From an uncultured Actinomycetes bacterium (GTDB lineage Bacteria > Actinomycetota > CADDZG01 > WHSQ01): a stretch of 64,000 bases of DNA. The notes beneath the pieces are model-generated. The model saw only the letters and a program-made list of their open reading frames with translations, did not search any database and had not been told where the DNA came from. The position numbers were made by a program, and so were the translations under genes. Within the stretch, counting starts at the first letter, position 1; every line of letters starts with the position of its first letter. The stretch is from the NCBI GenBank assembly GCA_937863385.1, contig CALMBW010000002.1:1-64000 (forward strand). Reading direction: 5' to 3'. Of the stretch, positions 1-64,000 are shown one piece after another.

Positions 1-97
1 CCTCCGGGTTAGGGGTGTCCACTATGGCCCGCGACATGCCCGATCAGCCGTGTCCACTATCCGCTGGAATCACACACTGCCGGGGGCACCAAGTTTT

Positions 98-130
98 TAC
101 CGAAGAATCTCGCGCTTATCCAACGTATTC
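98..130. repeat. 33-bp intergenic element, copy 1
   Basis: This 33-bp stretch matches 62915-62947 with one mismatch (T126 against G). A further CGGAAA and scattered identities follow. It lies about 100 bp upstream of the response regulator start. The second copy lies about 120 bp upstream of a secreted-protein gene in the same orientation. Its role is unknown; a shared promoter or leader element is the simplest reading. Confidence 0.7.
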
Positions 131-219
131 CATACACGGAAAGTCGAGTGAGTGTGCGAGAACTGCCACCATCGACTCGTTCGCTAAGGGACGAACGGGT
201 CGATGCCGGGCAGGGGCGA

Positions 220-225
220 TAGGCT
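220..225 (+). promoter_or_regulatory. -10 box (TAGGCT) of leaderless promoter, response regulator
   Basis: TAGGCT is followed by 7 nt and the ATG at 233, the geometry expected when transcription starts at the start codon. The box lies in the loop of an inverted repeat (GGGGCGA 213-219, TCGCCCC 225-231), so a protein bound there would cover the promoter. Confidence 0.5.
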
Positions 226-232
226 CGCCCCG

Positions 233-607
233 ATGGCCACCAAACGCATCCTCATATGTGACGACGATCCCGTGATCCTGCGCCTGGTGCAGGTGAACCT
301 CGAACTCGAAGGCTATGACGTCCTTCTTGCCCACCACGGGGAGGAGGCCTACCAGGTGGCGGTGCGGGAGGTGCCGGACCTGGTGATCCTCGACATCATG
401 ATGCCCCGCTGGGACGGCTACCAGGCGTGCCAGCACCTGAAGGCGAACGAATCGACCAAGCACATCCCCGTGGTGTTCCTGTCGGCGAAGGCTCAGCAAT
501 CGGACATCGAGAAGGGCAAGGAGTACGGGGTCGACGAGTACCTGACGAAGCCTTTTGACCCAGCCGACCTGATCGATGTCGTCGAACGTTTGACGGTCTC
601 GACGTAG
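233..607 (+). CDS. Single-domain response regulator (REC, CheY-like)
   Basis: This 124-residue protein is a bare receiver domain with no output domain. The acidic pocket DDD is at residues 10-12, the phosphoacceptor is D54 (VILDIMMP), the switch Ser lies in FLSAK, and the conserved Lys in YLTKPF. It should pass a phosphoryl signal by protein contact rather than by binding DNA. No histidine kinase is in the window. The start at 233 is preferred over an in-frame ATG at 203 because REC domains begin with this MATKRILI-type strand and a -10 box lies just upstream. It abuts argS, whose GTG follows the stop directly. Confidence 0.88.
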   Translation: MATKRILICDDDPVILRLVQVNLELEGYDVLLAHHGEEAYQVAVREVPDLVILDIMMPRWDGYQACQHLKANESTKHIPVVFLSAKAQQSDIEKGKEYGVDEYLTKPFDPADLIDVVERLTVST

Positions 608-2260
608 GTGATCACCGAAACACTCGCGCAGATCGTCACCACGGCTCTCGAGTCGGCGGTTGCTGATGGTGTGATCGACGCGGCCCCCATACTCAGCTTC
701 GAACGACCGAAGCGCCGCGAGCACGGCGACTGGGCAACGAACGTTGCTCTGGTGGCGGGTAAGGGCAGGGGGGCGCCTCGCGACGTTGCGGCAGCCCTGG
801 TGGATCGACTGCCGCCGAACGACGTGATCGAGAAGGTCGAAGTTGCCGGACCCGGATTCCTCAACTTCTACCTGTCTCCGGTGTGGTTGCACGATGTGGT
901 GCGTCGAGCCTCCGATCCCAGCCAGCGATTCGGCTGGGCGAAACGACACTCCAAAGAGAAGGTGAATGTCGAGTTCGTCAGTGCGAATCCAACGGGTCCC
1001 ATCAACGTCGTGAGCGGACGTCACGCTGCGGTGGGTGGGGCCTTGGCATCGATCCTCGAAGCAGCGGGATACGACGTAACCCGTGAGTTCTACCTGAACG
1101 ACGCCGGCCGCCAATTGCTTCTGTTCGGGGAGTCGATCGCGGCCCACTACCTCCGTAGGTACGGAGTGGAGGCCTCGGTTCCAGACGACGGCTATCAAGG
1201 TGAGTACGTCAAGGAGCTGGCTGAGAAGATCGCTGCCGACATCGGGGACCGTCTCGTGTCGGTGCCTGCCGAGCAACGCATCGAGGAACTGACCGGCATA
1301 GGCCTGGCAGTGATGCGCGTCGATATGGAGCGATCGCTAGAGAGATTCCGTACGACGTATGACGTGTGGTTCTCGGAACGAACGCTTCACGAGACCGGCA
1401 AGATCGCCGAGGGGGTCGAACGACTTCGCCAGAAGGGCCTGGTCGAGGAACGAGACGGAGCCACCTGGTTCCTGTCGGAGCGCTTGGGAGACGACAAGGA
1501 TCGTGTCTTGATCAGGGGTAACGGTGTGCCCACGTACCTCGCGGCGGATGTCGCTTACTTAACGGCGAAGTTCGACCGAGGTTTCGACCGGCTCATCTAT
1601 CTGTGGGGGGCCGACCATCACGGAACCGTGGCTCGCCTCAAAGCCGCAACGGAGGCGTTGGGCTACGACAGAGAAGCCGTTGAGGTGAAACTCGTGCAGA
1701 TCGTCACGCTCAAGCGCGGCGGCGAAACCGTCAAGGCATCCAAACGTGGGGGCGTCCTCGTAGAGCTTGATGAATTGGTGGACGAGGTGGGCGTCGACGC
1801 TGCCCGCTACACGTTCCTGACGCGCTCGATCGATGCCCCGATCGAGTTCGACATCGAAGCGGTCAAGCAACAAGCCCCCGACAACCCGGTCTACTACGTG
1901 CAGTACGCCCACGCCAGGATCTGCTCGATCTTGCGCAAGGCGCAAGAGCAAGGGCATCAGGTGGATGTGGCCTCAGCGGACCTTAGCCTGCTTGTACATC
2001 CAAGCGAAGATGATCTGATGCGAAAGCTGGCCACGTACGAAGAAGTGATCCCCGAAACTGCAGCACTTAGAGCACCACAGCGGATGACGCGATTCGTTGA
2101 GGAACTGGCCTCGACATTCAGCGCCTTCTACCGGGACTGCAAGGTCGTGACCGACGATGATGCACTAACCGCAGCGCGCCTCTCGTTGTGTGTGGCAACG
2201 AAGTCTGTTGTCGCCAGCGCCTTGGGGTTGCTGGGAGTGTCTGCACCGGAGTCGATGTGA
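608..2260 (+). CDS. argS: Arginyl-tRNA synthetase
   Basis: Class I synthetase that charges tRNA-Arg, 550 residues, normal for the family. The N-terminal Add-1 domain is followed by the SANPTGP segment and the HIGH-like HAAVGG (about residues 120-140), a KMSKS-equivalent VKASKRGG near residue 375, and a C-terminal DALR anticodon-binding domain. The GTG start immediately follows the stop of the response regulator, so translation is probably coupled. ArgS commonly opens the lysA-hom-thr cluster in actinobacteria. The stop overlaps the next gene by 4 nt. Confidence 0.95.
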   Translation: MITETLAQIVTTALESAVADGVIDAAPILSFERPKRREHGDWATNVALVAGKGRGAPRDVAAALVDRLPPNDVIEKVEVAGPGFLNFYLSPVWLHDVVRRASDPSQRFGWAKRHSKEKVNVEFVSANPTGPINVVSGRHAAVGGALASILEAAGYDVTREFYLNDAGRQLLLFGESIAAHYLRRYGVEASVPDDGYQGEYVKELAEKIAADIGDRLVSVPAEQRIEELTGIGLAVMRVDMERSLERFRTTYDVWFSERTLHETGKIAEGVERLRQKGLVEERDGATWFLSERLGDDKDRVLIRGNGVPTYLAADVAYLTAKFDRGFDRLIYLWGADHHGTVARLKAATEALGYDREAVEVKLVQIVTLKRGGETVKASKRGGVLVELDELVDEVGVDAARYTFLTRSIDAPIEFDIEAVKQQAPDNPVYYVQYAHARICSILRKAQEQGHQVDVASADLSLLVHPSEDDLMRKLATYEEVIPETAALRAPQRMTRFVEELASTFSAFYRDCKVVTDDDALTAARLSLCVATKSVVASALGLLGVSAPESM

Positions 2261-3120
2261 TCGAGTTCTTGCAGGTCGACGTCTTCGCACAAGACGCGTA
2301 CCGCGGGAACCAACTAGCGGTTTTTCCCGACGCAGGCGGGCTGAGCGGGGCCCAGATGCAAGCTATCGCGACCGAGATGAATCTCTCGGAAACGGCCTTC
2401 GTTCTTTCGCACAGTGACGATTCTTACGAGGTGCGCATCTTCACTCCGGCCGAGGAACTGCCCTTCGCAGGACACCCCACGCTTGGAACGGCATGGGTGC
2501 TCAAGCACCTGGGACTCCTGCGAGCCGACACCATCACACAGAACTCCCCGGCTGGACCCACGAGGGTGTGGGCGGCAGGTGACTCCTTGTGGTTCGAGCG
2601 CACCGGTGCGGCTCAGGCAGACCTCGCGTCCACCTCGATCGATTCCGACCAGAAGATGGCTCGGATGTTGAACCTCCAGTTGTCGCAGATCGGGATGGAG
2701 GCGCGAGAGATCGGCCGCTCGGGCCGTTTGCGCCCCGCTTACTCCGATGCCGGGCTTCTGCACCTGATGGTGCCGCTGCGAGACCTCGAAGCCTTGCGAG
2801 ACGTTCGGGTCGATACCGCTCTAGTGGCCGAACATCCAACGGGAGGCGTCTACTGCTTCACCGGGGAGGCGGCCGGAGCCATCCGAGCTCGCGGCATCTT
2901 TCCCAGTTTCGGCATCGCCGAGGACCCTGCGACGGGGTCGGCAGCTGCATGTCTGGGCGTCTACCTTGCCGACCGTCTGGGAAGTATCGAGTTAGATGTT
3001 CGTCAAGGTGTCGAGATGGGACGCCCATCGCGACTCATGGTGAAAGCCGAACCGGGTCGCGTCGAGGTCGGTGGCAACTGTTGCCTCATCTTCAAAGGCG
3101 AGCTGATCACGCTGCCTTGA
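2257..3120 (+). CDS. PhzF-family isomerase/epimerase
   Basis: Member of the PhzF family, 287 residues, with a two-lobed diaminopimelate-epimerase fold. Visible marks are the N-terminal VDVFAQDAYRGNQLAVF, the catalytic Glu region NLSETAF, GHPTLGTA and the C-terminal EDPATGSAAACLG. The start is GTG at 2257, overlapping the argS stop (GTGA) with GGAG at 2248-2251; a longer frame from 2188 lies inside argS. The substrate is unknown. The family includes trans-2,3-dihydro-3-hydroxyanthranilate isomerase, but nothing here points to phenazines. Its place before lysA suggests housekeeping use. Confidence 0.85.
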   Translation: MIEFLQVDVFAQDAYRGNQLAVFPDAGGLSGAQMQAIATEMNLSETAFVLSHSDDSYEVRIFTPAEELPFAGHPTLGTAWVLKHLGLLRADTITQNSPAGPTRVWAAGDSLWFERTGAAQADLASTSIDSDQKMARMLNLQLSQIGMEAREIGRSGRLRPAYSDAGLLHLMVPLRDLEALRDVRVDTALVAEHPTGGVYCFTGEAAGAIRARGIFPSFGIAEDPATGSAAACLGVYLADRLGSIELDVRQGVEMGRPSRLMVKAEPGRVEVGGNCCLIFKGELITLP

Positions 3121-3143
3121 AAACGGTGCGGGGATGTGGCCGT

Positions 3144-3149
3144 TACGCT
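3144..3149 (+). promoter_or_regulatory. -10 box (TACGCT) of leaderless lysA promoter
   Basis: TACGCT, 7 nt, then ATG at 3157. No Shine-Dalgarno lies between. Confidence 0.5.
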
Positions 3150-3156
3150 TTCGACC

Positions 3157-4461
3157 ATGCTTGAAGTTTTTCCGGCCACGGCAAAGATCACTGACGATGG
3201 TCACTTGACCATCGGTGGCTGCAACGCGATCGAGATCGCCGAACAGCACGGAACGCCGGTCATCGTGTTCGACCGCGCAACCTTCGAGAAGAGGGCCGAG
3301 TCCTACGCTGCCGTGCTTGGCCCTCGTCAAGTTTTCTACGCCGGTAAGTCGTTCTGCTGCGTGGCAGTCTGTGAACTCCTCGACCGGCTCGGTCTGTCCC
3401 TCGATGTCTGTACCGGCGGGGAATTGGCGACCGCCCTGCGAGCCAGCTTTCCAGCCGACCGGATCGCGTTTCACGGCAACAACAAGTCGATCTCCGAGCT
3501 TGAGATGGCCAAGGAAGCCGGCGTGGGACGCATCGTCGTTGATTCCTTCGAAGAGCTAGAGCGCATCGCCAAGGTCGGGCTCACGACACGACTCCTGGTT
3601 CGGATCACACCAGGGGTCGAGGCACACACACATGAGTTCGTCCAAACCGGTCAGGAGGACTCGAAGTTCGGTTTCGGCCTTGCCGATGGCGTCGCTTTCG
3701 AGGCAGTGAAACGGGCGATGGCGGTCCCTGGGTGCACTCTTGTGGGCCTTCACGCTCATATCGGGTCACAGATATTCGAGATGGCCGCGTTCGACCTCGC
3801 CGTGCGCCGCCTAGCCGCGTTCGCCAACGATATTCGCAAGGAGTTGGGATTCGTCGCCGAAGAACTGAACCTTGGTGGTGGTCTCGGGATCGCCCATACC
3901 GACGATGAGATAACGCCGGATATCGAGGAATCGGTGCAGCGGATCAGTTCGGCAGTCCAGCGGGAGTTCGAGGCCTTGTCACTCGCGATACCGCGGCTCT
4001 ATTGCGAACCCGGCAGATCGATAGTCGGTCCCGCTGCGGTGACCCTGTACCGGGCGGGTACCGTGAAGCAGATCCCGGGGGTGAGGACCTATGTATCGGT
4101 GGATGGCGGGATGAGCGACAACATCCGCCCAGCCCTCTACGACGCGCGCTACGAGGCTTTCGTCGCAGATCGGATGAACGCGAAGCAGGGGCCGCGTGTG
4201 ACCCTTTCGGGCAAGCACTGCGAGTCGGGCGACGTCCTGATCCGCGATGTGCACCTTCCCGCCGATATCTGCGAAGGTGATCTCATCGTCGTTCCGGCGA
4301 CCGGCGCGTACACCTACTCGATGGCGAACAACTACAACCGTGTCGCCCGTCCACCCGTAGTGATGGTGCACGAAGGACGTTCTACCGTGATCGTGGAGCG
4401 CGAGACCAATGACGATCTTTTGAAACTGGATCGGCGGCTCGACGGATCCAAGCCTGGATAG
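3157..4461 (+). CDS. lysA: Diaminopimelate decarboxylase
   Basis: PLP enzyme that decarboxylates meso-diaminopimelate to lysine, 434 residues, fold-type III. The PLP lysine is in FYAGKSF; the barrel also shows HAHIGSQ, the phosphate-binding LNLGGGLGI and CEPGRSIVG. The C-terminal domain carries CESGDVL, which supplies the active-site Cys across the dimer, and GAYTYSMANNYN. An in-frame GTG at 3136 exists, but the ATG at 3157 is preferred because a -10 box lies between the two. A small hairpin follows at 4475-4490, before hom. Confidence 0.95.
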   Translation: MLEVFPATAKITDDGHLTIGGCNAIEIAEQHGTPVIVFDRATFEKRAESYAAVLGPRQVFYAGKSFCCVAVCELLDRLGLSLDVCTGGELATALRASFPADRIAFHGNNKSISELEMAKEAGVGRIVVDSFEELERIAKVGLTTRLLVRITPGVEAHTHEFVQTGQEDSKFGFGLADGVAFEAVKRAMAVPGCTLVGLHAHIGSQIFEMAAFDLAVRRLAAFANDIRKELGFVAEELNLGGGLGIAHTDDEITPDIEESVQRISSAVQREFEALSLAIPRLYCEPGRSIVGPAAVTLYRAGTVKQIPGVRTYVSVDGGMSDNIRPALYDARYEAFVADRMNAKQGPRVTLSGKHCESGDVLIRDVHLPADICEGDLIVVPATGAYTYSMANNYNRVARPPVVMVHEGRSTVIVERETNDDLLKLDRRLDGSKPG

Positions 4462-4474
4462 GTTCATGCCGGCC

Positions 4475-4490
4475 CCGGGCTAGGGCCCGG
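4475..4490 (+). terminator. Possible hairpin terminator after lysA
   Basis: CCGGGC-TAGG-GCCCGG forms a 6-bp GC stem with a 4-nt loop, 14 nt after the lysA stop. No T tract follows, so termination is uncertain. Confidence 0.4.
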
Positions 4491-4546
4491 AACCCCCCTT
4501 CACGCTGTAGCGTTGCTGGTCGGAAATGAGCTAGCAGGGAGTCGCT

Positions 4547-5833
4547 ATGTCGGTCAGGATTGGCCTTCTCGGTTGCGGCATCGTCGGAGGTGCCACCGCG
4601 CGCATCCTCGAGGTCCACGCGGCCGAGTTGCAGCAGCGTGCGGGAACGGCGATCGAGTTGCGCAAGGTTGCAGTTCGAAGCCTGAGCAAGCCGCGTCCGG
4701 TCGATCTCCCTGCCGATATGTGGACCACCGACCCTTGGGAGGTCGTGAAGGATCCCGAGATCGACGTCGTGGTGGAAGTGATCGGCGGGATCGAGCCGGC
4801 GAAGGATCTCATCCTCGAGGCCTTCAGCAACGGGAAGCACGTCGTTACCGCCAATAAGGAATTGCTCGCCAACCTCGGCAAGGAGGTAATGGATGCTGCC
4901 GAGGCATCCGGCAAGGACCTCTTGTTCGAGGCTTCTGTTGGGGGTGGCATCCCGATCATCCGGCCGATGAAGGAGTCTTTGGCCGGAGATCGTGTGCGCC
5001 GAGTGATGGGGATCGTCAACGGCACCACCAACTTCATCCTCACGCGCATGAGCGATACCGGTATGACGTTCGCCGAGGCTTTGGCCGAAGCCGATTCTCT
5101 CGGCTATACCGAGATGGACCCGTCGGCGGATATCGAAGGATTCGACGCAGCCTCGAAGCTCGCGATCTTGTCCTCCCTTGCCTTCAATGCTCGGGTGATC
5201 GCCGGTGACGTAGCGCGCGAGGGCATCTCTCGGGTCACGCCCGCAGATATCTCGGCTGCCCACGAGCTTGGTTACGAGGTGAAGTTGCTTGCCGTGGCCG
5301 AGATGGATGACGGCGCCGTGTCGGCTCGTGTCCATCCCGCCATGCTTCCTAAGACTCACCCCCTTGCCTCCGTCCGAGACGTCTACAACGCGGTGTTCGT
5401 TGAAGGTGAACAAACAGGCGAGCTGATGTTCTTTGGCCGCGGAGCAGGCGGGGGGCCAACGGGCTCAGCCGTTGTTGGCGACATCGTCGAGATCGCGCGC
5501 AACATCCGCAATGGTGCTCGAGGGATCGGCTGCACCTGCTACCACAGCGCGGCGAGGATCCGCCCGATGGACGAAGCCAAGGTTCGGTACTACGTGGTGC
5601 TTTCGGTGACCGACCAGCCCGGCGTCCTAGCTTCGGTAGCAGGGGTGTTCGCCAGCAATGAGGTGTCGATCGCCAGCGTGCGCCAGGAAGGTGCCGGTGA
5701 TGAAGCAACGTTGATGTTGATCACACACACGGCCACCGAAGGGGCACACCGAGCGACCTTCGTGCAACTTGGTGAGCTTTCCACCGTGCGAAGCATCATG
5801 TCGAGTATGCGGGTGGAAGGCGCACCCGAATGA
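4547..5833 (+). CDS. hom: Homoserine dehydrogenase
   Basis: Reduces aspartate semialdehyde to homoserine, the branch step toward threonine and methionine. It has 428 residues. The NAD(P) Rossmann motif GLLGCGIVGG is at the N terminus; the catalytic domain shows NGTTNFIL, the substrate segment GYTEMDPSADIEGFDAA and K residues of the family. A C-terminal ACT domain (from about residue 350, YYVVLSVTDQPGVLA) implies threonine feedback inhibition. AGGGAG precedes the ATG. The stop overlaps thrC by 4 nt (ATGA), so the two are co-translated. Confidence 0.95.
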   Translation: MSVRIGLLGCGIVGGATARILEVHAAELQQRAGTAIELRKVAVRSLSKPRPVDLPADMWTTDPWEVVKDPEIDVVVEVIGGIEPAKDLILEAFSNGKHVVTANKELLANLGKEVMDAAEASGKDLLFEASVGGGIPIIRPMKESLAGDRVRRVMGIVNGTTNFILTRMSDTGMTFAEALAEADSLGYTEMDPSADIEGFDAASKLAILSSLAFNARVIAGDVAREGISRVTPADISAAHELGYEVKLLAVAEMDDGAVSARVHPAMLPKTHPLASVRDVYNAVFVEGEQTGELMFFGRGAGGGPTGSAVVGDIVEIARNIRNGARGIGCTCYHSAARIRPMDEAKVRYYVVLSVTDQPGVLASVAGVFASNEVSIASVRQEGAGDEATLMLITHTATEGAHRATFVQLGELSTVRSIMSSMRVEGAPE

Positions 5834-6900
5834 CCGGCCCCCTAACCGTTGCAGGCAAGAGGGGGATCATCCGGCGCTACCTCGATCAGCTTCCGGTCAG
5901 CGCGGCCACTCCGATCGTGACCCTCGATGAGGGAGACACCCCCTTGATCTTCTCCGAGCGTCTCTCGCAAGAGACGGGAGCGGAGGTGTGGCTGAAGTAC
6001 GAAGGTCTCAACCCGACTGGCTCCTTCAAGGACCGGGGTATGACGATGGCGATCTCCAAGGCTCTCGAAGAAGGCAGCAAGGTCGTCGTGTGTGCATCTA
6101 CCGGCAACACCAGTGCCTCGGCGGCCGCATACGCAGGGCGTGCCGGCATGGTGTGCGCCGTGCTCATACCTGAAGGAAATGTTGCGCTTGGAAAACTTGC
6201 TCAGGCGCTCGTGCACGGAGCCCGGGTGCTTGAGGTCAAGGGCAATTTCGACCAAGCGCTCGAACTGACCAAACAGATGGCCGATGAACAACCCATCACC
6301 CTCGTCAACTCCGTCAATCCGTTCCGCATCGAAGGTCAGAAGACCGCAGCGTTCGAAGTCGTTGAAGCCTTGGGCAGGGCGCCCGACCTGCATGTGATGC
6401 CGGTGGGCAACGCCGGGAATATCACCGCTTATTGGAAGGGCTATCGCGAGGCGATCGATCTAGGGTGGAGTGATTCGCTTCCGGCGATGTTTGGTTTCCA
6501 AGCGGATGGAGCCAACCCCATCGTCACCGGTTCGCCTATCGCTAGTCCGAAAACGATCGCGACCGCCATCAGGATCGGCAACCCTGCCTCATGGTCCGGG
6601 GCGACGGATGCAGCCAACGACTCCGGGGGCCGGATCTCCTCGGTCAGAGACAAGGAGATCCTCGAGGCATATCGATCGCTAGCGGCCGAAGGGGTCTTCG
6701 TCGAGCTGGCTTCCGCCGCGAGCGTTGCCGGCTTACGTCAGATGGCAGCCGAGAAACGGATACCTCCGGGTGCCACCGTTGTCTGCGTCTTGACCGGCCA
6801 CGGGCTGAAGGATCCAGATTGGGCCATCGCCGGAGCACCACGGCCTTTAACGGTTGAAGCATCCATAGGGCCGATCTTGGAGCACCTTGACCTGGCGTAA
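5830..6900 (+). CDS. threonine synthase thrC: Threonine synthase
   Basis: PLP enzyme that converts O-phosphohomoserine to threonine, 356 residues, the short actinobacterial form. The PLP lysine is in GSFKDRGMT (about residue 65), the phosphate-binding loop is CASTGNTSASAAAY, and VMPVGNAGNITAYWKG is typical. It overlaps hom by 4 nt. It uses the product of thrB, which follows after a 126-bp gap. Confidence 0.95.
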   Translation: MTGPLTVAGKRGIIRRYLDQLPVSAATPIVTLDEGDTPLIFSERLSQETGAEVWLKYEGLNPTGSFKDRGMTMAISKALEEGSKVVVCASTGNTSASAAAYAGRAGMVCAVLIPEGNVALGKLAQALVHGARVLEVKGNFDQALELTKQMADEQPITLVNSVNPFRIEGQKTAAFEVVEALGRAPDLHVMPVGNAGNITAYWKGYREAIDLGWSDSLPAMFGFQADGANPIVTGSPIASPKTIATAIRIGNPASWSGATDAANDSGGRISSVRDKEILEAYRSLAAEGVFVELASAASVAGLRQMAAEKRIPPGATVVCVLTGHGLKDPDWAIAGAPRPLTVEASIGPILEHLDLA

Positions 6901-6949
6901 GTCGTGACCCCTTACGCAATTGACGGATGCCGGCCGCGCTCGGTGTTCG

Positions 6950-6995
6950 ATGCACCTGTTCGCGGGCGGTGAAATGGTGCATTATCCACGTGGAT
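6950..6995 (+). promoter_or_regulatory. Palindromes in the thrC-thrB gap
   Basis: A perfect 12-bp palindrome (ATCCACGTGGAT, 6984-6995) and a spaced inverted pair (ATGCACC 6950-6956, GGTGCAT 6976-6982) sit upstream of thrB. They could be an operator or leader hairpin; function is not known. Confidence 0.35.
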
Positions 6996-7026
6996 CGTCG
7001 GAACAACCGAGGGTGAGGGACTAGCG

Positions 7027-7938
7027 ATGCCGGCAGCAGTGAAAGTGAAGATCCCTGCAACTGTTGCGAATCTCGGACCGGGCTTCGACGCCCTCGGGGT
7101 CGCGATCAAGATGCATCTCGAGGTCGAGATCGAGCCCCGGCGGGATTCGGTCGAGATCCACGTCGAAGGCGAGGGGGCCGAAACCCTTCCCAAGGACGAG
7201 AGCAACCTCGTCATCCGGTCGATGAACGAGTTCTTCGATCATGTTGGTCGCAGACCGTCCGGTTACTCGGTGAAGGTACGCAATCCCATTCCGCTGGGAG
7301 CGGGCCTAGGTTCCTCGGCAGCAGCGGTGGTCGGTGGTCTGTTCGCCGCTCGCGCCGTCACGGGACGCAACGTTCCCCAGTCGGAGATGGTTCAGCTGGC
7401 GGCCTCGATCGAAGGTCACCCCGACAACATCCTTCCCGCGTTGCTAGGTGGCTTGGTGGTTTGCTACGGCACCGAGAGGGCCGAGGAGGTCCGCTACTTC
7501 CGCATGGAGCCTTCCGATCGTCTGGTCCCGATAGTTGCAGTGCCGGCTCAAGGGTTCTCTACCGAGCAGGCGCGACGCGCCCTGCCCGATGATGTGTCCT
7601 TCGTCGATGCACAGTTCACTGCGTCTCGCGCGGCCCTGTTGGTAGCCGCGTTGTCGTCGGGGGCCGGGACGGAGGTGCTTGCGGAAGCGATGAACGACAG
7701 ACTCCACGAGCCGCACCGGCTCAAACTCATGCCGGAAACCGCCGCCGTGCATTCTGAGCTGCGTGCCGCCGGTCTGGCCGTCGCGCTTGCCGGAGCGGGA
7801 CCTTCATTGCTTGCGGTCGTTCCGAGGCCCGAGTCTGCGACCCGTGCGGAACAGATCAGGCGTGTTTGCCGTGCGCGTAGTGCGGGCTGGAGGGTCTTCG
7901 TCAGCGAATGGGAGAACCAGGGGGCCGGGGCCCGCTGA
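7027..7938 (+). CDS. thrB: Homoserine kinase
   Basis: GHMP-family kinase that phosphorylates homoserine to O-phosphohomoserine, 303 residues. The ATP-binding GHMP loop is PLGAGLGSSAAA (about residues 92-103); the N-terminal strand PATVANLGPGFDALG and the C-terminal glycine loop LAGAGPSLLAV are family marks. A purine-rich GGTGAGGGA lies upstream of the ATG. It closes the hom-thrC-thrB set and converges on the blue-copper gene, with only 6 bp between the stops. Confidence 0.95.
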   Translation: MPAAVKVKIPATVANLGPGFDALGVAIKMHLEVEIEPRRDSVEIHVEGEGAETLPKDESNLVIRSMNEFFDHVGRRPSGYSVKVRNPIPLGAGLGSSAAAVVGGLFAARAVTGRNVPQSEMVQLAASIEGHPDNILPALLGGLVVCYGTERAEEVRYFRMEPSDRLVPIVAVPAQGFSTEQARRALPDDVSFVDAQFTASRAALLVAALSSGAGTEVLAEAMNDRLHEPHRLKLMPETAAVHSELRAAGLAVALAGAGPSLLAVVPRPESATRAEQIRRVCRARSAGWRVFVSEWENQGAGAR

Positions 7939-7944
7939 AGGGCG

Positions 7945-8460
7945 TTACTTGATGACCCGGAAGGCTCCGAACATAGGGAAGTGAACCGAGCATTGGTAGA
8001 AGTAGGTGCCGGGCTTCAGCTTGAAGGTCAGCATCTCGTCGGTGTCGCCGGTCGAATCGAGATTCTCTGAGGCGCACTTCGGGCGCCCGCTGCGGTAGGC
8101 ATCCATGCACACGATGCGGTGCGAGTTCGCAACCAAGGATTCGTCGAGATTGACGAAGGTGATGTTCGTGCCCTTCTTGATCTCGATAGCGTCTCCGACC
8201 GGTTCGCATTTGCCGTTCGCGCAGGTTGTCGTTCCGGGGAAGAAAACACCGTTGGATACCGGGGTTCCGCCTCCAGCGAAGATGTAGTTGAACTCCACCA
8301 TGCCGTCGGGCGTCTTGATCTCTTTGCTCAGGTAGCTCTGGGCCGCCTCGGACGTTGCTTGGATCGCTTGGTAGACCTCGGGGGGCACCTCAGCGGCGCC
8401 TGCCGGCAGCATCCCGGCAGACATCAGAAGCCCGATAAGGAAAGTCGCTGTTGCCCTCAC
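7945..8460 (-). CDS. Secreted blue-copper (plastocyanin/azurin-like) protein
   Basis: Exported 171-residue cupredoxin. An N-terminal signal peptide (residues 1-22, ending AGAAE) precedes a helical linker and the copper domain. The type I ligand set is visible: His in NSHRI, then Cys, His and Met in YQCSVHFPMFG at the C terminus. An additional Cys pair (TTCANGKC) may form a disulfide. The likely role is periplasmic or surface electron transfer; the redox partner is not in the window. The start is a GTG at 8460 with no clear Shine-Dalgarno, so the exact start is less sure than the fold. Confidence 0.85.
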   Translation of the reverse strand: MRATATFLIGLLMSAGMLPAGAAEVPPEVYQAIQATSEAAQSYLSKEIKTPDGMVEFNYIFAGGGTPVSNGVFFPGTTTCANGKCEPVGDAIEIKKGTNITFVNLDESLVANSHRIVCMDAYRSGRPKCASENLDSTGDTDEMLTFKLKPGTYFYQCSVHFPMFGAFRVIK

Positions 8461-8487
8461 CCCTGGTTGGTTCTCCGCCCCCGGGGT

Positions 8488-8520
8488 GGCTCCTGCCCCC
8501 GAAAGGGGGAAACGGGAGCC
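8488..8520. other. GNRA-capped hairpin between divergent genes
   Basis: Outer arms GGCTCC/GGAGCC enclose an inner CCCCC-GAAA-GGGGG hairpin with a GNRA tetraloop on the + strand. It lies in the 5' leader side of the copper-protein gene, upstream of the TATCCT -10 box that probably serves the cDPG synthetase gene. Confidence 0.45.
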
Positions 8521-8527
8521 CGCGTCC

Positions 8528-8533
8528 CTTATC
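8528..8533 (+). promoter_or_regulatory. -10 box (TATCCT) for the cDPG block
   Basis: TATCCT would start a transcript near 8540, giving a leader of about 60 nt that contains AGGAGG at 8587-8592. This makes any start codon before 8540, such as the GTG at 8486, unlikely. Confidence 0.45.
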
Positions 8534-8599
8534 CTGGCGGCGTTCCTGTGGCGATCTGCCCATCTCGCCCAAACCGGGCACGAACTAGGAGGTCCCGAG

Positions 8600-9955
8600 A
8601 TCCGGTACGTTGTCGTGGTCGACGGCGAGCACTACCCGCCCGTCGTCTCGTCGGCACTTGCGGCCCTGCAGGCCGACGGACATCAGGTCGCCCTCGCAGT
8701 GATGGTCGGGGGGCGCGAGAAGCTGCCAGCAGAGGGCATCGAGGCGTACGGAGATGTCCGGATCGTCACCGCCGCCGACGCACGCGACGCCCTGGTTGAA
8801 GCGATAGACAGGGTAGCTCCGGACGAAGTGCTCGATCTGTCTGACGAACCTGTGCTGGACTACCGCAAGCGATTCGAGCTCGCCTCGATCGCGCTCGAAG
8901 CCGGGGTGGGATACCGGGGTTCGGACTTCTCGTTCACCCCGCCCGAGCGTCCGGCAGTGGCTCGCAAGCCATCGCTGGGGATCATCGGAACGGGCAAGCG
9001 CACGGGCAAGACGGCCGTAGCGGGCTTCGCTGCCAGAACCATGGTCGCAGCGGGGTATCGGCCGGTGGTGGTTGCCATGGGTCGCGGAGGGCCTGAGGAA
9101 CCCGAGGTGCTTCGTGGCGACGAGATCGGTCTCACTCCCGAGGATCTGCTTGCCTTTTCCGAAGAGGGCAGGCACGCCGCATCGGACTACATCGAAGATG
9201 CCCTGCTCAGCCGTGTCCCGACCGTCGGATGCCGCCGGTGTGGCGGGGGACTTGCCGGCGCGGTTTCGTTCTCGAACGTGCACCGAGGCGTTGAGATCGC
9301 GAATGAGATGTCTGCCGACCTGATGATCATGGAAGGGTCTGGGGCCGCGCTGCCTCCGGTTGCTACCGACGCCAACTGTCTGGTCGTTCCGGCCTCGATC
9401 CCCGAGGAATACCTGAAGGGGTACTTCGGCCCCTACCGATTGTTGCTTGCCGACGTGGTGATGGTTACTATGTGTGAAGAGCCGTTCGGTTCTCCTTCCA
9501 AGATCTCCTCTCTTACCTCCTTGATCCACGAACAGTGGCGCAGGCGAGGGGCGGAAAACCGAAGTGAGGTCCGTGTGGTTCGCACAGTCTTTCGTCCGAA
9601 ACCCGTGCGTCCGATAGATGGCGCAAACGTTTTCGTGGCAACCACGGCTCCGGAGGTTGCTGGCCCGGCGATCGGGCAGCATCTCGCGAAGGAGCACGGG
9701 TGCACGGTTGTCGGCATCAGCCACTCTCTTTCTGACCGCAAGAGGTTGGCAGAGGACCTGAAGGCGGCAGAAGGACGAGCAGAAGTTCTGTTGTGTGAGG
9801 TGAAGGCTGCGGCGGTCGATGTCGCAACCAGGTGGGGATTGGATCTGGGCCTGCAAGTCGTCTACATGGACAACATCCCGGTGGGGGTGGATGGCGATGA
9901 CCCAGAGACTGCATCGCTGTGGGCGGCACAACTGGCGTCCGAACGGTTCCACTGA
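8600..9955 (+). CDS. cpgS: Cyclic 2,3-diphosphoglycerate synthetase
   Basis: Closes 2,3-diphosphoglycerate to the cyclic anhydride cDPG with ATP. The protein is about 451 residues: an N-terminal domain starting RYVVVVDGEHYPPV, then a P-loop GTGKRTGKTAVAG (about residues 135-147) and a C-terminal half with MEGSGAALPPVATD. The family is known from hyperthermophilic methanogens such as Methanothermus fervidus. The start is odd: AGGAGG at 8587-8592 is followed at 7 nt by ATC (8600), in frame; the nearest normal codon is GTG at 8615, which would cut into the first strand. The kinase that makes its substrate follows 9 nt later. Confidence 0.85.
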   Translation: MRYVVVVDGEHYPPVVSSALAALQADGHQVALAVMVGGREKLPAEGIEAYGDVRIVTAADARDALVEAIDRVAPDEVLDLSDEPVLDYRKRFELASIALEAGVGYRGSDFSFTPPERPAVARKPSLGIIGTGKRTGKTAVAGFAARTMVAAGYRPVVVAMGRGGPEEPEVLRGDEIGLTPEDLLAFSEEGRHAASDYIEDALLSRVPTVGCRRCGGGLAGAVSFSNVHRGVEIANEMSADLMIMEGSGAALPPVATDANCLVVPASIPEEYLKGYFGPYRLLLADVVMVTMCEEPFGSPSKISSLTSLIHEQWRRRGAENRSEVRVVRTVFRPKPVRPIDGANVFVATTAPEVAGPAIGQHLAKEHGCTVVGISHSLSDRKRLAEDLKAAEGRAEVLLCEVKAAAVDVATRWGLDLGLQVVYMDNIPVGVDGDDPETASLWAAQLASERFH

Positions 9956-9964
9956 GAGGGTCCG

Positions 9965-10984
9965 ATGGACAAGAGGCGCAAGCACATCTTTATCGCCGAA
10001 GCGGAACATGGCCTTCCGTACTCGAAGGGCTTAACCGCCTCATCGCTGATGGTCACGGGACTGTCCCCAGGACGCGCCTATTCGGTCGCGAACCAGGTCG
10101 AGAAAGAGTTGCTCGAACGTGGCTTGGAATCGATCACTTCCGATGATCTGCGCGATCTGACGCTTGACGTACTCAGGCGCGATGCCGGGGACGAGTTCGC
10201 GGAGACGTTCATCAAATGGCAATCGGTCGCTGAACTCGATATCCCCTTGATCGTTCTGATCGGGGGTAGTGCCGGTGTCGGTAAATCGACGATCGCTACT
10301 CAATTGGCAGGGAGACTCGGGATCACACGGGTGGTATCGACGGACGCGGTGCGCGAGGTCTTGCGCAGTGCGCTCACGAAGCAGATGTTCCCCACGCTCT
10401 ATGCATCGTCGTTCGAGGCAGATGCTGCAGTTCGCCAGCCGATCCCTCACTCAGGCGACCGTCTTATTATCGGCTTCCGGGAACAGGCTGCAACCGTTGC
10501 GGTGGGCGCTCAGGCCTTGATCGAAAGGGCCATCGCCGAAGGTACCGACATGATCTTGGAGGGTACCCATCTCGTTCCGGGATTCTTGTCAGAGATGGAG
10601 AGCGAGAAGGCGGTGATCGTTCCGCTCCTTCTCTCGATCGAGGACGAGGAGCTGCACCGCAGTCACTTCTACGCCCGCACCCGCGAGTCGCGGGCGCGCC
10701 CGGCAGAACGTTACCTAGACAACTTCAAGAAGATCCGCAAGATACAGAAGTACATGACGTCCTCGGCTCTGATGCGAGGCGTTCCTACGATCACGCACTA
10801 CGACCTGGACAACACCCTTACCAAGATCATCGATCACGTTCTAGAGAAGGCCCTCGAGGCCGTATCCCGTGGAGTGGCCGTAGCCGGAAAGAACGAGAAC
10901 CTGCTCGAGAAAGCGGTCGAAGTCATCGATCGCCAGAAGCAACAGCGTGAGGAGGCTGAAACCAAGCATGAAGTTGTTCCTTGA
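9965..10984 (+). CDS. 2-phosphoglycerate kinase with ATP-cone domain
   Basis: Phosphorylates 2-phosphoglycerate to 2,3-diphosphoglycerate, the step before cDPG synthetase. It has 339 residues. The N-terminal 90 residues form an ATP-cone (LPYSKGLTASSLMVTGLSP), a nucleotide-sensing module that suggests allosteric control. The kinase domain has the P-loop GGSAGVGKSTIA, the STDAVRE segment and ILEGTHLVPG. GAGGG precedes the ATG. It sits between cDPG synthetase and the aldolase gene, whose start lies inside its last codons, so the three are one operon. The function rests on family resemblance plus the neighbour. Confidence 0.87.
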   Translation: MDKRRKHIFIAEAEHGLPYSKGLTASSLMVTGLSPGRAYSVANQVEKELLERGLESITSDDLRDLTLDVLRRDAGDEFAETFIKWQSVAELDIPLIVLIGGSAGVGKSTIATQLAGRLGITRVVSTDAVREVLRSALTKQMFPTLYASSFEADAAVRQPIPHSGDRLIIGFREQAATVAVGAQALIERAIAEGTDMILEGTHLVPGFLSEMESEKAVIVPLLLSIEDEELHRSHFYARTRESRARPAERYLDNFKKIRKIQKYMTSSALMRGVPTITHYDLDNTLTKIIDHVLEKALEAVSRGVAVAGKNENLLEKAVEVIDRQKQQREEAETKHEVVP

Positions 10985-11648
10985 TACTGCCAACCTAGAA
11001 GAGATCAGAGAGGGCGTTCGATGGGGCGTCCTGCGCGGTGTGACCACGAACCCGACCTTGATCGGCAAAGAGCAACAGGACTTTCTTCCCTTGGTCAAGG
11101 AGATCTGCTCGGTGGTGGACGGTGACGTATCGATCGAGACTGCTGGGGATGACACCGAGCTCCTGGTTAGACAAGGACATGAGATCGCTCAGATCGCGGA
11201 CAACGCCGTGGTCAAGATCGCCACGACGGCAAACGGCCTCGCAGCAACCCGCCGGCTTTCCGATGAGGGCATCAAGGTCAACATGACCTTGTGTTTCACG
11301 GCGACTCAGGCGATCCTGGCAGCGGAAGCTGGGGCTTACATAGTGAGCCCGTTCTTGGGTAGACTGGACGATGTCGCTACCGATGGGCTCGTCGCTCTTT
11401 CGGACATCTGCGAGATCTACGCGGTTCAGGGGTACGAAACCCAAGTCCTGGCCGCAAGCCTCCGACACCCGATCCACGTTGTCGAGTCGGCCAAGATGGG
11501 CGCAGATATCGCGACGATGCCTTTCAAGGTCTTCGAGATGCTCGTGAAGCATCCACTAACCGACTCTGGGTTCAAGAGATTCACGGACGACTGGGAAGAA
11601 GCCAAGCCACATCTAGGCGAACTGCTTCCCTCGATGCAGGAAGCGTAG
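10968..11648 (+). CDS. Small transaldolase / fructose-6-phosphate aldolase (TalC type)
   Basis: Class I aldolase of the short transaldolase group, 226 residues, TIM barrel. The start MKLFLDTAN, RGVTTNPTLI, the Schiff-base lysine strand VVKIATT and the SPFLGRLDD loop are typical. It could act as transaldolase or as F6P aldolase; sequence alone does not separate them. The ATG at 10968 overlaps the kinase stop by 17 nt and has GGAGG at about 10950; an in-frame start at 10947 is less likely. Context ties it to sugar-phosphate supply. Confidence 0.87.
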   Translation: MKLFLDTANLEEIREGVRWGVLRGVTTNPTLIGKEQQDFLPLVKEICSVVDGDVSIETAGDDTELLVRQGHEIAQIADNAVVKIATTANGLAATRRLSDEGIKVNMTLCFTATQAILAAEAGAYIVSPFLGRLDDVATDGLVALSDICEIYAVQGYETQVLAASLRHPIHVVESAKMGADIATMPFKVFEMLVKHPLTDSGFKRFTDDWEEAKPHLGELLPSMQEA

Positions 11649-11655
11649 GTAGAAG

Positions 11656-13317
11656 ATGTCATCGATGGATCGCTCGGGACTGGAAGCAAAGCCGGTAACC
11701 GAGCTCAAAGAGATCGCCAAGCAGCTGAACATCAAGGTCTCTGGCCTCAAGAAGGCGCAGATCGTGGATGCGATCAGCGGCGGTAACGGCAAGCCGAGCT
11801 CGGCGAATGGTGGTCAAGGAAAAGGGGCCACCTCCGGAACCACGCCCCCTCCTTCGGCACCCGCACCTCGCGCCGAGCGCGTTCGAGAGAAGGCAGCGCC
11901 GCCTCCCGGCGCAGATGCCTCAACGGGTGAAAGTTCTCCGTCGCCAGACGGTGGTGGTCAGCCGGCCGTCAGGGATGACGGAGCCGTCGATGACCGCGAG
12001 AGACGCGACGACAACCGTCGCCGCGGCCCGAACCCCAAGAACCGTCAGAATCAGCAGCAGATCCGGCGCGAGAAGGCCGACCCGCGAGGTGGCAGACGAC
12101 GGCGTCGCGGGCGAGGCGGCGGTGGCGGTGGCGGCGGGATGCCGCAATACATGCGTGAAGAGCAGTGGGAAGAGCCCGAGGACGATCCGAACGCCGAGGT
12201 GCGCACGGGTGTTCTGGATCTACTTCCCGAGGGCTACGGCTTCCTACGCACCAGTGGGTATCTGCCCGGAGACAAGGACGTTTACGTATCCGTTTCGCAG
12301 GTCCGTCGGTTCCACCTCCGCAAGGGGGACGAAGTCACCGGTTCGGTTCGCTCTCCGAAGGATTCGGAGAAGTACCAGGCCTTGCTCAAGATCCAGACGA
12401 TCAATGGCATGGCTCCGGAAGAGGCGCAGAAGCGTGCTCGTTTCGCGGATCTGACCCCCCTGTACCCCAACGAGCGGTTGACGCTGGAGCAATCAGAGAA
12501 CCCCAAGAACATCACCGCACGGATCATCGACCTGATCGCTCCGATCGGGAAAGGCCAGCGCGGGATGATCGTTTCACCGCCAAAGGCGGGAAAGACGACG
12601 ATCCTGAAAGAGATCGCCAACTCGATCCGAACCAACAACCCTGAAACGCATCTGATCGTTCTGCTTGTCGATGAGCGCCCCGAAGAGGTGACGGACATGC
12701 AGCGCTCGGTCGATGGCGAAGTCATCTATTCCACGTTCGATCGCCCCTCCGACGACCACATCCAGGTCACCGAGTTGACGCTCGAACGAGCCAAGCGTCT
12801 GGTCGAGATGGGCAAGGACGTCGTCATCGTCTTGGACGGCATCACTCGTCTTTCGCGGGCCTACAACCTCGCCACCCCGGCATCCGGGCGGATCCTCTCC
12901 GGTGGTGTTGACTCCACGGCCCTCTATCCACCCAAGCGTTTCTTCGGGGCGGCTAGGAACATCGAGTTCGGCGGCTCCTTGACGATCCTTGCCACTGCCC
13001 TGGTCGAAACGGGATCCAGGATGGACGAGGTCATCTTCGAGGAGTTCAAGGGAACCGGTAACTGGGAGTTGAAGCTCGATCGGCGCATGTCCGAGAAGCG
13101 CATCTTCCCGGCTATCGACATCCAGGCGTCGGGGACGCGCAAGGAAGAGCTTCTGTTGACGCCTGAGGAGCTGCAGCTGGTGTGGCGGCTCCGCCGGGTC
13201 CTCCATGCGGTGGAAGGTGGGGCATTGGAGCTGCTGATCGACAAGATGAAGCAGACCCAGGGCAACGCTCAGTTCCTCCACGAGATATCCAAGGCACCCG
13301 TCCGCGGAGGCGACTGA
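11656..13317 (+). CDS. rho: Transcription termination factor Rho
   Basis: Hexameric RNA helicase that ends transcription. It has 553 residues, longer than the E. coli form because of an Arg/Gly/Asp-rich, low-complexity insertion (about residues 50-165) after the Rho_N helix bundle, as is usual in actinobacteria. The RNA-binding cold-shock-like domain follows ([14 protein letters not shown]), then the ATPase with Walker A PPKAGKTT and Walker [15 protein letters not shown]. It is followed by a microprotein and rpmE, the standard actinobacterial order. Confidence 0.96.
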
Positions 13318-13339
13318 GGAATAGACGGGAGGCACCTGG

Positions 13340-13516
13340 TTGTTCCTGGGTTTGGGCGTACCTCAGTGGCTGACTATCATTGGGCTGGTGGGGGCCCTGC
13401 TGTTGACCTTCAAGGTCATGGCGCGGGCATCGGTGGCATACGAGAAGGCGAGACAGCGGCGTGAAGCTCTAGCCGCAGCAGAACCAGAGCCTCAACAAGA
13501 GGGAGAAGGAACATGA
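13340..13516 (+). CDS. 58-residue single-pass membrane microprotein
   Basis: A TTG start at 13340 has GGGAGG (13327-13332) exactly 7 nt upstream. The product has a hydrophobic helix (about residues 5-26, [18 protein letters not shown]) then a basic segment (YEKARQRRE) and an acidic Gln/Glu tail. The stop overlaps the rpmE ATG (ATGA), so translation is likely coupled. I do not recognise a family. Length and the TTG start make it easy to miss. Topology is probably N-out/C-in by the positive-inside rule. Confidence 0.7.
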
Positions 13517-13770
13517 AGCAAGGGATCCACCCCGAGTACATCGAGACGAAGGTCTCGTGTTCGTGCGGGAATACGTTCACGACCAGGTCCACGACGCAAG
13601 AGATGCACGTGGAGTTGTGCAATCAGTGCCATCCCTTCTACACGGGTAAGCAGAAGCTGGTCGACACTGGTGGCCGGGTAGAGCGGTTCCAGCGCAAGTA
13701 CGCGAACAAGAAGCCCGCACAGGCTCCTGCCCCTGCAGCCGAGGCGGCCGACGCCCCGGCCGAGGCGTAG
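13513..13770 (+). CDS. rpmE: Ribosomal protein bL31
   Basis: Large-subunit protein L31, 85 residues. It is the zinc-binding (C+) form: CSC near residue 16 and CNQC near residue 36 would hold Zn2+. The start MKQGIHPEY and HPFYTGKQK are diagnostic. A Pro/Ala-rich tail extends beyond residue 68. GGGAGAAGGA lies just before the ATG, inside the preceding microprotein. Confidence 0.95.
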
Positions 13771-13780
13771 CCGATACTCG

Positions 13781-14758
13781 GTGCCCGATAACCAACCGGC
13801 AGCTCAGCGGCCCTCGATCGGCGGACAAGCCGTTCTAGAGGGCGTCATGATGCGCGGCCCCCACACGTGGTCGGTGGCGTGCAGAAAGCCCGATCTGTCG
13901 ATCTCGGTCGAGCACTACCCACTTCCCGCATATCACGAGCGGTGGCCGATCCTCCGTCAGCCGCTCCTCAGAGGCATGCTGGTCCTTGTCGAATCCTTGC
14001 TGATCGGGATCAAGGCTCTGATGATCTCCGCCAACCACGCGATCGATGAGGAAGAAGAGCAGCTCTCGGACAAGCAGCTGGCGGGAACGCTGTTCACCGC
14101 TATGGCCGTTTTCTCGGCGGTGTTCATCTTGCTTCCGGTTTTCGGAACGAAGCTCGTTGAATCGATGTTCGACCTCGAGTTGACCGAGTCCAACCAGTTC
14201 TGGTTCAACCTGATCGAGGGTGGCATCCGGCTCGCGATGTTCGTGGGCTATCTGGCTTTCATCGGGATGTTCAAGGACGTCCGTAGGGTCTTTCAGTACC
14301 ACGGAGCCGAGCACAAGACGATCTACGCGTACGAGAACGGTGACCCGCTAAACGCACAAGAGATCGACGACAAGTACCCAACCCTTCACGTCCGATGCGG
14401 GACGAACTTCTTGTTCATCGTGCTTTTCTTGACGATCCTGGTGCACTTCGTGATGGACCTCTTCATCACCGCAGATCTGATCCCCCGTTTGATCATCCGC
14501 CTGGCAGCGGTGCCCTTCCTAGCCGGGATCTCGTACGAGGCGATCAAGTTCGCATCGCGTAACGAGGACTCGAAGATCTTCCATGTGCTCATGCTGCCGG
14601 GGCTGGCTCTCCAACGGATCACCACCAAGCCTCCTTCGCTGGACCAGATCGAGGTCGCTATCGCTGCGATGACGGCGGTGGCTCAAGACATCGATGACCC
14701 GAAGGCGGCGGTCGAGGAGCAGTCCCACGAGGACACACCCGAGGCTCCGATCTCCTGA
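13781..14758 (+). CDS. DUF1385 family membrane protein (YqhQ-like)
   Basis: A 325-residue integral membrane protein of unknown biochemical role. The family mark is the N-terminal GGQAVLEGVMMRGP followed by a second motif RVFQYHGAEHKTIYAYE near residue 170. Hydrophobic segments lie at about residues 60-90, 95-120, 140-165 and 205-255. The start is GTG, 10 nt after the rpmE stop. The position between rpmE and prfA is conserved in many Gram-positive genomes. Confidence 0.88.
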   Translation: MPDNQPAAQRPSIGGQAVLEGVMMRGPHTWSVACRKPDLSISVEHYPLPAYHERWPILRQPLLRGMLVLVESLLIGIKALMISANHAIDEEEEQLSDKQLAGTLFTAMAVFSAVFILLPVFGTKLVESMFDLELTESNQFWFNLIEGGIRLAMFVGYLAFIGMFKDVRRVFQYHGAEHKTIYAYENGDPLNAQEIDDKYPTLHVRCGTNFLFIVLFLTILVHFVMDLFITADLIPRLIIRLAAVPFLAGISYEAIKFASRNEDSKIFHVLMLPGLALQRITTKPPSLDQIEVAIAAMTAVAQDIDDPKAAVEEQSHEDTPEAPIS

Positions 14759-14777
14759 CCACGACAAGGAGCGAGCG

Positions 14778-15857
14778 TTGAAGCTTCCTGAGGGCAGGTT
14801 GGACGAGATCGAAGCACGGTTCGTGCAGGTCGAGTCCGAGCTTGCAGACCCAGATATCGCGTCACGACCCGACGACATCAAACGACTCAGCAAGGAACAC
14901 GCAGAGCTGAAGGAACTCGTCGAGATGTGGCGTGCCCACAAGCAGGCGGCCTCCGACCTAGCCGAGGCCAAGGAGATGCTTTCGGGTTCCAAAGGCGACG
15001 AGCGTGACTACCTCGAGAGCGAGATCAAGGAGCAAGAAGGATCCCTTGATCGCCTCAACAAGGAGATAACCGAGGCACTGATCCCGAAGGACCCCAATGA
15101 CGACCGTGACGTGATCTTGGAGATCCGTGCGGGGGCCGGCGGTGACGAAGCTGGGTTGTTCGCTGCGGAGTTGATGCGGATGTATCAGCGTTACGCGGAG
15201 ACCCACCGGTTCAAAGCCGAGGTCTTGTCGTCGGACTCGTCGGGCGTGGGCGGGATCAAGGACGTCACGATCGCCGTCAAGGGCAAAGGGGCGTTCTCAC
15301 GTCTGAAGCACGAGGCAGGCGTTCACCGGGTTCAGCGCGTGCCCGTTACCGAGTCAAGTGGCCGCATCCATACTTCGGCGGTGGCAGTCAATGTTCTGCC
15401 GGAGGCCGATGAGGTCGAGGTCGAGATCGATCTGAACGACCTGAAGATCGACGTATATAGATCGAGCGGCCCCGGCGGGCAGTCGGTGAACACCACGGAC
15501 TCGGCCGTTCGGATCACGCACCTGCCGACAGGCGAGGTCGTCGCCTGTCAGGATGAGAAGTCTCAACTCCAGAACAAAGAGAAGGCGATGCGGATCCTGC
15601 GAGCGCGCCTCCTCCAGCGTGCTCAGGAAGAGCAGGCTGCAGCCCATGCAGCGGAGAAACGTGCGCAGGTTTCTAGTGCCGATCGCTCCGCGAAGATCCG
15701 CACCTACAACTTTCCCGATAACCGTGTCACCGATCATCGGATCGGTTACACGACGCACCGGCTGGCTGAGGTTCTCGAAGGGGACCTCGACGATCTGATC
15801 GACGCGCTCCTCGCTAACGAGCGAGCAGAGCGTGTCCAAGGCGAGGACGGAGGATGA
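14778..15857 (+). CDS. prfA: Peptide chain release factor 1
   Basis: Recognises UAA and UAG stop codons and triggers peptide release. It has 359 residues with the TTG start at 14778, which has GGAG 6 nt upstream; upstream in-frame starts fall inside the previous gene. The codon-reading motif is PVT within RVPVTESSGRIHTSA, the RF1 type, and the catalytic GGQ is in SSGPGGQSVNTTD. It overlaps prmC by 4 nt, so the factor and its methylase are coupled. Confidence 0.95.
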   Translation: MKLPEGRLDEIEARFVQVESELADPDIASRPDDIKRLSKEHAELKELVEMWRAHKQAASDLAEAKEMLSGSKGDERDYLESEIKEQEGSLDRLNKEITEALIPKDPNDDRDVILEIRAGAGGDEAGLFAAELMRMYQRYAETHRFKAEVLSSDSSGVGGIKDVTIAVKGKGAFSRLKHEAGVHRVQRVPVTESSGRIHTSAVAVNVLPEADEVEVEIDLNDLKIDVYRSSGPGGQSVNTTDSAVRITHLPTGEVVACQDEKSQLQNKEKAMRILRARLLQRAQEEQAAAHAAEKRAQVSSADRSAKIRTYNFPDNRVTDHRIGYTTHRLAEVLEGDLDDLIDALLANERAERVQGEDGG

Positions 15858-16681
15858 AAGAGCTAGTCGTTCTCGTTAAGGAACGTCTCAGCGGAGCGGG
15901 AAACGACAATGCTCAGCGAGAAGCTGAATGGATCGTCGAGGCTGCAACGGGCTTGGATAGGGCTTCCCTAGCAGCGTCGCAACGAACCCCCACGCCCGAC
16001 GAAGAGTCCATGGCTCTGCGGTTGATGGAACGACGCGTGAACGGGGAACCGCTCCAGTATGTGACCGGGGTCGCGGGTTTCAGGCGCTTGGAGCTCGCCG
16101 TTGGGCCCGGCGTGTTCATCCCGAGACCCGAGAGCGAGAGTCTCGCGGGCCGCGCTATGGAATTGCTGCCCGATGGCGGCATCGTGGTCGATATCGGTAC
16201 GGGTTCGGGCGCGGTGGCACTGTCCATCGCGGACGAACGTCCCGATGCCCGAGTCTGGGCCACAGATCTCTCGGCGGAAGCGTTGGGCTGGGCAGAGCGC
16301 AATCGTGAAGCCTTGGGCCTCGAGGTTCAGCTGTTGCAGGCCGATCTGTTCGATGGGCTCGATGAGGCGCTTAAGGGATGCATCGATGTCGTTGTCTCGA
16401 ATCCGCCCTATGTGCCTGCTGGGTTTTCCCTTGGATCTGAGGTCGTAGACCACGAACCGCATGTTGCATTGTTCGCCGATGAGTCGGGCCTGGGGATCAT
16501 CGAGGAACTCTTGGATCGCGCGAAGGGGTGGCTCAACAAGCCCGGTTGGATCGTGCTCGAGATCGGAGAGGTTCAGCGCGATGCCGTTATGCGTCTGATG
16601 CAGGATGCTGGATTCGGCGATGTTGCCGTCCATGACGATCTGGCCGGCAGACCGCGCATCGCAGAATGCCGGTGGAGCTAA
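15854..16681 (+). CDS. prmC: Release factor glutamine methyltransferase
   Basis: Methylates the Gln of the GGQ motif in release factors, including the product of the preceding gene. It has 275 residues. An N-terminal helical domain precedes the SAM domain with VVDIGTGSGAVAL (motif I) and the catalytic NPPY (VVSNPPYVPAG). Start ATG overlaps the prfA stop. Confidence 0.94.
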   Translation: MKELVVLVKERLSGAGNDNAQREAEWIVEAATGLDRASLAASQRTPTPDEESMALRLMERRVNGEPLQYVTGVAGFRRLELAVGPGVFIPRPESESLAGRAMELLPDGGIVVDIGTGSGAVALSIADERPDARVWATDLSAEALGWAERNREALGLEVQLLQADLFDGLDEALKGCIDVVVSNPPYVPAGFSLGSEVVDHEPHVALFADESGLGIIEELLDRAKGWLNKPGWIVLEIGEVQRDAVMRLMQDAGFGDVAVHDDLAGRPRIAECRWS

Positions 16682-17259
16682 CCGAGCTGGTCGCCGCGCT
16701 GGATCGGGGCGACGTGGTGGTGATCCCCACCGACACCGTCTACGGCTTGGCGGCCCGCTTCGATAGCACTGAGGCGGTTCGACGCATCTTCGAGATCAAG
16801 CAGCGCCCCCCGGACAAGCCACTGCCCGTGCTTGCATCGACCATGTCGGATCTCTCGGCCGTCGCGATGTTCGGCCCACTTGCGAGTGAGCTGGCGGCCT
16901 CGTTCTGGCCCGGTCCCCTCACCTTGGTCCTGCCACGCGCGGAGGGGTTCGACGCAGATCTTGGGGCAGGCGAGCGTGACACGGTGGGGGTGAGGGTGCC
17001 CGAGCATCGATTGACCAGGCGATTGCTCGGGGAGTGCGGACCGCTCGCCGTCACGAGCGCGAACCGGTCGGGCCAGCCTCCGGCCACCGACGCCCACTCG
17101 GCCGCGGCCGAGTTCCCCGAGCTTCTGACCCTCGATGGGGGCCCGGGGGCGGGCCAACCATCGACGGTGGTGTCACTGGTGGGGCGGCCTACGGTGTTGC
17201 GACCCGGAGCCCTCGAAGAGGCGGTCGTTCGAGTCATCCGAGCCGGCGACCCGTCCTAG
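16666..17259 (+). CDS. tsaC: Threonylcarbamoyl-AMP synthase
   Basis: Makes threonylcarbamoyl-AMP, first step of t6A in tRNA. YrdC domain only (197 residues), so TsaC-type rather than long Sua5. Motifs include VVIPTDTVYGLAARF, KQRPPDKPLPVL, SFWPGPLTLVLP and AVTSANRSGQPP. It starts 16 nt inside prmC and converges on the peptidase gene, with the two stop codons overlapping by 4 bp. Confidence 0.92.
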   Translation: MPVELTELVAALDRGDVVVIPTDTVYGLAARFDSTEAVRRIFEIKQRPPDKPLPVLASTMSDLSAVAMFGPLASELAASFWPGPLTLVLPRAEGFDADLGAGERDTVGVRVPEHRLTRRLLGECGPLAVTSANRSGQPPATDAHSAAAEFPELLTLDGGPGAGQPSTVVSLVGRPTVLRPGALEEAVVRVIRAGDPS

Positions 17260-18755
17260 AAAGACGTCGAGAACATCTCTCCGAACTTCGTGCGCAGGTA
17301 GTCGATGAAGGGTCTGGCGGTTATCTGTTCTCCGAGGACCATCTGTCCAAGTTCTTTGGCCGGATAGAGGTAGCCGTGGTCGTAGACGTTCGTCTTTAGC
17401 CATTGAAGTAGCGGGCCGACCTCACCACGTGCCATGTCCTGGTGAAGGTTCGGAAGGTCCTTCTCCGCCTTCTCGAAGAAGGCTGCCGCATAGAGCGTGC
17501 CGAGCGTGTACGTGGGGAAGTAGCCGAGAGCGCCGATGCTCCAGTGCATGTCTTGCATCACACCGTCGGCATCGCTCGGCGGAGTGATCCCGACCCACTT
17601 CTGCATCCCCTCATTGAAGGCTTGTGGCAGATCGGCCACTTGTAGCTCATCCCGGAACAGCGCTAGCTCGATCTCGAACCGCAGTGCCACGTGCAGGTTG
17701 TAGGTCACCTCATCGGCCATCACGCGTATCAAGGTGCGTTGCGGGTGGTTCGCGCCGCGGTAGAAGGTCTGCTCGTCAACGTCTGCTAGCTGCTCGGGGA
17801 AGAAGTCCTTGATCCTCGGGTACAAGTATCCGCAGTACGCCCTTGAACGCCCGACCTGGTTCTCCCACAACCTTGACTGACTCTCGTGCATACCCAACGA
17901 GGGCACCTGGCCCGCCGGTGTCCCCTTGTGTTCCTCAGGGAGGTTCTGTTCGTAGAGAGCGTGCCCCGTTTCGTGAGCGGCAGCGTAGATGGACATCATG
18001 ATGGCGTTGGGATCCGCCTTCGTGGTCTGGCGAACGTCACCTTTGCTTACCGCCATGGTGAACGGATGCGGCGAGGTATCCAGCCGCCCTGCCTGACCAT
18101 CGAACCGCATCGCCTGGACCAACCAGTCGCACATCTGCTGCTGCTTGGCGCTGTCGTAGCTGCGGTCGATGAACGCCGGTCGCTCACCGGCAACGTCGAT
18201 GATCTGATCTACCAAGGGACGAAGGTCATCAGCGAGCTCATCGAACATGACCTCGACCTCTTTGGCGGTCATCCCCGGCTCGAAGTCATCTAGCAGAGCG
18301 TCGTACCGCTCGTTGGTCCAACCGATCGAGTCGGCAACCTGCTTCTTGAGCTCGATCATCTTCTTCAGATAGGGCTCGAGCATAGAGAAGTCGTCTGCAG
18401 GACGTGCCTTGGTCCAGACCTGGTAAGCCGTTGCCTCATGTTCGGCGAGCTCGCGAACGAGCGCCTCGGGGATCTTGGTGGCCTTGTCGTATTCGCGTTT
18501 GGTGATGCGAACGTTGGCCGCCTGCCACTGATCTAGCGAATCGTCCGTGCCGAGCTCCCCGAGCAGGTCACCCATCTCGGTGTTCGTCAAGCGGTCGTGG
18601 GCCATCGCTTGCAAGGTGGCAAGCGATCGGGCTCGGGCCGGACCGCCTTCGGGCGGCATCATCACCTCTTGGTCCCAGTGCATCAGGCGGATCGCCTGCG
18701 ACAGGTCTTCGAGCTCGGATAAACGCGCTGAGAACTTCTCCCACTTTTCATTCAT
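17256..18755 (-). CDS. Carboxypeptidase Taq family (M32) metallopeptidase
   Basis: Zinc carboxypeptidase of clan MA, 499 residues, the usual length. The active-site HETGH lies in AAHETGHALYEQNLP, and further family segments are GMHESQSRLWENQVGRS and the DMHWSIGALGYFPTYTLG region. The protein has no signal peptide, so it is cytoplasmic and probably recycles peptides. TAGGGT at 18767-18762 lies 6 nt before the ATG on the minus strand, so the mRNA is probably leaderless. It diverges from the phosphatase gene. Confidence 0.93.
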   Translation of the reverse strand: MNEKWEKFSARLSELEDLSQAIRLMHWDQEVMMPPEGGPARARSLATLQAMAHDRLTNTEMGDLLGELGTDDSLDQWQAANVRITKREYDKATKIPEALVRELAEHEATAYQVWTKARPADDFSMLEPYLKKMIELKKQVADSIGWTNERYDALLDDFEPGMTAKEVEVMFDELADDLRPLVDQIIDVAGERPAFIDRSYDSAKQQQMCDWLVQAMRFDGQAGRLDTSPHPFTMAVSKGDVRQTTKADPNAIMMSIYAAAHETGHALYEQNLPEEHKGTPAGQVPSLGMHESQSRLWENQVGRSRAYCGYLYPRIKDFFPEQLADVDEQTFYRGANHPQRTLIRVMADEVTYNLHVALRFEIELALFRDELQVADLPQAFNEGMQKWVGITPPSDADGVMQDMHWSIGALGYFPTYTLGTLYAAAFFEKAEKDLPNLHQDMARGEVGPLLQWLKTNVYDHGYLYPAKELGQMVLGEQITARPFIDYLRTKFGEMFSTSF

Positions 18756-18761
18756 CCGGTC

Positions 18762-18767
18762 ACCCTA
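18762..18767 (-). promoter_or_regulatory. -10 box (TAGGGT) of leaderless M32 peptidase promoter
   Basis: On the minus strand TAGGGT, 6 nt, then ATG at 18755. It is back to back with the phosphatase -10 box at 18791-18796. Confidence 0.5.
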
Positions 18768-18790
18768 TCCATGTGGCGGCGCTACTCCAA

Positions 18791-18796
18791 TAGCCT
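18791..18796 (+). promoter_or_regulatory. -10 box (TAGCCT) of leaderless phosphatase promoter
   Basis: TAGCCT, 6 nt, then ATG at 18803. The in-frame GTG at 18797 would touch the box and is unlikely to be the start. Confidence 0.5.
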
Positions 18797-18802
18797 GTGC
18801 GG

Positions 18803-19336
18803 ATGCTGATCCTTTTCGTGTGCAGCGGGAACATCTGTCGTTCGCCCATGGCTGAAGCCCTTTTCCGCCATGAGGTGCAACGCAGGGGTGTGGTTGGAGT
18901 CGAAACGGCTTCGGTGGGGACCTGGGGTCAGGACGATTCGCCTGCGACCCCTCACGCTGTCGAGGTGATGAGAGCTCGTGGGATCGACATGTCAGAGCAT
19001 CGCGGCCGGACGGCAGCCGCCCCGTCTTTGGCGGCCGCCGACCTGATCGTGGTCATGACCAGCGTGCACTCCAAGGAAGTGACCGCGTTGAACGCATCGG
19101 TGGGTGAGCGGGTGCGGCTGCTTAAGGAGCTCTCCGCCCTGAAGCCCGCCGACCTGGGCCAAGGTTCCCCCGAGACCCGGCTGGCAGCGATCCTTTCGGC
19201 AACCCGGCCCCCGTGGCGCCGTGAGATGGATCTCGATGACCCATACGGGATGCCCCTCAATGTCTATGACCGGACGGCAGAGATGCTGTCCGAACACATC
19301 TCCGAGCTGGCAAGGCTCCTCTTCGACCCCCTTTGA
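18803..19336 (+). CDS. Low-molecular-weight protein tyrosine phosphatase
   Basis: Cytosolic phosphatase, 177 residues. The P-loop CSGNICRS begins at Cys7 with Arg13, and the general-acid Asp lies in DLDDPYG near the C terminus. The family removes phosphate from tyrosine or, in some members, arginine; B. subtilis YwlE is an arginine phosphatase often found beside tsaC and rpiB. The same neighbourhood here makes a YwlE-like role possible, but no McsB is in the window. Confidence 0.9.
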   Translation: MLILFVCSGNICRSPMAEALFRHEVQRRGVVGVETASVGTWGQDDSPATPHAVEVMRARGIDMSEHRGRTAAAPSLAAADLIVVMTSVHSKEVTALNASVGERVRLLKELSALKPADLGQGSPETRLAAILSATRPPWRREMDLDDPYGMPLNVYDRTAEMLSEHISELARLLFDPL

Positions 19337-19343
19337 GGGGCCA

Positions 19344-19349
19344 TAGGAT
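19344..19349 (+). promoter_or_regulatory. -10 box (TAGGAT) of leaderless rpiB promoter
   Basis: TAGGAT, 6 nt, then ATG at 19356, just after the phosphatase stop. Confidence 0.5.
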
Positions 19350-19355
19350 GAGTCG

Positions 19356-19811
19356 ATGAGGATCGCTCTCGGCTCCGATCATGCGGGCTACCCCTTAAAG
19401 AGCCTCGTTGCCAAACACCTGCTGGACGCCGGTCACGACGTTCTGGATGTCGGTACCGATTCCGAGGAATCGGTCGATTACCCGGAGTTCTGCGCGACCG
19501 CGGCACGGGCGGTAAGCGCAGGGCAGGCCGACCTTGCCATCGTCTTCGGAGGCAGCGGGCAAGGCGAGCAGATCGCTGCCAACAAGGTCCATGGGATCAG
19601 AGCGGCTCTCTGTGTCAACGAATGGATGGCGCGGATGGCGCGCAGTCATAACGATGCCAACGTGCTCGCATTGGGGGCCCGGGTGCTCGGCTCGGATCTG
19701 GCGCTTTCGATCGTGGACACGTTCCTTGGCCAGAGCTTCGATGGCGGACGACATGAACGGCGGGTAGGTCAGATCACACAGATCGAACAAGAGGAGTGTG
19801 GGCGTGAGTAA
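19356..19811 (+). CDS. rpiB: Ribose-5-phosphate isomerase B
   Basis: Interconverts ribose 5-phosphate and ribulose 5-phosphate, 151 residues. The start [15 protein letters not shown] is diagnostic. The segment [14 protein letters not shown] matches the Mycobacterium type, in which a Glu replaces the E. coli Cys as catalytic base. Its 3' end overlaps glyA by 8 nt, so the two are likely co-translated. Confidence 0.94.
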
Positions 19812-21069
19812 TCCCGGTTGGGCAGATTGGGCAGCGGTCGAGAAGGTCGATCCCGAGGCAGCCGAAGCGATCCTGAAGGAAGTGCATCGCGAGAACACCA
19901 AGATCGAACTGATCGCCTCCGAGAACTTCTCATCCACAGCCGTGCTTGCCGCCCTTGGAACCCCGCTCACCAACAAGTATGCGGAAGGCTACCCAGGCAA
20001 GCGTTACTACGGCGGTTGTGAGTTCGTCGATGTGGTTGAGCAACTCGCGATCGATCGGGCGAAGACGATCTTCGGCGCCGAGCACGTCAACGTGCAACCA
20101 CATTCGGGAGCGTCCGCGAATGCCGCCGCCTACTTCGCGTTCCTGGAGCCAGGCGACAAGATCATGGGGCTATCACTCGCGCACGGTGGCCACCTGACTC
20201 ACGGGCATTTCGCTTCGTTCTCGGGAAAGCTCTTCGATGTTGCGCCCTACACGGTCGACAAGGAGACCGAGCGCATCGACATGGACGAGGTCCGTGACAT
20301 CGCCCTAAGGGAGCGACCGAAGATGATCGTGGCCGGCGCATCGGCGTACTCACGGCTGTGGGACTTTCCGGCGTTCAAGTCGATATGCGACGAGATCGGG
20401 GCGTTGTTCCTCGTAGATGCCGCTCACTTCTTAGGTCTGATCGCCGGAGGTGCTCACCCGAACCCTGTTCCCTATGCTGATGTTGTTACCGCGACCACCC
20501 ACAAGACGATGCGGGGGCCGCGCGGGGCGATGATCATGTGCAAGCAGGAGCACGCCTCCGCGATCGACAAGAGCGTTTTCCCAGGATGGCAAGGCGGGCC
20601 CTTGATGCATTCGATCGCCGGCAAGGCAGTCGCTTTCGCCGAAGCACTGGGGGACACCTTCAAGGAGTACGCACACCAAACCGTCAAGAACGCCCAGACG
20701 CTGGCGCAGACCCTCACCGAAGAAGGCTGTCGGATCGTCTCCGGAGGCACCGACAATCACCTCATGCTCGTCGACCTTCAACCTCTGGGGATAACGGGGA
20801 AGGAAGCCGAGGAACGTCTCGACCAGGTCGGGATCACCGTCAACAAGAACGCGATCCCATACGACCCCGAGAAGCCCTTCATAGCCTCCGGTATCCGTGT
20901 GGGAACCCCAGCGATCACTACCTGCGGGATGAAAGAGACGGAAACTGCGGAGGTGGGTCGATTGATCGCTCGCACGCTGAAGGACCCTTCTCAAGCTGCA
21001 GCAGATGAGGTGCAGGCCCGGGTGATCGAGCTTACGGAGAGGTTCCGGCCCTATCCGGACGTGCGCTGA
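19804..21069 (+). CDS. glyA: Serine hydroxymethyltransferase
   Basis: PLP enzyme that moves a one-carbon unit from serine to tetrahydrofolate, 421 residues. The PLP lysine is in [16 protein letters not shown]-terminal ELIASENF and [13 protein letters not shown] are invariant SHMT segments. The GTG at 19804 is chosen because GAGGAG ends 7 nt upstream; the in-frame GTG at 19798 would leave only 1 nt. Confidence 0.95.
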
Positions 21070-21139
21070 TAGGTTGACCGGCGATGTCGGGGAGCGGGCG
21101 GGTCGTCCTGGCGCTAGGTATGCGAGGAGGCTCTAGTTG

Positions 21140-22237
21140 ATGCCCTACGTTGTGGTTGGTTCGGTTGCGTTCATCGTGACCTTCCTGACCACACCACTCG
21201 TTCGTTGGTTGGTAGTCCGCTTGGGTGCCATCGACAAACCGAACGATCGCAAGGTTCATGCCATGCCCACACCGACGCTCGGTGGACTGGCGATGTTCCT
21301 CGGCATCCTTGCTGCTGGAGCCGTGGCCTTCTTCTCGGGTGACTTCGAACGAGTCTTCGAACAATCGTCAGAGGCATGGGGCATCGCTGCTGGAGGACTC
21401 GTGATCTTCATCCTTGGGGCCGTGGACGACATCCGTGACCTCCCTGCCCCCGTGAAACTTGCCGGGCAGGTCTTCGCAGCCGGGATCCTGTTCCTGAGCG
21501 GCGTCAAGATGCAGTTCATCATCACCCCCGATCAGACGATCTTCCTAGGTGACGACGTGAGCGTGCTGATAACGGTGCTGTGGCTGGTCGCCATGATGAA
21601 CGCGATCAACCTGGTGGACGGGCTGGACGGCCTAGCGGCCGGGATCGTCTCCATCGCCTCGGCGTCGTTCTTCGTCTACAGCTACAACCAGGCCGACGAG
21701 TTCATCCTTACCAATACGGCACCCTTGGTGGCGATCATGTTGGTTGGTGTAACGCTTGGGTTCCTTCGCTACAACTTCTTTCCCGCCAAGATCTTCATGG
21801 GGGACTCGGGAGCGATGTTGCTCGGACTGGTGTTGGGGGCCACCACGGTGATCGGTGTCGGTAAGGCCGGAGTGTCCATCCCCTCTACCTCAGACGTCTT
21901 TCTTGCCTACTTCCCTTTGTTGATCCCGCTGATGGTTCTCGCCCTGCCGTTCGTCGATGCTCTGCTTGCGATCATCCGCAGGGCCCGGGGCCGGCGCAGC
22001 GTCTTCCACGCCGACAAGGAGCATCTTCACCACCGCCTGATGGATCTGGGCCACGGCCATCGACAGGCGGTCATAGTGATGTACGTGTGGTCGGCCCTTG
22101 CTGGAGGCGCCGGCCTGGCCTTCACCTATCTCGATAGCGCGGATGTCGTCTTCGCGTTGCCGATCGCGGTAACGGCGCTCGTTCTCTACACGCTGTTCCC
22201 AGCGATAACCAAGGCGATCCAATCGAGGTTGCAGTAG
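21140..22237 (+). CDS. Undecaprenyl-phosphate N-acetylhexosamine-1-phosphate transferase (WecA/TagO/Rfe type)
   Basis: Polytopic membrane enzyme (365 residues, about 11 helices) that starts a lipid-linked glycan by transferring sugar-1-phosphate from a UDP-sugar to undecaprenyl phosphate. The Asp motifs are GAVDDIRDLP, NLVDGLDGLAAG and FMGDSGAML; the C-terminal cytosolic loop has HLHHRLMDLGHGHRQAV, typical of the WecA/TagO branch. GAGGAGG (21124-21130) precedes the ATG; a TTG at 21137 is an equally possible start. Glycan type cannot be told. Confidence 0.9.
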   Translation: MPYVVVGSVAFIVTFLTTPLVRWLVVRLGAIDKPNDRKVHAMPTPTLGGLAMFLGILAAGAVAFFSGDFERVFEQSSEAWGIAAGGLVIFILGAVDDIRDLPAPVKLAGQVFAAGILFLSGVKMQFIITPDQTIFLGDDVSVLITVLWLVAMMNAINLVDGLDGLAAGIVSIASASFFVYSYNQADEFILTNTAPLVAIMLVGVTLGFLRYNFFPAKIFMGDSGAMLLGLVLGATTVIGVGKAGVSIPSTSDVFLAYFPLLIPLMVLALPFVDALLAIIRRARGRRSVFHADKEHLHHRLMDLGHGHRQAVIVMYVWSALAGGAGLAFTYLDSADVVFALPIAVTALVLYTLFPAITKAIQSRLQ

Positions 22238-22241
22238 AGCC

Positions 22242-22406
22242 ATGGCAGCCCTCCAGTGCCCGGTCTGCGAGTTGAGGTTCGCAACCGACAGAGACATGAA
22301 TGATCACATCGCTCTCGACCATCCCGACTTCGATCTCGAGCCCAAGGATCCAAAGGACAGATATCGCCTGGAGCAACGGGAACGGTCGCTGAAAGGTCCT
22401 CGCTGA
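22242..22406 (+). CDS. 54-residue C2H2 zinc-finger microprotein
   Basis: The ATG lies 4 nt after the previous stop. The product begins MAALQCPVCELRFATDRD and gives Cys-X2-Cys-X12-His-X4-His, a classical C2H2 spacing, followed by a charged tail (KDPKDRYRLEQRERSLK). C2H2 fingers are uncommon in bacteria. It may bind nucleic acid or simply be a structural zinc protein. Co-transcribed with the glycan transferase gene. I recognise no named family. Confidence 0.7.
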   Translation: MAALQCPVCELRFATDRDMNDHIALDHPDFDLEPKDPKDRYRLEQRERSLKGPR

Positions 22407-22575
22407 TACTTGACGCAATAGGGGGATGCGACCTTCGTCTGATAGGTGTGTCCTACCGTTGCTGGGTGTGTCCAAACTTTTCCGCAACCCCAGGTAGCGA
22501 CCTTCGGATGAAGTGAACGCGGGGTGTGGTGACTAAGTAGCTCCTTGTCAGCAAGCCCGGATCAAGGAGAAACCG
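22407..22575 (+). promoter_or_regulatory. Upstream region of surface-protein gene with paired direct repeats
   Basis: Two repeat pairs are visible: GCGACCTTCG at 22428-22437 and 22497-22506, and GTGTGTCC at 22446-22453 and 22466-22473 (20 bp apart, two helical turns). They suggest binding of a dimeric regulator. A CAAGGAG ribosome site lies 9 nt before the ATG. Confidence 0.4.
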
Positions 22576-24201
22576 ATGTCCCGCCGTTTGAACCTCCCCG
22601 TCCTCCTCACCGCGCTCTTGGCCGCCTTGCTTCTGGTGGCCGCGCCCTCCGTCGCATGGGCTGGGGATGATCCCAAGCAGTTGTCAACCGGTTCAGATGA
22701 TGACGGCTACGCCAAGCTGCGAGATGACGACGATGATGCAGAGGCCGAAGGGGTAGACGACGACGACAGTGGCGATGGCAACAGCGGCGGTTCGGGGGGT
22801 TCGGGCGGCAACGACAGCGCCGAGAACCCTGCCGATGCATCTGCTGCCTCCCAGGACGTGAACTCCGGAAGCAACGAGACGGGTGGTGACACCGTCAAGA
22901 ACGGCGGTGACACCGGTGACGCCGGAACCAAAGACACCGGCGGTGACACCGTCAAGAACTCCGGCGACGCCGGAACCAAAGACACCGGCGGTGACACCGT
23001 CAAGAACTCCGGCGACGCCAAGGACTCCGCCGGTGACACCGGTGACGCCGGAACCAAAGACACCAAGGGTGACACCGTCAAGAACTCCGGCGACTCGAAG
23101 GACTCCGCCGGTGACACCGGTGACGCCGGAACCAAAGACACCAAGGGTGACACCGTCAAGAACTCCGGCGACTCGAAGGACTCCGCCGGTGACACCGGTG
23201 ACGCCGGAACCAAAGACACCAAGGGTGACACCGTCAAGAACTCCGGCGACTCCAAGGACACCGGAGAGACCAACGGATCGAACGACTCCAAGGACTCCAA
23301 GGACGACAACGGAAAGGACACCGGCGACTCCAAGGACGACAACGGAAAGGACACCGGCGACTCCAAGGACTCCAAGGACTCCAAGGACGACAACGGAAAG
23401 GACTCCAAGGACTCCAAGGACTCCAAGGACGACAACGGAAAGGACACCGGCGACTCCAAGGACGACACCAGCGATATCGATGACGACGGCATCCCCGACG
23501 GCAAGGATGATGACGACGACAACGACGGCATCCCCGACGCGGATGACTCCGACGACGACAACGACGGCATCCCCGACGTGGATGACTCCGACGACGACGA
23601 TCCCGGAAATGGTGACGGTGATGACGACGGAGTGCCTAACGACGATGACTCCGACGACGACAACGACGGCATCCCCGACGTGGATGACTCCGACGACGAC
23701 AACGACGGCATCCCCGACGTGATCGACGCGGATGACGGCAACCCCATCGATTCTGATGGCGACGGCATCCCCGATGTGGTCGACGCCGACGACGACAACG
23801 ACGGCATCCCCGACGCGGATGACGCCGACGACGACAACGACGGCATCCCCGACGTCGAGGAGCCTCAGGTCATCGATTCGGACAACGACGGCATCCCCGA
23901 CGTGGACGACCTCGACGACGACAATGACGGCACTCCGGATGACCAAGACGGTGACGACGACGGGGACGGAACGCCGGACGACCAAGAGGTTCTAGGCGAC
24001 ACTCAGGGATCGTCCACCTCGGATGGCGCGCAGCAGCGACCTGCAGACACCAAGGTGGCGGGTGCCGTGGAGGAGCGCGGATCTGGGGTGCTGCCCTTCA
24101 CGGGTGCCGGGATCCTGACCATGCTCGGTGCAGGCCTTGGCCTGACCGCAGCGGGAGGCGGACTCTTGGCAACTCGCCGCCGTAAGCGCTCTGAGACCTA
24201 G
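22576..24201 (+). CDS. Asp-rich LPFTG-anchored surface protein with calcium-binding repeats
   Basis: 541 residues: a signal peptide (1-29, cut after VAWA), an acidic Gly/Asp linker, a 26-residue repeat (residues about 150-227, three near-identical copies plus partial ones), then Lys-Asp-Ser low complexity, a run of thrombospondin-type-3-like repeats (DDDNDGIPDxDD, residues about 300-475) and a sortase signal LPFTG followed by a hydrophobic helix and RRRKR. It should be covalently cell-wall linked and bind many Ca2+ ions, as a stalk or adhesin. No sortase is in the window. A strong terminator follows. Confidence 0.88.
   Translation: MSRRLNLPVLLTALLAALLLVAAPSVAWAGDDPKQLSTGSDDDGYAKLRDDDDDAEAEGVDDDDSGDGNSGGSGGSGGNDSAENPADASAASQDVNSGSNETGGDTVKNGGDTGDAGTKDTGGDTVKNSGDAGTKDTGGDTVKNSGDAKDSAGDTGDAGTKDTKGDTVKNSGDSKDSAGDTGDAGTKDTKGDTVKNSGDSKDSAGDTGDAGTKDTKGDTVKNSGDSKDTGETNGSNDSKDSKDDNGKDTGDSKDDNGKDTGDSKDSKDSKDDNGKDSKDSKDSKDDNGKDTGDSKDDTSDIDDDGIPDGKDDDDDNDGIPDADDSDDDNDGIPDVDDSDDDDPGNGDGDDDGVPNDDDSDDDNDGIPDVDDSDDDNDGIPDVIDADDGNPIDSDGDGIPDVVDADDDNDGIPDADDADDDNDGIPDVEEPQVIDSDNDGIPDVDDLDDDNDGTPDDQDGDDDGDGTPDDQEVLGDTQGSSTSDGAQQRPADTKVAGAVEERGSGVLPFTGAGILTMLGAGLGLTAAGGGLLATRRRKRSET
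23023..23256 (+). repeat. Three tandem 78-bp coding repeats
   Basis: Units at 23023-23100, 23101-23178 and 23179-23256 are nearly identical and encode 26 residues each (starting DSAGDTGDAGTKDTKGD). Degenerate copies lie on both sides. High nucleotide identity suggests recent expansion and probable length variation between strains. Confidence 0.85.
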
Positions 24202-24223
24202 GGATACAACCCACTCGTTGCAT

Positions 24224-24255
24224 GAAAGGAGGGGCCCATCCGGGCCCCTCCTTTC
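24224..24255 (+). terminator. Strong intrinsic terminator before the atp operon
   Basis: A perfect 14-bp stem (GAAAGGAGGGGCCC and its complement) with loop ATCC ends in CTTTC. It separates the surface-protein gene from the atp operon. Confidence 0.85.
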
Positions 24256-24481
24256 CGTTGTGCCGAGTGCCGTGCCGATGCGCTAGATTTCGGGGCCTAG
24301 AGACAAAGGTTTTGGTGGACCAAAAGTGTATTCTGCAGGGCATAGGGATTTGTGAAAGAATTCACAAGCTGCACGCTGGCGGCCCAGACCTGCCGGCAGG
24401 GTGTGGGGTTAGGATGCTTCGGCTTCCAGCCCCGAGGGTTCGAAAAGCCACGTGGACGGTGTGGTCCAAGGGAGGAACCGG
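24256..24481 (+). promoter_or_regulatory. Upstream region of the atp operon
   Basis: Two clean inverted repeats lie here: TTTTGGT-GG-ACCAAAA (24310-24325) and TTGTGAA-AGAA-TTCACAA (24350-24367). TATTCT at 24329-24334 lies between them and could be the -10 box. They may be operators or leader hairpins. No gene is seen. Confidence 0.4.
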
Positions 24482-24709
24482 GTGAGCAAAAGGCCCGAGG
24501 GATTCGGCAAAGCGTCGGGAGAAGCAGCGAAAGGGCTCTCTCTGGCGTTCGAGTTCGCCGGTGCCGTGTTCCTTTTCTGGTTCCTGGGGCGCCTAGTGGA
24601 TAGCTGGCTACAAACGGACCCGTGGGCACAGCTGGTTGGTGCCTTGATCGGCTGGGCCGGTGGGTTCTTGCACGTCTATTACGCAACGAGGGAGACCAAG
24701 ACGCAGTGA
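24482..24709 (+). CDS. atpZ: AtpZ/AtpI-like small membrane protein
   Basis: 75 residues with two predicted helices (AFEFAGAVFLFWFLGRLVD and QLVGALIGWAGGFLHVYY), the AtpZ pattern of ATP synthase operons, thought to help ring assembly or Mg/Ca uptake. The GTG at 24482 has GGAGG 6 nt upstream. The stop overlaps the next start (GTGA). Confidence 0.8.
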   Translation: MSKRPEGFGKASGEAAKGLSLAFEFAGAVFLFWFLGRLVDSWLQTDPWAQLVGALIGWAGGFLHVYYATRETKTQ

Positions 24710-25108
24710 TCGAGCTGGCGATGGTGCATCGGATGATCAAGAGGGGGCTGATCCTTGCTCCGGTGATCGTGCTCGCTTTCACGCTCGCGTCCGATGTCTC
24801 CTGGGGAGTTTCAGCCGCCATCGGGATCGCCCTTACTCTCGGCAACCTGTGGGTCGCTGGACGCATCATCGGTGGGGTCGCCGAGAACGCACCTCACGCA
24901 CTGCTTGTGGCCGGGATGGCCGCGTTCGCCGGGGGGATGTTGGTCCTCACCGGGATCGCTATCGGTCTGAAGCGCATCGATTATCTGGAGTTCGCAGTAA
25001 CCGGTATCACTTTGGTCGCCCTCCATGTCGTGCTCGTCTCGTGGGAGGCGGCCAACACTTTCCTGAAACTCCCCCCTAAGTCCGCATCCGACAACAAGGA
25101 GCTGGTGC

Positions 25109-25119
<11 letters not shown>
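24706..25119 (+). CDS. atpI: ATP synthase protein I
   Basis: 137 residues, four predicted membrane helices, hydrophobic throughout with a short soluble tail. Family resemblance is weak at sequence level; position before atpB and topology support AtpI, the c-ring assembly factor. Start GTG overlaps atpZ by 4 nt; the gene runs 11 nt into atpB. Confidence 0.78.
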
Positions 25120-26231
<1,112 letters not shown>

Positions 26232-26254
26232 TTCTCGGAGGAGCTGAGTAAGTC

Positions 26255-26824
26255 ATGGGTTATCTGAACGGACTTCTCATCCTTGCGGAGGAGACTGAGG
26301 CCGAGCCCACCGGGCTCGACCTCGTCTTGCCCAATACCGCCGAGCTGATCTGGGCCACTATCGCCTTCCTGATCGTGGCGTTCTTCCTTATGAAGGTCGC
26401 CTTCCCGAAGATCCGTGCTGCAGTAGAGGCACGGGAGTCGGAGATCGCGGGGAACCTGGAGAGCGCAGAACGGTCAAAGACCGAAGCTCAGGGTCAGCTG
26501 GATGAGTACCGCAAACAACTCGCCGAGGCTCGCGCCGAGGCGAACAAGATCATCGAAGAAGCCCGCTCGTCGGCAGAGCAGGTCCGCAAGGACCTGATCG
26601 CCAAGGCCGAAGCCGAGGCACAGCAGATCGTCTCGCGCGCTTCAGACCAGATCGAGGCCGAGCGCAGCCGCACCATGGACAGCCTCCGTGGTGAGGTGGC
26701 GACCCTGGCGGTCTCACTGGCGGAGAAGGTTGTGTTGGGCGAGATCGATGCCAGCCGCCGCAAGCAGCTCGTCGACTCCTACATCAGTGAGGTCGGCGGC
26801 ATGAGCGGGGGGAGTAATAACTGA
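26255..26824 (+). CDS. atpF: ATP synthase Fo subunit b
   Basis: Peripheral stalk subunit, 189 residues: one membrane helix (about residues 29-50, ELIWATIAFLIVAFFLMK) and a long charged coiled coil (EARESEIAGNLESAERSK onward). GGAGGAG lies before the ATG. It shares 1 nt with atpH. Confidence 0.93.
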   Translation: MGYLNGLLILAEETEAEPTGLDLVLPNTAELIWATIAFLIVAFFLMKVAFPKIRAAVEARESEIAGNLESAERSKTEAQGQLDEYRKQLAEARAEANKIIEEARSSAEQVRKDLIAKAEAEAQQIVSRASDQIEAERSRTMDSLRGEVATLAVSLAEKVVLGEIDASRRKQLVDSYISEVGGMSGGSNN

Positions 26825-27356
26825 TGGCGGATGAGCTCGTTCACGGATATGCCGAGGCCCTGTTCAAGGTCGCCCAGACCGAAGGTGCGCTCGACAAGGT
26901 CGAGGACGAACTGTTCCGCTTAGGGAAGCTCCTAGAGAGCAACCACGAGCTGAAGCAGGCACTTTCGGACAGCAACACCCCGCGGGCCGAACGCATAAAG
27001 GTCCTGGACGAGCTCCTTGCGGACAAGGTGTCGCGCCACACCATGGGTCTGGTGACCTTCATCGTCGCTCAGGACCGGGCGCGGCAGCTACCGCAGATCT
27101 TGGAAGAGCTTTCCCGGATCGCGGCCGAGTCCCGCAAGGCCGTCCTTGCCGAGGTGCGTAGTGCCGTGCCGCTTGACGATGACCAAAGTGCGCAGCTCGC
27201 TGACGCACTCTCGAAAGCGACCGGCATGAACGTCACGGTCAAGGTTCTCGTCGATGAATCGGTGATCGGCGGGATCTACGCAAAAGTCGGAGACACCATC
27301 ATCGACGGCACCGTTAAGCGCCGTCTCGAACAGTTGAAAGAGCAGGTGAAGGCCTG

Positions 27357-27357
<1 letters not shown>
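26824..27357 (+). CDS. atpH: ATP synthase F1 subunit delta
   Basis: Links the stalk to the F1 head, 177 residues. The N-terminal helical domain begins [13 protein letters not shown] and the C-terminal domain has the conserved [23 protein letters not shown]. It is a separate gene, not fused to subunit b as in mycobacteria. Overlaps atpF and atpA by 1 nt each. Confidence 0.94.
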
Positions 27358-28988
<1,631 letters not shown>

Positions 28989-28990
28989 CT

Positions 28991-29869
28991 GTGGGCGGTC
29001 AACTCCGCATCATCAAGCGACGGATCTCCTCGGTCCAATCGACCCAGAAGATCACGCGCGCCATGGAGCTGATCGCTTCGTCTCGGATCATCAAGGCTCA
29101 GCAAGCGGTCGCAGCGGCCCGGCCTTATGCCGAGGAGCTTCGCAGGATGATGGCTTCGGTCGGCAAGAGTGCCGGATCGATCGACTCACCTCTGTTGAGA
29201 TCCCGTGACGAGATCCGTCGGATCGCGACCGTTGTCATCTCGTCCGACCGTGGACTGGCCGGTGCTTACAACAGCAATGTGATCCGTAGCGCCGAACGGG
29301 ACATGGAAGACCACGGTAAGGAGAAAGCTCTCTACCTTGCGGGTAAGAAGGCGCTTTCCTACTTCAAGTTCCGTGGCTATGACATCTCTGAGTCATGGCA
29401 AGGCTTTTCGGAACGGCCGGGCATCTCTGATGCTCGCAAGGTCGCCCAGGCGGTGGCGAAGGCATATCTCGAGGGTGAGGTGGACGAGGTTCGCCTCGCG
29501 TTCACCCGCTACGAGTCGGCCCTAACGCAGCGACCCGTGATCGTCCAGCTGTTACCCATGCCGCGCGATGAATTCGAAGGCGACAGCGGCGAGGGGGCCG
29601 GAGCGAGCTACGAGTTCGAGCCCAGCCCAGAAGAGATCTTGGACCTGCTACTGCCTCGATACGTCGAGGGCACGATCTTGCAGGCCATGCTCGAATCGGC
29701 GGCGTCCGAACTTGCAGCTCGACGCAGGGCGATGAAGGCCGCAACCGACAATGCAGAAGAACTGATCGGGAATCTAACCAGGGTCTACAACCAGGCACGT
29801 CAGGCTGAGATCACCACCGAGATCATGGAAGTCATCGGTGGGGCCGAAGCTTTGGCGCAAGAGAAGTAA
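28991..29869 (+). CDS. atpG: ATP synthase F1 subunit gamma
   Basis: Central rotor shaft, 292 residues. N-terminal helix IIKRRISSVQSTQKITRAMELIASSRI and C-terminal helix SAASELAARRRAMKAATDNAEELI are typical coiled-coil arms; SSDRGLAGAYNSN is conserved. The start is GTG 2 nt after atpA. Confidence 0.95.
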   Translation: MGGQLRIIKRRISSVQSTQKITRAMELIASSRIIKAQQAVAAARPYAEELRRMMASVGKSAGSIDSPLLRSRDEIRRIATVVISSDRGLAGAYNSNVIRSAERDMEDHGKEKALYLAGKKALSYFKFRGYDISESWQGFSERPGISDARKVAQAVAKAYLEGEVDEVRLAFTRYESALTQRPVIVQLLPMPRDEFEGDSGEGAGASYEFEPSPEEILDLLLPRYVEGTILQAMLESAASELAARRRAMKAATDNAEELIGNLTRVYNQARQAEITTEIMEVIGGAEALAQEK

Positions 29870-31330
<1,461 letters not shown>

Positions 31331-31332
31331 TC

Positions 31333-31752
31333 ATGGCAACCATGGACGTATCGATCGTCTCTGCTGAAGCCGAGGTCTGGCGCGGCGAGGCCGAGATGGT
31401 CGTTGCCCGTTCACCCGAAGGTGAGTTCGGCATCATGCGGGGTCATATCCCGTTCCTCGCCGCGCTCATCCCTGGGGTCGTGACGGTGGTCAACGGTGCC
31501 GAACGTCGCTCGTGGCTGGTACCGGGTGGGTTCCTGGAGGCGTCCGGTTCGATGGACGACTATCACGTGATCGTGCTTGCCGACGATGCCGAGGAAACCG
31601 GCGAGCTCGATCCGGCCGAGGCAGCGCGCCGGATCGAAGAGATGCGTCAACAGCAGGACTCGGATGACGACTCCGACAGGGCTTCGGCCGAGTTGATCGC
31701 ATCGATGGCCAGAGCCGAGCGCGAACACGGCGAGTACTCGTCCCCCGGATAA
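31333..31752 (+). CDS. atpC: ATP synthase F1 subunit epsilon
   Basis: Shaft-associated subunit, 139 residues. The beta-sandwich domain (ATMDVSIVSAEAEVWRGEAEMV, RSPEGEFGIMRGHIPFLAALIPG) is complete. The C-terminal helix pair is short and acidic (DPAEAARRIEEMRQQQDSDDD), so its inhibitory form may differ. Last gene of the operon, followed by a strong terminator. Confidence 0.93.
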   Translation: MATMDVSIVSAEAEVWRGEAEMVVARSPEGEFGIMRGHIPFLAALIPGVVTVVNGAERRSWLVPGGFLEASGSMDDYHVIVLADDAEETGELDPAEAARRIEEMRQQQDSDDDSDRASAELIASMARAEREHGEYSSPG

Positions 31753-31776
31753 AGCTCTTGGTGAAACGTGGTTTGG

Positions 31777-31810
31777 GAACCGCCCCCAGTCACTAGACTG
31801 GGGGCGGTTC
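31777..31810 (+). terminator. Intrinsic terminator of the atp operon
   Basis: A perfect 15-bp stem (GAACCGCCCCCAGTC and complement) with loop ACTA is followed by TTTC, 24 nt after the atpC stop. Confidence 0.87.
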
Positions 31811-31839
31811 TTTCATCCGGGGCTCGGGATCGGGGGGCA

Positions 31840-32046
31840 GTGTCGGAACACCAGGATCTGAGGGGAAAGGTGTATTGCTCGTCGTGCGGGCGCGCCGAGT
31901 CCAAACGCAACGGCATCGTGCCGCTCGGGTGGCAGGAGATGCCGGACGCGAACGACCGTAAGGTTGCCTTGTGCCCCGAGTGCGTTCGTCGCAACCTCTG
32001 GATGATCGAGGCCCGGCTGGACATCGACCCAGCCGGGGAGTTCTAG
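31840..32046 (+). CDS. Small zinc-ribbon protein, 68 residues
   Basis: Two CXXC knuckles, VYCSSCGRAES and ALCPECVRRN, would hold one Zn2+; the rest is hydrophilic. The start GTG at 31840 is chosen because the longer frame from 31768 would run through the atp terminator; ribosome site GGGGGG is only fair. It is not a family I can name. It may be a nucleic-acid or protein-binding accessory. Confidence 0.65.
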   Translation: MSEHQDLRGKVYCSSCGRAESKRNGIVPLGWQEMPDANDRKVALCPECVRRNLWMIEARLDIDPAGEF

Positions 32047-32162
32047 CTCTTCTCTGCTTCGATCCGCAGAGGACGCACGATGGGTCCCCTTCGTAGGCTC
32101 GTACCTCGTGACGGAACCTGCGTGATGATTGAACACCTATCTTTCCATTTGCATTACTGATG

Positions 32163-32204
32163 GAAACAGTTGAAGCTTCCAAAAGTGTTGCTGTTTCACA
32201 CTTT
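32163..32204 (+). other. Mutually exclusive hairpins in leader of histone-like gene
   Basis: GAAACAG (32163-32169) can pair with CTGTTTC (32191-32197), while AAAGTGT (32182-32188) can pair with ACACTTT (32198-32204). The order is A-B-A'-B', so the two stems interlock and compete. They lie 60-100 nt upstream of the ATG. Confidence 0.5.
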
Positions 32205-32265
32205 CTGATCGAGGGAAACACAACCACTTGATCCGTTCACAAGACGGAAGAGGAGGAGGATCCAC

Positions 32266-32964
32266 ATGGCCGATGAAAAGGGACTGGTTGATCGCGCGAG
32301 GGAGGCATTGGCTGACGTTGGTGAAGCCGCGGCAGACCTAGCTGCACCTTCTGCCGGTCAGCAGAGCCCAGCCGCGAGCGTTCGTAAGGCGGTAGCCGCT
32401 GCTGTAGAGGCCGGGGCCGAGGCGGTATCGCCGAAGAAGCCGGCACGGAAGCCCGCACGCAAGAAGTCGACGGCCAAGAAGTCGACGGGCCGCAAGAAGA
32501 CCACGGCGCGCAAGCCCGCGGCGAAGAAGACCACGGGTCGCAAGAAGACAACCGCCCGCAAGAAGACAACCGCCCGTAAGCCGGCACGCAAGAAGACCAC
32601 GGCGCGCAAGCCCGCGGCGAAGAAGACCACGGGTCGCAAGAAGACAACCGCCCGTAAGCCGGCACGCAAGAAGGCCACGGCCAAGAAGACCACCGGTCGC
32701 AAGAAGACCACGGTACGGCGAGCAAAGACCGCAGCCAAGAAGACCACTCGCCGGGCCAAGTCGGTCGCCAAGAAGACCACTCGCCGCGCCAAGACCGCAG
32801 CCAAGAAGACGACGGGCCGCGCCAAGTCTGCCGCGAAGAAGACCGCAAGGAAGGCAACCAGGAAGACCGCCGCTCGTAAGCCTGCGGCTCGTAAGAAGAC
32901 AACGGCTCGTAAGCCTGCGGCTCGTAAGAAGACCACGGCCCGTAAGTCAACCCGTAAGCGGTAA
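32266..32964 (+). CDS. Histone H1-like Lys/Arg/Ala-rich nucleoid protein
   Basis: 232 residues. The first 60 are a short Ala/Glu helix-forming segment (LVDRAREALADVGEAAADLA); the remaining 170 are tandem Lys-Lys-Thr-Thr/Ala-Arg-Lys repeats resembling eukaryotic H1 tails, AlgP and the tail of mycobacterial HupB. No HU domain is present. It should coat DNA non-specifically by charge. AGAGGAGGAGG precedes the ATG, a very strong ribosome site, implying high expression. The repeated codons (AAGAAGACC) make the DNA itself repetitive. Confidence 0.85.
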   Translation: MADEKGLVDRAREALADVGEAAADLAAPSAGQQSPAASVRKAVAAAVEAGAEAVSPKKPARKPARKKSTAKKSTGRKKTTARKPAAKKTTGRKKTTARKKTTARKPARKKTTARKPAAKKTTGRKKTTARKPARKKATAKKTTGRKKTTVRRAKTAAKKTTRRAKSVAKKTTRRAKTAAKKTTGRAKSAAKKTARKATRKTAARKPAARKKTTARKPAARKKTTARKSTRKR

Positions 32965-32980
32965 CTCTCACGATCGGACC

Positions 32981-33005
32981 GAACGGCCCCCTTTGGGGGC
33001 CGTTC
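32981..33005 (+). terminator. Hairpin terminator after histone-like gene
   Basis: GAACGGCCCCC-TTT-GGGGGCCGTTC, an 11-bp perfect stem with a 3-nt loop, lacks a T tract but lies just before the murA promoter. Confidence 0.7.
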
Positions 33006-33018
33006 GCGCGTCTGGGGC

Positions 33019-33024
33019 TAATCT
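33019..33024 (+). promoter_or_regulatory. -10 box (TAATCT) of leaderless murA promoter
   Basis: TAATCT, 6 nt, then ATG at 33031; no Shine-Dalgarno. Confidence 0.5.
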
Positions 33025-33030
33025 CGATAG

Positions 33031-34281
33031 ATGAAGTCTTATCTAGTCACGGGTCCTTGCCGGCTTCAAGGCACGGTCACCGTAGGCGGAGCCAAGAACT
33101 CCGTCCTGAAGATCATGGCCGCTTCTCTCCTGGTTCCGGGAGAGGTGACGATCAGGCGCGTTCCGGCTATCACAGACGTCTTCCTCATGGCCGAGGTCCT
33201 TGAACGCTTGGGGGCGACGATCGACTTCTCCGATGGCGTCATGGTGATCGATAGCTCGGGTGATCTCAGCGAAGAGGCTCCGTACGAGCTCGTGACCAAG
33301 ATGCGGGCCTCGATCCAAGTGCTCGGCCCACTGCTCGCGCGACTCGGCAGGGCGCGGGTATCGATGCCGGGCGGTGACGCGATCGGGTCGCGCCCGATCG
33401 ACCTTCATCTCCAAGGGCTCGAGCGTATGGGTGCCAAGTTCACGTCAGAGCATGGCTATATCGAAGGCGTTTCGGACCGGCTGCAAGGCACCCGGGTTCT
33501 CTTGGAGTTCCCGTCCGTGGGCGCGACCGAGAACATCCTCATGGCGGCAGCTACCGCCTCGGGAACGACGACGATCGAGAACGCCGCCCGCGAGCCCGAC
33601 ATCCAGGATCTAGCTGCGTTCCTGGTGGCGGCGGGGGCCGAGATCGAGGGTGCGGGGAGTCCAACCATCGTCGTCCAAGGCGTCCCAGAGCTCCATGGAC
33701 TCACGCACGAAGTGATCCCCGACCGCATCGAGACCGGTACGTATGCGATCGCTGCAGCAGCGACCCAAGGTGAGGTGACGATCACCGATTGCCGACCGGA
33801 TCACATCGAGTTGCCATTGCAGAAGCTGAGCGACTGCGGCGCCGAAGTGAACAGGAGGGACGACGAAGTCACGGTGAAGATGTCGCGCCGGCCAGATCCC
33901 CTCGACCTCGTGACTCTTCCCTATCCGGGCTTTCCCACCGATCTTCAACCGATGATGATGGTGCTCCTCAGCCACGCTTCCGGCCCGTCCATCCTGACCG
34001 AGAACGTCTTCGAGTCGCGTTTTCTGTTCGTCGACGAGTTGAACCGCATGGGCTCACACATCCGGGTCGAGGGACATCACGCCGTCATCAGAGGCATCGA
34101 GCGTTTGTCGGCCGCCCCGGTTCGTGTTCCGGATATCCGCGCCGGGGCAGCGCTCGTTCTCGGGGGTCTCTGTGCCGAAGGCGAGACTCAGGTTCACGAG
34201 GTGTGGCATATCGAGAGGGGTTACGAGAACTTCGAAGTGAAGCTGGAGGGCCTCGGGGCTCAGATCCAAGTGATCGAGTAG
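33031..34281 (+). CDS. murA: UDP-N-acetylglucosamine enolpyruvyl transferase (Asp-type, fosfomycin-insensitive)
   Basis: First committed step of peptidoglycan synthesis, 416 residues, inverse alpha/beta barrel. Lys22 in VGGAKNSVLK and RASIQVLGPLLARLG are present. The loop that carries the PEP-binding Cys115 of E. coli reads MPGGDAIGSRP, so residue 116 is Asp. In mycobacteria, Chlamydia and Borrelia the same change gives intrinsic fosfomycin resistance, which can be inferred here. The gene is leaderless by its -10 position. Confidence 0.95.
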   Translation: MKSYLVTGPCRLQGTVTVGGAKNSVLKIMAASLLVPGEVTIRRVPAITDVFLMAEVLERLGATIDFSDGVMVIDSSGDLSEEAPYELVTKMRASIQVLGPLLARLGRARVSMPGGDAIGSRPIDLHLQGLERMGAKFTSEHGYIEGVSDRLQGTRVLLEFPSVGATENILMAAATASGTTTIENAAREPDIQDLAAFLVAAGAEIEGAGSPTIVVQGVPELHGLTHEVIPDRIETGTYAIAAAATQGEVTITDCRPDHIELPLQKLSDCGAEVNRRDDEVTVKMSRRPDPLDLVTLPYPGFPTDLQPMMMVLLSHASGPSILTENVFESRFLFVDELNRMGSHIRVEGHHAVIRGIERLSAAPVRVPDIRAGAALVLGGLCAEGETQVHEVWHIERGYENFEVKLEGLGAQIQVIE

Positions 34282-34289
34282 GGGAGACC

Positions 34290-35936
34290 ATGCACTGGCG
34301 GGCACTGGGGGTAGCCATCCTCATCGCGGGATCCTCGATCTCGGGACAAGGTGTAGAGGCGAAGGAGCGCCGCCGCCCCGTTGTGGTGGCTCCCCTGCGG
34401 CTCATCGCGGATGACCGGTCGACGATCACCGTCGCCGGACTTCACGCCTATGCAGGCGACCTGGTGCTCTCGTCCGCATCGGATGGGCTGGTGGTCGTGA
34501 ACCGTCTGCCGCTTGAGACCTACCTCCTGGGATTGAACGAAGTGCCTCTCGATTGGCCGATCGAGGCTCTGCGGGCGCAGGCGATCGCTGCACGCACGTA
34601 CGCCCTGCACACCCTCTCTCAGCCGCGTGGCGGCGCGGCTGCTGTCTATGGATTCGATATCTGTGCTTCCGTCGAATGTCAGGTGTTCAGTGGGGCAGAC
34701 GTGCTGCGCCTTAGCTCCGATGGAGAGCGATGGGTGGAGGCTGTCACTTCCACGACAGGAACAGCGGTGCTCTATCGCGGTGATCCGATCCTGGCGCGCT
34801 ACTACTCGACTTCGGGGGGCAGGACCTTCGACAACGAGCAGATCTTCCCCAGCGAAGGTGCCTATCCGTACCTCAAAGGTGTTACGAGCATCTCCGAGCG
34901 GCGCTCACCGCTATACAGGTGGAGGGTCATCTTCCGTCTACAAGCCGCGCAACGCATCCTCGAACGGGCCGGGTCGTGGACCGTCGGCCGCTTGCGGTCG
35001 GTCAGAACCATCCCCTCTGCCACCGATGCTCACTATCCCGATCTGCTGTTCGAAGCACGCCGCAAGAGCCGGCGGATGAGCACGGAGGAGTTCAGGGACA
35101 TAGTGCGGGAGCTCGCGCCGGACATGTTCCCAAGGCTCTACCCATCGCCGGCGGATACATCGGCCGGTCGACTTCCAGAGACGTTGCCGTCGAACCGTTT
35201 CCGCGCCGAGTCCCGCGGGCGCCGGATGATCGTGCGAGGAAGGGGTTGGGGGCATGGGGTAGGCATGTCCCAGTGGGGGGCCGAGGGCATGGCCCGTCAA
35301 GGTGCGTCGTCCGAGCAGATCCTCGATCACTACTACTCGGGGGTGGAGATAGACGAGTTCCCGGACCCGGGTCCCATCGACGTGGGCGTCGCATGGGCAC
35401 GCCCGGAGGTCACGGTCTCGGGTGCCTTTCGCATCGTCGACGGCGAGAACAACGTGATCGTCGATGCCGCGGCGGGCACCTGGCACTTCCGCCCTGCCGG
35501 GCCGGGCGCGGTTGCGATCGATCCGCCGAAGCGTCACGACTTTCCCGTTCGGGTAGCGGTGGTGTCGGCGCCCGACCAGGTGATCCCGGGCGACAAGCTC
35601 GCTATAGAGATCGCCCTCGCTTCTCCGGCTTCCGTCACGGTGGGTCTGCTCGGAGACGAAGCCGGGGAAGCCGAAGTCCTGGGGGCGGGACGCCGCCGCC
35701 TCAAGTGGCGGGCCCCCCGAAGGGCGGGCACCCACAACGTCGTGGTGACGGCAACGAGAGGCAAGCAGGTCGAAACCGATAGGTTCCGGATATCGGTAGC
35801 CGAGGCGGTCCAGACGGCCCCGGACGTTCCTCCAGCCGAGATGCCTCGCCCTGGAAACGGTCACATCCTCGTGCTGCTCGGGGTCCTGGGAGCCGCCGTC
35901 ATCTTGGGAGCTTTGAAAGTTACGATGAGACGATGA
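34290..35936 (+). CDS. SpoIID/LytB-domain secreted membrane protein
   Basis: 548 residues with a signal peptide (1-25), a SpoIID/LytB domain (RLPLETYLLGLNEVPLDWPIEALRAQAIAARTYA near residue 75, and GRGWGHGVGMSQWGAEGMA near residue 320), a beta-rich region and a C-terminal membrane helix (ILVLLGVLGAAVILGALK). SpoIID is a lytic transglycosylase on glycan strands; this homologue probably remodels the wall in a non-sporulating cell, though the catalytic Glu was not checked. ATG at 34290 has GGGGAG upstream; a frame extending back to 33789 lies inside murA. Confidence 0.85.
   Translation: MHWRALGVAILIAGSSISGQGVEAKERRRPVVVAPLRLIADDRSTITVAGLHAYAGDLVLSSASDGLVVVNRLPLETYLLGLNEVPLDWPIEALRAQAIAARTYALHTLSQPRGGAAAVYGFDICASVECQVFSGADVLRLSSDGERWVEAVTSTTGTAVLYRGDPILARYYSTSGGRTFDNEQIFPSEGAYPYLKGVTSISERRSPLYRWRVIFRLQAAQRILERAGSWTVGRLRSVRTIPSATDAHYPDLLFEARRKSRRMSTEEFRDIVRELAPDMFPRLYPSPADTSAGRLPETLPSNRFRAESRGRRMIVRGRGWGHGVGMSQWGAEGMARQGASSEQILDHYYSGVEIDEFPDPGPIDVGVAWARPEVTVSGAFRIVDGENNVIVDAAAGTWHFRPAGPGAVAIDPPKRHDFPVRVAVVSAPDQVIPGDKLAIEIALASPASVTVGLLGDEAGEAEVLGAGRRRLKWRAPRRAGTHNVVVTATRGKQVETDRFRISVAEAVQTAPDVPPAEMPRPGNGHILVLLGVLGAAVILGALKVTMRR
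35921..35926 (+). promoter_or_regulatory. -10-like box (TACGAT) before the Nfu-type gene
   Basis: TACGAT, 6 nt, then ATG at 35933, inside the end of the preceding gene. It may give this gene its own leaderless transcript as well as read-through. Confidence 0.4.
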
Positions 35937-36187
35937 AAGCAACGGTTACGGGGGGTCCATCGCTGGAGGATCGGGTGCGCGAAGCGCTCGAGTTGATCCG
36001 GCCGGCGATACAGATGGACGGTGGCGATATCAGGCTCGAAAGCGTTCGGGACGGCCGGGTCACCGTGTCGCTTCTCGGCACGTGCGAGACCTGCCCACTA
36101 ACACCGGTGACTCTTCGACACGGGGTTGAGCGGCTCCTGAAGGAGCGGGTTCCCGAGGTCACCGAAGTAGTAGCGATCGAGGCTTAG
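35933..36187 (+). CDS. NifU C-terminal-domain (Nfu-type) Fe-S carrier
   Basis: 84 residues: a free-standing Nfu domain with the cluster-binding GTCETCPLTPVTL (CXXC). Dimers of such domains hold a 4Fe-4S cluster and hand it to targets. It overlaps the previous stop by 4 nt and precedes meaB. Confidence 0.9.
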   Translation: MKATVTGGPSLEDRVREALELIRPAIQMDGGDIRLESVRDGRVTVSLLGTCETCPLTPVTLRHGVERLLKERVPEVTEVVAIEA

Positions 36188-36193
36188 CAACCA

Positions 36194-37129
36194 TTGAAGG
36201 TCGAAGATCTGATCGAGCGCGCCCGCAACGGCGAACGCCGCTCGATCGCCCGCCTCATATCGCTGGTCGAAGATGGGGGGGCAGACCTCGCAGTCGCCAT
36301 GCGCGACCTCTATCCATTCACCGGGAACGCGTACTCGATCGGTGTAACCGGCGCGCCGGGGGCGGGCAAGTCTTCTTTGACGGACAGACTGGTGGCGCGG
36401 ATCAGGTCGGCCGACCTCGAGGTGGGGGTGCTAGCGATCGATCCATCCAGCCCGTTCTCGGGAGGTGCGCTCCTAGGTGATCGAGTTCGGATGCAAGGAC
36501 ATGCAACCGACCCAGGGGTGTTCATCAGGTCCATGGCAACCCGAGGTCACCTCGGGGGGCTTTCGTTGGCGGCTCCAGAAGCCGTACGCGTACTCGATGC
36601 CGTCGGCAACGACATCGTCGTCATCGAAACGGTAGGGGTGGGCCAGGCCGAGGTCGAGATCACCGATGCCTGTGACACCACCCTCGTCGTCTTGACCCCC
36701 GGTACGGGTGACGCGGTTCAAGCCGCCAAAGCGGGTCTCATGGAGATCGCCGATGTCTACGTCGTCAACAAGGCCGACCGCCCGGGCTCCAAGGACATGG
36801 TTCGGGAACTTAGACACATGCTTCAGATGAGTGATGCCGAGTGGAAGCCCCCGATAGTCGAAACGGTCGCGATCAAGAACGAGGGCATCGACGAGCTGTG
36901 GGACGCCGTCGAGAAGCATCGGTCCTATCAGCAAGAGCATGGACTTCTAGAGCAACGCCGCCGCCGCCGGATCGTGCACGAGTTGAAAGAGATCGTGGCC
37001 GAACGTCAGAGGCTGCGTCTTGAGACCGAGTGCGCGCAGCTCCTAGAGGACCTGGCCACCCAGGTGATAGCCCGGGACATCGACCCCTACACCGCAGCCG
37101 ACCGCCTCCTGGCGTCCCTGCAACCCTAG
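36194..37129 (+). CDS. meaB: MeaB/ArgK-type GTPase, methylmalonyl-CoA mutase chaperone
   Basis: G3E-family GTPase that gates cobalamin loading and protects acyl-CoA mutases, 311 residues. P-loop GAPGAGKSSL, switch segments GDRVRMQGHATDPGVFIRSMATRG and ETVGVGQAE, and base motif NKAD. The start is TTG at 36194, the only codon before the conserved N terminus; no good ribosome site is seen, so coupling to the previous gene is likely. Its client mutase gene lies at 39039. Confidence 0.93.
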   Translation: MKVEDLIERARNGERRSIARLISLVEDGGADLAVAMRDLYPFTGNAYSIGVTGAPGAGKSSLTDRLVARIRSADLEVGVLAIDPSSPFSGGALLGDRVRMQGHATDPGVFIRSMATRGHLGGLSLAAPEAVRVLDAVGNDIVVIETVGVGQAEVEITDACDTTLVVLTPGTGDAVQAAKAGLMEIADVYVVNKADRPGSKDMVRELRHMLQMSDAEWKPPIVETVAIKNEGIDELWDAVEKHRSYQQEHGLLEQRRRRRIVHELKEIVAERQRLRLETECAQLLEDLATQVIARDIDPYTAADRLLASLQP

Positions 37130-37134
37130 GATCT

Positions 37135-38325
37135 CTAGCTAGCGAGATGAAGTTCGTGCTGGGTAACTGCGCCGTGCTCGGGTGGTTCCGGCCCCGGCAG
37201 ATATTCACGGCCGTCAGGCCGATACCAGATGACCGTTCCGTTGGTCCCGCGGAACACGCTCCATCCATGTTCGTGGACCAGGTCGTGATGTCTTGAGCAC
37301 AACGGGACGAGGTTGTCGAAGTCGGTGGGCCCCCCGCGGCTCCAATGAACCACGTGATGGGCATCCAGATAGCGCCTGCAATCGCATCCCGGGAACACAC
37401 AAGAGAAGTCGTAAGCCTTTAGCACCGCTTGGCGCAGCCAGGAAGGGACATCCCGAGACGCCCTGCCGATGCCCGCTGCGTTGCCCGACTCATCGGTGAG
37501 AACGAAGCGCAAGCGGCAATCACAGGTGAGTCTCTCGACGGTGTCTGGGTGAAGCACCACGCCCTGGGAGTTGACCCCGTTGCCGAAGCCCGACTCGTGT
37601 AGGCGGGTGTGGACGATGACCTCGGGCACCACGGCGCGCTCCCCGGTCTCCAAAGAGCGCCCGAGCACGAGCTCGACCAAGGCATCGGCGTAGCGCTGCT
37701 CCTCGGGGTTGGTCTCGCAACCGGGCACCTCTTTGCCAGGAGCTACAGATAGCCCTGCTGCATGCGCCTTGATCACAGAGACCATCGGCATGCCCACCTC
37801 GGCAGGCACGAGCCCCTCGAGCCACAGCTTGTCCTCGTCGATGCTCCAGCGAAAGAACCGGTCGTTGCGGTTGTCGTTGGTCTCGTCACGGTCTCTTGCA
37901 GCCAGCTCCTGGGCCCGAGCGCGGATCGCCACAGGCGATACCCGCTTGGCCCAGGTGATGAGCTTGGCTTCGGTCCCAGGGGTTGCGAAACGACTCAGCT
38001 CCACGACCTTGTCGATGCTGAGCACGCCTGATCCCAAGGCATCAGAGATCTTGGGCAGGGACTCGATCGCGCCCGCACAATCAACGAGCTTGCGGGCCTT
38101 GTAGGTCCCGATGCCCAGGTGTTGAGATACCCACTGGGTCATGTCCCTGCAGTCATCTTCTAGCCACACCCGTCGCTGAGACAGCGCCTGGATGTGGGCC
38201 AGACGACGGCGTTCGGCGCTTCCCACCTCGGCCGAGCTGTAATAAAGCCCCATGATCAATGCCGAGCTGGGCAGCTCATCGAGCCCGTGGCTGCTTGGTC
38301 TTTGCATGGTGGAGGTGTCGCTCAT
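37135..38325 (-). CDS. DUF222/HNH endonuclease (13E12 family)
   Basis: 396 residues: an N-terminal DUF222 helical region (to about residue 280) and a C-terminal HNH nuclease domain CVFPGCDCRRYLDAHHVVHW with DNLVPLCSRHHDLVH. Such proteins occur in many copies in actinobacteria, some in mycobacterial REP13E12 elements. It looks intact. Its promoter carries a LexA box (38375-38390), so it should be induced by DNA damage; 13E12 genes in M. tuberculosis are known LexA targets. A GAGG site precedes the ATG. Confidence 0.9.
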   Translation of the reverse strand: MSDTSTMQRPSSHGLDELPSSALIMGLYYSSAEVGSAERRRLAHIQALSQRRVWLEDDCRDMTQWVSQHLGIGTYKARKLVDCAGAIESLPKISDALGSGVLSIDKVVELSRFATPGTEAKLITWAKRVSPVAIRARAQELAARDRDETNDNRNDRFFRWSIDEDKLWLEGLVPAEVGMPMVSVIKAHAAGLSVAPGKEVPGCETNPEEQRYADALVELVLGRSLETGERAVVPEVIVHTRLHESGFGNGVNSQGVVLHPDTVERLTCDCRLRFVLTDESGNAAGIGRASRDVPSWLRQAVLKAYDFSCVFPGCDCRRYLDAHHVVHWSRGGPTDFDNLVPLCSRHHDLVHEHGWSVFRGTNGTVIWYRPDGREYLPGPEPPEHGAVTQHELHLAS

Positions 38326-38367
38326 GTCCGCCTCGAAGGGTTACCTGTGGCCCGGTATGTCCCTCTA

Positions 38368-38397
38368 ACCATACTCGAACAGACGTTCGATAGTCAA
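38368..38397 (-). promoter_or_regulatory. SOS promoter: -35, LexA box in spacer, -10
   Basis: On the minus strand TTGACT (38397-38392), an 18-bp spacer and TATGGT (38373-38368) form a near-consensus promoter. The spacer contains the palindrome TCGAACGTCTGTTCGA (38390-38375), a match to the actinobacterial SOS box CGAACRNRYGTTYG on the + strand. LexA bound there would block RNA polymerase. Confidence 0.85.
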
Positions 38398-38548
38398 CCC
38401 CAAAGTCCATGTCTGGCGGGGTTTTTTCGGGGTTCGCGGGACGCTCGGGGTGGGTTGCCACCGGCTCGGCGATTGTCGATCTCGTTCCTAACCCCAGGGA
38501 TGGGCATCCTCGGGAGGTCACGGGAGTGGCTGCGCCGAATCGTTACTC

Positions 38549-38992
38549 ATGCGTCGGTTCTTGTCGCTGGGGGTGGCGGGCTTCCTGATGGTCGTGGGCA
38601 TGCCCGGCTTCAGCGCGCCGGCATCAGCCAGGAAACAGTGCACCGCGGAGGATTTCTTCTCCCAAACCGTCAAGTACACCCCCGAAGCGTTCACCGCCAG
38701 GTTCTCCTTCGACATGAACTGCTTACCGAAGGGGACCAAGCTCGTCCTCGAGATCGAGGGCACCCGCGATGACATCCTTGGCACCGAGGAAGCAAGGAGC
38801 GGTGGCGCTTGTAAGACCGGTCAGCGGAGCCCGTGCAAGTTCGCGCTGTCCTTCGACCACGTAGCGATCGAACGCGCCGACTACTACTTGGCTATGACGC
38901 TTACGCTGTCGACCGACTATTGGGCTGCCAGCTCCACCGGGCATGCAAGCTGGACATGCACCAGTGCCGTGGCGACCGCGTCCTGCGAATAG
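38549..38992 (+). CDS. Secreted Cys-containing protein, unknown
   Basis: 147 residues with a signal peptide (1-28, cut near ASA-RK). The mature part is small and beta-rich with six Cys residues (QCTAED, MNCLPK, GACKTG, SPCKF, WTCTS, ASCE), suggesting three disulfides. I recognise no family. The start has neither a Shine-Dalgarno nor a clear -10 box at leaderless distance. Confidence 0.65.
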   Translation: MRRFLSLGVAGFLMVVGMPGFSAPASARKQCTAEDFFSQTVKYTPEAFTARFSFDMNCLPKGTKLVLEIEGTRDDILGTEEARSGGACKTGQRSPCKFALSFDHVAIERADYYLAMTLTLSTDYWAASSTGHASWTCTSAVATASCE

Positions 38993-39026
38993 CCCACTGT
39001 GAAGCGCCTGTCGGAAGGGACGCCGG

Positions 39027-39032
39027 TACAAT
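39027..39032 (+). promoter_or_regulatory. -10 box (TACAAT) of leaderless mutase promoter
   Basis: TACAAT, 6 nt, then ATG at 39039. Confidence 0.5.
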
Positions 39033-39038
39033 CGGGTG

Positions 39039-40691
39039 ATGGCCGATGACCTGCAAAGACGCTGGGAAGAGAAGTATGCCAAAGCGAAGCTGCGCGAGGA
39101 CGCCGACTTCGACACCCTTTCTTCTGTAGAGCTCGACCCGCTCTACGGTCCCCAAGGCGAGCTCGATGAACGGATCGGGGTCCCGGGGGAGTATCCGTAC
39201 ACCCGGGGTATCTACAACTCTGGTTACCGGGGCCGTCTGTGGACCATGCGGCAGTTCGCAGGGTTCGGCACGGCGGATGAGACCAACCAGCGCTACCACT
39301 TCCTGATCGAGAACGGACAGACCGGTCTCAGTGTGGCTTTCGACATGCCGACCTTGATGGGCCGGGATTCCGACGACCCTCACAGCCTGGGTGAAGTGGG
39401 CCGATGCGGCGTGGCGATCGATTCGCTCGCCGACATGCAGACGTTGTTCAACGGGCTTGACCTCGAGGCGATCACGACTTCGATGACCATCTCGGGACCG
39501 GCCCCCATGCTCTTCGCCATGTACATCGCTGCGGCGCAGGAGCAAGGTGCCGATGTCTCCAAGTTGGGCGGCACGTGCCAAACCGACATCCTCAAGGAGT
39601 ACATCGCCCAGAAGGAGTGGCTGTTCCCTCCCGAACCACACCTTCGCTTGACGGCCGACATGATGGAGTACTGCCACAACAACGTGCCCAAGTACTACCC
39701 CCTGTCCATCTCCGGGTATCACATCCGCGAGGCGGGAAGCACCGCGGCACAAGAGCTGGCTTTCACGGTCGCCTCCGGCTTCGCCCACGCAGAGCTGGGC
39801 GTCTCGCGCGGGATGAGCATCGACGACGTTGCTCCCAAGCTCAGCTTCTTCTTCAACAGTCACATCGACTTCTTCGAAGAGATCGCTAAGTTCCGCGCGG
39901 CCCGGCGGATATGGGCACGGTGGATGAAGGAGCGTTACGGGGCAACCACCGACCGCGCCATGATGTTGAAGTTCCACACGCAGACCGCAGGCTGCTCCCT
40001 CACTGCTCAACAGCCCTATAACAACGTGGTCCGGACCGCGACGGAGGCGCTTGCCGCGGTCTTGGGTGGGACACAAAGCCTGCACACCAACTCGCTTGAC
40101 GAGGTACTGGCACTTCCGTCCGACGAGGCCGTCGAGATCGCCCTGCGGACCCAGCAGATCATCGCTTACGAGACCGGCGTAACCAACGTTGCAGATCCTC
40201 TCGGCGGGTCATGGTTCGTGGAGGCCCTGACGGACAAGATCGAAGAAGAGGCCGAGGCCTACTTCGCAAAGATCGACGAGATGGGCGGAGGCTCGATCCT
40301 GCAAGGGATGCTGACCGGGATCGAGGAGGGCTACTTCCAGCGAGAGATGGCCGACGCCGCGTACCACTATCAACAGTTGCTCGAACGCAACCAGAAGGTG
40401 ATCGTCGGTGTGAATCGATTCACCCAGTCCGTGCAAGAGAGCCCCGAAGTGCTGCTGATCGGCATGGAGACCGAAGAGCGACAGCGCAAGTCCGTTGCCG
40501 AGGTGCGAGCCAACCGTGACGCCCAAGCGGCCGAAGACGCGATCCAAGCCATCCGGGAGATGGCCCACGACGAGTCCCAGAACTCCGTTCCGGTCCTGGT
40601 CGAAGCCGCCAAGGCGCACGTAACCCTGGGCGAGATGGTCGAAACCCTCAAACAAGAGTGGGGCGTCTACACCGAACCCCCCATGTTCTAA
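39039..40691 (+). CDS. Acyl-CoA mutase large subunit (methylmalonyl/isobutyryl-CoA mutase family)
   Basis: Adenosylcobalamin-dependent carbon-skeleton mutase, catalytic barrel only (550 residues). The substrate loop YPYTRGIY, WTMRQFAGFGTADETNQRY, FDMPTLMGRDSDDP and KFHTQTAGCSLTAQQPYNN are family signatures. The B12-binding domain is not fused, so a separate small subunit is needed and is not in the window; the architecture fits IcmA-type or archaeal-like MCM. Substrate cannot be fixed from sequence. MeaB is 2 kb upstream. Confidence 0.88.
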   Translation: MADDLQRRWEEKYAKAKLREDADFDTLSSVELDPLYGPQGELDERIGVPGEYPYTRGIYNSGYRGRLWTMRQFAGFGTADETNQRYHFLIENGQTGLSVAFDMPTLMGRDSDDPHSLGEVGRCGVAIDSLADMQTLFNGLDLEAITTSMTISGPAPMLFAMYIAAAQEQGADVSKLGGTCQTDILKEYIAQKEWLFPPEPHLRLTADMMEYCHNNVPKYYPLSISGYHIREAGSTAAQELAFTVASGFAHAELGVSRGMSIDDVAPKLSFFFNSHIDFFEEIAKFRAARRIWARWMKERYGATTDRAMMLKFHTQTAGCSLTAQQPYNNVVRTATEALAAVLGGTQSLHTNSLDEVLALPSDEAVEIALRTQQIIAYETGVTNVADPLGGSWFVEALTDKIEEEAEAYFAKIDEMGGGSILQGMLTGIEEGYFQREMADAAYHYQQLLERNQKVIVGVNRFTQSVQESPEVLLIGMETEERQRKSVAEVRANRDAQAAEDAIQAIREMAHDESQNSVPVLVEAAKAHVTLGEMVETLKQEWGVYTEPPMF

Positions 40692-40722
40692 AGATCGTCC
40701 CTGGGTCGCGCAGCCCCGGACC

Positions 40723-41496
40723 CTAGGGGTTGGGGTAGCGGCCGGCGGATTCGGGGATGACGTCGAAGCTGTAGCTCGATACTCCGGAGACGTAGGAGAA
40801 CCAGCTCGAGCTCGCGTACCACTCGAACGGACGCGGCCCCCCCACGACGTCCCACGGCACGGTGATCTCCATCGTGTTGCCATCGACGAAGAAGGTTCCG
40901 GGGAACTCGGTGGGTTCTCCCTTCTTGCTGGAGTAGGGGAGCCAACCATCGCGGGTTGCGCGAGCGCCGAACGAATCGTTGTCGCCTTGCTTTCGGCCAG
41001 AGAGACCGAAGCCGACGACCATGTAGGTGTTCTTGTTCGGCATCTTGGACGGAAGCTCGGCATCGAACACAATGCGCACCAAGAGACTGTCACCCAGTCC
41101 GGCGACGGTGACACTGGTGGCCTCCGCGTAGCGCTCGGAAACCCCGCTGGTTTCCGCGTCCGGCCTCGGCTCGTTCACGGTTACCTCCCCGCGCGCGAAC
41201 CGCTTGCCCTCTCCTGACTGTGTCTTCAGTTCGGGTACCTCGCCCGCAGCCTCCGGAGCTACTTCCGGCTCCGCATCCTCATCCTCATCGTCTTTGCCGG
41301 CGAACTTCGGGGGGCTGATCGTGACATCCGGCAGGACGGAAGGTTCCTCGCTCGGATAGACAGGATCGCTGTCTTCCCCCAGTTCGAACGTCGGGGAGGG
41401 GACGGCCCCTGCTGTGGGCGCGGATCCTTCCCCCGAGCAGGCCGACAGCACCAGCGCCATCAGTACCCCTGTGCCCAGCCGTCGCCGCATGCTCAT
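40723..41496 (-). CDS. Lipoprotein, unknown function
   Basis: 257 residues with a lipobox LSACSG (Cys about residue 20), a Pro/Asp/Glu-rich linker (about residues 25-100) and a C-terminal beta-rich domain (GDSLLVRIVFDAELPSKMPNKN) that may be a sandwich fold. The start at 41496 has AGGAGG (41511-41506) 9 nt upstream; its ATG overlaps the stop of the upstream microprotein gene (ATGA), so they are co-translated. No name can be given. Confidence 0.75.
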   Translation of the reverse strand: MSMRRRLGTGVLMALVLSACSGEGSAPTAGAVPSPTFELGEDSDPVYPSEEPSVLPDVTISPPKFAGKDDEDEDAEPEVAPEAAGEVPELKTQSGEGKRFARGEVTVNEPRPDAETSGVSERYAEATSVTVAGLGDSLLVRIVFDAELPSKMPNKNTYMVVGFGLSGRKQGDNDSFGARATRDGWLPYSSKKGEPTEFPGTFFVDGNTMEITVPWDVVGGPRPFEWYASSSWFSYVSGVSSYSFDVIPESAGRYPNP

Positions 41497-41657
41497 AGCC
41501 CCTTGCCTCCTCTGATGATGCGATACCCAACCACGGCTGCTGCAAGCGCCAGGGCTATGGCCGAGATCGCGCCCACCAAGGCGAGGCCATCGGGGGGCGG
41601 GGCCTCGATGATGAGCCGGCTGGGAGATGGAGAGGGCTGGAGCGTGCTGCCTTGCAT
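41493..41657 (-). CDS. 54-residue membrane microprotein
   Basis: Starts ATG at 41657 and has a Pro/Ser-rich extracytoplasmic segment (QPSPSPSRLIIEAPPPD) followed by one hydrophobic helix (LALVGAISAIALALAAAVVGY) and a basic end RIIRGGKGL. TAGTCT lies 6 nt upstream, giving a leaderless promoter. The stop overlaps the lipoprotein start, so both are one operon; a membrane partner for the lipoprotein is plausible. Confidence 0.68.
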   Translation of the reverse strand: MQGSTLQPSPSPSRLIIEAPPPDGLALVGAISAIALALAAAVVGYRIIRGGKGL

Positions 41658-41663
41658 GGCGGA

Positions 41664-41669
41664 AGACTA
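41664..41669 (-). promoter_or_regulatory. -10 box (TAGTCT) of leaderless microprotein promoter
   Basis: On the minus strand TAGTCT, 6 nt, then ATG at 41657. It overlaps the stop codon of the Nudix gene. Confidence 0.45.
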
Positions 41670-42302
41670 CGGCTCGCGGCTTGGGTGACCTGCAGGCGGG
41701 ATCGCCCAATCGAAGTTGCCGTCGGGAGTATCTGCGAGCCCGGCCTCTCCGAGGATGTCGAGGAACTGGCGCAAGATGCGCGCGGTGACGCCCCAGATGA
41801 CATTGTCGTTCCAGACCCAAGCTTCGGTCGGGTAGGTGCGGTCGGCGTGCACGAAGCCCGCGTCCGCGCGGATCTCGTTGGTTAGATCCGAGATGGGAAC
41901 GTGCAGTAGCTCGGCGACCTCTGCGGGGTTGGGGACGAGCGACGGTTCTTTGTCCAGCCACCCAACATACGGAGTCACCACGTAACCCGAAACGAAGGTG
42001 GGGAACGTATCGAGCTCACCGAGGATCTTGACGTGAGATGGATCGAGCCCGATCTCTTCCTCGGTCTCGCGAAGCGCGGTGATCCTCATCGAACCGTCAC
42101 CGTCATCCTGTGAACCGCCGGGGAACGAGATCTGCCCCTTGTGGCTGCCGACGCTGTCGGTGCGCTTGGTGAAGATCATCGTGGGGGTAGGGAGCGCAAC
42201 TATCGGGATGAGCACGGCCGCCTCGCGGGCTCCCACTTGGCGTACCCGACTCGGTTCGTGTGCCTCCAAGGCGGCGGTGAGGCGTGTGAGGAAATCTGAC
42301 AT
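41667..42302 (-). CDS. Nudix hydrolase, CoA pyrophosphatase type
   Basis: 211 residues. SHKGQISFPGG before the Nudix box RETEEEIGL is the UPF0035/NudL signature of enzymes that cleave CoA and derivatives to 3',5'-ADP and 4'-phosphopantetheine. The box GGSQDDGDGSMRITALRETEEEIG is complete. It fits the acyl-CoA-rich neighbourhood. ATG at 42302 has TACGAT 8 nt upstream. Confidence 0.88.
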   Translation of the reverse strand: MSDFLTRLTAALEAHEPSRVRQVGAREAAVLIPIVALPTPTMIFTKRTDSVGSHKGQISFPGGSQDDGDGSMRITALRETEEEIGLDPSHVKILGELDTFPTFVSGYVVTPYVGWLDKEPSLVPNPAEVAELLHVPISDLTNEIRADAGFVHADRTYPTEAWVWNDNVIWGVTARILRQFLDILGEAGLADTPDGNFDWAIPPAGHPSREP

Positions 42303-42310
42303 CTGCTGGC

Positions 42311-42316
42311 ATCGTA
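42311..42316 (-). promoter_or_regulatory. -10 box (TACGAT) of Nudix promoter
   Basis: On the minus strand TACGAT, 8 nt, then ATG at 42302. Confidence 0.45.
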
Positions 42317-42352
42317 GCCTCAGGGCTTCGCTATCAGATCAGGAGGCAAGTC

Positions 42353-43135
42353 ATGGGTGAGTTCGTCAACCTAGAGGTGTCTGAGGTGGGTGTGGGAACC
42401 ATCAGGCTCGCCCGGCCCAAGGTGAACGCCCTCAACGAGCAGGTCGCGACCGAGATCGGACAGTGCGTGGACGAGGCGGCCGAGAATGACGACGTGAAAG
42501 CCGTCGTCGTTTGGGGAGGCGAGCGCATCTTCGCGGCAGGGGCAGACATCAAGGAGATGTCCACCACGGATGCGGTCCAGATGTATCGCTACATCGGGCG
42601 TTTCCAGGATGTGTTCACCCGTCTCGAGAGGCTGCCGAAGGTGACCATCGCAGCGATCAATGGCTTCGCTCTGGGCGGCGGATGCGAGTTGACGTTGGCA
42701 TGCGACATGCGCATCGCAGCCGAAGACGCAAAGCTCGGCCAGCCCGAGATCCTTCTGGGCGTTATCCCGGGGGCCGGGGGAACGCAGCGGCTGCCACGAC
42801 TGGTGGGCGTCGGCCGTGCCAAGGAACTGATCTACACGGGTCGCATGATCGATGCTTCCGAGGCACTTGCTATCGGTCTCGTGAACGAAGTGGTCCCCGC
42901 CGCCGATGTCTACCCGCGCGCCGTGGCATTGGCCGAAGGGTTCGCCGCCGGTCCTACCGTCGCTCTCCAAGCGGCGAAGGACGTGATCAATAGCGGGATC
43001 GATCTGGACAAGACCTCCGGGTTGCTCCTGGAGAGGCAGGCCTTCGCGGCCCTGTTCGCGTCCGAGGATCAGACGATCGGTATGGACTCTTTCGTGGCGG
43101 AAGGGCCGGGCAAGGCCAAGTTCACCGGCCGATGA
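42353..43135 (+). CDS. Enoyl-CoA hydratase/isomerase family protein
   Basis: Crotonase-fold enzyme, 260 residues, hydrating 2-enoyl-CoA in beta-oxidation. Oxyanion-hole strand AAGADIKEM, the GGG loop ALGGGCELTLACD with the first catalytic Glu, and PEILLGVIPGAGGTQRLPRLVG with the second are intact, so it is probably a true hydratase. AGGAGG precedes the ATG. It ends at a bidirectional terminator facing the giant gene. Confidence 0.92.
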   Translation: MGEFVNLEVSEVGVGTIRLARPKVNALNEQVATEIGQCVDEAAENDDVKAVVVWGGERIFAAGADIKEMSTTDAVQMYRYIGRFQDVFTRLERLPKVTIAAINGFALGGGCELTLACDMRIAAEDAKLGQPEILLGVIPGAGGTQRLPRLVGVGRAKELIYTGRMIDASEALAIGLVNEVVPAADVYPRAVALAEGFAAGPTVALQAAKDVINSGIDLDKTSGLLLERQAFAALFASEDQTIGMDSFVAEGPGKAKFTGR

Positions 43136-43193
43136 CCAAGGCCCCGGGTGGGCAGGGGCGCTGGTGCCGATCTTGTGACGAAAGGCTAGGTAA

Positions 43194-43228
43194 CAGATAG
43201 GGCCCTCTTCTTCAAAGGGCCCTATCTG
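43194..43228. terminator. Bidirectional terminator between convergent genes
   Basis: CAGATAGGGCCCT and its complement, 13 bp, flank a 9-nt loop CTTCTTCAA. It lies 58 bp after the enoyl-CoA hydratase and 11 bp after the giant gene stop on the other strand. Confidence 0.85.
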
Positions 43229-43239
43229 CGCTTAGGTTC

Positions 43240-46200
43240 CTAGCTCTCGCAGTTTCGGATGCGGTCCCTGCCAGGTCCACCACGGCCGCGGTCCCGTCCC
43301 GGGCCACCGTTCAGGCGGTCATCGCCCTTACCGCCTGAGAGGTTGTCGCTACCGCGACCGCCGGCGAGTACGTCATCTCCCCCGTTGCCGGAGATCCGGT
43401 CATTGCCGCCGTCCCCGACAACATGGTCGTTACCGCCACCCCCGGACAGGCGGTCGTTGCCACCCCCGCCGGAGATCACGTCTCGGCCCCCGTCACCGGC
43501 CAAAGTGTCGGCTCCGCCACCGCCTTGGATACGATCCGCTCCTTCTCCTCCGGAAACGAGATCGGCTCCGCCGCCACCCAGGATCACGTCGCTTCCGCCG
43601 AGACCCTGGATCTGGTCGTCTCCGCCAAGGCCGCAGATGATGTCGTCACCCTCGGTGCCGGTGAGGACGTCGCCGTCTTCGGTCCCCACGATCTGGTTAC
43701 GTGGGTCCGACTCGTAGCCGGGACAGAACCTTTCCGGATCCGTCTCGTCGTCGTCCTGCGGTGACTCGCATCCGGCGTCGTCGGGATGATCGATCTTCCC
43801 ATCGCCATCGTTGTCGGCCCCATCCGAGCACGCAGGCTGCGCGGTCCAGGTGTTCTGAACCGTTTCGGAACACCGGCCATCGACCGACCCCACCGGGTCT
43901 GCTGCGGGGCGATCACAATCATCCACCTCCGCCGGCTCCGCTCCCTCTAGATCATCGCTGAGGGTCCCCGTTATCTGCTGCGTTCCCGGACTTTCCGATG
44001 CTGCCGTGACGGACACCCGGCCTTGAGAGTCGCTGGACGCAGTGGTCGCCGAGGTGAGTTCCCCAGGACCGCTTTCGGTGAATGTGACGCCTTCGCCTTG
44101 TACGGGCTGGCCGAAACGATCGGTGACCGAGCACGTGACTGTGTGGGTGGCGCCCGTGCTCGTTATGGCGGTGTCGGGAGCACAGTCGATCCGGCGGGCC
44201 TCCGGGGCGACCCAGGTCTTCACCGAAGAATCGGACGGTTCGCCGGAGCCCGGGTCGTCGTCGTCGACACGCTCGACGAAAGCGGTCACCCTTACCGTGC
44301 CTTGACCGTTCGAACCGTTTGCGGACGTTACGGCGATCCCGATCGTCACCCGTCCTTGCGAGTCGGTACCCGTCGTGGTTTCTCCGCCCTCGGTGCCCAC
44401 GTTGTCGGGGCTCTCTGCCGGGGGCCGGAGATCGCCCGCACTCACGTTGACGTCGGACGGGTTTGGTCCGTCGGCAGCGCTTGGGACGCAGAATCCGACA
44501 TCGGGCTCATCGCCGGACGGCTGCGTCTCGGCCGTCGAGTGGACCTGCTCCACGTCTACGAGAACCCCCTGAAGCGGTTGGCCGGCAGAGTCTTTCACCG
44601 TGATCGTGAACGCGTTGCACGATCCCACCGATGCGCTATCGGCTTCGGGCGTCATCTCGACCGTTGCCGGTTCACCCGTCCAGTTCTTCTCCATGACGTC
44701 GGTGGAGTCCGTGTCGTCGGGGCTGGTCGTCTCGTTCGCGTCGGCTTCGCTGGTCGCGTCCGAGCCGTCAGTGTCGACCCATGCTCGGTAGGTCGTCGTA
44801 CCGAGTTGGGTCGTGGTTCCCTTACCACCCGGACCGTGGATGAAGCTGCAAGATCCACCCGTCGTCGTGCAGGAGAAGTCGGGGCTGGTACGGGAAGTAT
44901 TGCCATCAGGGTCGTTTGCCCCGGACGCCTCGACGTCTATCTGGGCCCCTGACAGGCCCGATGGGACCGAACACGTGATCGTGTGAGCGGTACCGGCCGG
45001 GTTCGAATCTTGGTCGGGGGAACAGTCCAGCGCGGGCTGCTGCCACGTCGCGCTTGTTACATCCGTGTTGTCGGTGTCGTCGGGAGACGCTGTCTCCGCG
45101 CTATCGGCTTCAGGTGTGCTGTTGGATGAATCGGCGTCGATCCATGCGCGATAGGTCGTGGTGCCGGCCTGATCTGTAGTGCCAGGTCCGTCAGGACCGT
45201 GTGTAACGGCACAGCTTCCGTTCGAGGTCGTCGTGCAGGACATGTCGGGGTTCGTCAGGGTGGCGTTCCCATCAGGATCGTTCGCTCCGGTCACCTCCAC
45301 GTCGATACTGACGCCGTTGACAGGAGAACCGGCAGCGTCCGACGCCGTACAGGTCAGGCGATGTGAGCCTCCGGTCGCCACGGTCGCCGACTCCGGCGAA
45401 CAGTCCAGGCGAGTAGCCGTCCACGCAACCTCAACGACATCCGTGTTGTCGGGTTCAGCCCTCGACCCCGGTGCTTGGGCTTCGTTGCGCCCTTCCCCCT
45501 GGTCGGCTTCGACGTTGGCATCGTTGTTGTCGGCGTCTATCCAGGCGCGGTACGAGGTACTCCCGGCCGAGTTGGTACCGCTGTGTGTCACGGTGCACGA
45601 ACCGTTCGCGCCCGTCGTGCACGTGAAATCTGGGGTCTGGTTCGACGGCCCTCCATCGGTGTCGTTGGCGCCCGATGCTTCGATGTCGATCGCTACCCCC
45701 GCTATGGGTGAGTTGTCGGCAGCCGTAGCCGTACAGGTGATGTCGTGGGACACGCCCGCGGACTTGCTGCCCGTCTCGGGAGTGCAATCGAGCCGGCCGG
45801 CCGTCCATGAGTGCTGGACCACGTCAGTGCCATCCTGATCTTCGTGCGCCATCGTTTCCGAGCTGTCTGACTCGTCGGTCGTGTCGTTGTTGTCCGTGTC
45901 GTGCCATGCCCGGTAGGTAGTTGTCCCGGTCGAGGCACCCGGGCCATGGGTTATCGAGCACTGTCCCTCGGCGTCGGTGGTACAGGTGCGGTCCGGGCTT
46001 CCACCGTTGGTGTTGTCGGGGTCGTTGGCACCGGTGATCTCGACATCGATGTTGGCTCCTTCAACCGGGTCGAGGTTCGAGTCACGCAAGGTGCAGGTCA
46101 CGGTGTGCGTCGTCCCGGTGGTGCTGTTGCTGTCCTCGGGGTTGCAGTCGAGACCGGGACCTTGCCAGTTCTTCCTCACGACATCCGTGCGGTCGGGTTC

Positions 46201-49200
46201 GGCTGTATCCCCCGCCTCGGCTCCCTCGTCGACCCCCTCTTCCTGATCGGCCTCGTCGAGATTGTTGTCGTTGCCGTCGGAGTCGATCCAGGCCCGGTAG
46301 ACGGTCTCGCCCGTGTCGCTCGTGTCGCCAGCGTGGACGATGTCGCAGGTGCCCTCTGCATCCGTGGTGCAGGTGGCGTCGGGGTTACCCGCCGCGCCGT
46401 TATCGGGGTCGTTGGCTCCCGAGAACTCGGCATCGATCTTCACGCCCGCGACACCCCCACCCTCTTCGTCGGAGGCTGTACAGGAGATGGTGTGCGACGA
46501 CCCCGTGGGGTTGTTCGCTTCCTCAGGCCCACAATCGAGGCGCGAAGCCGTCCAGGTGTTAGAGGTGACATCGGTGTTGTCGCCGTCCTCGGCCGGCTGG
46601 GTCTCGGTGCGGTCGGCCTCGGTCTGACCGGTGGGTGGGTGGTTCGTGTCGGTGTCTAGCCACGCGCGGTACTCGCTTGTGCCGGCTCCATCGCTGGTGT
46701 GTGTGAACGAACAACGACCATCGGGATCGGTCGTACAGGTTCGGTCCGGTGTGTCCGGGGTGTTCCCGTCCGTGTCACCTTCACCGGCGATCTCCAGGTC
46801 GATGACCTCGCCTGCGACCGTTGCACCCGCGGCATCGCGGGCAATGCATGTCACCGAATGTTGCTCGCCGGCCGGGGTGGTAGCGGTCTCGGGCGCACAG
46901 TCGATGTCGGTTGCGGTCCAGGTCTTCTCGACAACATCGGTGCAATCGGGCTCCGGCGTCCCGCTCAGGGAAAGACATCCGGTGCCGGGCGTTGCCGTCT
47001 CGTCACGTGCCTCGATCTGGTCCGCTTCGACGGTGTTGTTGTTCCCATCGGCGTCGATCCAGGCCCTGTAGGTCGTGGTCCCTGCACCGTTGGTCGTTCC
47101 GGTACCCCCCGTCCCGTGGATGAAGCTGCAGGAACCGGTGGGCCCCGTCGTACAGCCGAAGTCGGGGCTGTTGGGGGTGAACCCGGCGTCGGGATCGTTG
47201 GCCCCGCTGGCCTCCACATCCACCAGTGCGCCGGAAGCCGGTGTGCCCGTCGGACTGGTCGCAGAACACGTCACTGTGTGCGCGACCGCTGCCTGACCTC
47301 TGGATACCTCGGGAGAGCAGTCCAGGATCAGCAGCCCGGTGGCACTCCAGGTGAGTTCGACTTGGTCCGCAAGATCATTGGCCTCGGCTTCGTCGGTCGG
47401 TTCGTCGGAACAAAACGTCGTTCCCTGGGTCGTCGTTCCGACCCAGAAACAGATCTCGGCCGTCCCTGATTCGCCCTCGCCTTGCGAGACGGTAAGGGCG
47501 CAGTCCCCCTCGGCGTCGGTTCTACATGTGTAGTCGGGCGATGCGTAGGACGTCCCGTCGGTGGCATCGGGGTCGTTGACGCCGTTCTCGTTCTCGCCCT
47601 TTACGTCGATGTTGGGGACACCGTTGCCATTGATGTCCTTGACGACGCAGGTGTAGCTCTCGATGCTGGCGTTGCCCTGCCCTGAAGGGTTCGTTTCGCG
47701 GTCGTCCCCACTCGAGTCATCGCAGTCCAGCGTGTTGGGGGCGAGCGGTTTCCAGTCCTGCTCCATCACGTCGGTGCTGTCCTCGTCGTCTGGCGTGACG
47801 GGTTCCGCGGTATCACCCTCGTTGACGTTGTCGTTGTTGCCGTCGGCGTCGATCCAGGCCCTGTAAGTGGTCTTGCCCGCCTCGGTCGTGCCGGTATGGG
47901 TGAACGAACAGGTTCCACTCACTCCCGTCGTGCAGGTGTGATCGGGCGGACCGGCGTTCGCATCGTCGGGGTCGTTGGCACCGGTCAGTTCCCAGTCCAC
48001 GACAACACCCGAGCGCACCGTGTTTCCAGCATCGCGTGCGGTGCACGTGATCGTGTGGCTGGTTCCAACGTTGGCTCCATCGGCATCTGTGTCCGGCGCG
48101 CAATCGAGCTTGGATGCTATCCAAACGTTGGTCACGACATCGGTGTCATCCGGCTCCGCGCGACTGCCAGGCGACGTCGTCTCGTCCTGGCCTTCGGTCG
48201 CATCGGCTTCATTCGTGTTGTCGTCGTTGCCGTCGTCATCGATCCACGCTCGGTATGTGGTGGTCCCCGCCGCGTTGCTGGTGTGCTCGAAAGAACAGGT
48301 CCCGGCCTCGTCGTCGAGGGGAGTGAGCGGATCATCCGGGGCGGTAGTACACCCGCCGTCCGGTGTTCCACCATTGGCGTTATCGGGGTCGCCGGCTCCG
48401 GTGAACTCGACATCGATCTTCACACCACCGACCCCGGCGCCTGCGGAGTTGGTGGCCGTACAGGCGATCTCATGGGGCGTGCCGGAGGTCCGGCTGCTCG
48501 TTTCGGGGGAGCAGTCCAAGCGGCTGGCGGTCGCAGACCAACGGATCTCGACTACATCCACCCGGTCGCTGGCAGGTTCCGGAGCATCGGCCGTACCTGC
48601 TGCATCGTCGGCATCGGTCAAACCCTCACCGCTGCAGGTGCCGTTGGTGGTATCGCCAGACATGACGACGTCGTTGGCCCCCACCCATACACACAGTCGG
48701 TCGGTGCCCTCGAAACCGGAGTTGACCGTGACCGTGCACGATGACGAGTTGGCGGTGGTGCAGGTGAGATCGGGGACGGACGAGTTGCCGTTCCCGGTGT
48801 CGCTAACCGATCCTTGGAAGAACTCGAACTTCACCTGAGTGTTGCCCTCGAACAGGACGCCATACTGGTCGTAGACGTACCCGGTGATCGTGTGGGGTGA
48901 GTTCGTGGTGGCGGTTGCGGTTTCGGGCTCCGCATCCAGGCCCGTAGCCGCCCTCGCCTGCCATGTCGCCTCCACCACATCGGTGCAGTCGGGTTCGCCG
49001 GATGGAGCGAACGGAGCTGAGCACCCTGCGCCTGGTGTAACGGCCTCGTCTCGCCTCTCGCCGGTGTCGGCTTCGGCATTGGCATCGTTTCCATCGGCAT
49101 CGAGCCACGCACGGTAGGTGCTCGTGCCGGTGGACGTGGTCCCGGTTGGACCATGGGTTAGTTCGCAGGCGCCGTCGGCCGCGGTCGTGCAGGTGAGGTC

Positions 49201-49944
49201 GGGAGTGGTCGGCGAGTTCCCATCGGGATCGTTGGCACCGGTGACCTCCGCGTCTACGTTCGCTCCGGCGACGGTGGCTCCCGCCGCGTCCCGAGCGGTG
49301 CAGGTGATCTTGTGCGCGGTCCCGGGAGCCGCGGTGGCAGTTTCCGGGGCGCAGTCGAGCGTCGCGGCGCCCCACGTGACCTGTGCGACATCGGTGCAAT
49401 CCGGCTCCGCGGTCTCGCTGAGCACCAAGCATCCGGTACCCGGGTTGGTGCTGGCGTCCTGACCCTCGGCGAGATCGGCTTCCGTCAGGCCCGGCTGTTC
49501 TCCCGTCGGAGGTGTCGGGCTCCCACCGTCATGATCGATCCACCCACGCACCGTGAGGTTGCCCTGGTTGACCGACGCCCGAGCCGTGGTGCAGCTGGAA
49601 GAACCCACAGAGATCTGACATTCGGCATCCGGCGTATCGGGGGTATTTCCACCGTCGGTGTCACCCGGCCCCGCGAACTCGAAGTGGATCCGTACGGCGT
49701 TGCTTCCAGGCGGGACATTGGTGGCTGCCCCCTCCTCACAGGTCGTTCCGCCATTGGCCCGCAAGGTGGCGGTGAAGACCTGGCTGGTGCCACTCGGGGC
49801 CGAGGCTGTCTCGGGTCCCAGGTCGAGGCAGGTGTTCGACGGATGGTTGGCTGCTGCTGGAGGGGCTGCGAGTACGAGCAAGCTCGCCAGGAACCCCATG
49901 AGTACTATGAGCGCGTAGGCGCGCCTCGCCGGAATGACCCCCAC
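43240..49944 (-). CDS. Giant secreted Ig-like repeat/RTX calcium-binding protein
   Basis: 2,234 residues. A Sec signal peptide (1-32) is followed by about 15 Ig-like modules of 100-125 residues, each starting LDCxPE and ending YRAWxDxDGN or DVVxxTW, with a repeated GANDPDG acid loop; then CSDGADNDGDGKIDHPDD (a DxDxDG calcium loop) and about 14 RTX nonapeptides GGxGxDxI up to the end RIRNCES. No LPXTG or membrane anchor is seen, so it is probably secreted or held by calcium. The GTG start has GGAGG 8 nt upstream. Likely a surface filament or adhesin. Confidence 0.88.
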   Translation of the reverse strand: MGVIPARRAYALIVLMGFLASLLVLAAPPAAANHPSNTCLDLGPETASAPSGTSQVFTATLRANGGTTCEEGAATNVPPGSNAVRIHFEFAGPGDTDGGNTPDTPDAECQISVGSSSCTTARASVNQGNLTVRGWIDHDGGSPTPPTGEQPGLTEADLAEGQDASTNPGTGCLVLSETAEPDCTDVAQVTWGAATLDCAPETATAAPGTAHKITCTARDAAGATVAGANVDAEVTGANDPDGNSPTTPDLTCTTAADGACELTHGPTGTTSTGTSTYRAWLDADGNDANAEADTGERRDEAVTPGAGCSAPFAPSGEPDCTDVVEATWQARAATGLDAEPETATATTNSPHTITGYVYDQYGVLFEGNTQVKFEFFQGSVSDTGNGNSSVPDLTCTTANSSSCTVTVNSGFEGTDRLCVWVGANDVVMSGDTTNGTCSGEGLTDADDAAGTADAPEPASDRVDVVEIRWSATASRLDCSPETSSRTSGTPHEIACTATNSAGAGVGGVKIDVEFTGAGDPDNANGGTPDGGCTTAPDDPLTPLDDEAGTCSFEHTSNAAGTTTYRAWIDDDGNDDNTNEADATEGQDETTSPGSRAEPDDTDVVTNVWIASKLDCAPDTDADGANVGTSHTITCTARDAGNTVRSGVVVDWELTGANDPDDANAGPPDHTCTTGVSGTCSFTHTGTTEAGKTTYRAWIDADGNNDNVNEGDTAEPVTPDDEDSTDVMEQDWKPLAPNTLDCDDSSGDDRETNPSGQGNASIESYTCVVKDINGNGVPNIDVKGENENGVNDPDATDGTSYASPDYTCRTDAEGDCALTVSQGEGESGTAEICFWVGTTTQGTTFCSDEPTDEAEANDLADQVELTWSATGLLILDCSPEVSRGQAAVAHTVTCSATSPTGTPASGALVDVEASGANDPDAGFTPNSPDFGCTTGPTGSCSFIHGTGGTGTTNGAGTTTYRAWIDADGNNNTVEADQIEARDETATPGTGCLSLSGTPEPDCTDVVEKTWTATDIDCAPETATTPAGEQHSVTCIARDAAGATVAGEVIDLEIAGEGDTDGNTPDTPDRTCTTDPDGRCSFTHTSDGAGTSEYRAWLDTDTNHPPTGQTEADRTETQPAEDGDNTDVTSNTWTASRLDCGPEEANNPTGSSHTISCTASDEEGGGVAGVKIDAEFSGANDPDNGAAGNPDATCTTDAEGTCDIVHAGDTSDTGETVYRAWIDSDGNDNNLDEADQEEGVDEGAEAGDTAEPDRTDVVRKNWQGPGLDCNPEDSNSTTGTTHTVTCTLRDSNLDPVEGANIDVEITGANDPDNTNGGSPDRTCTTDAEGQCSITHGPGASTGTTTYRAWHDTDNNDTTDESDSSETMAHEDQDGTDVVQHSWTAGRLDCTPETGSKSAGVSHDITCTATAADNSPIAGVAIDIEASGANDTDGGPSNQTPDFTCTTGANGSCTVTHSGTNSAGSTSYRAWIDADNNDANVEADQGEGRNEAQAPGSRAEPDNTDVVEVAWTATRLDCSPESATVATGGSHRLTCTASDAAGSPVNGVSIDVEVTGANDPDGNATLTNPDMSCTTTSNGSCAVTHGPDGPGTTDQAGTTTYRAWIDADSSNSTPEADSAETASPDDTDNTDVTSATWQQPALDCSPDQDSNPAGTAHTITCSVPSGLSGAQIDVEASGANDPDGNTSRTSPDFSCTTTGGSCSFIHGPGGKGTTTQLGTTTYRAWVDTDGSDATSEADANETTSPDDTDSTDVMEKNWTGEPATVEMTPEADSASVGSCNAFTITVKDSAGQPLQGVLVDVEQVHSTAETQPSGDEPDVGFCVPSAADGPNPSDVNVSAGDLRPPAESPDNVGTEGGETTTGTDSQGRVTIGIAVTSANGSNGQGTVRVTAFVERVDDDDPGSGEPSDSSVKTWVAPEARRIDCAPDTAITSTGATHTVTCSVTDRFGQPVQGEGVTFTESGPGELTSATTASSDSQGRVSVTAASESPGTQQITGTLSDDLEGAEPAEVDDCDRPAADPVGSVDGRCSETVQNTWTAQPACSDGADNDGDGKIDHPDDAGCESPQDDDETDPERFCPGYESDPRNQIVGTEDGDVLTGTEGDDIICGLGGDDQIQGLGGSDVILGGGGADLVSGGEGADRIQGGGGADTLAGDGGRDVISGGGGNDRLSGGGGNDHVVGDGGNDRISGNGGDDVLAGGRGSDNLSGGKGDDRLNGGPGRDRGRGGPGRDRIRNCES

Positions 49945-50158
49945 TTTGTTTGACCTCCCCAGGTTTTTACAGGTATGTGGACCGGTCAGTGTATTTCGCC
50001 CAGGACAGACTGACTAGGACTTTCGCCCCAGACTTTGTCTTTTCTCGCAAGCGAGGCAAGCCGGACGTTCCCCTTCGTGAAGATGTCATGTGATCTACTC
50101 CCGAGAGCACGAGAGCGGCCCGGGCGGGAGTGGGGGACGCACGCACTAGGATTCACCG
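49945..50158. promoter_or_regulatory. Divergent promoter region of giant gene and MBL gene
   Basis: TTTCGCCC occurs at 49994-50001 and 50021-50028, 27 bp apart, and would face the giant gene promoter. TAGGAT at 50147-50152 serves the MBL gene. No gene is seen. Confidence 0.35.
50147..50152 (+). promoter_or_regulatory. -10 box (TAGGAT) of leaderless MBL promoter
   Basis: TAGGAT, 6 nt, then ATG at 50159. Confidence 0.5.
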
Positions 50159-51127
50159 ATGGAGCGCCTCCCGGTTCGGCAGATAGTCATGCCGACGCCG
50201 TACGCGGTGGGGCCGGTGAACGCATACCTGATCGAGGCCGATCCCGTCACCCTTATCGACGCGGGTATCGACACCCCTCAGGCCCGCAATGCGATGTGGC
50301 TCGAACTGCACGCGGCCGGGTACTTTCCCGAATCGATCGAGCAAGTGATCGTCACTCATGGTCACCCCGACCACTACGGCTTGATCGCGGAGATACAAGA
50401 GGTATCGGGGGCAACCGTCTACTTCCCGGCACGCGAGATCGAGCGTGTGCGCGACAAACAGATGCTGTTCCAGGTGGGCAAGTTGCTCGTGGGGGCCGGG
50501 ATGCCTTTGGACCTCTTGTTCAAGATGGATCAAGAGCGCAGGCGCGATCCCCACGGCAACGCCCTGCGCGATAGCGAGGTGGTTCCGATCGAAGAGGGCA
50601 AGATCTTCCATCTTCAGTCGGAGCTTGGCGACTTCACGCTTGAATCGCTCCACATGCCCGGTCACACCGGGGGACACATGGTCTTCTTCGAGCCTCGAAC
50701 CCGAAGTCTCTTCGCCGGCGACCAGCTGCTCCCAGATACGTCACCCAACCCCCTTCTCGAGCCGAGCCTCGACGACCCGTCCGAGCGGCGGCGATCGCTC
50801 AAGGAATACCTCGTGAGCTTGGAGAAGATGGCCGCTTTGGACGCGACGGTGGCCTTCCCGGGTCACGGAGACGTGATCGAGGATCCGGGCGCGCTGATCA
50901 CGTCGACCATCGAACATCACAGCAAACGCAAGGTGAGGATCGCCGGGATGTTGTCTGACCAACCCCGCAGCCCGTACGAGTTGGCCCAACAGATGTACCC
51001 CAACGCCGGGGGCTATGACGTGTTCCTCTCGGTCTCCGAGGTGATCGCTCACCTGGACCTGATCGTCGACGACTCCGACGCTGTGGTCACCGAGCGTGAC
51101 GGGGTTACCTACTACCAGGCAACGTGA
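50159..51127 (+). CDS. Metallo-beta-lactamase-fold hydrolase
   Basis: 322 residues. The metal motif is THGHPDHYG (HXHXDH), with further ligands in HMPGHTGGHM, GDQLL and FPGHGD. The C-terminal 80 residues form a winged-helix-like domain found in LACTB2-type enzymes. The family splits small acyl or phosphodiester bonds; substrate unknown. Soluble, cytoplasmic. Followed after 125 bp by etfB. Confidence 0.87.
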   Translation: MERLPVRQIVMPTPYAVGPVNAYLIEADPVTLIDAGIDTPQARNAMWLELHAAGYFPESIEQVIVTHGHPDHYGLIAEIQEVSGATVYFPAREIERVRDKQMLFQVGKLLVGAGMPLDLLFKMDQERRRDPHGNALRDSEVVPIEEGKIFHLQSELGDFTLESLHMPGHTGGHMVFFEPRTRSLFAGDQLLPDTSPNPLLEPSLDDPSERRRSLKEYLVSLEKMAALDATVAFPGHGDVIEDPGALITSTIEHHSKRKVRIAGMLSDQPRSPYELAQQMYPNAGGYDVFLSVSEVIAHLDLIVDDSDAVVTERDGVTYYQAT

Positions 51128-51192
51128 GAAAGCGGCTCTGCAAGTACTATCCGAAGGCTTCCCGGCCCGTCCAGGGGGGGCAAGGCAAGGCG

Positions 51193-51222
51193 TGCTTGCA
51201 ATAGCAAGCATTTGGGTACAAT
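51193..51222 (+). promoter_or_regulatory. etfBA promoter with inverted-repeat operator
   Basis: TACAAT (51217-51222) is the -10 box. A perfect inverted repeat TGCTTGC-AATA-GCAAGCA (51193-51210) covers the -35 region, consistent with a repressor site. AGGAGG at 51240-51245 is 7 nt before the TTG start. Confidence 0.6.
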
Positions 51223-51252
51223 CTCTAGCATCTCAACCTAGGAGGTCAAGCC

Positions 51253-52014
51253 TTGAACATCGTGGTGTGTGTGAAGCACATCCCGGACCCGAACATCCCC
51301 CCGGAGATGGACGGCAAGCGTCTGAAGCGTGACGGCGTACAGGGAGTGCTGGACCCCGGCGACGAATTCGGGGTCGAAGAAGCTCTGCAGCTCAAAGAAG
51401 CCCATGGCGGAGAGGTGACCCTCGTTTCGATGGGTCCGGAAACCGCCACCGAGGCGATCCGTAGAGGACTGTCGATGGGCGCGGACAAGGGTGTTCTCGT
51501 GACCGATCCTGCTTTGCAGGGCTCGGACGCTCTTACGACTGCCAAGGTCCTGGCTGCCGCCATCCGCAAGTCGGGTGACTTCGACCTGGTCATCGCTGGC
51601 GTCGAGTCGACCGATGGCTACACCGGCACCATGCCGGCCACCCTTGCCGAGTTGCTCGGTCTCCCGCAGGTGACCTTCGCGAAGGAGATCGAGGGTGGTG
51701 AGTCCTCGATCAAGGTGCAGCGCCAGACCGCCGACGGCTATCACGTTGTCGAGTGCTCGACCCCGGCTCTGCTAACGCTCACTGCAGGTGCGAACGAGCC
51801 GCGCTACGCGTCGTTCAAGGGGATCATGGCGGCCAAGAAGAAGCCCCTAGAAACGTGGAGTCTCGCCGACCTCGACCTCGGCGACGTAGCGGTACAGCAG
51901 GAGATCGCGGAGCTCACGCCTGCCGAAGAGCGCAAGGCCGGCGAGAAGTTCGAAGACGACGGAACCGGCGCCGCCAAGATCGCCGACTTCCTAGCCGAAG
52001 CGAAGGTGATCTGA
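51253..52014 (+). CDS. etfB: Electron transfer flavoprotein beta subunit
   Basis: Carries electrons from acyl-CoA dehydrogenases to the quinone pool with EtfA. It has 253 residues, AMP-binding. The start VCVKHIPDPN, GVEEALQLKEAHGGEVTLVSMGPE and ESTDGYTGTMPATLAELLGLP are typical. TTG start with a well placed AGGAGG. etfA follows 163 bp later across a structured gap. Confidence 0.93.
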   Translation: MNIVVCVKHIPDPNIPPEMDGKRLKRDGVQGVLDPGDEFGVEEALQLKEAHGGEVTLVSMGPETATEAIRRGLSMGADKGVLVTDPALQGSDALTTAKVLAAAIRKSGDFDLVIAGVESTDGYTGTMPATLAELLGLPQVTFAKEIEGGESSIKVQRQTADGYHVVECSTPALLTLTAGANEPRYASFKGIMAAKKKPLETWSLADLDLGDVAVQQEIAELTPAEERKAGEKFEDDGTGAAKIADFLAEAKVI

Positions 52015-52050
52015 TGGACCTCTCGGCTACAACTGCCGCGCTCAGATGGC

Positions 52051-52137
52051 GAGAAAGCTGCGCTCCGCGTCGTTCTCACTCCGTCACGCACCCTCTGGGT
52101 GCGCTCCTACGTTGCGGCCTAGCGGAGCTTGTTTCTC
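52051..52137 (+). other. Structured element between etfB and etfA
   Basis: An interrupted 87-nt stem: GAGAAA (52051-52056) with TTTCTC (52132-52137), GCTCCGC (52062-52068) with GCGGAGC (52122-52128), and a central CGCACCC-TCT-GGGTGCG (52087-52103). It resembles a REP-like or mobile palindromic unit, or a transcript hairpin that sets the etfB/etfA ratio. No protein gene is seen. Confidence 0.6.
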
Positions 52138-52177
52138 ACTCGTCTGATCATCACCGCCGTAACCGAGAGGACCATTG

Positions 52178-53131
52178 ATGTCGAAGATCTGGGTTTATGC
52201 AGAGGTTGACAACGGCAAGGTCGATAACGCGGCCCTCGAGATCCTCACGAAGGCTCGGGAGTTGGGCGAGGTCGAAGCCATCGCACTTGGCCCCGGTGCC
52301 ACCGAGGCGGCAGCCAAACTCGGCGAGTTCGGCGCCGAGATCGTGTACGCGTCCGACGACGAGGTCTACAGCGACTACATCGCCCAACCGCACGTTCATG
52401 CGATCGCCGAGTTGGCAGGGGACAACCCACCCGACCTGATCATCTTCGCGACGAACTACGACTCGCGGGATATCGCGGGTCGTCTGTCCGCGAAGCTCGA
52501 CGCAACTTTGGTTGGAAACGTCGTTGACCTTCCGGCTGCGAACGTCGCGCGCACCGCGATCTTCGGCGGTTCGATGTTCGTCGACACAGAGTTGAAGGGA
52601 ACGACCTCGATCGTTCTCGTGCGGCCGAAGTCCTTCGCTCCCGAACCCTCGGGTGGAGAGGCGACGGTGATCCCGGTCGAAGCCGAGATCTCAGATGACC
52701 TCAAGCGTTCCAAGCGTCTGGAGCGTCACGAGGAGCAAGCTTCCGGGCCGAAGTTGGAAGAGGCTCCCGTCGTCATCTCAGGTGGCCGTGGCCTGCAAGA
52801 ACCGGACAACTTCAAGTTGCTCGACGAGCTTGCCGCGGCGATAGGCAACACGGCTGTTGGGGCAACCCGGGCCGTCGTCGATTCGGGATGGGTGCCCTAC
52901 GCCTACCAGATCGGTCAGACCGGTAAGACGGTCAAACCGAGTGTCTATCTGGCCTTCGGGATCTCGGGAGCGACTCAGCACATCGTCGGTATGAAAGGCA
53001 GCAAGAAGATCATCGCCATCAATAAGGACGAAGAGGCACCGATCTTCGGTCTGGCCGACCTGGGCATAGTTGGTGACGCCCTGAAGATCCTGCCTCAGCT
53101 GATCGAAGAGGTTAAGAAGCGCAAGTCCTAA
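52178..53131 (+). CDS. etfA: Electron transfer flavoprotein alpha subunit
   Basis: FAD-binding partner of EtfB, 317 residues. The C-terminal FAD domain shows GATRAVVDSGWVPYAYQIGQTGKTVKP, FGISGATQHIVGM and INKDEEAPIFGLADLGIVGD. The ATG at 52178 has GAGAGG 7 nt upstream. A terminator follows. Confidence 0.95.
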   Translation: MSKIWVYAEVDNGKVDNAALEILTKARELGEVEAIALGPGATEAAAKLGEFGAEIVYASDDEVYSDYIAQPHVHAIAELAGDNPPDLIIFATNYDSRDIAGRLSAKLDATLVGNVVDLPAANVARTAIFGGSMFVDTELKGTTSIVLVRPKSFAPEPSGGEATVIPVEAEISDDLKRSKRLERHEEQASGPKLEEAPVVISGGRGLQEPDNFKLLDELAAAIGNTAVGATRAVVDSGWVPYAYQIGQTGKTVKPSVYLAFGISGATQHIVGMKGSKKIIAINKDEEAPIFGLADLGIVGDALKILPQLIEEVKKRKS

Positions 53132-53154
53132 CCTTTTCCGGTAAGGACTGGACG

Positions 53155-53184
53155 GGAGGCCCACCACTACCATGGTGGGCCTCC
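53155..53184 (+). terminator. Intrinsic terminator after etfA
   Basis: GGAGGCCCACCA and complement, 12 bp, loop CTACCA. It abuts the TAGTAT -10 box of the next gene. Confidence 0.8.
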
Positions 53185-53190
53185 TAGTAT
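53185..53190 (+). promoter_or_regulatory. -10 box (TAGTAT) of leaderless promoter
   Basis: TAGTAT, 6 nt, then ATG at 53197, directly after the terminator stem. Confidence 0.5.
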
Positions 53191-53196
53191 TAGGCC

Positions 53197-53574
53197 ATGG
53201 GTTTCTCCGACCGTATCCGAGGCTTCTTCTCGAAGCGCAACAACCCCGACCTCGTCAAGCTCGCCGGGTGGATGGGCGATCGAAAGGGCCTGGAGGGCTA
53301 CATCGAGCCGCGGACCGCAACCAATCCAACGACGCTCTTGATGGTCGACCGCGAGGGTGCCTATGCCCGCGCCGCCGTTGGAGAACCTGAGGAAGCGGCA
53401 GCCTTCTGCAAGGCCATGGGGGTTCCCGTGTACGACGCTGCCATCCTCGGGTATCCGGACCGCATGAAAGGCCGGCCGCGCCGCGAAGAAGCCGAGATCA
53501 GAGGCGATATCGACGCCGAGGTTGCTGCCCTGGAGAAGCTCCTCGAACAGACGCCTACAGACGACGATCGTTAG
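53197..53574 (+). CDS. Conserved-looking small cytoplasmic protein, unknown
   Basis: 125 residues, mixed alpha/beta, charged at the C terminus (PRREEAEIRGDIDAEVAALEKLL, a likely helix). There is no signal peptide, metal motif or known domain that I recognise. It is the only + strand gene between etfA and the lipoprotein facing it. Confidence 0.6.
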   Translation: MGFSDRIRGFFSKRNNPDLVKLAGWMGDRKGLEGYIEPRTATNPTTLLMVDREGAYARAAVGEPEEAAAFCKAMGVPVYDAAILGYPDRMKGRPRREEAEIRGDIDAEVAALEKLLEQTPTDDDR

Positions 53575-53636
53575 AGGTCGGCCCTGCGCGCTTTCGCGGC
53601 AAGGAAGCGAGGGATATGGCCCGCTGCTGCAAGTTT

Positions 53637-54494
53637 CTATTGAGCGCGCATGTGGGCTTGGTCGGCGGGACGGATGAGCTCGCCCTTGGCCACTTCCGAG
53701 ATGCTGGTGGCGGTAACCATCTCCCACACCTTCAGCCCGTTAGCGTCGATGACCGCGACCTGTGCCCCGTCCGTCGCGTACACGAACGTTCCGTCCTTCG
53801 AGACAGCGATGTCGTTGATCGCGTCGGGGTCCATGCCGAACGGCATCTTCAGATCGATGCAGTGGGCCCAGGCCCCCTCAAGAGAGAGGACGTGGACGAA
53901 AGCGTGTACCCGATTCGGGTCGAGGTCTTCATCTTGGGTTCGATGGGCTGTGTTCGGTGGCTGCCTGGTGTAAAGCGTGTAGAGGGTGTCGCCCGTCGGG
54001 GCATACACCTGCACCCGCCCGACACCGCGCATCGAGTCCGGAGCGAACTTGGTGAGGCGCCCGATAGGAGCAACCTTGCCTGTGCGCAGTTTCAGCATCC
54101 GCACGCGGTAGCGCACGTCGCTCAGGTGCTCGATCAGGAACAACTTGCTTTCGTCGGTCGAGAACGCTTCCGGTTCGAAGTCGCCCTTCAATCGGTAGGT
54201 TCGGCTCGCTGATTCCTCCGGCTGGGCGACCGTGATCTTGGTCCATCTCCTGCCCGATGCTTCGTAGAGTCCGGCATCGCTTCCCGGCACGTAGGCAACC
54301 GACCGGCCACTGAAGGACCGCACGACCTGGTCGCCGTCGATACCCGTTAGGAATTGACTGGTGGTCGTCTTACCCCCACCCCCACCCCCGGTCGCAAGGG
54401 CGTGGGTTCCGCCGCTGCTGGGGGAAGCCTGTCTATCCGTCGCACAAGCGCTTGCAACCAGCAACAGCACTAACGAGACCGCCCGTCTCTTCAC
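53637..54494 (-). CDS. Lipoprotein with beta-propeller-like repeats
   Basis: 285 residues from the GTG at 54494 (GGAG 6 nt upstream). The lipobox VASACATD gives Cys about residue 17. A Gly-rich linker precedes a domain of repeated YxP/xTDESKLFLIE, DAINDIAVSKDGTFVYATDG strands like a YVTN/WD-type propeller. Outward-facing surface protein of unknown ligand. An ATG-like longer frame (to 54536) is less likely because the signal peptide starts at MKRRAVSL. Confidence 0.72.
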   Translation of the reverse strand: MKRRAVSLVLLLVASACATDRQASPSSGGTHALATGGGGGGKTTTSQFLTGIDGDQVVRSFSGRSVAYVPGSDAGLYEASGRRWTKITVAQPEESASRTYRLKGDFEPEAFSTDESKLFLIEHLSDVRYRVRMLKLRTGKVAPIGRLTKFAPDSMRGVGRVQVYAPTGDTLYTLYTRQPPNTAHRTQDEDLDPNRVHAFVHVLSLEGAWAHCIDLKMPFGMDPDAINDIAVSKDGTFVYATDGAQVAVIDANGLKVWEMVTATSISEVAKGELIRPADQAHMRAQ

Positions 54495-54710
54495 GATCTT
54501 CTCCCGGGTCCGCCGATCGGGTGTTGGCACCCTCATCTCCCATACGCTTCAGAGGCCCCCGAGGTTGCACGAGGGGACGAACCCGAGACCTTTATCTGGT
54601 CCCGGAAGGGAGGGTTGAACGAGCCGCCCGCCCGAGGACGCTAGACGCAGGCGTCGATCCGGCTATCGGTGCCTGCTTTCCTCGTTTGAGTCTGCCTTCG
54701 GGCTGGCCTT

Positions 54711-54716
54711 TATCCT
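54711..54716 (+). promoter_or_regulatory. -10 box (TATCCT) of leaderless desulfurase promoter
   Basis: TATCCT, 6 nt, then GTG at 54723; TTGAGT at 54686-54691 is a possible -35. Confidence 0.5.
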
Positions 54717-54722
54717 GGAAGC

Positions 54723-55868
54723 GTGAGATATCTGGATCACGCCGCCACCACACCGGTCATCCCAGAGGTACGTGAGCTGATGCTCTCGTTCCTGCGGGAA
54801 GGCTTTGGGAACCCCAGCTCGGTGCACGCTGCCGGGCGTGAGGCGCGGGCCGGAGTGGAGGAGGCCAGAGAGCGCATGGCGACGGCGATCGGGGCCGCAC
54901 CGTCGGAGATCGTCTTTACCGGTGGCGGGACGGAAGCGGACAACCTCGCCATCAAGGGTGCCCTGCGCAAGTTGCGCGGCAACGGTAACCATCTCGTCAC
55001 CACCGCCTTCGAGCATCATGCGGTGCTCGATACCTGCTCGTGGATGGTCCACCAAGGTTTCGAGCAGACGGTCGTCCGGATACCGCCCTCTGGGGTGATC
55101 GATCCGCAGGCCATCGTTGAGGCAACACGACCAGACACCCTGCTGGTGTCGGTCATGGCGGTCAACAACGAGATCGGAACGATCCAGCCCGTCGCCGAGA
55201 TCGTTCGTGCCGTCAGGCAGGCGGCACCCAACGCGGTGGTCCATACGGACGCGGTGCAGGCATTGCCCAACATCGAGGTCGATGTGCGTGGTTGGGGTGT
55301 GGACCTGGCAGCCTTCGCGGCGCACAAGATCGGCGGTCCCAAGGGTGTGGGTGCTCTCTACGTCAGGTCTGGGGTGGCCGTCGAACCCCTGCTGCACGGC
55401 GGTGGCCAAGAGCGCGGTCTGCGTTCGGGAACTCTGAACGTGGCCGGGGTAGCCGGCATGGGACTGGCAGCAGAGTTCGCATCCAAAGAGATCGAGGCTC
55501 GCCGGGACCGCCTAGGTGGGCTGCGAGATGCCCTGCTCGCAGGTGTCCGATCCCACGTCCCGGATGTGATCGTCAACGGTGAGATGGAACGGCGTGTTGC
55601 TTCCAATCTGAATATCTCTATCCCGGGGACGCACGGCGAGACGTTGATCTTGTTGCTGGACCGGGCGGGGATCGCGTGTTCTTCCGGCAGCGCATGTCAA
55701 TCCGGCGCGCTGGACCCCAGTCACGTGCTCGCGGCCCTCGGCGTGGACGAGTCGGTTGCCGGTGGCTCGCTGCGGTTCTCGCTTGGACGTGACTCCACCG
55801 AAGCGGATATCGATGCGGTGTTGGAAGCTCTGCCCGCGGTGGTCGATGCGGCCCGGAGAGCAGCATGA
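54723..55868 (+). CDS. Cysteine desulfurase (NifS/IscS family)
   Basis: PLP enzyme giving sulfane sulfur from cysteine, 381 residues. YLDHAATTP, the PLP lysine in FAAHKIGGPKG, and the active Cys loop CSSGSACQSG are intact. It overlaps mnmA by 4 nt, so it probably supplies sulfur for tRNA thiolation, like B. subtilis YrvO. GTG start, leaderless by position. Confidence 0.93.
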   Translation: MRYLDHAATTPVIPEVRELMLSFLREGFGNPSSVHAAGREARAGVEEARERMATAIGAAPSEIVFTGGGTEADNLAIKGALRKLRGNGNHLVTTAFEHHAVLDTCSWMVHQGFEQTVVRIPPSGVIDPQAIVEATRPDTLLVSVMAVNNEIGTIQPVAEIVRAVRQAAPNAVVHTDAVQALPNIEVDVRGWGVDLAAFAAHKIGGPKGVGALYVRSGVAVEPLLHGGGQERGLRSGTLNVAGVAGMGLAAEFASKEIEARRDRLGGLRDALLAGVRSHVPDVIVNGEMERRVASNLNISIPGTHGETLILLLDRAGIACSSGSACQSGALDPSHVLAALGVDESVAGGSLRFSLGRDSTEADIDAVLEALPAVVDAARRAA

Positions 55869-56953
55869 GTAAGCCAAAGGCTGTCGTCGCGATGAGTGGA
55901 GGCGTGGACTCCTCGGTTGCCGCAGCGCTCTTGAAGGATCAGGGCTACGACGTGACCGGCATCATGCTCAAGCTCTGGCGCGGGGGTGAAGAGAACAACG
56001 ACTCCGGGTGCTGCAGCGTGGGCGCCGCCGATGACGCCCGGCGCGTAGCCGACGTCCTGGGCATCCCCTTCTACGTCTTCAACTTCGCCGAGCATTTCGA
56101 ACAAACGGTCATCGCCGATTTCCAAAGTGCATACGCGCGCGGCGAAACCCCGAACCCTTGTGTGCGGTGCAATCAGTGGGTCAAGTTCGACATGCTGCTG
56201 GACCGAGCCAAGCAACTCGGAGCAGAGGTCCTCGCAACCGGGCACTACGCCCGGGTCGTCGAGACCGGCGGCCGCCGTCGCCTTCTACGAGGCGTCGACG
56301 CGACCAAGGACCAGAGCTACGTCTTGTGGATGTTGACGCAAGACGAGCTGGCCCACGTTCGATTCCCCGTCGGGGCCCAGAACAAGTCCGAAACGCGCGA
56401 GATCGCAGAGCGACTTGGGCTTCGAACGGCGCACAAGCCCGACAGTCAAGAGATCTGTTTCGTGCGCTCCGGCGAGATCGGTGACTACGTGGCCCGTGCC
56501 ACAGGCACAGGGCCGGGGCACCTGGTCGACTCGGCGGGCAGGCTTCTTGGCGAGCACAGGGGATTGGGCCACTACACGATCGGCCAACGCAAGGGCCTTG
56601 GAGTGTCGCTCGGCATGCCCGTCTTCGTGACCGGCATCGACGCGTCAACCAACACGGTCGTCGTCGGCGACCGCGCCGATCTGATGGTCGGCGGCCTGTC
56701 GTGTGAAGAGGCGACTTTCGTCGCCGAACCGCCTGCGGTTGGGACCGAGGTGCTCGTTCAGCATCGTTCGCACGGCGCTGCGTCACCGGCAGAGGTCGTC
56801 TCTTGCGGCCGTGACAACTTCGAGATCTCGTACCGAGAGCCGATCGAAGCCATCGCACCCGGTCAGAGCGCGGTGCTCTATTCCATGGACGACATCGAAG
56901 TCCTGGGCGGCGGGATCATCACCAGCACCGTCCGGGAAACAGCAGGTGTCTGA
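55865..56953 (+). CDS. mnmA: tRNA-specific 2-thiouridylase
   Basis: Thiolates U34 of Lys, Glu and Gln tRNAs, 362 residues. PP-loop AMSGGVDSSVAA, the catalytic Cys in GETPNPCVRCN and the second Cys in SQEICFV are present. Partner desulfurase overlaps upstream. It ends 8 nt inside the methyltransferase gene. Confidence 0.95.
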   Translation: MSKPKAVVAMSGGVDSSVAAALLKDQGYDVTGIMLKLWRGGEENNDSGCCSVGAADDARRVADVLGIPFYVFNFAEHFEQTVIADFQSAYARGETPNPCVRCNQWVKFDMLLDRAKQLGAEVLATGHYARVVETGGRRRLLRGVDATKDQSYVLWMLTQDELAHVRFPVGAQNKSETREIAERLGLRTAHKPDSQEICFVRSGEIGDYVARATGTGPGHLVDSAGRLLGEHRGLGHYTIGQRKGLGVSLGMPVFVTGIDASTNTVVVGDRADLMVGGLSCEEATFVAEPPAVGTEVLVQHRSHGAASPAEVVSCGRDNFEISYREPIEAIAPGQSAVLYSMDDIEVLGGGIITSTVRETAGV

Positions 56954-57686
56954 GGAGAGGGCGATACAGGAGGAGTTCGAGCGGGCGGCCCCGGCCTTCG
57001 CCGAGCGCACCAGGGGGCGGTTCGACGATCTGCCTGCGACCGGGTTCTCTAGGGTCGAGAGTCACGAGACCGTGCTCGAGGTGGGGTGCGGCACCGGGAA
57101 CTTCCTGCGACAGTTCCGGGGGCATGCCCAGAGGCTCATCGGACTCGATCTGACCGCCGGGATGCTTGGCGTAGCAAAGACCCAACACCCCGACCTAGGG
57201 CTGGTGCAGGGAAACGCGCGGCGGCTTCCATTCGCAAGCGCATCCGTCGATCTCGTTACCTCGGCCCAGGCGCTGCATCACATCTGGGACCCGATCCCGG
57301 TGGTGATGGAGATGCGCCGGGTGGCCGGTCCGCAAGGGCGGGTGATGGTGGTGGATCAGCACACGACCGAGAGCTACGAGCAAGCCTCATTCATGAATCA
57401 GCTGGAAGCCATCAGGGATCCCAGCCACGCGGTGTCCCGGCCCCCATCTGCCTTTCGGATCATCATCACCTCATCTGGGTTGGAGATCGTGGACGAACAT
57501 CTCTGGGAGGGGACAAACCGGCTGTCACAGTGGATGTGGCCGGGCGAGTTCCCCGAGGAGCGCATCGAGCAGGTGCGCGGGTTCATCGAGAAGCACGGTC
57601 CGGAGACGGGCATGGACTGGGAACGAGACGGTGACGACTGGGTGTTCACCCGGCGCCGGATGATGATCCTTGCGCGGCGAGCTTGA
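56946..57686 (+). CDS. Class I SAM-dependent methyltransferase
   Basis: 246 residues. Motif I is VLEVGCGTGNF, then GLDLTAGML and SVDLVTSAQALHHIWDP, a UbiE/Methyltransf_11 pattern. The GTG at 56946 lies inside the mnmA end. Substrate unknown; its place after mnmA could mean tRNA or a small metabolite. Confidence 0.82.
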   Translation: MSEERAIQEEFERAAPAFAERTRGRFDDLPATGFSRVESHETVLEVGCGTGNFLRQFRGHAQRLIGLDLTAGMLGVAKTQHPDLGLVQGNARRLPFASASVDLVTSAQALHHIWDPIPVVMEMRRVAGPQGRVMVVDQHTTESYEQASFMNQLEAIRDPSHAVSRPPSAFRIIITSSGLEIVDEHLWEGTNRLSQWMWPGEFPEERIEQVRGFIEKHGPETGMDWERDGDDWVFTRRRMMILARRA

Positions 57687-59726
<2,040 letters not shown>

Positions 59727-59746
59727 CCTTTACTCACCCCGAACGA

Positions 59747-59774
59747 GAAACGGCCCCCGGACGGAGGCCGTTTC
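59747..59774. terminator. Bidirectional terminator after ligA
   Basis: GAAACGGCC-CC and GG-GGCCGTTTC form a stem of about 12 bp with one mismatch and loop GGAC. It would also end transcripts coming from the minus-strand tiny ORFs. Confidence 0.7.
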
Positions 59775-59784
59775 CGATCTGTAG

Positions 59785-59871
59785 CTATGGTTCGTCCTCC
59801 GCTTTTCTTGCCCGGTGGACCGAACCGGGACGGAAGACGCTGGTGCAACGGTTGGATTCTGCCCAGGTCAT
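59785..59871 (-). CDS. Possible 28-residue peptide
   Basis: ATG at 59871; the product begins MTWAESNRCTSVF and is hydrophilic with a charged end KAEDEP. No ribosome site is obvious, but it lies 40 nt after the tiny ORF at 59912-59983 and before a terminator, so the two may share one short transcript. No family is recognised. Confidence 0.35.
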   Translation of the reverse strand: MTWAESNRCTSVFRPGSVHRARKAEDEP

Positions 59872-59911
59872 AACTTCGAGGTGGTCAGGATCCTTCGGTG
59901 AAGCTAGACCT

Positions 59912-59983
59912 TCAGCAGCCGCTCACCTCGTGAGGTCCGTAAGAACTATCACCCGTCAAAGTGTGGACCACCTCCTTTCTCAC
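59912..59983 (-). CDS. Possible 23-residue Cys-terminal peptide with 16S-tail complementarity
   Basis: The minus strand reads AGAAAGGAGGTGGTCC at about 59980-59965, almost the complement of the bacterial 16S 3' end. A frame through it starts GTG at 59983 and ends in HEVSGC; a TTG at 59959 would give a 15-residue form with the GGAGG upstream. TTATAT at 59995-59990 may be the -10 box. Which start is used is open. Confidence 0.35.
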   Translation of the reverse strand: MRKEVVHTLTGDSSYGPHEVSGC

Positions 59984-60118
59984 GTATCGATATAAGAACA
60001 CACCCGGTGTGCTATCTCGCAGTTTTTCGCGAACACTTTTTGGACTTTCGGGTGAACGCCGCATGGCTGCCCAGGGGTAGTCAAGCGACCGGGTCGCGGG
60101 GCTCGATCTGCCCCCGGC

Positions 60119-60152
60119 TATACTCCGAAGCGGCCTTGACCGTTCGGTCAAG
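60119..60152 (+). promoter_or_regulatory. Promoter and palindromic operator of SDR-MaoC operon
   Basis: TATACT (60119-60124) is a good -10 box. CTTGACCG-TT-CGGTCAAG (60135-60152), 8-bp perfect arms with a 2-bp centre, lies right after it over the transcription start, as expected for a TetR-family repressor. The regulator is not in the window. GGAGG precedes the ATG at 60224. Confidence 0.65.
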
Positions 60153-60223
60153 TGCCCCCCACCGGCCCCTGTAGCGGAGCCGAAAACCATGAAGAGAACC
60201 GAACCATCTAGAACGGAGGAAGC

Positions 60224-61150
60224 ATGGGACTGCTCGACGGGAAGGTAGCGATAGTCACCGGGGCCGGACGTGGCATCGGGCGTGAGCATTCGCTCGCACT
60301 TGCGAAGGAAGGCGCCAAGATCATCGTCAACGACCTCGGCGGCTCCGCCGCCGGTGAGGGTCAGGACACAACGCCGGCTCAGTCTGTCGTTGACGAGATC
60401 AAGGCACTGGGTGGGGAAGCTGCTGCGAACTACGGCAACGTCGCCGACTTCGGTCAATCCAAGGAGATGGTGCAACAGGCGATCGACGAGTTCGGCCGCC
60501 TCGACATCCTCATCAACAACGCGGGCATCCTTCGGGACCGCATGCTCGTCTCGATGAGCGAGGAGGAGTGGGACGCCGTCATCGCGGTACACCTCAAAGG
60601 TCACTTCGCGCCGACCCACCACGCGGCCAACTACTGGCGCGAGCAGAGCAAGGCGGGCAACGAGGTCAAGGGCCGGGTCATCAACACGTCGTCACCTTCC
60701 GGTGTCTTCGGTAACGTCGGACAGACCAACTATGGCGCGGCCAAGGCCGGTATCGCGGCCTTCACGATCATCAGTGCCCAAGAGCTGGGTCGCTATGGAG
60801 TGACGGTCAACTGCCTCGCCCCCAACGCCCGCACGCGCATGACCGAGAACATCTTTGCCGGGATGGAAGCCAAAGAGGGCGAGTACGACGCGCTCGATCC
60901 TGCAAACATCTCTCCAGTCGTGGTTGCTCTGTGCGCCGACGAAGCGCAGGGCATCACGGGCCAGTGCTTCTTCATCTACGGCAGCGCCGTCAACGTGCTC
61001 AAGCCGTGGGATTCCGGGACGCTCGTCCGCAAGGGCGACGAGTTCTGGGATGCCAAGGAACTGCTCGGCAAGCTCACCGAGACCTTCCCGAACGGGATCG
61101 CCCCCGAGGGCATGATGCCGATGCTCGGCAAGGCCGCAGGCCAGGGTTAG
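60224..61150 (+). CDS. SDR-family 3-hydroxyacyl-CoA dehydrogenase-like protein
   Basis: 308 residues. TGAGRGIGREHSLALAKEGA, NNAGILRD, SSPSGVFGNVGQTNYGAAKAG (YXXXK) and a long C-terminal part match the dehydrogenase unit of peroxisomal multifunctional enzyme 2. It probably oxidises 3-hydroxyacyl-CoA. The three hotdog genes that follow supply the hydratase function. Confidence 0.88.
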   Translation: MGLLDGKVAIVTGAGRGIGREHSLALAKEGAKIIVNDLGGSAAGEGQDTTPAQSVVDEIKALGGEAAANYGNVADFGQSKEMVQQAIDEFGRLDILINNAGILRDRMLVSMSEEEWDAVIAVHLKGHFAPTHHAANYWREQSKAGNEVKGRVINTSSPSGVFGNVGQTNYGAAKAGIAAFTIISAQELGRYGVTVNCLAPNARTRMTENIFAGMEAKEGEYDALDPANISPVVVALCADEAQGITGQCFFIYGSAVNVLKPWDSGTLVRKGDEFWDAKELLGKLTETFPNGIAPEGMMPMLGKAAGQG

Positions 61151-61158
61151 GCGTCACG

Positions 61159-61608
61159 GTGTCAGAATCCGAGATCGAGTTCATGCTCCCGGTAACCGAG
61201 GATGCGGTCCGGGGTTTCGCCGAGGCCGTGGACGAGCAAGACCCCTATTGCACGGACCCAGAGGCAGCGCGACTTGCCGGTTTCCCCGGTGCGCTGGCAC
61301 CGCCGACCTTCAACGTTACGCAGATCTTCCAGGTCCCTCGCGACGAACGGGAGTCACGCCTGGGCGCGAACCTGAACTACGCGCGGGTGCTTCACGGCGA
61401 GCAGGAGTTCGTGTACAAGCGTCTTCCCGTTGCCGGCGAGGAGCTCAAAGGGGTTATGCGGATCAGTAAGGACTTCGAGAAGGAAGGAAAGCGCGGAGGA
61501 AAGATGCGCTTCGTGACCTACGAGTCGAAGTTCACGGACGCCAACGGCGACGAGGTGCTCACTGCCTACTACACGCTGATCGAGACGAGCAAGGATGCGG
61601 CCTCATGA
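61159..61608 (+). CDS. MaoC-like hotdog protein, N-terminal type
   Basis: 149 residues, GTG start 9 nt after the SDR. FPGALAPPTFNVTQIFQ and ARVLHGEQEFVYKRLPVAGE fit the non-catalytic half of R-hydratases (HadA/HadC-like), which pairs with a MaoC subunit carrying the Asp-His pair. It overlaps that gene by 4 nt. Confidence 0.82.
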   Translation: MSESEIEFMLPVTEDAVRGFAEAVDEQDPYCTDPEAARLAGFPGALAPPTFNVTQIFQVPRDERESRLGANLNYARVLHGEQEFVYKRLPVAGEELKGVMRISKDFEKEGKRGGKMRFVTYESKFTDANGDEVLTAYYTLIETSKDAAS

Positions 61609-62060
61609 CCGGCAGCCAGCACAGGGCCTCCCTGGATGCTTTCACGCCGGGCGAGGACCTGACCGAGATCGTCTTCGGACCGATCTCTCGTGTCGACATC
61701 AAGCGCTACGCGGAGGTCTCCGGGGACGACAACCCGATCCATCAGGACGAGGAGTACGCGCGCAGCACCGGCGCCCCGACGGTCTTCGCTATGGGGATGC
61801 TGCCGGCGGGATACCTTGCCAGCGCGGTCGGTCGTTGGTTCGGAGGCCCTCAGAACATCCGTCGCTACAAGGTGCGTTTCACCACCCGGGTGTGGCCCGG
61901 CGACGAGATCGTCTGCCGGGGGAAGGTGACCGAGATCGACGGGAACATCGTGAAAACGACGATCGAGGCGTATCGGCGCGGCCCCGGCCCCGACGGGCTC
62001 GAACTTGCGGACGAAGAGGTTGCCATCAAGGCCGAAGCAGACGTCGAGCTGCCGAGCTAG
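61605..62060 (+). CDS. MaoC-like (R)-enoyl-CoA hydratase subunit
   Basis: 151 residues with the hydratase-2 motif YAEVSGDDNPIHQDEEYA, which holds the catalytic Asp and His. ATG overlaps the previous stop. With the preceding protein it should form a heterodimer like mycobacterial HadAB or HadBC. Confidence 0.87.
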   Translation: MTGSQHRASLDAFTPGEDLTEIVFGPISRVDIKRYAEVSGDDNPIHQDEEYARSTGAPTVFAMGMLPAGYLASAVGRWFGGPQNIRRYKVRFTTRVWPGDEIVCRGKVTEIDGNIVKTTIEAYRRGPGPDGLELADEEVAIKAEADVELPS

Positions 62061-62069
62061 GAGGAAGAC

Positions 62070-62909
62070 ATGGGACTCAACAAGGAACTGGTCGGTAAGG
62101 ACTACGGCGAGACCACCTACGAGGTGACCGCAGAAGCCATCGAGAAGTACGCGAAGGCGACCAACGACGAGAATCCTGCTTACTTCAAGGGTGATGATTC
62201 CGTTGCGACGCCGGTCTTCCCGGTCGTTCCCGTGTTTCAGTCATTCATGAACGCGGCGATGGATGCCGAGCTGAACGCAGACGTCCTCCGTTTGGTCCAC
62301 GGTCAAGAGGAGCACATCCTGCATCGTCCGATCCGGCCCGGTGACAAGCTGACGGTCAAGAGCACACTTGAATCGATCGAGTCCAAGGACTCGGGTGAAA
62401 CCTTTACCGTGCGTGGCGACATGACAGACGAGTCGGGCGAGCTTGTGGCCGAGGTACGTGGAACCATGTTCATCCGTGGCGGCGGCGGATCCAAGCCGGC
62501 TGCATCTCCATCGGAGGACGCCCCTCAGCCCGAGATCGTTTACGAAGAGACGACGAAGGTGGACGAGGACCAGACGCACCGCTACGCCGAAGCCTCGGGC
62601 GATCACAACCCTATCCACCTCGACGAGAACGTTGCCAAGATGGCGGGCCTTCCTCGGACGATCAATCACGGTATGTGCACGATGGCGATCGCTACCAAGG
62701 CGGCTGTCAATGGTCTTGCCGGAGGCGACCCCACCCGCATCAAGAAGGTGTCGGTGCGGTTCTCCAAGCCGGTGTTCCCCGGCGAGGAGATCACCACCAA
62801 GCTGTGGGAGCAAGCCAGCGGCGGCGGTGTCACCACCTACGGCTTCGAGACCTACAACCCGAGCGGCGAAGCAGTGATCCGCCACGGCCAGATAGACATC
62901 ACCCCCTAG
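62070..62909 (+). CDS. Fused double-hotdog MaoC hydratase
   Basis: 279 residues. The N-terminal half resembles the non-catalytic subunit (TPVFPVVPVFQSFMNAAMD, EEHILHRPIRPGDKL); the C-terminal half, after a linker near residue 145, carries YAEASGDHNPIHLDENVA. It is thus a one-chain version of the two preceding genes, so this operon encodes the same activity twice or for two chain lengths. GGAGG before the ATG. Confidence 0.87.
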   Translation: MGLNKELVGKDYGETTYEVTAEAIEKYAKATNDENPAYFKGDDSVATPVFPVVPVFQSFMNAAMDAELNADVLRLVHGQEEHILHRPIRPGDKLTVKSTLESIESKDSGETFTVRGDMTDESGELVAEVRGTMFIRGGGGSKPAASPSEDAPQPEIVYEETTKVDEDQTHRYAEASGDHNPIHLDENVAKMAGLPRTINHGMCTMAIATKAAVNGLAGGDPTRIKKVSVRFSKPVFPGEEITTKLWEQASGGGVTTYGFETYNPSGEAVIRHGQIDITP

Positions 62910-62914
62910 TTTCT

Positions 62915-62947
62915 ACCGAAGAATCTCGCGCTTATCCAACGGATTCT
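62915..62947. repeat. 33-bp intergenic element, copy 2
   Basis: Matches 98-130 with one mismatch. In this copy AGAATC and GATTCT pair as 6-bp arms around 16 nt. It starts 6 nt after the MaoC stop and about 120 nt before the secreted-protein gene. Confidence 0.7.
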
Positions 62948-63069
62948 GCGCGCGGAAAATCACGCCCGAGCAACGTCATCGTCCCTTTTTGGAAGGAATC
63001 GGAGGGGGTTCCTCGAAGTAGTCCGCAAGCGCGGGTGCAGAAGGTACCCGCAGCAGCTCGGGAGGACCA

Positions 63070-63681
63070 ATGGATCGGAAGACCTTGCCCATCGCCACCC
63101 TGTGCGTGGCTTTGATGCTTCCGTTGGCGGGCTCCAAAGCAGCGCCGAAACCGACGACCGTTATCGAGGACCCGGCTGGAGACGCGAACGCCCTCAACGA
63201 TCAGGGGAATGGTGACGGTTCGAACGGTGATGTTGTCGGACCGGCGGATGCCTCGTCTGTCACCGACCTGCTGAAGATAGACATCTCCAACGACGCCAAG
63301 AACCTCTACATCACGTTCTTGACCGAGACGGCTCCGCCGGCCACGCAAGGGGTCGGCTTCCGCCTCCGGGCGAATCCCGATGGTGCGGGTGGCTCGTACT
63401 GCCTGAATTTCGAGGCTTTCTACCCTGGGGCAGGGAACGCCTTGGATGCAGCGGTCGGGCAGCTGCGCGATACCTGTACCGGTGAGACCACCGAGGTCGA
63501 GGTGCTCGGACCGATGCTTGTGGTCCCTAGAGCCGCAAGCGATGCCCTGGGTAAGAAGTCGGTTCTCACCGGTCTCCAAGCCCACGCCTTCATCTATCTG
63601 GGGAGTGCTCCTCCCGCCGGCACCACCTATCCGGTCACGGACACGACAAAGGTGGGCAAGGACTACAAGCTAAAGAAGTAG
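63070..63681 (+). CDS. Secreted protein, unknown
   Basis: 203 residues with a signal peptide (1-25, cut near SKA-APK). Mature N terminus PTTVIEDPAGDANALNDQG and a beta-rich core (DLLKIDISNDAKNLYITFLTET) resemble the DOMON-like domains that begin with a DPAGD motif; one Cys pair (YCLNF, DTCTG). GGGAGG precedes the ATG. Copy 2 of the 33-bp element lies in its upstream region. Function unknown. Confidence 0.7.
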   Translation: MDRKTLPIATLCVALMLPLAGSKAAPKPTTVIEDPAGDANALNDQGNGDGSNGDVVGPADASSVTDLLKIDISNDAKNLYITFLTETAPPATQGVGFRLRANPDGAGGSYCLNFEAFYPGAGNALDAAVGQLRDTCTGETTEVEVLGPMLVVPRAASDALGKKSVLTGLQAHAFIYLGSAPPAGTTYPVTDTTKVGKDYKLKK

Positions 63682-63762
63682 CTTGATCGTTGCTTTCGTG
63701 CGCTCGAAACAGCGGGATGCGGGGATCATCGAGAACCCGAACGATAGTTAGCTCAGGATCTG

Positions 63763-64000
63763 CTACACCCGAACGACGTCTTCGCAGTCCTTGCCGACTT
63801 TGTCCAGAGGGTCGGCCGTTACCGAGTCGTAGCCATCACCGCAGACGATCCGATCCTTGGTTCCATCGTTCGAAACGATCGTGTCGTTGCCGATGCCTCC
63901 GTACATGATGTCGATACCAGCGCCGCCATCGAGGTGGTCGTCGCCATCGCTGCCGAAGAGTCGGTCGGCGCCGCCGCGGCCGTAGAGGCGGTCGTTGTTC
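63763..64000 (-). CDS. RTX calcium-binding protein, 3' end only
   Basis: The minus-strand frame ends TAG at 63763 and runs off the window. Visible are RTX nonapeptides (GRGGADRLFGSDGDDHLDGG, GGIGNDTI) and the end KDCEDVVRV, the same type of Cys-containing C terminus as the giant gene. Start and N-terminal domains lie beyond 64000. Confidence 0.85.
   Translation of the reverse strand, partial: NNDRLYGRGGADRLFGSDGDDHLDGGAGIDIMYGGIGNDTIVSNDGTKDRIVCGDGYDSVTADPLDKVGKDCEDVVRV

Follow-up and report, generated by a model that had tools for sequence, protein, structure and literature searches.

A structured RNA related to Ms_IGR-5 carries a complement of the 16S rRNA tail and a conserved, probably translated mini-ORF in Actinomycetota

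Ms_IGR-5, filed in Rfam as an sRNA with its function unassigned (RF02471), was reportedly first found in 2013 in Mycobacterium smegmatis. Excerpts of later papers describe it as expressed as an sRNA in M. smegmatis (PMC10454040) and as a transcript in Streptomyces lividans (PMC8079986) and Streptomyces avermitilis (PMC8780764). Significant ribosome-protected reads on MS_IGR-5 homologues are given for M. abscessus and M. smegmatis in the excerpted text of PMC4974804, and because footprints are also described there on most E. coli noncoding RNAs, such reads alone are no proof of translation. No account of a mini-ORF, a pseudoknot, or 16S pairing of Ms_IGR-5 was found in the literature searched other than the original description by Li et al. 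(2013), and within the excerpts covered, the mini-ORF distinguishes the RNA described here from RF02471 as published.

Two other described systems are relevant. Extended Shine-Dalgarno (SD) sequences control rpsU in Flavobacteriales and occur in Staphylococcus aureus (excerpts of PMC9976891 and PMC13009471). In these excerpts the likeness is that longer-than-usual SD pairing tunes initiation, but those systems are mRNAs of real proteins, whereas the present RNA has no protein gene behind it. CC2171 (RF01867), a Caulobacter sRNA, shares a 5' GAAAGGAGGUGAUCCAG and has a consensus GUG right after the SD, but its consensus structure is unlike that found here, and its match in the window (the whole stretch of 64,000 nucleotides that was analyzed) at 59987-59789 has 17.4 bits (E 0.17), far below the cutoff of 75. 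CC2171 is at most an analogue, possibly an alphaproteobacterial ribosome-loaded RNA that is analogous in another phylum; no paper was found in a search for literature naming both CC2171 and Caulobacter.

The window RNA is a stand-alone structured RNA of ~235 nt, distantly related to Ms_IGR-5, and its predicted extent and outer parts are as follows.

59749 to 59985, minus strand: predicted extent of the stand-alone RNA, which begins with the 5' stem and ends with the terminator, drawn from an RF02471 match (59985-59787) and a match to covariance model R2 (59986-59809, see below); the ends are predictions.
59989 to 59995, minus strand: possible -10 element TTATATC, from sequence only.
59749 to 59772, both strands: inverted repeat, a terminator common to the RNA and the convergent ligA, read from the sequence.

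The RNA is flanked by the convergent ligA on one side and by a divergent short-chain-dehydrogenase-like frame on the other, these product names being read off the translations. The bidirectional terminator proposed in an earlier note on this DNA is borne out as an inverted repeat serving both strands (59772-59749), which separates the RNA from ligA, and terminator-like hairpins with T-runs are present at 42 of 124 loci versus 10 of 121 control stretches in a weak scan. TANNNT lies 22 to 23 nt upstream of GGAGG in 54 of 125 homologues, with every other offset giving at most 2; the window has no TANNNT in this register and only the near form TTATATC. Gene neighbors recur within the window's family (on the ligA side) or close kin, and no neighbor conserved beyond close kin was found across families by longest-ORF calling, which is crude. 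With the same crude calling, a same-strand downstream ORF is present in 23 of the 52 loci for which a downstream ORF was called, and it does not recur beyond close kin.

Compared with RF02471, the window aligns collinearly along the full model (positions 1 to 184 of 184) at 59985-59787, with 26.4 bits and E 3.8e-4. This does not reach the gathering cutoff of 45 bits, so that Rfam at gathering thresholds gives no match anywhere in the window, and because of this score the RNA is called a homologue rather than a curated member. Scores of 31.6 to 35.4 bits are obtained for three homologues from the window's family, and G003, also of that family, passes the cutoff with 49.9 bits. Across the phylum, RF02471 at E ≤ 0.01 has matches in 58 of 246 genomes (22 above the cutoff) and in 0 of 14 control genomes; two matches lacking the SD (L060 in G133, and L064, a second match in G002) are false and were dropped before all counts.

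Two covariance models of 55 sequences each were built, R1 including the window and its family, and R2 from other families without the window's family, its rows aligned with R1; both contain a helix, P1b, that was later rejected. At E ≤ 0.001, R1 matches 138 of 396 Actinomycetota genomes, including every one of the 16 from the window's family; 136 of the 138 matched genomes carry a single copy. At the same threshold there is no match in 258 of the 396, and the RNA is therefore not universal. The unmatched genomes listed include several small ones, and also two genomes of 3.6 to 3.8 Mb from a family of the same class (f2). R2 finds the window with 88.9 bits (E 5e-19 in its genome), the next best match there having 15.1 bits. 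Since R2 was built without the window's family and still finds the window, common descent with Ms_IGR-5 is well supported despite the missed Rfam cutoff. The two also share, along a full-length alignment, the same order of a 5' AAGGAGGUGGUCC, GAGGUGGCUG, GCUAG, and a hairpin with a GUCC loop, and the window RNA is almost certainly a conserved structured RNA homologous to Ms_IGR-5.

The 5' half of the RNA contains the two elements that face the ribosome.

59965 to 59980, minus strand: extended SD AGAAAGGAGGTGGTCC, complementary to the 16S 3' end.
59912 to 59959, minus strand: mini-ORF of 15 codons from TTG to TGA, MTGDSSYGPHEVSGC, with an open frame conserved from start to stop in homologues.

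The first of these had been recognized as a near-full anti-SD complement, and the observation stands: AGAAAGGAGGTGGTCC at 59980-59965 pairs at 16 of 16 positions, with one G-U, with the end of the genome's own 16S gene, GGCTGGATCACCTCCTTTCTAAGGAG. A whole-genome scan allowing up to 2 mismatches returns three sites, namely the AGAAAGGAGGTGGTCC site, the 16S gene (on the other strand), and one site with 2 mismatches, and there is no further full complement of the 16S end in the 2.77-Mb genome outside the 16S gene. Pairing with the 16S tail (RNAduplex) is worth -29.9 kcal/mol at the AGAAAGGAGGTGGTCC site versus -21.3 at the best unrelated site among 22-mers sampled every four bases of the window. 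The complement is retained at 16 of 16 positions in 117 of 129 homologues and at 15 of 16 in 11 more, the sole exception (L057) being cut at a contig edge. The 16S tails taken from 15 genomes all go on CCTCCTTTCT, and the variants of the AAA run in the alignments are changes of A to G that retain pairing with U. In some lineages, copies of the 16S 3' tail itself (GGATCACCTCC) are found just after the matched region (L053 and L059) or inside the P3 apex (L049), as if to provide an intramolecular rival of the ribosome.

The mini-ORF corresponds to the frame ending in HEVSGC at 59912 that the earlier note had listed; it is present, and its likely start is the TTG at 59959, 11 nt past GGAGG. The GTG inside the SD was discarded as a start, its frame running into a TAG in L003 to L005. 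The ORF idea came from a first set of sequences and was tested on 129, made up of 71 homologues outside alignment A2 and 58 of the first set; these are 132 sequences minus three that the anchor script could not parse (L174, L177, and L186), of which L174 fits by eye with an ATT start and L177 is without the 5' part. The homologues are related to one another, so counts over them do not represent independent events. The stop is at the same place in P3 in 129 of 129 (TAG in 96, TGA in 28, and TAA in 5), and the ORF is 10 to 15 codons long to this fixed stop. An ATG, GTG, or TTG lies 7 to 13 nt past GGAGG in the frame of the stop in 104 of 129, versus 2 and 8 in the other frames, and does so in 64 of the 71 in the new set alone. 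When CTG, ATT, ATC, and ATA are also allowed, an in-frame start is present in 128, versus 22 and 21 in the other frames, and the remaining homologue has ACG. None of the 129 has an internal stop between start and stop, whereas the two alternative frames are interrupted in 107 and 65. Eight R1 matches outside the 129 were tested apart and all agree, five with an in-frame ATG, GTG, or TTG and three with ATT or ATC. The mini-ORF is very probably translated, judging from this pattern of conservation.

Start codons in actinobacteria are typically mostly ATG and GTG. In the 129 homologues the starts are TTG (62), ATG (33), CTG (11), GTG (9), ATT (6), ATC (5), ATA (2), and ACG (1). This strong skew toward TTG, CTG, and ATH is unusual in combination with a perfect SD and would be consistent with discrimination by initiation factors.

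The encoded peptide behaves differently from the frame, which is kept open across the phylum. Differences in the loop codons between same-family pairs number 606, 664, and 617 at codon positions 1, 2, and 3, so there is no position bias and no sign of amino acid selection, and the codon pairs comprise 909 non-synonymous and 136 synonymous ones. In twelve homologues the stretch ahead of the stop is shorter by one base; the frame is open there too, but encodes an unrelated peptide. Several families share [LM]SDSS-like N termini, and most have a near-constant E-V. Selection thus seems, from these comparisons, to act on translation rather than on the peptide. Conservation does not extend to the second small frame that had been proposed, the 28-codon MTWAESNRCT frame (59785-59871): the frame is present, but of 15 same-family sequences only that of the window has its ATG, which is missing in 14 of 14 relatives, and the frame was rejected as a real part of the locus.

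The conserved fold consists of four stems, P1 to P4, and a pseudoknot, together with an additional element in the P3 apex.

59979 to 59984, minus strand: P1 5' strand CGTGAG, pairing with 59934-59929.
59929 to 59934, minus strand: P1 3' strand CTCACG (covariation).
59934 to 59938, minus strand: pseudoknot strand GGACC, pairing with the P4 loop GGUCC at 59821-59817 (covariation and an anchored test).
59919 to 59927, minus strand: P2 5' strand GGTGAGCGG, overlapping the ORF (covariation).
59842 to 59851, minus strand: P2 3' strand CCGTTGCACC (covariation).
59907 to 59918, minus strand: P3 5' strand, bearing the stop codon (covariation).
59859 to 59869, minus strand: P3 3' strand GACCTGGGCAG (covariation).
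59811 to 59829, minus strand: P4 hairpin, whose loop GGUCC is the second pseudoknot strand.
59878 to 59886, minus strand: internal anti-SD GACCACCTC in the P3 apex, a 9-nt complement that could sequester the SD.

The P1 columns are 98.5% paired, with both sides changing in three of four pairs, and P1 is recovered by RNAalifold on the plain MAFFT alignment A2 (for example, pairs AU 26, GC 15, CG 11, and UA 1). When the full structure proposed here is scored on A2, both sides change in 176 cells, versus 55.4 in shuffled alignments and 16 to 33 in slid versions of the structure. On A3, an alignment of 100 of the available loci, P1, P2, P3, and the pseudoknot together have 418 such cells versus 122.9 shuffled and 22 to 109 slid. 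The pseudoknot alone accounts for 74 versus 21.3 shuffled on A3, and these counts are free of fitting bias because A3 was fitted to P1, P2, P3, and P1b and not to the pseudoknot. Its variable pair, in 95 sequences, is GC in 56, UA in 16, CG in 11, AU in 7, GU in 1, and unpaired in 4. In the anchored test, which is independent, a Watson-Crick pair is present in 103 of 123 homologues (the 129 less six that gave no usable anchor pair), versus a mean of 54.8 and a maximum of 72 in 2,000 shuffles, and in 26 of 28 families a Watson-Crick combination is the most frequent. The P4 loop was picked by hairpin score alone in this test, and the count is lowered because some picks are plainly wrong (e.g., L012, L026, and L030).

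Two competing helices fare differently. P1b (GGUCC/GGACC), which pairs the GGUCC of the SD with the pseudoknot strand, has zero compensatory change and gives way to the pseudoknot. In the first helix of the Rfam model, which joins the SD to GCUGCC, no pair changes on both sides in 55 sequences, unlike in P1 and the pseudoknot, which do show compensatory change in this RNA family; in these alignments, the missing changes speak against the published helix 1 family-wide and not against homology. Because P1 and the pseudoknot covary and P1b and Rfam helix 1 do not, the conserved fold places the SD and the start codon in an open loop of P1. The predicted anatomy is new and comprises a 5' stem supported by covariation, two further stems, and a pseudoknot.

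The minimum free energy fold of the window RNA differs from this arrangement, as the SD is closed by GACCACCTC at -90.4, versus -85.5 for the conserved P1 fold when the latter is forced together with P1b (which has no covariation support) and without the pseudoknot. This preference speaks against the reading proposed below. SD complements of at least 8 nt are present in the P3 apex of 10 of 99 homologues, versus 0.55 expected from dinucleotide shuffles. The internal anti-SD looked invariant in four relatives, yet it is confined to some lineages and was set aside as a family-wide feature; as judged from the homologues it is a recurring trait of some lineages, not of the whole family. In those lineages, including the window's, it could reclose the SD and so produce an off state.

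These features suggest a ribosome-loaded, translation-gated regulatory RNA, a reading to which, taken whole, we assign a probability of roughly 0.5 from sequence comparison. In the comparison, the P1 loop presents the full complement of the 16S tail, followed 7 to 13 nt on by a mostly weak start codon, and the far side of the loop docks onto hairpin P4 by the pseudoknot; the mini-ORF runs from the P1 loop through P1 and P2 into P3, where the stop is fixed. We propose that 30S subunits would load through the 16-bp duplex and that translation of the mini-ORF would open the pseudoknot, P1, P2, and the base of P3, such that ribosome availability or start codon selection would decide the fold of the 3' half, with the peptide as a by-product. 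In the weakest step of this scheme, the freed 3' half may act on other RNAs or on the ribosome. Of the options in the earlier note, a small RNA that binds ribosomes comes nearest; the locus is a conserved structured sRNA homologous to RF02471, and the interpretation given in that note is partly supported. More specifically, and tentatively at somewhat below an even chance, translation itself may be the signal in a phylum-wide, one-per-genome RNA: ribosome passage over 10 to 15 codons would melt a pseudoknotted fold, the resulting state would report initiation capacity (IF3 stringency or 30S supply), the start would be deliberately poor, and the peptide would have no role.

A simpler use of the same elements is titration of ribosomes or 30S subunits, in which a 16-bp hold keeps small subunits off other mRNAs and the mini-ORF and weak start only hold or clear the ribosome. 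The complementarity of 15 to 16 bp in 128 of 129 homologues, the weak starts (TTG 62, CTG 11, ATT/ATC/ATA 13, and ACG 1 of 129), and the ribosome-protected reads in the excerpts of PMC4974804 all agree with titration, but an open frame, a fixed stop, and a pseudoknot are superfluous for a pure decoy, and an RNA encoded by one gene copy would have to be very abundant to hold more than a few ribosomes, making titration unlikely. At the other extreme, the RNA could be an untranslated trans-acting sRNA, with the purine run pairing with other targets and the frame a by-product of RNA motifs. Strong secondary structure, the filing of RF02471 as an sRNA, and the Streptomyces sRNA transcripts (excerpts of PMC8079986 and PMC8780764) are compatible with this, and yet 0 of 129 frames are broken, versus 107 and 65 in the other frames, and in-frame starts number 104 of 129 versus 2 and 8, so that we consider it quite improbable.

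That the product matters, as a functional micropeptide of 10 to 15 residues, is in keeping with the conserved start, frame, and stop and with the recurrent [LM]SDSS-like N termini and the E-V that is near constant in most families. This is nevertheless improbable, as the RNA element GAGGUG itself imposes E-V, third-position changes are not in excess (606, 664, and 617, with 909 non-synonymous versus 136 synonymous), and the 12 shorter homologues read the stretch in another frame, giving a different peptide. The remaining options of the earlier note, a leader peptide without a downstream gene and a short peptide operon, fit poorly, and a leader peptide or attenuator after loss of its downstream gene, or a two-peptide operon, is scarcely credible here: an SD, a short ORF, and a terminator do lie in series, but no downstream gene is conserved over families, the next gene in the window is the convergent ligA, and the second frame is missing in 14 of 14 relatives.

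For the translation-gated reading, the anatomy of P1, a pseudoknot, a 16S-tail complement, a frame without a conserved peptide, and non-AUG starts makes RF02471 a testable ribosome-facing RNA. The RNA is found in relatives of Mycobacterium and Streptomyces, with tractable genetics; families f27 and f21 appear Mycobacterium-like and Streptomyces-like, respectively, judged in part from their RF02471 scores. If the reading is true, the RNA would serve as a naturally occurring sensor of translation initiation and would exemplify an ORF retained for being read, not for its product.
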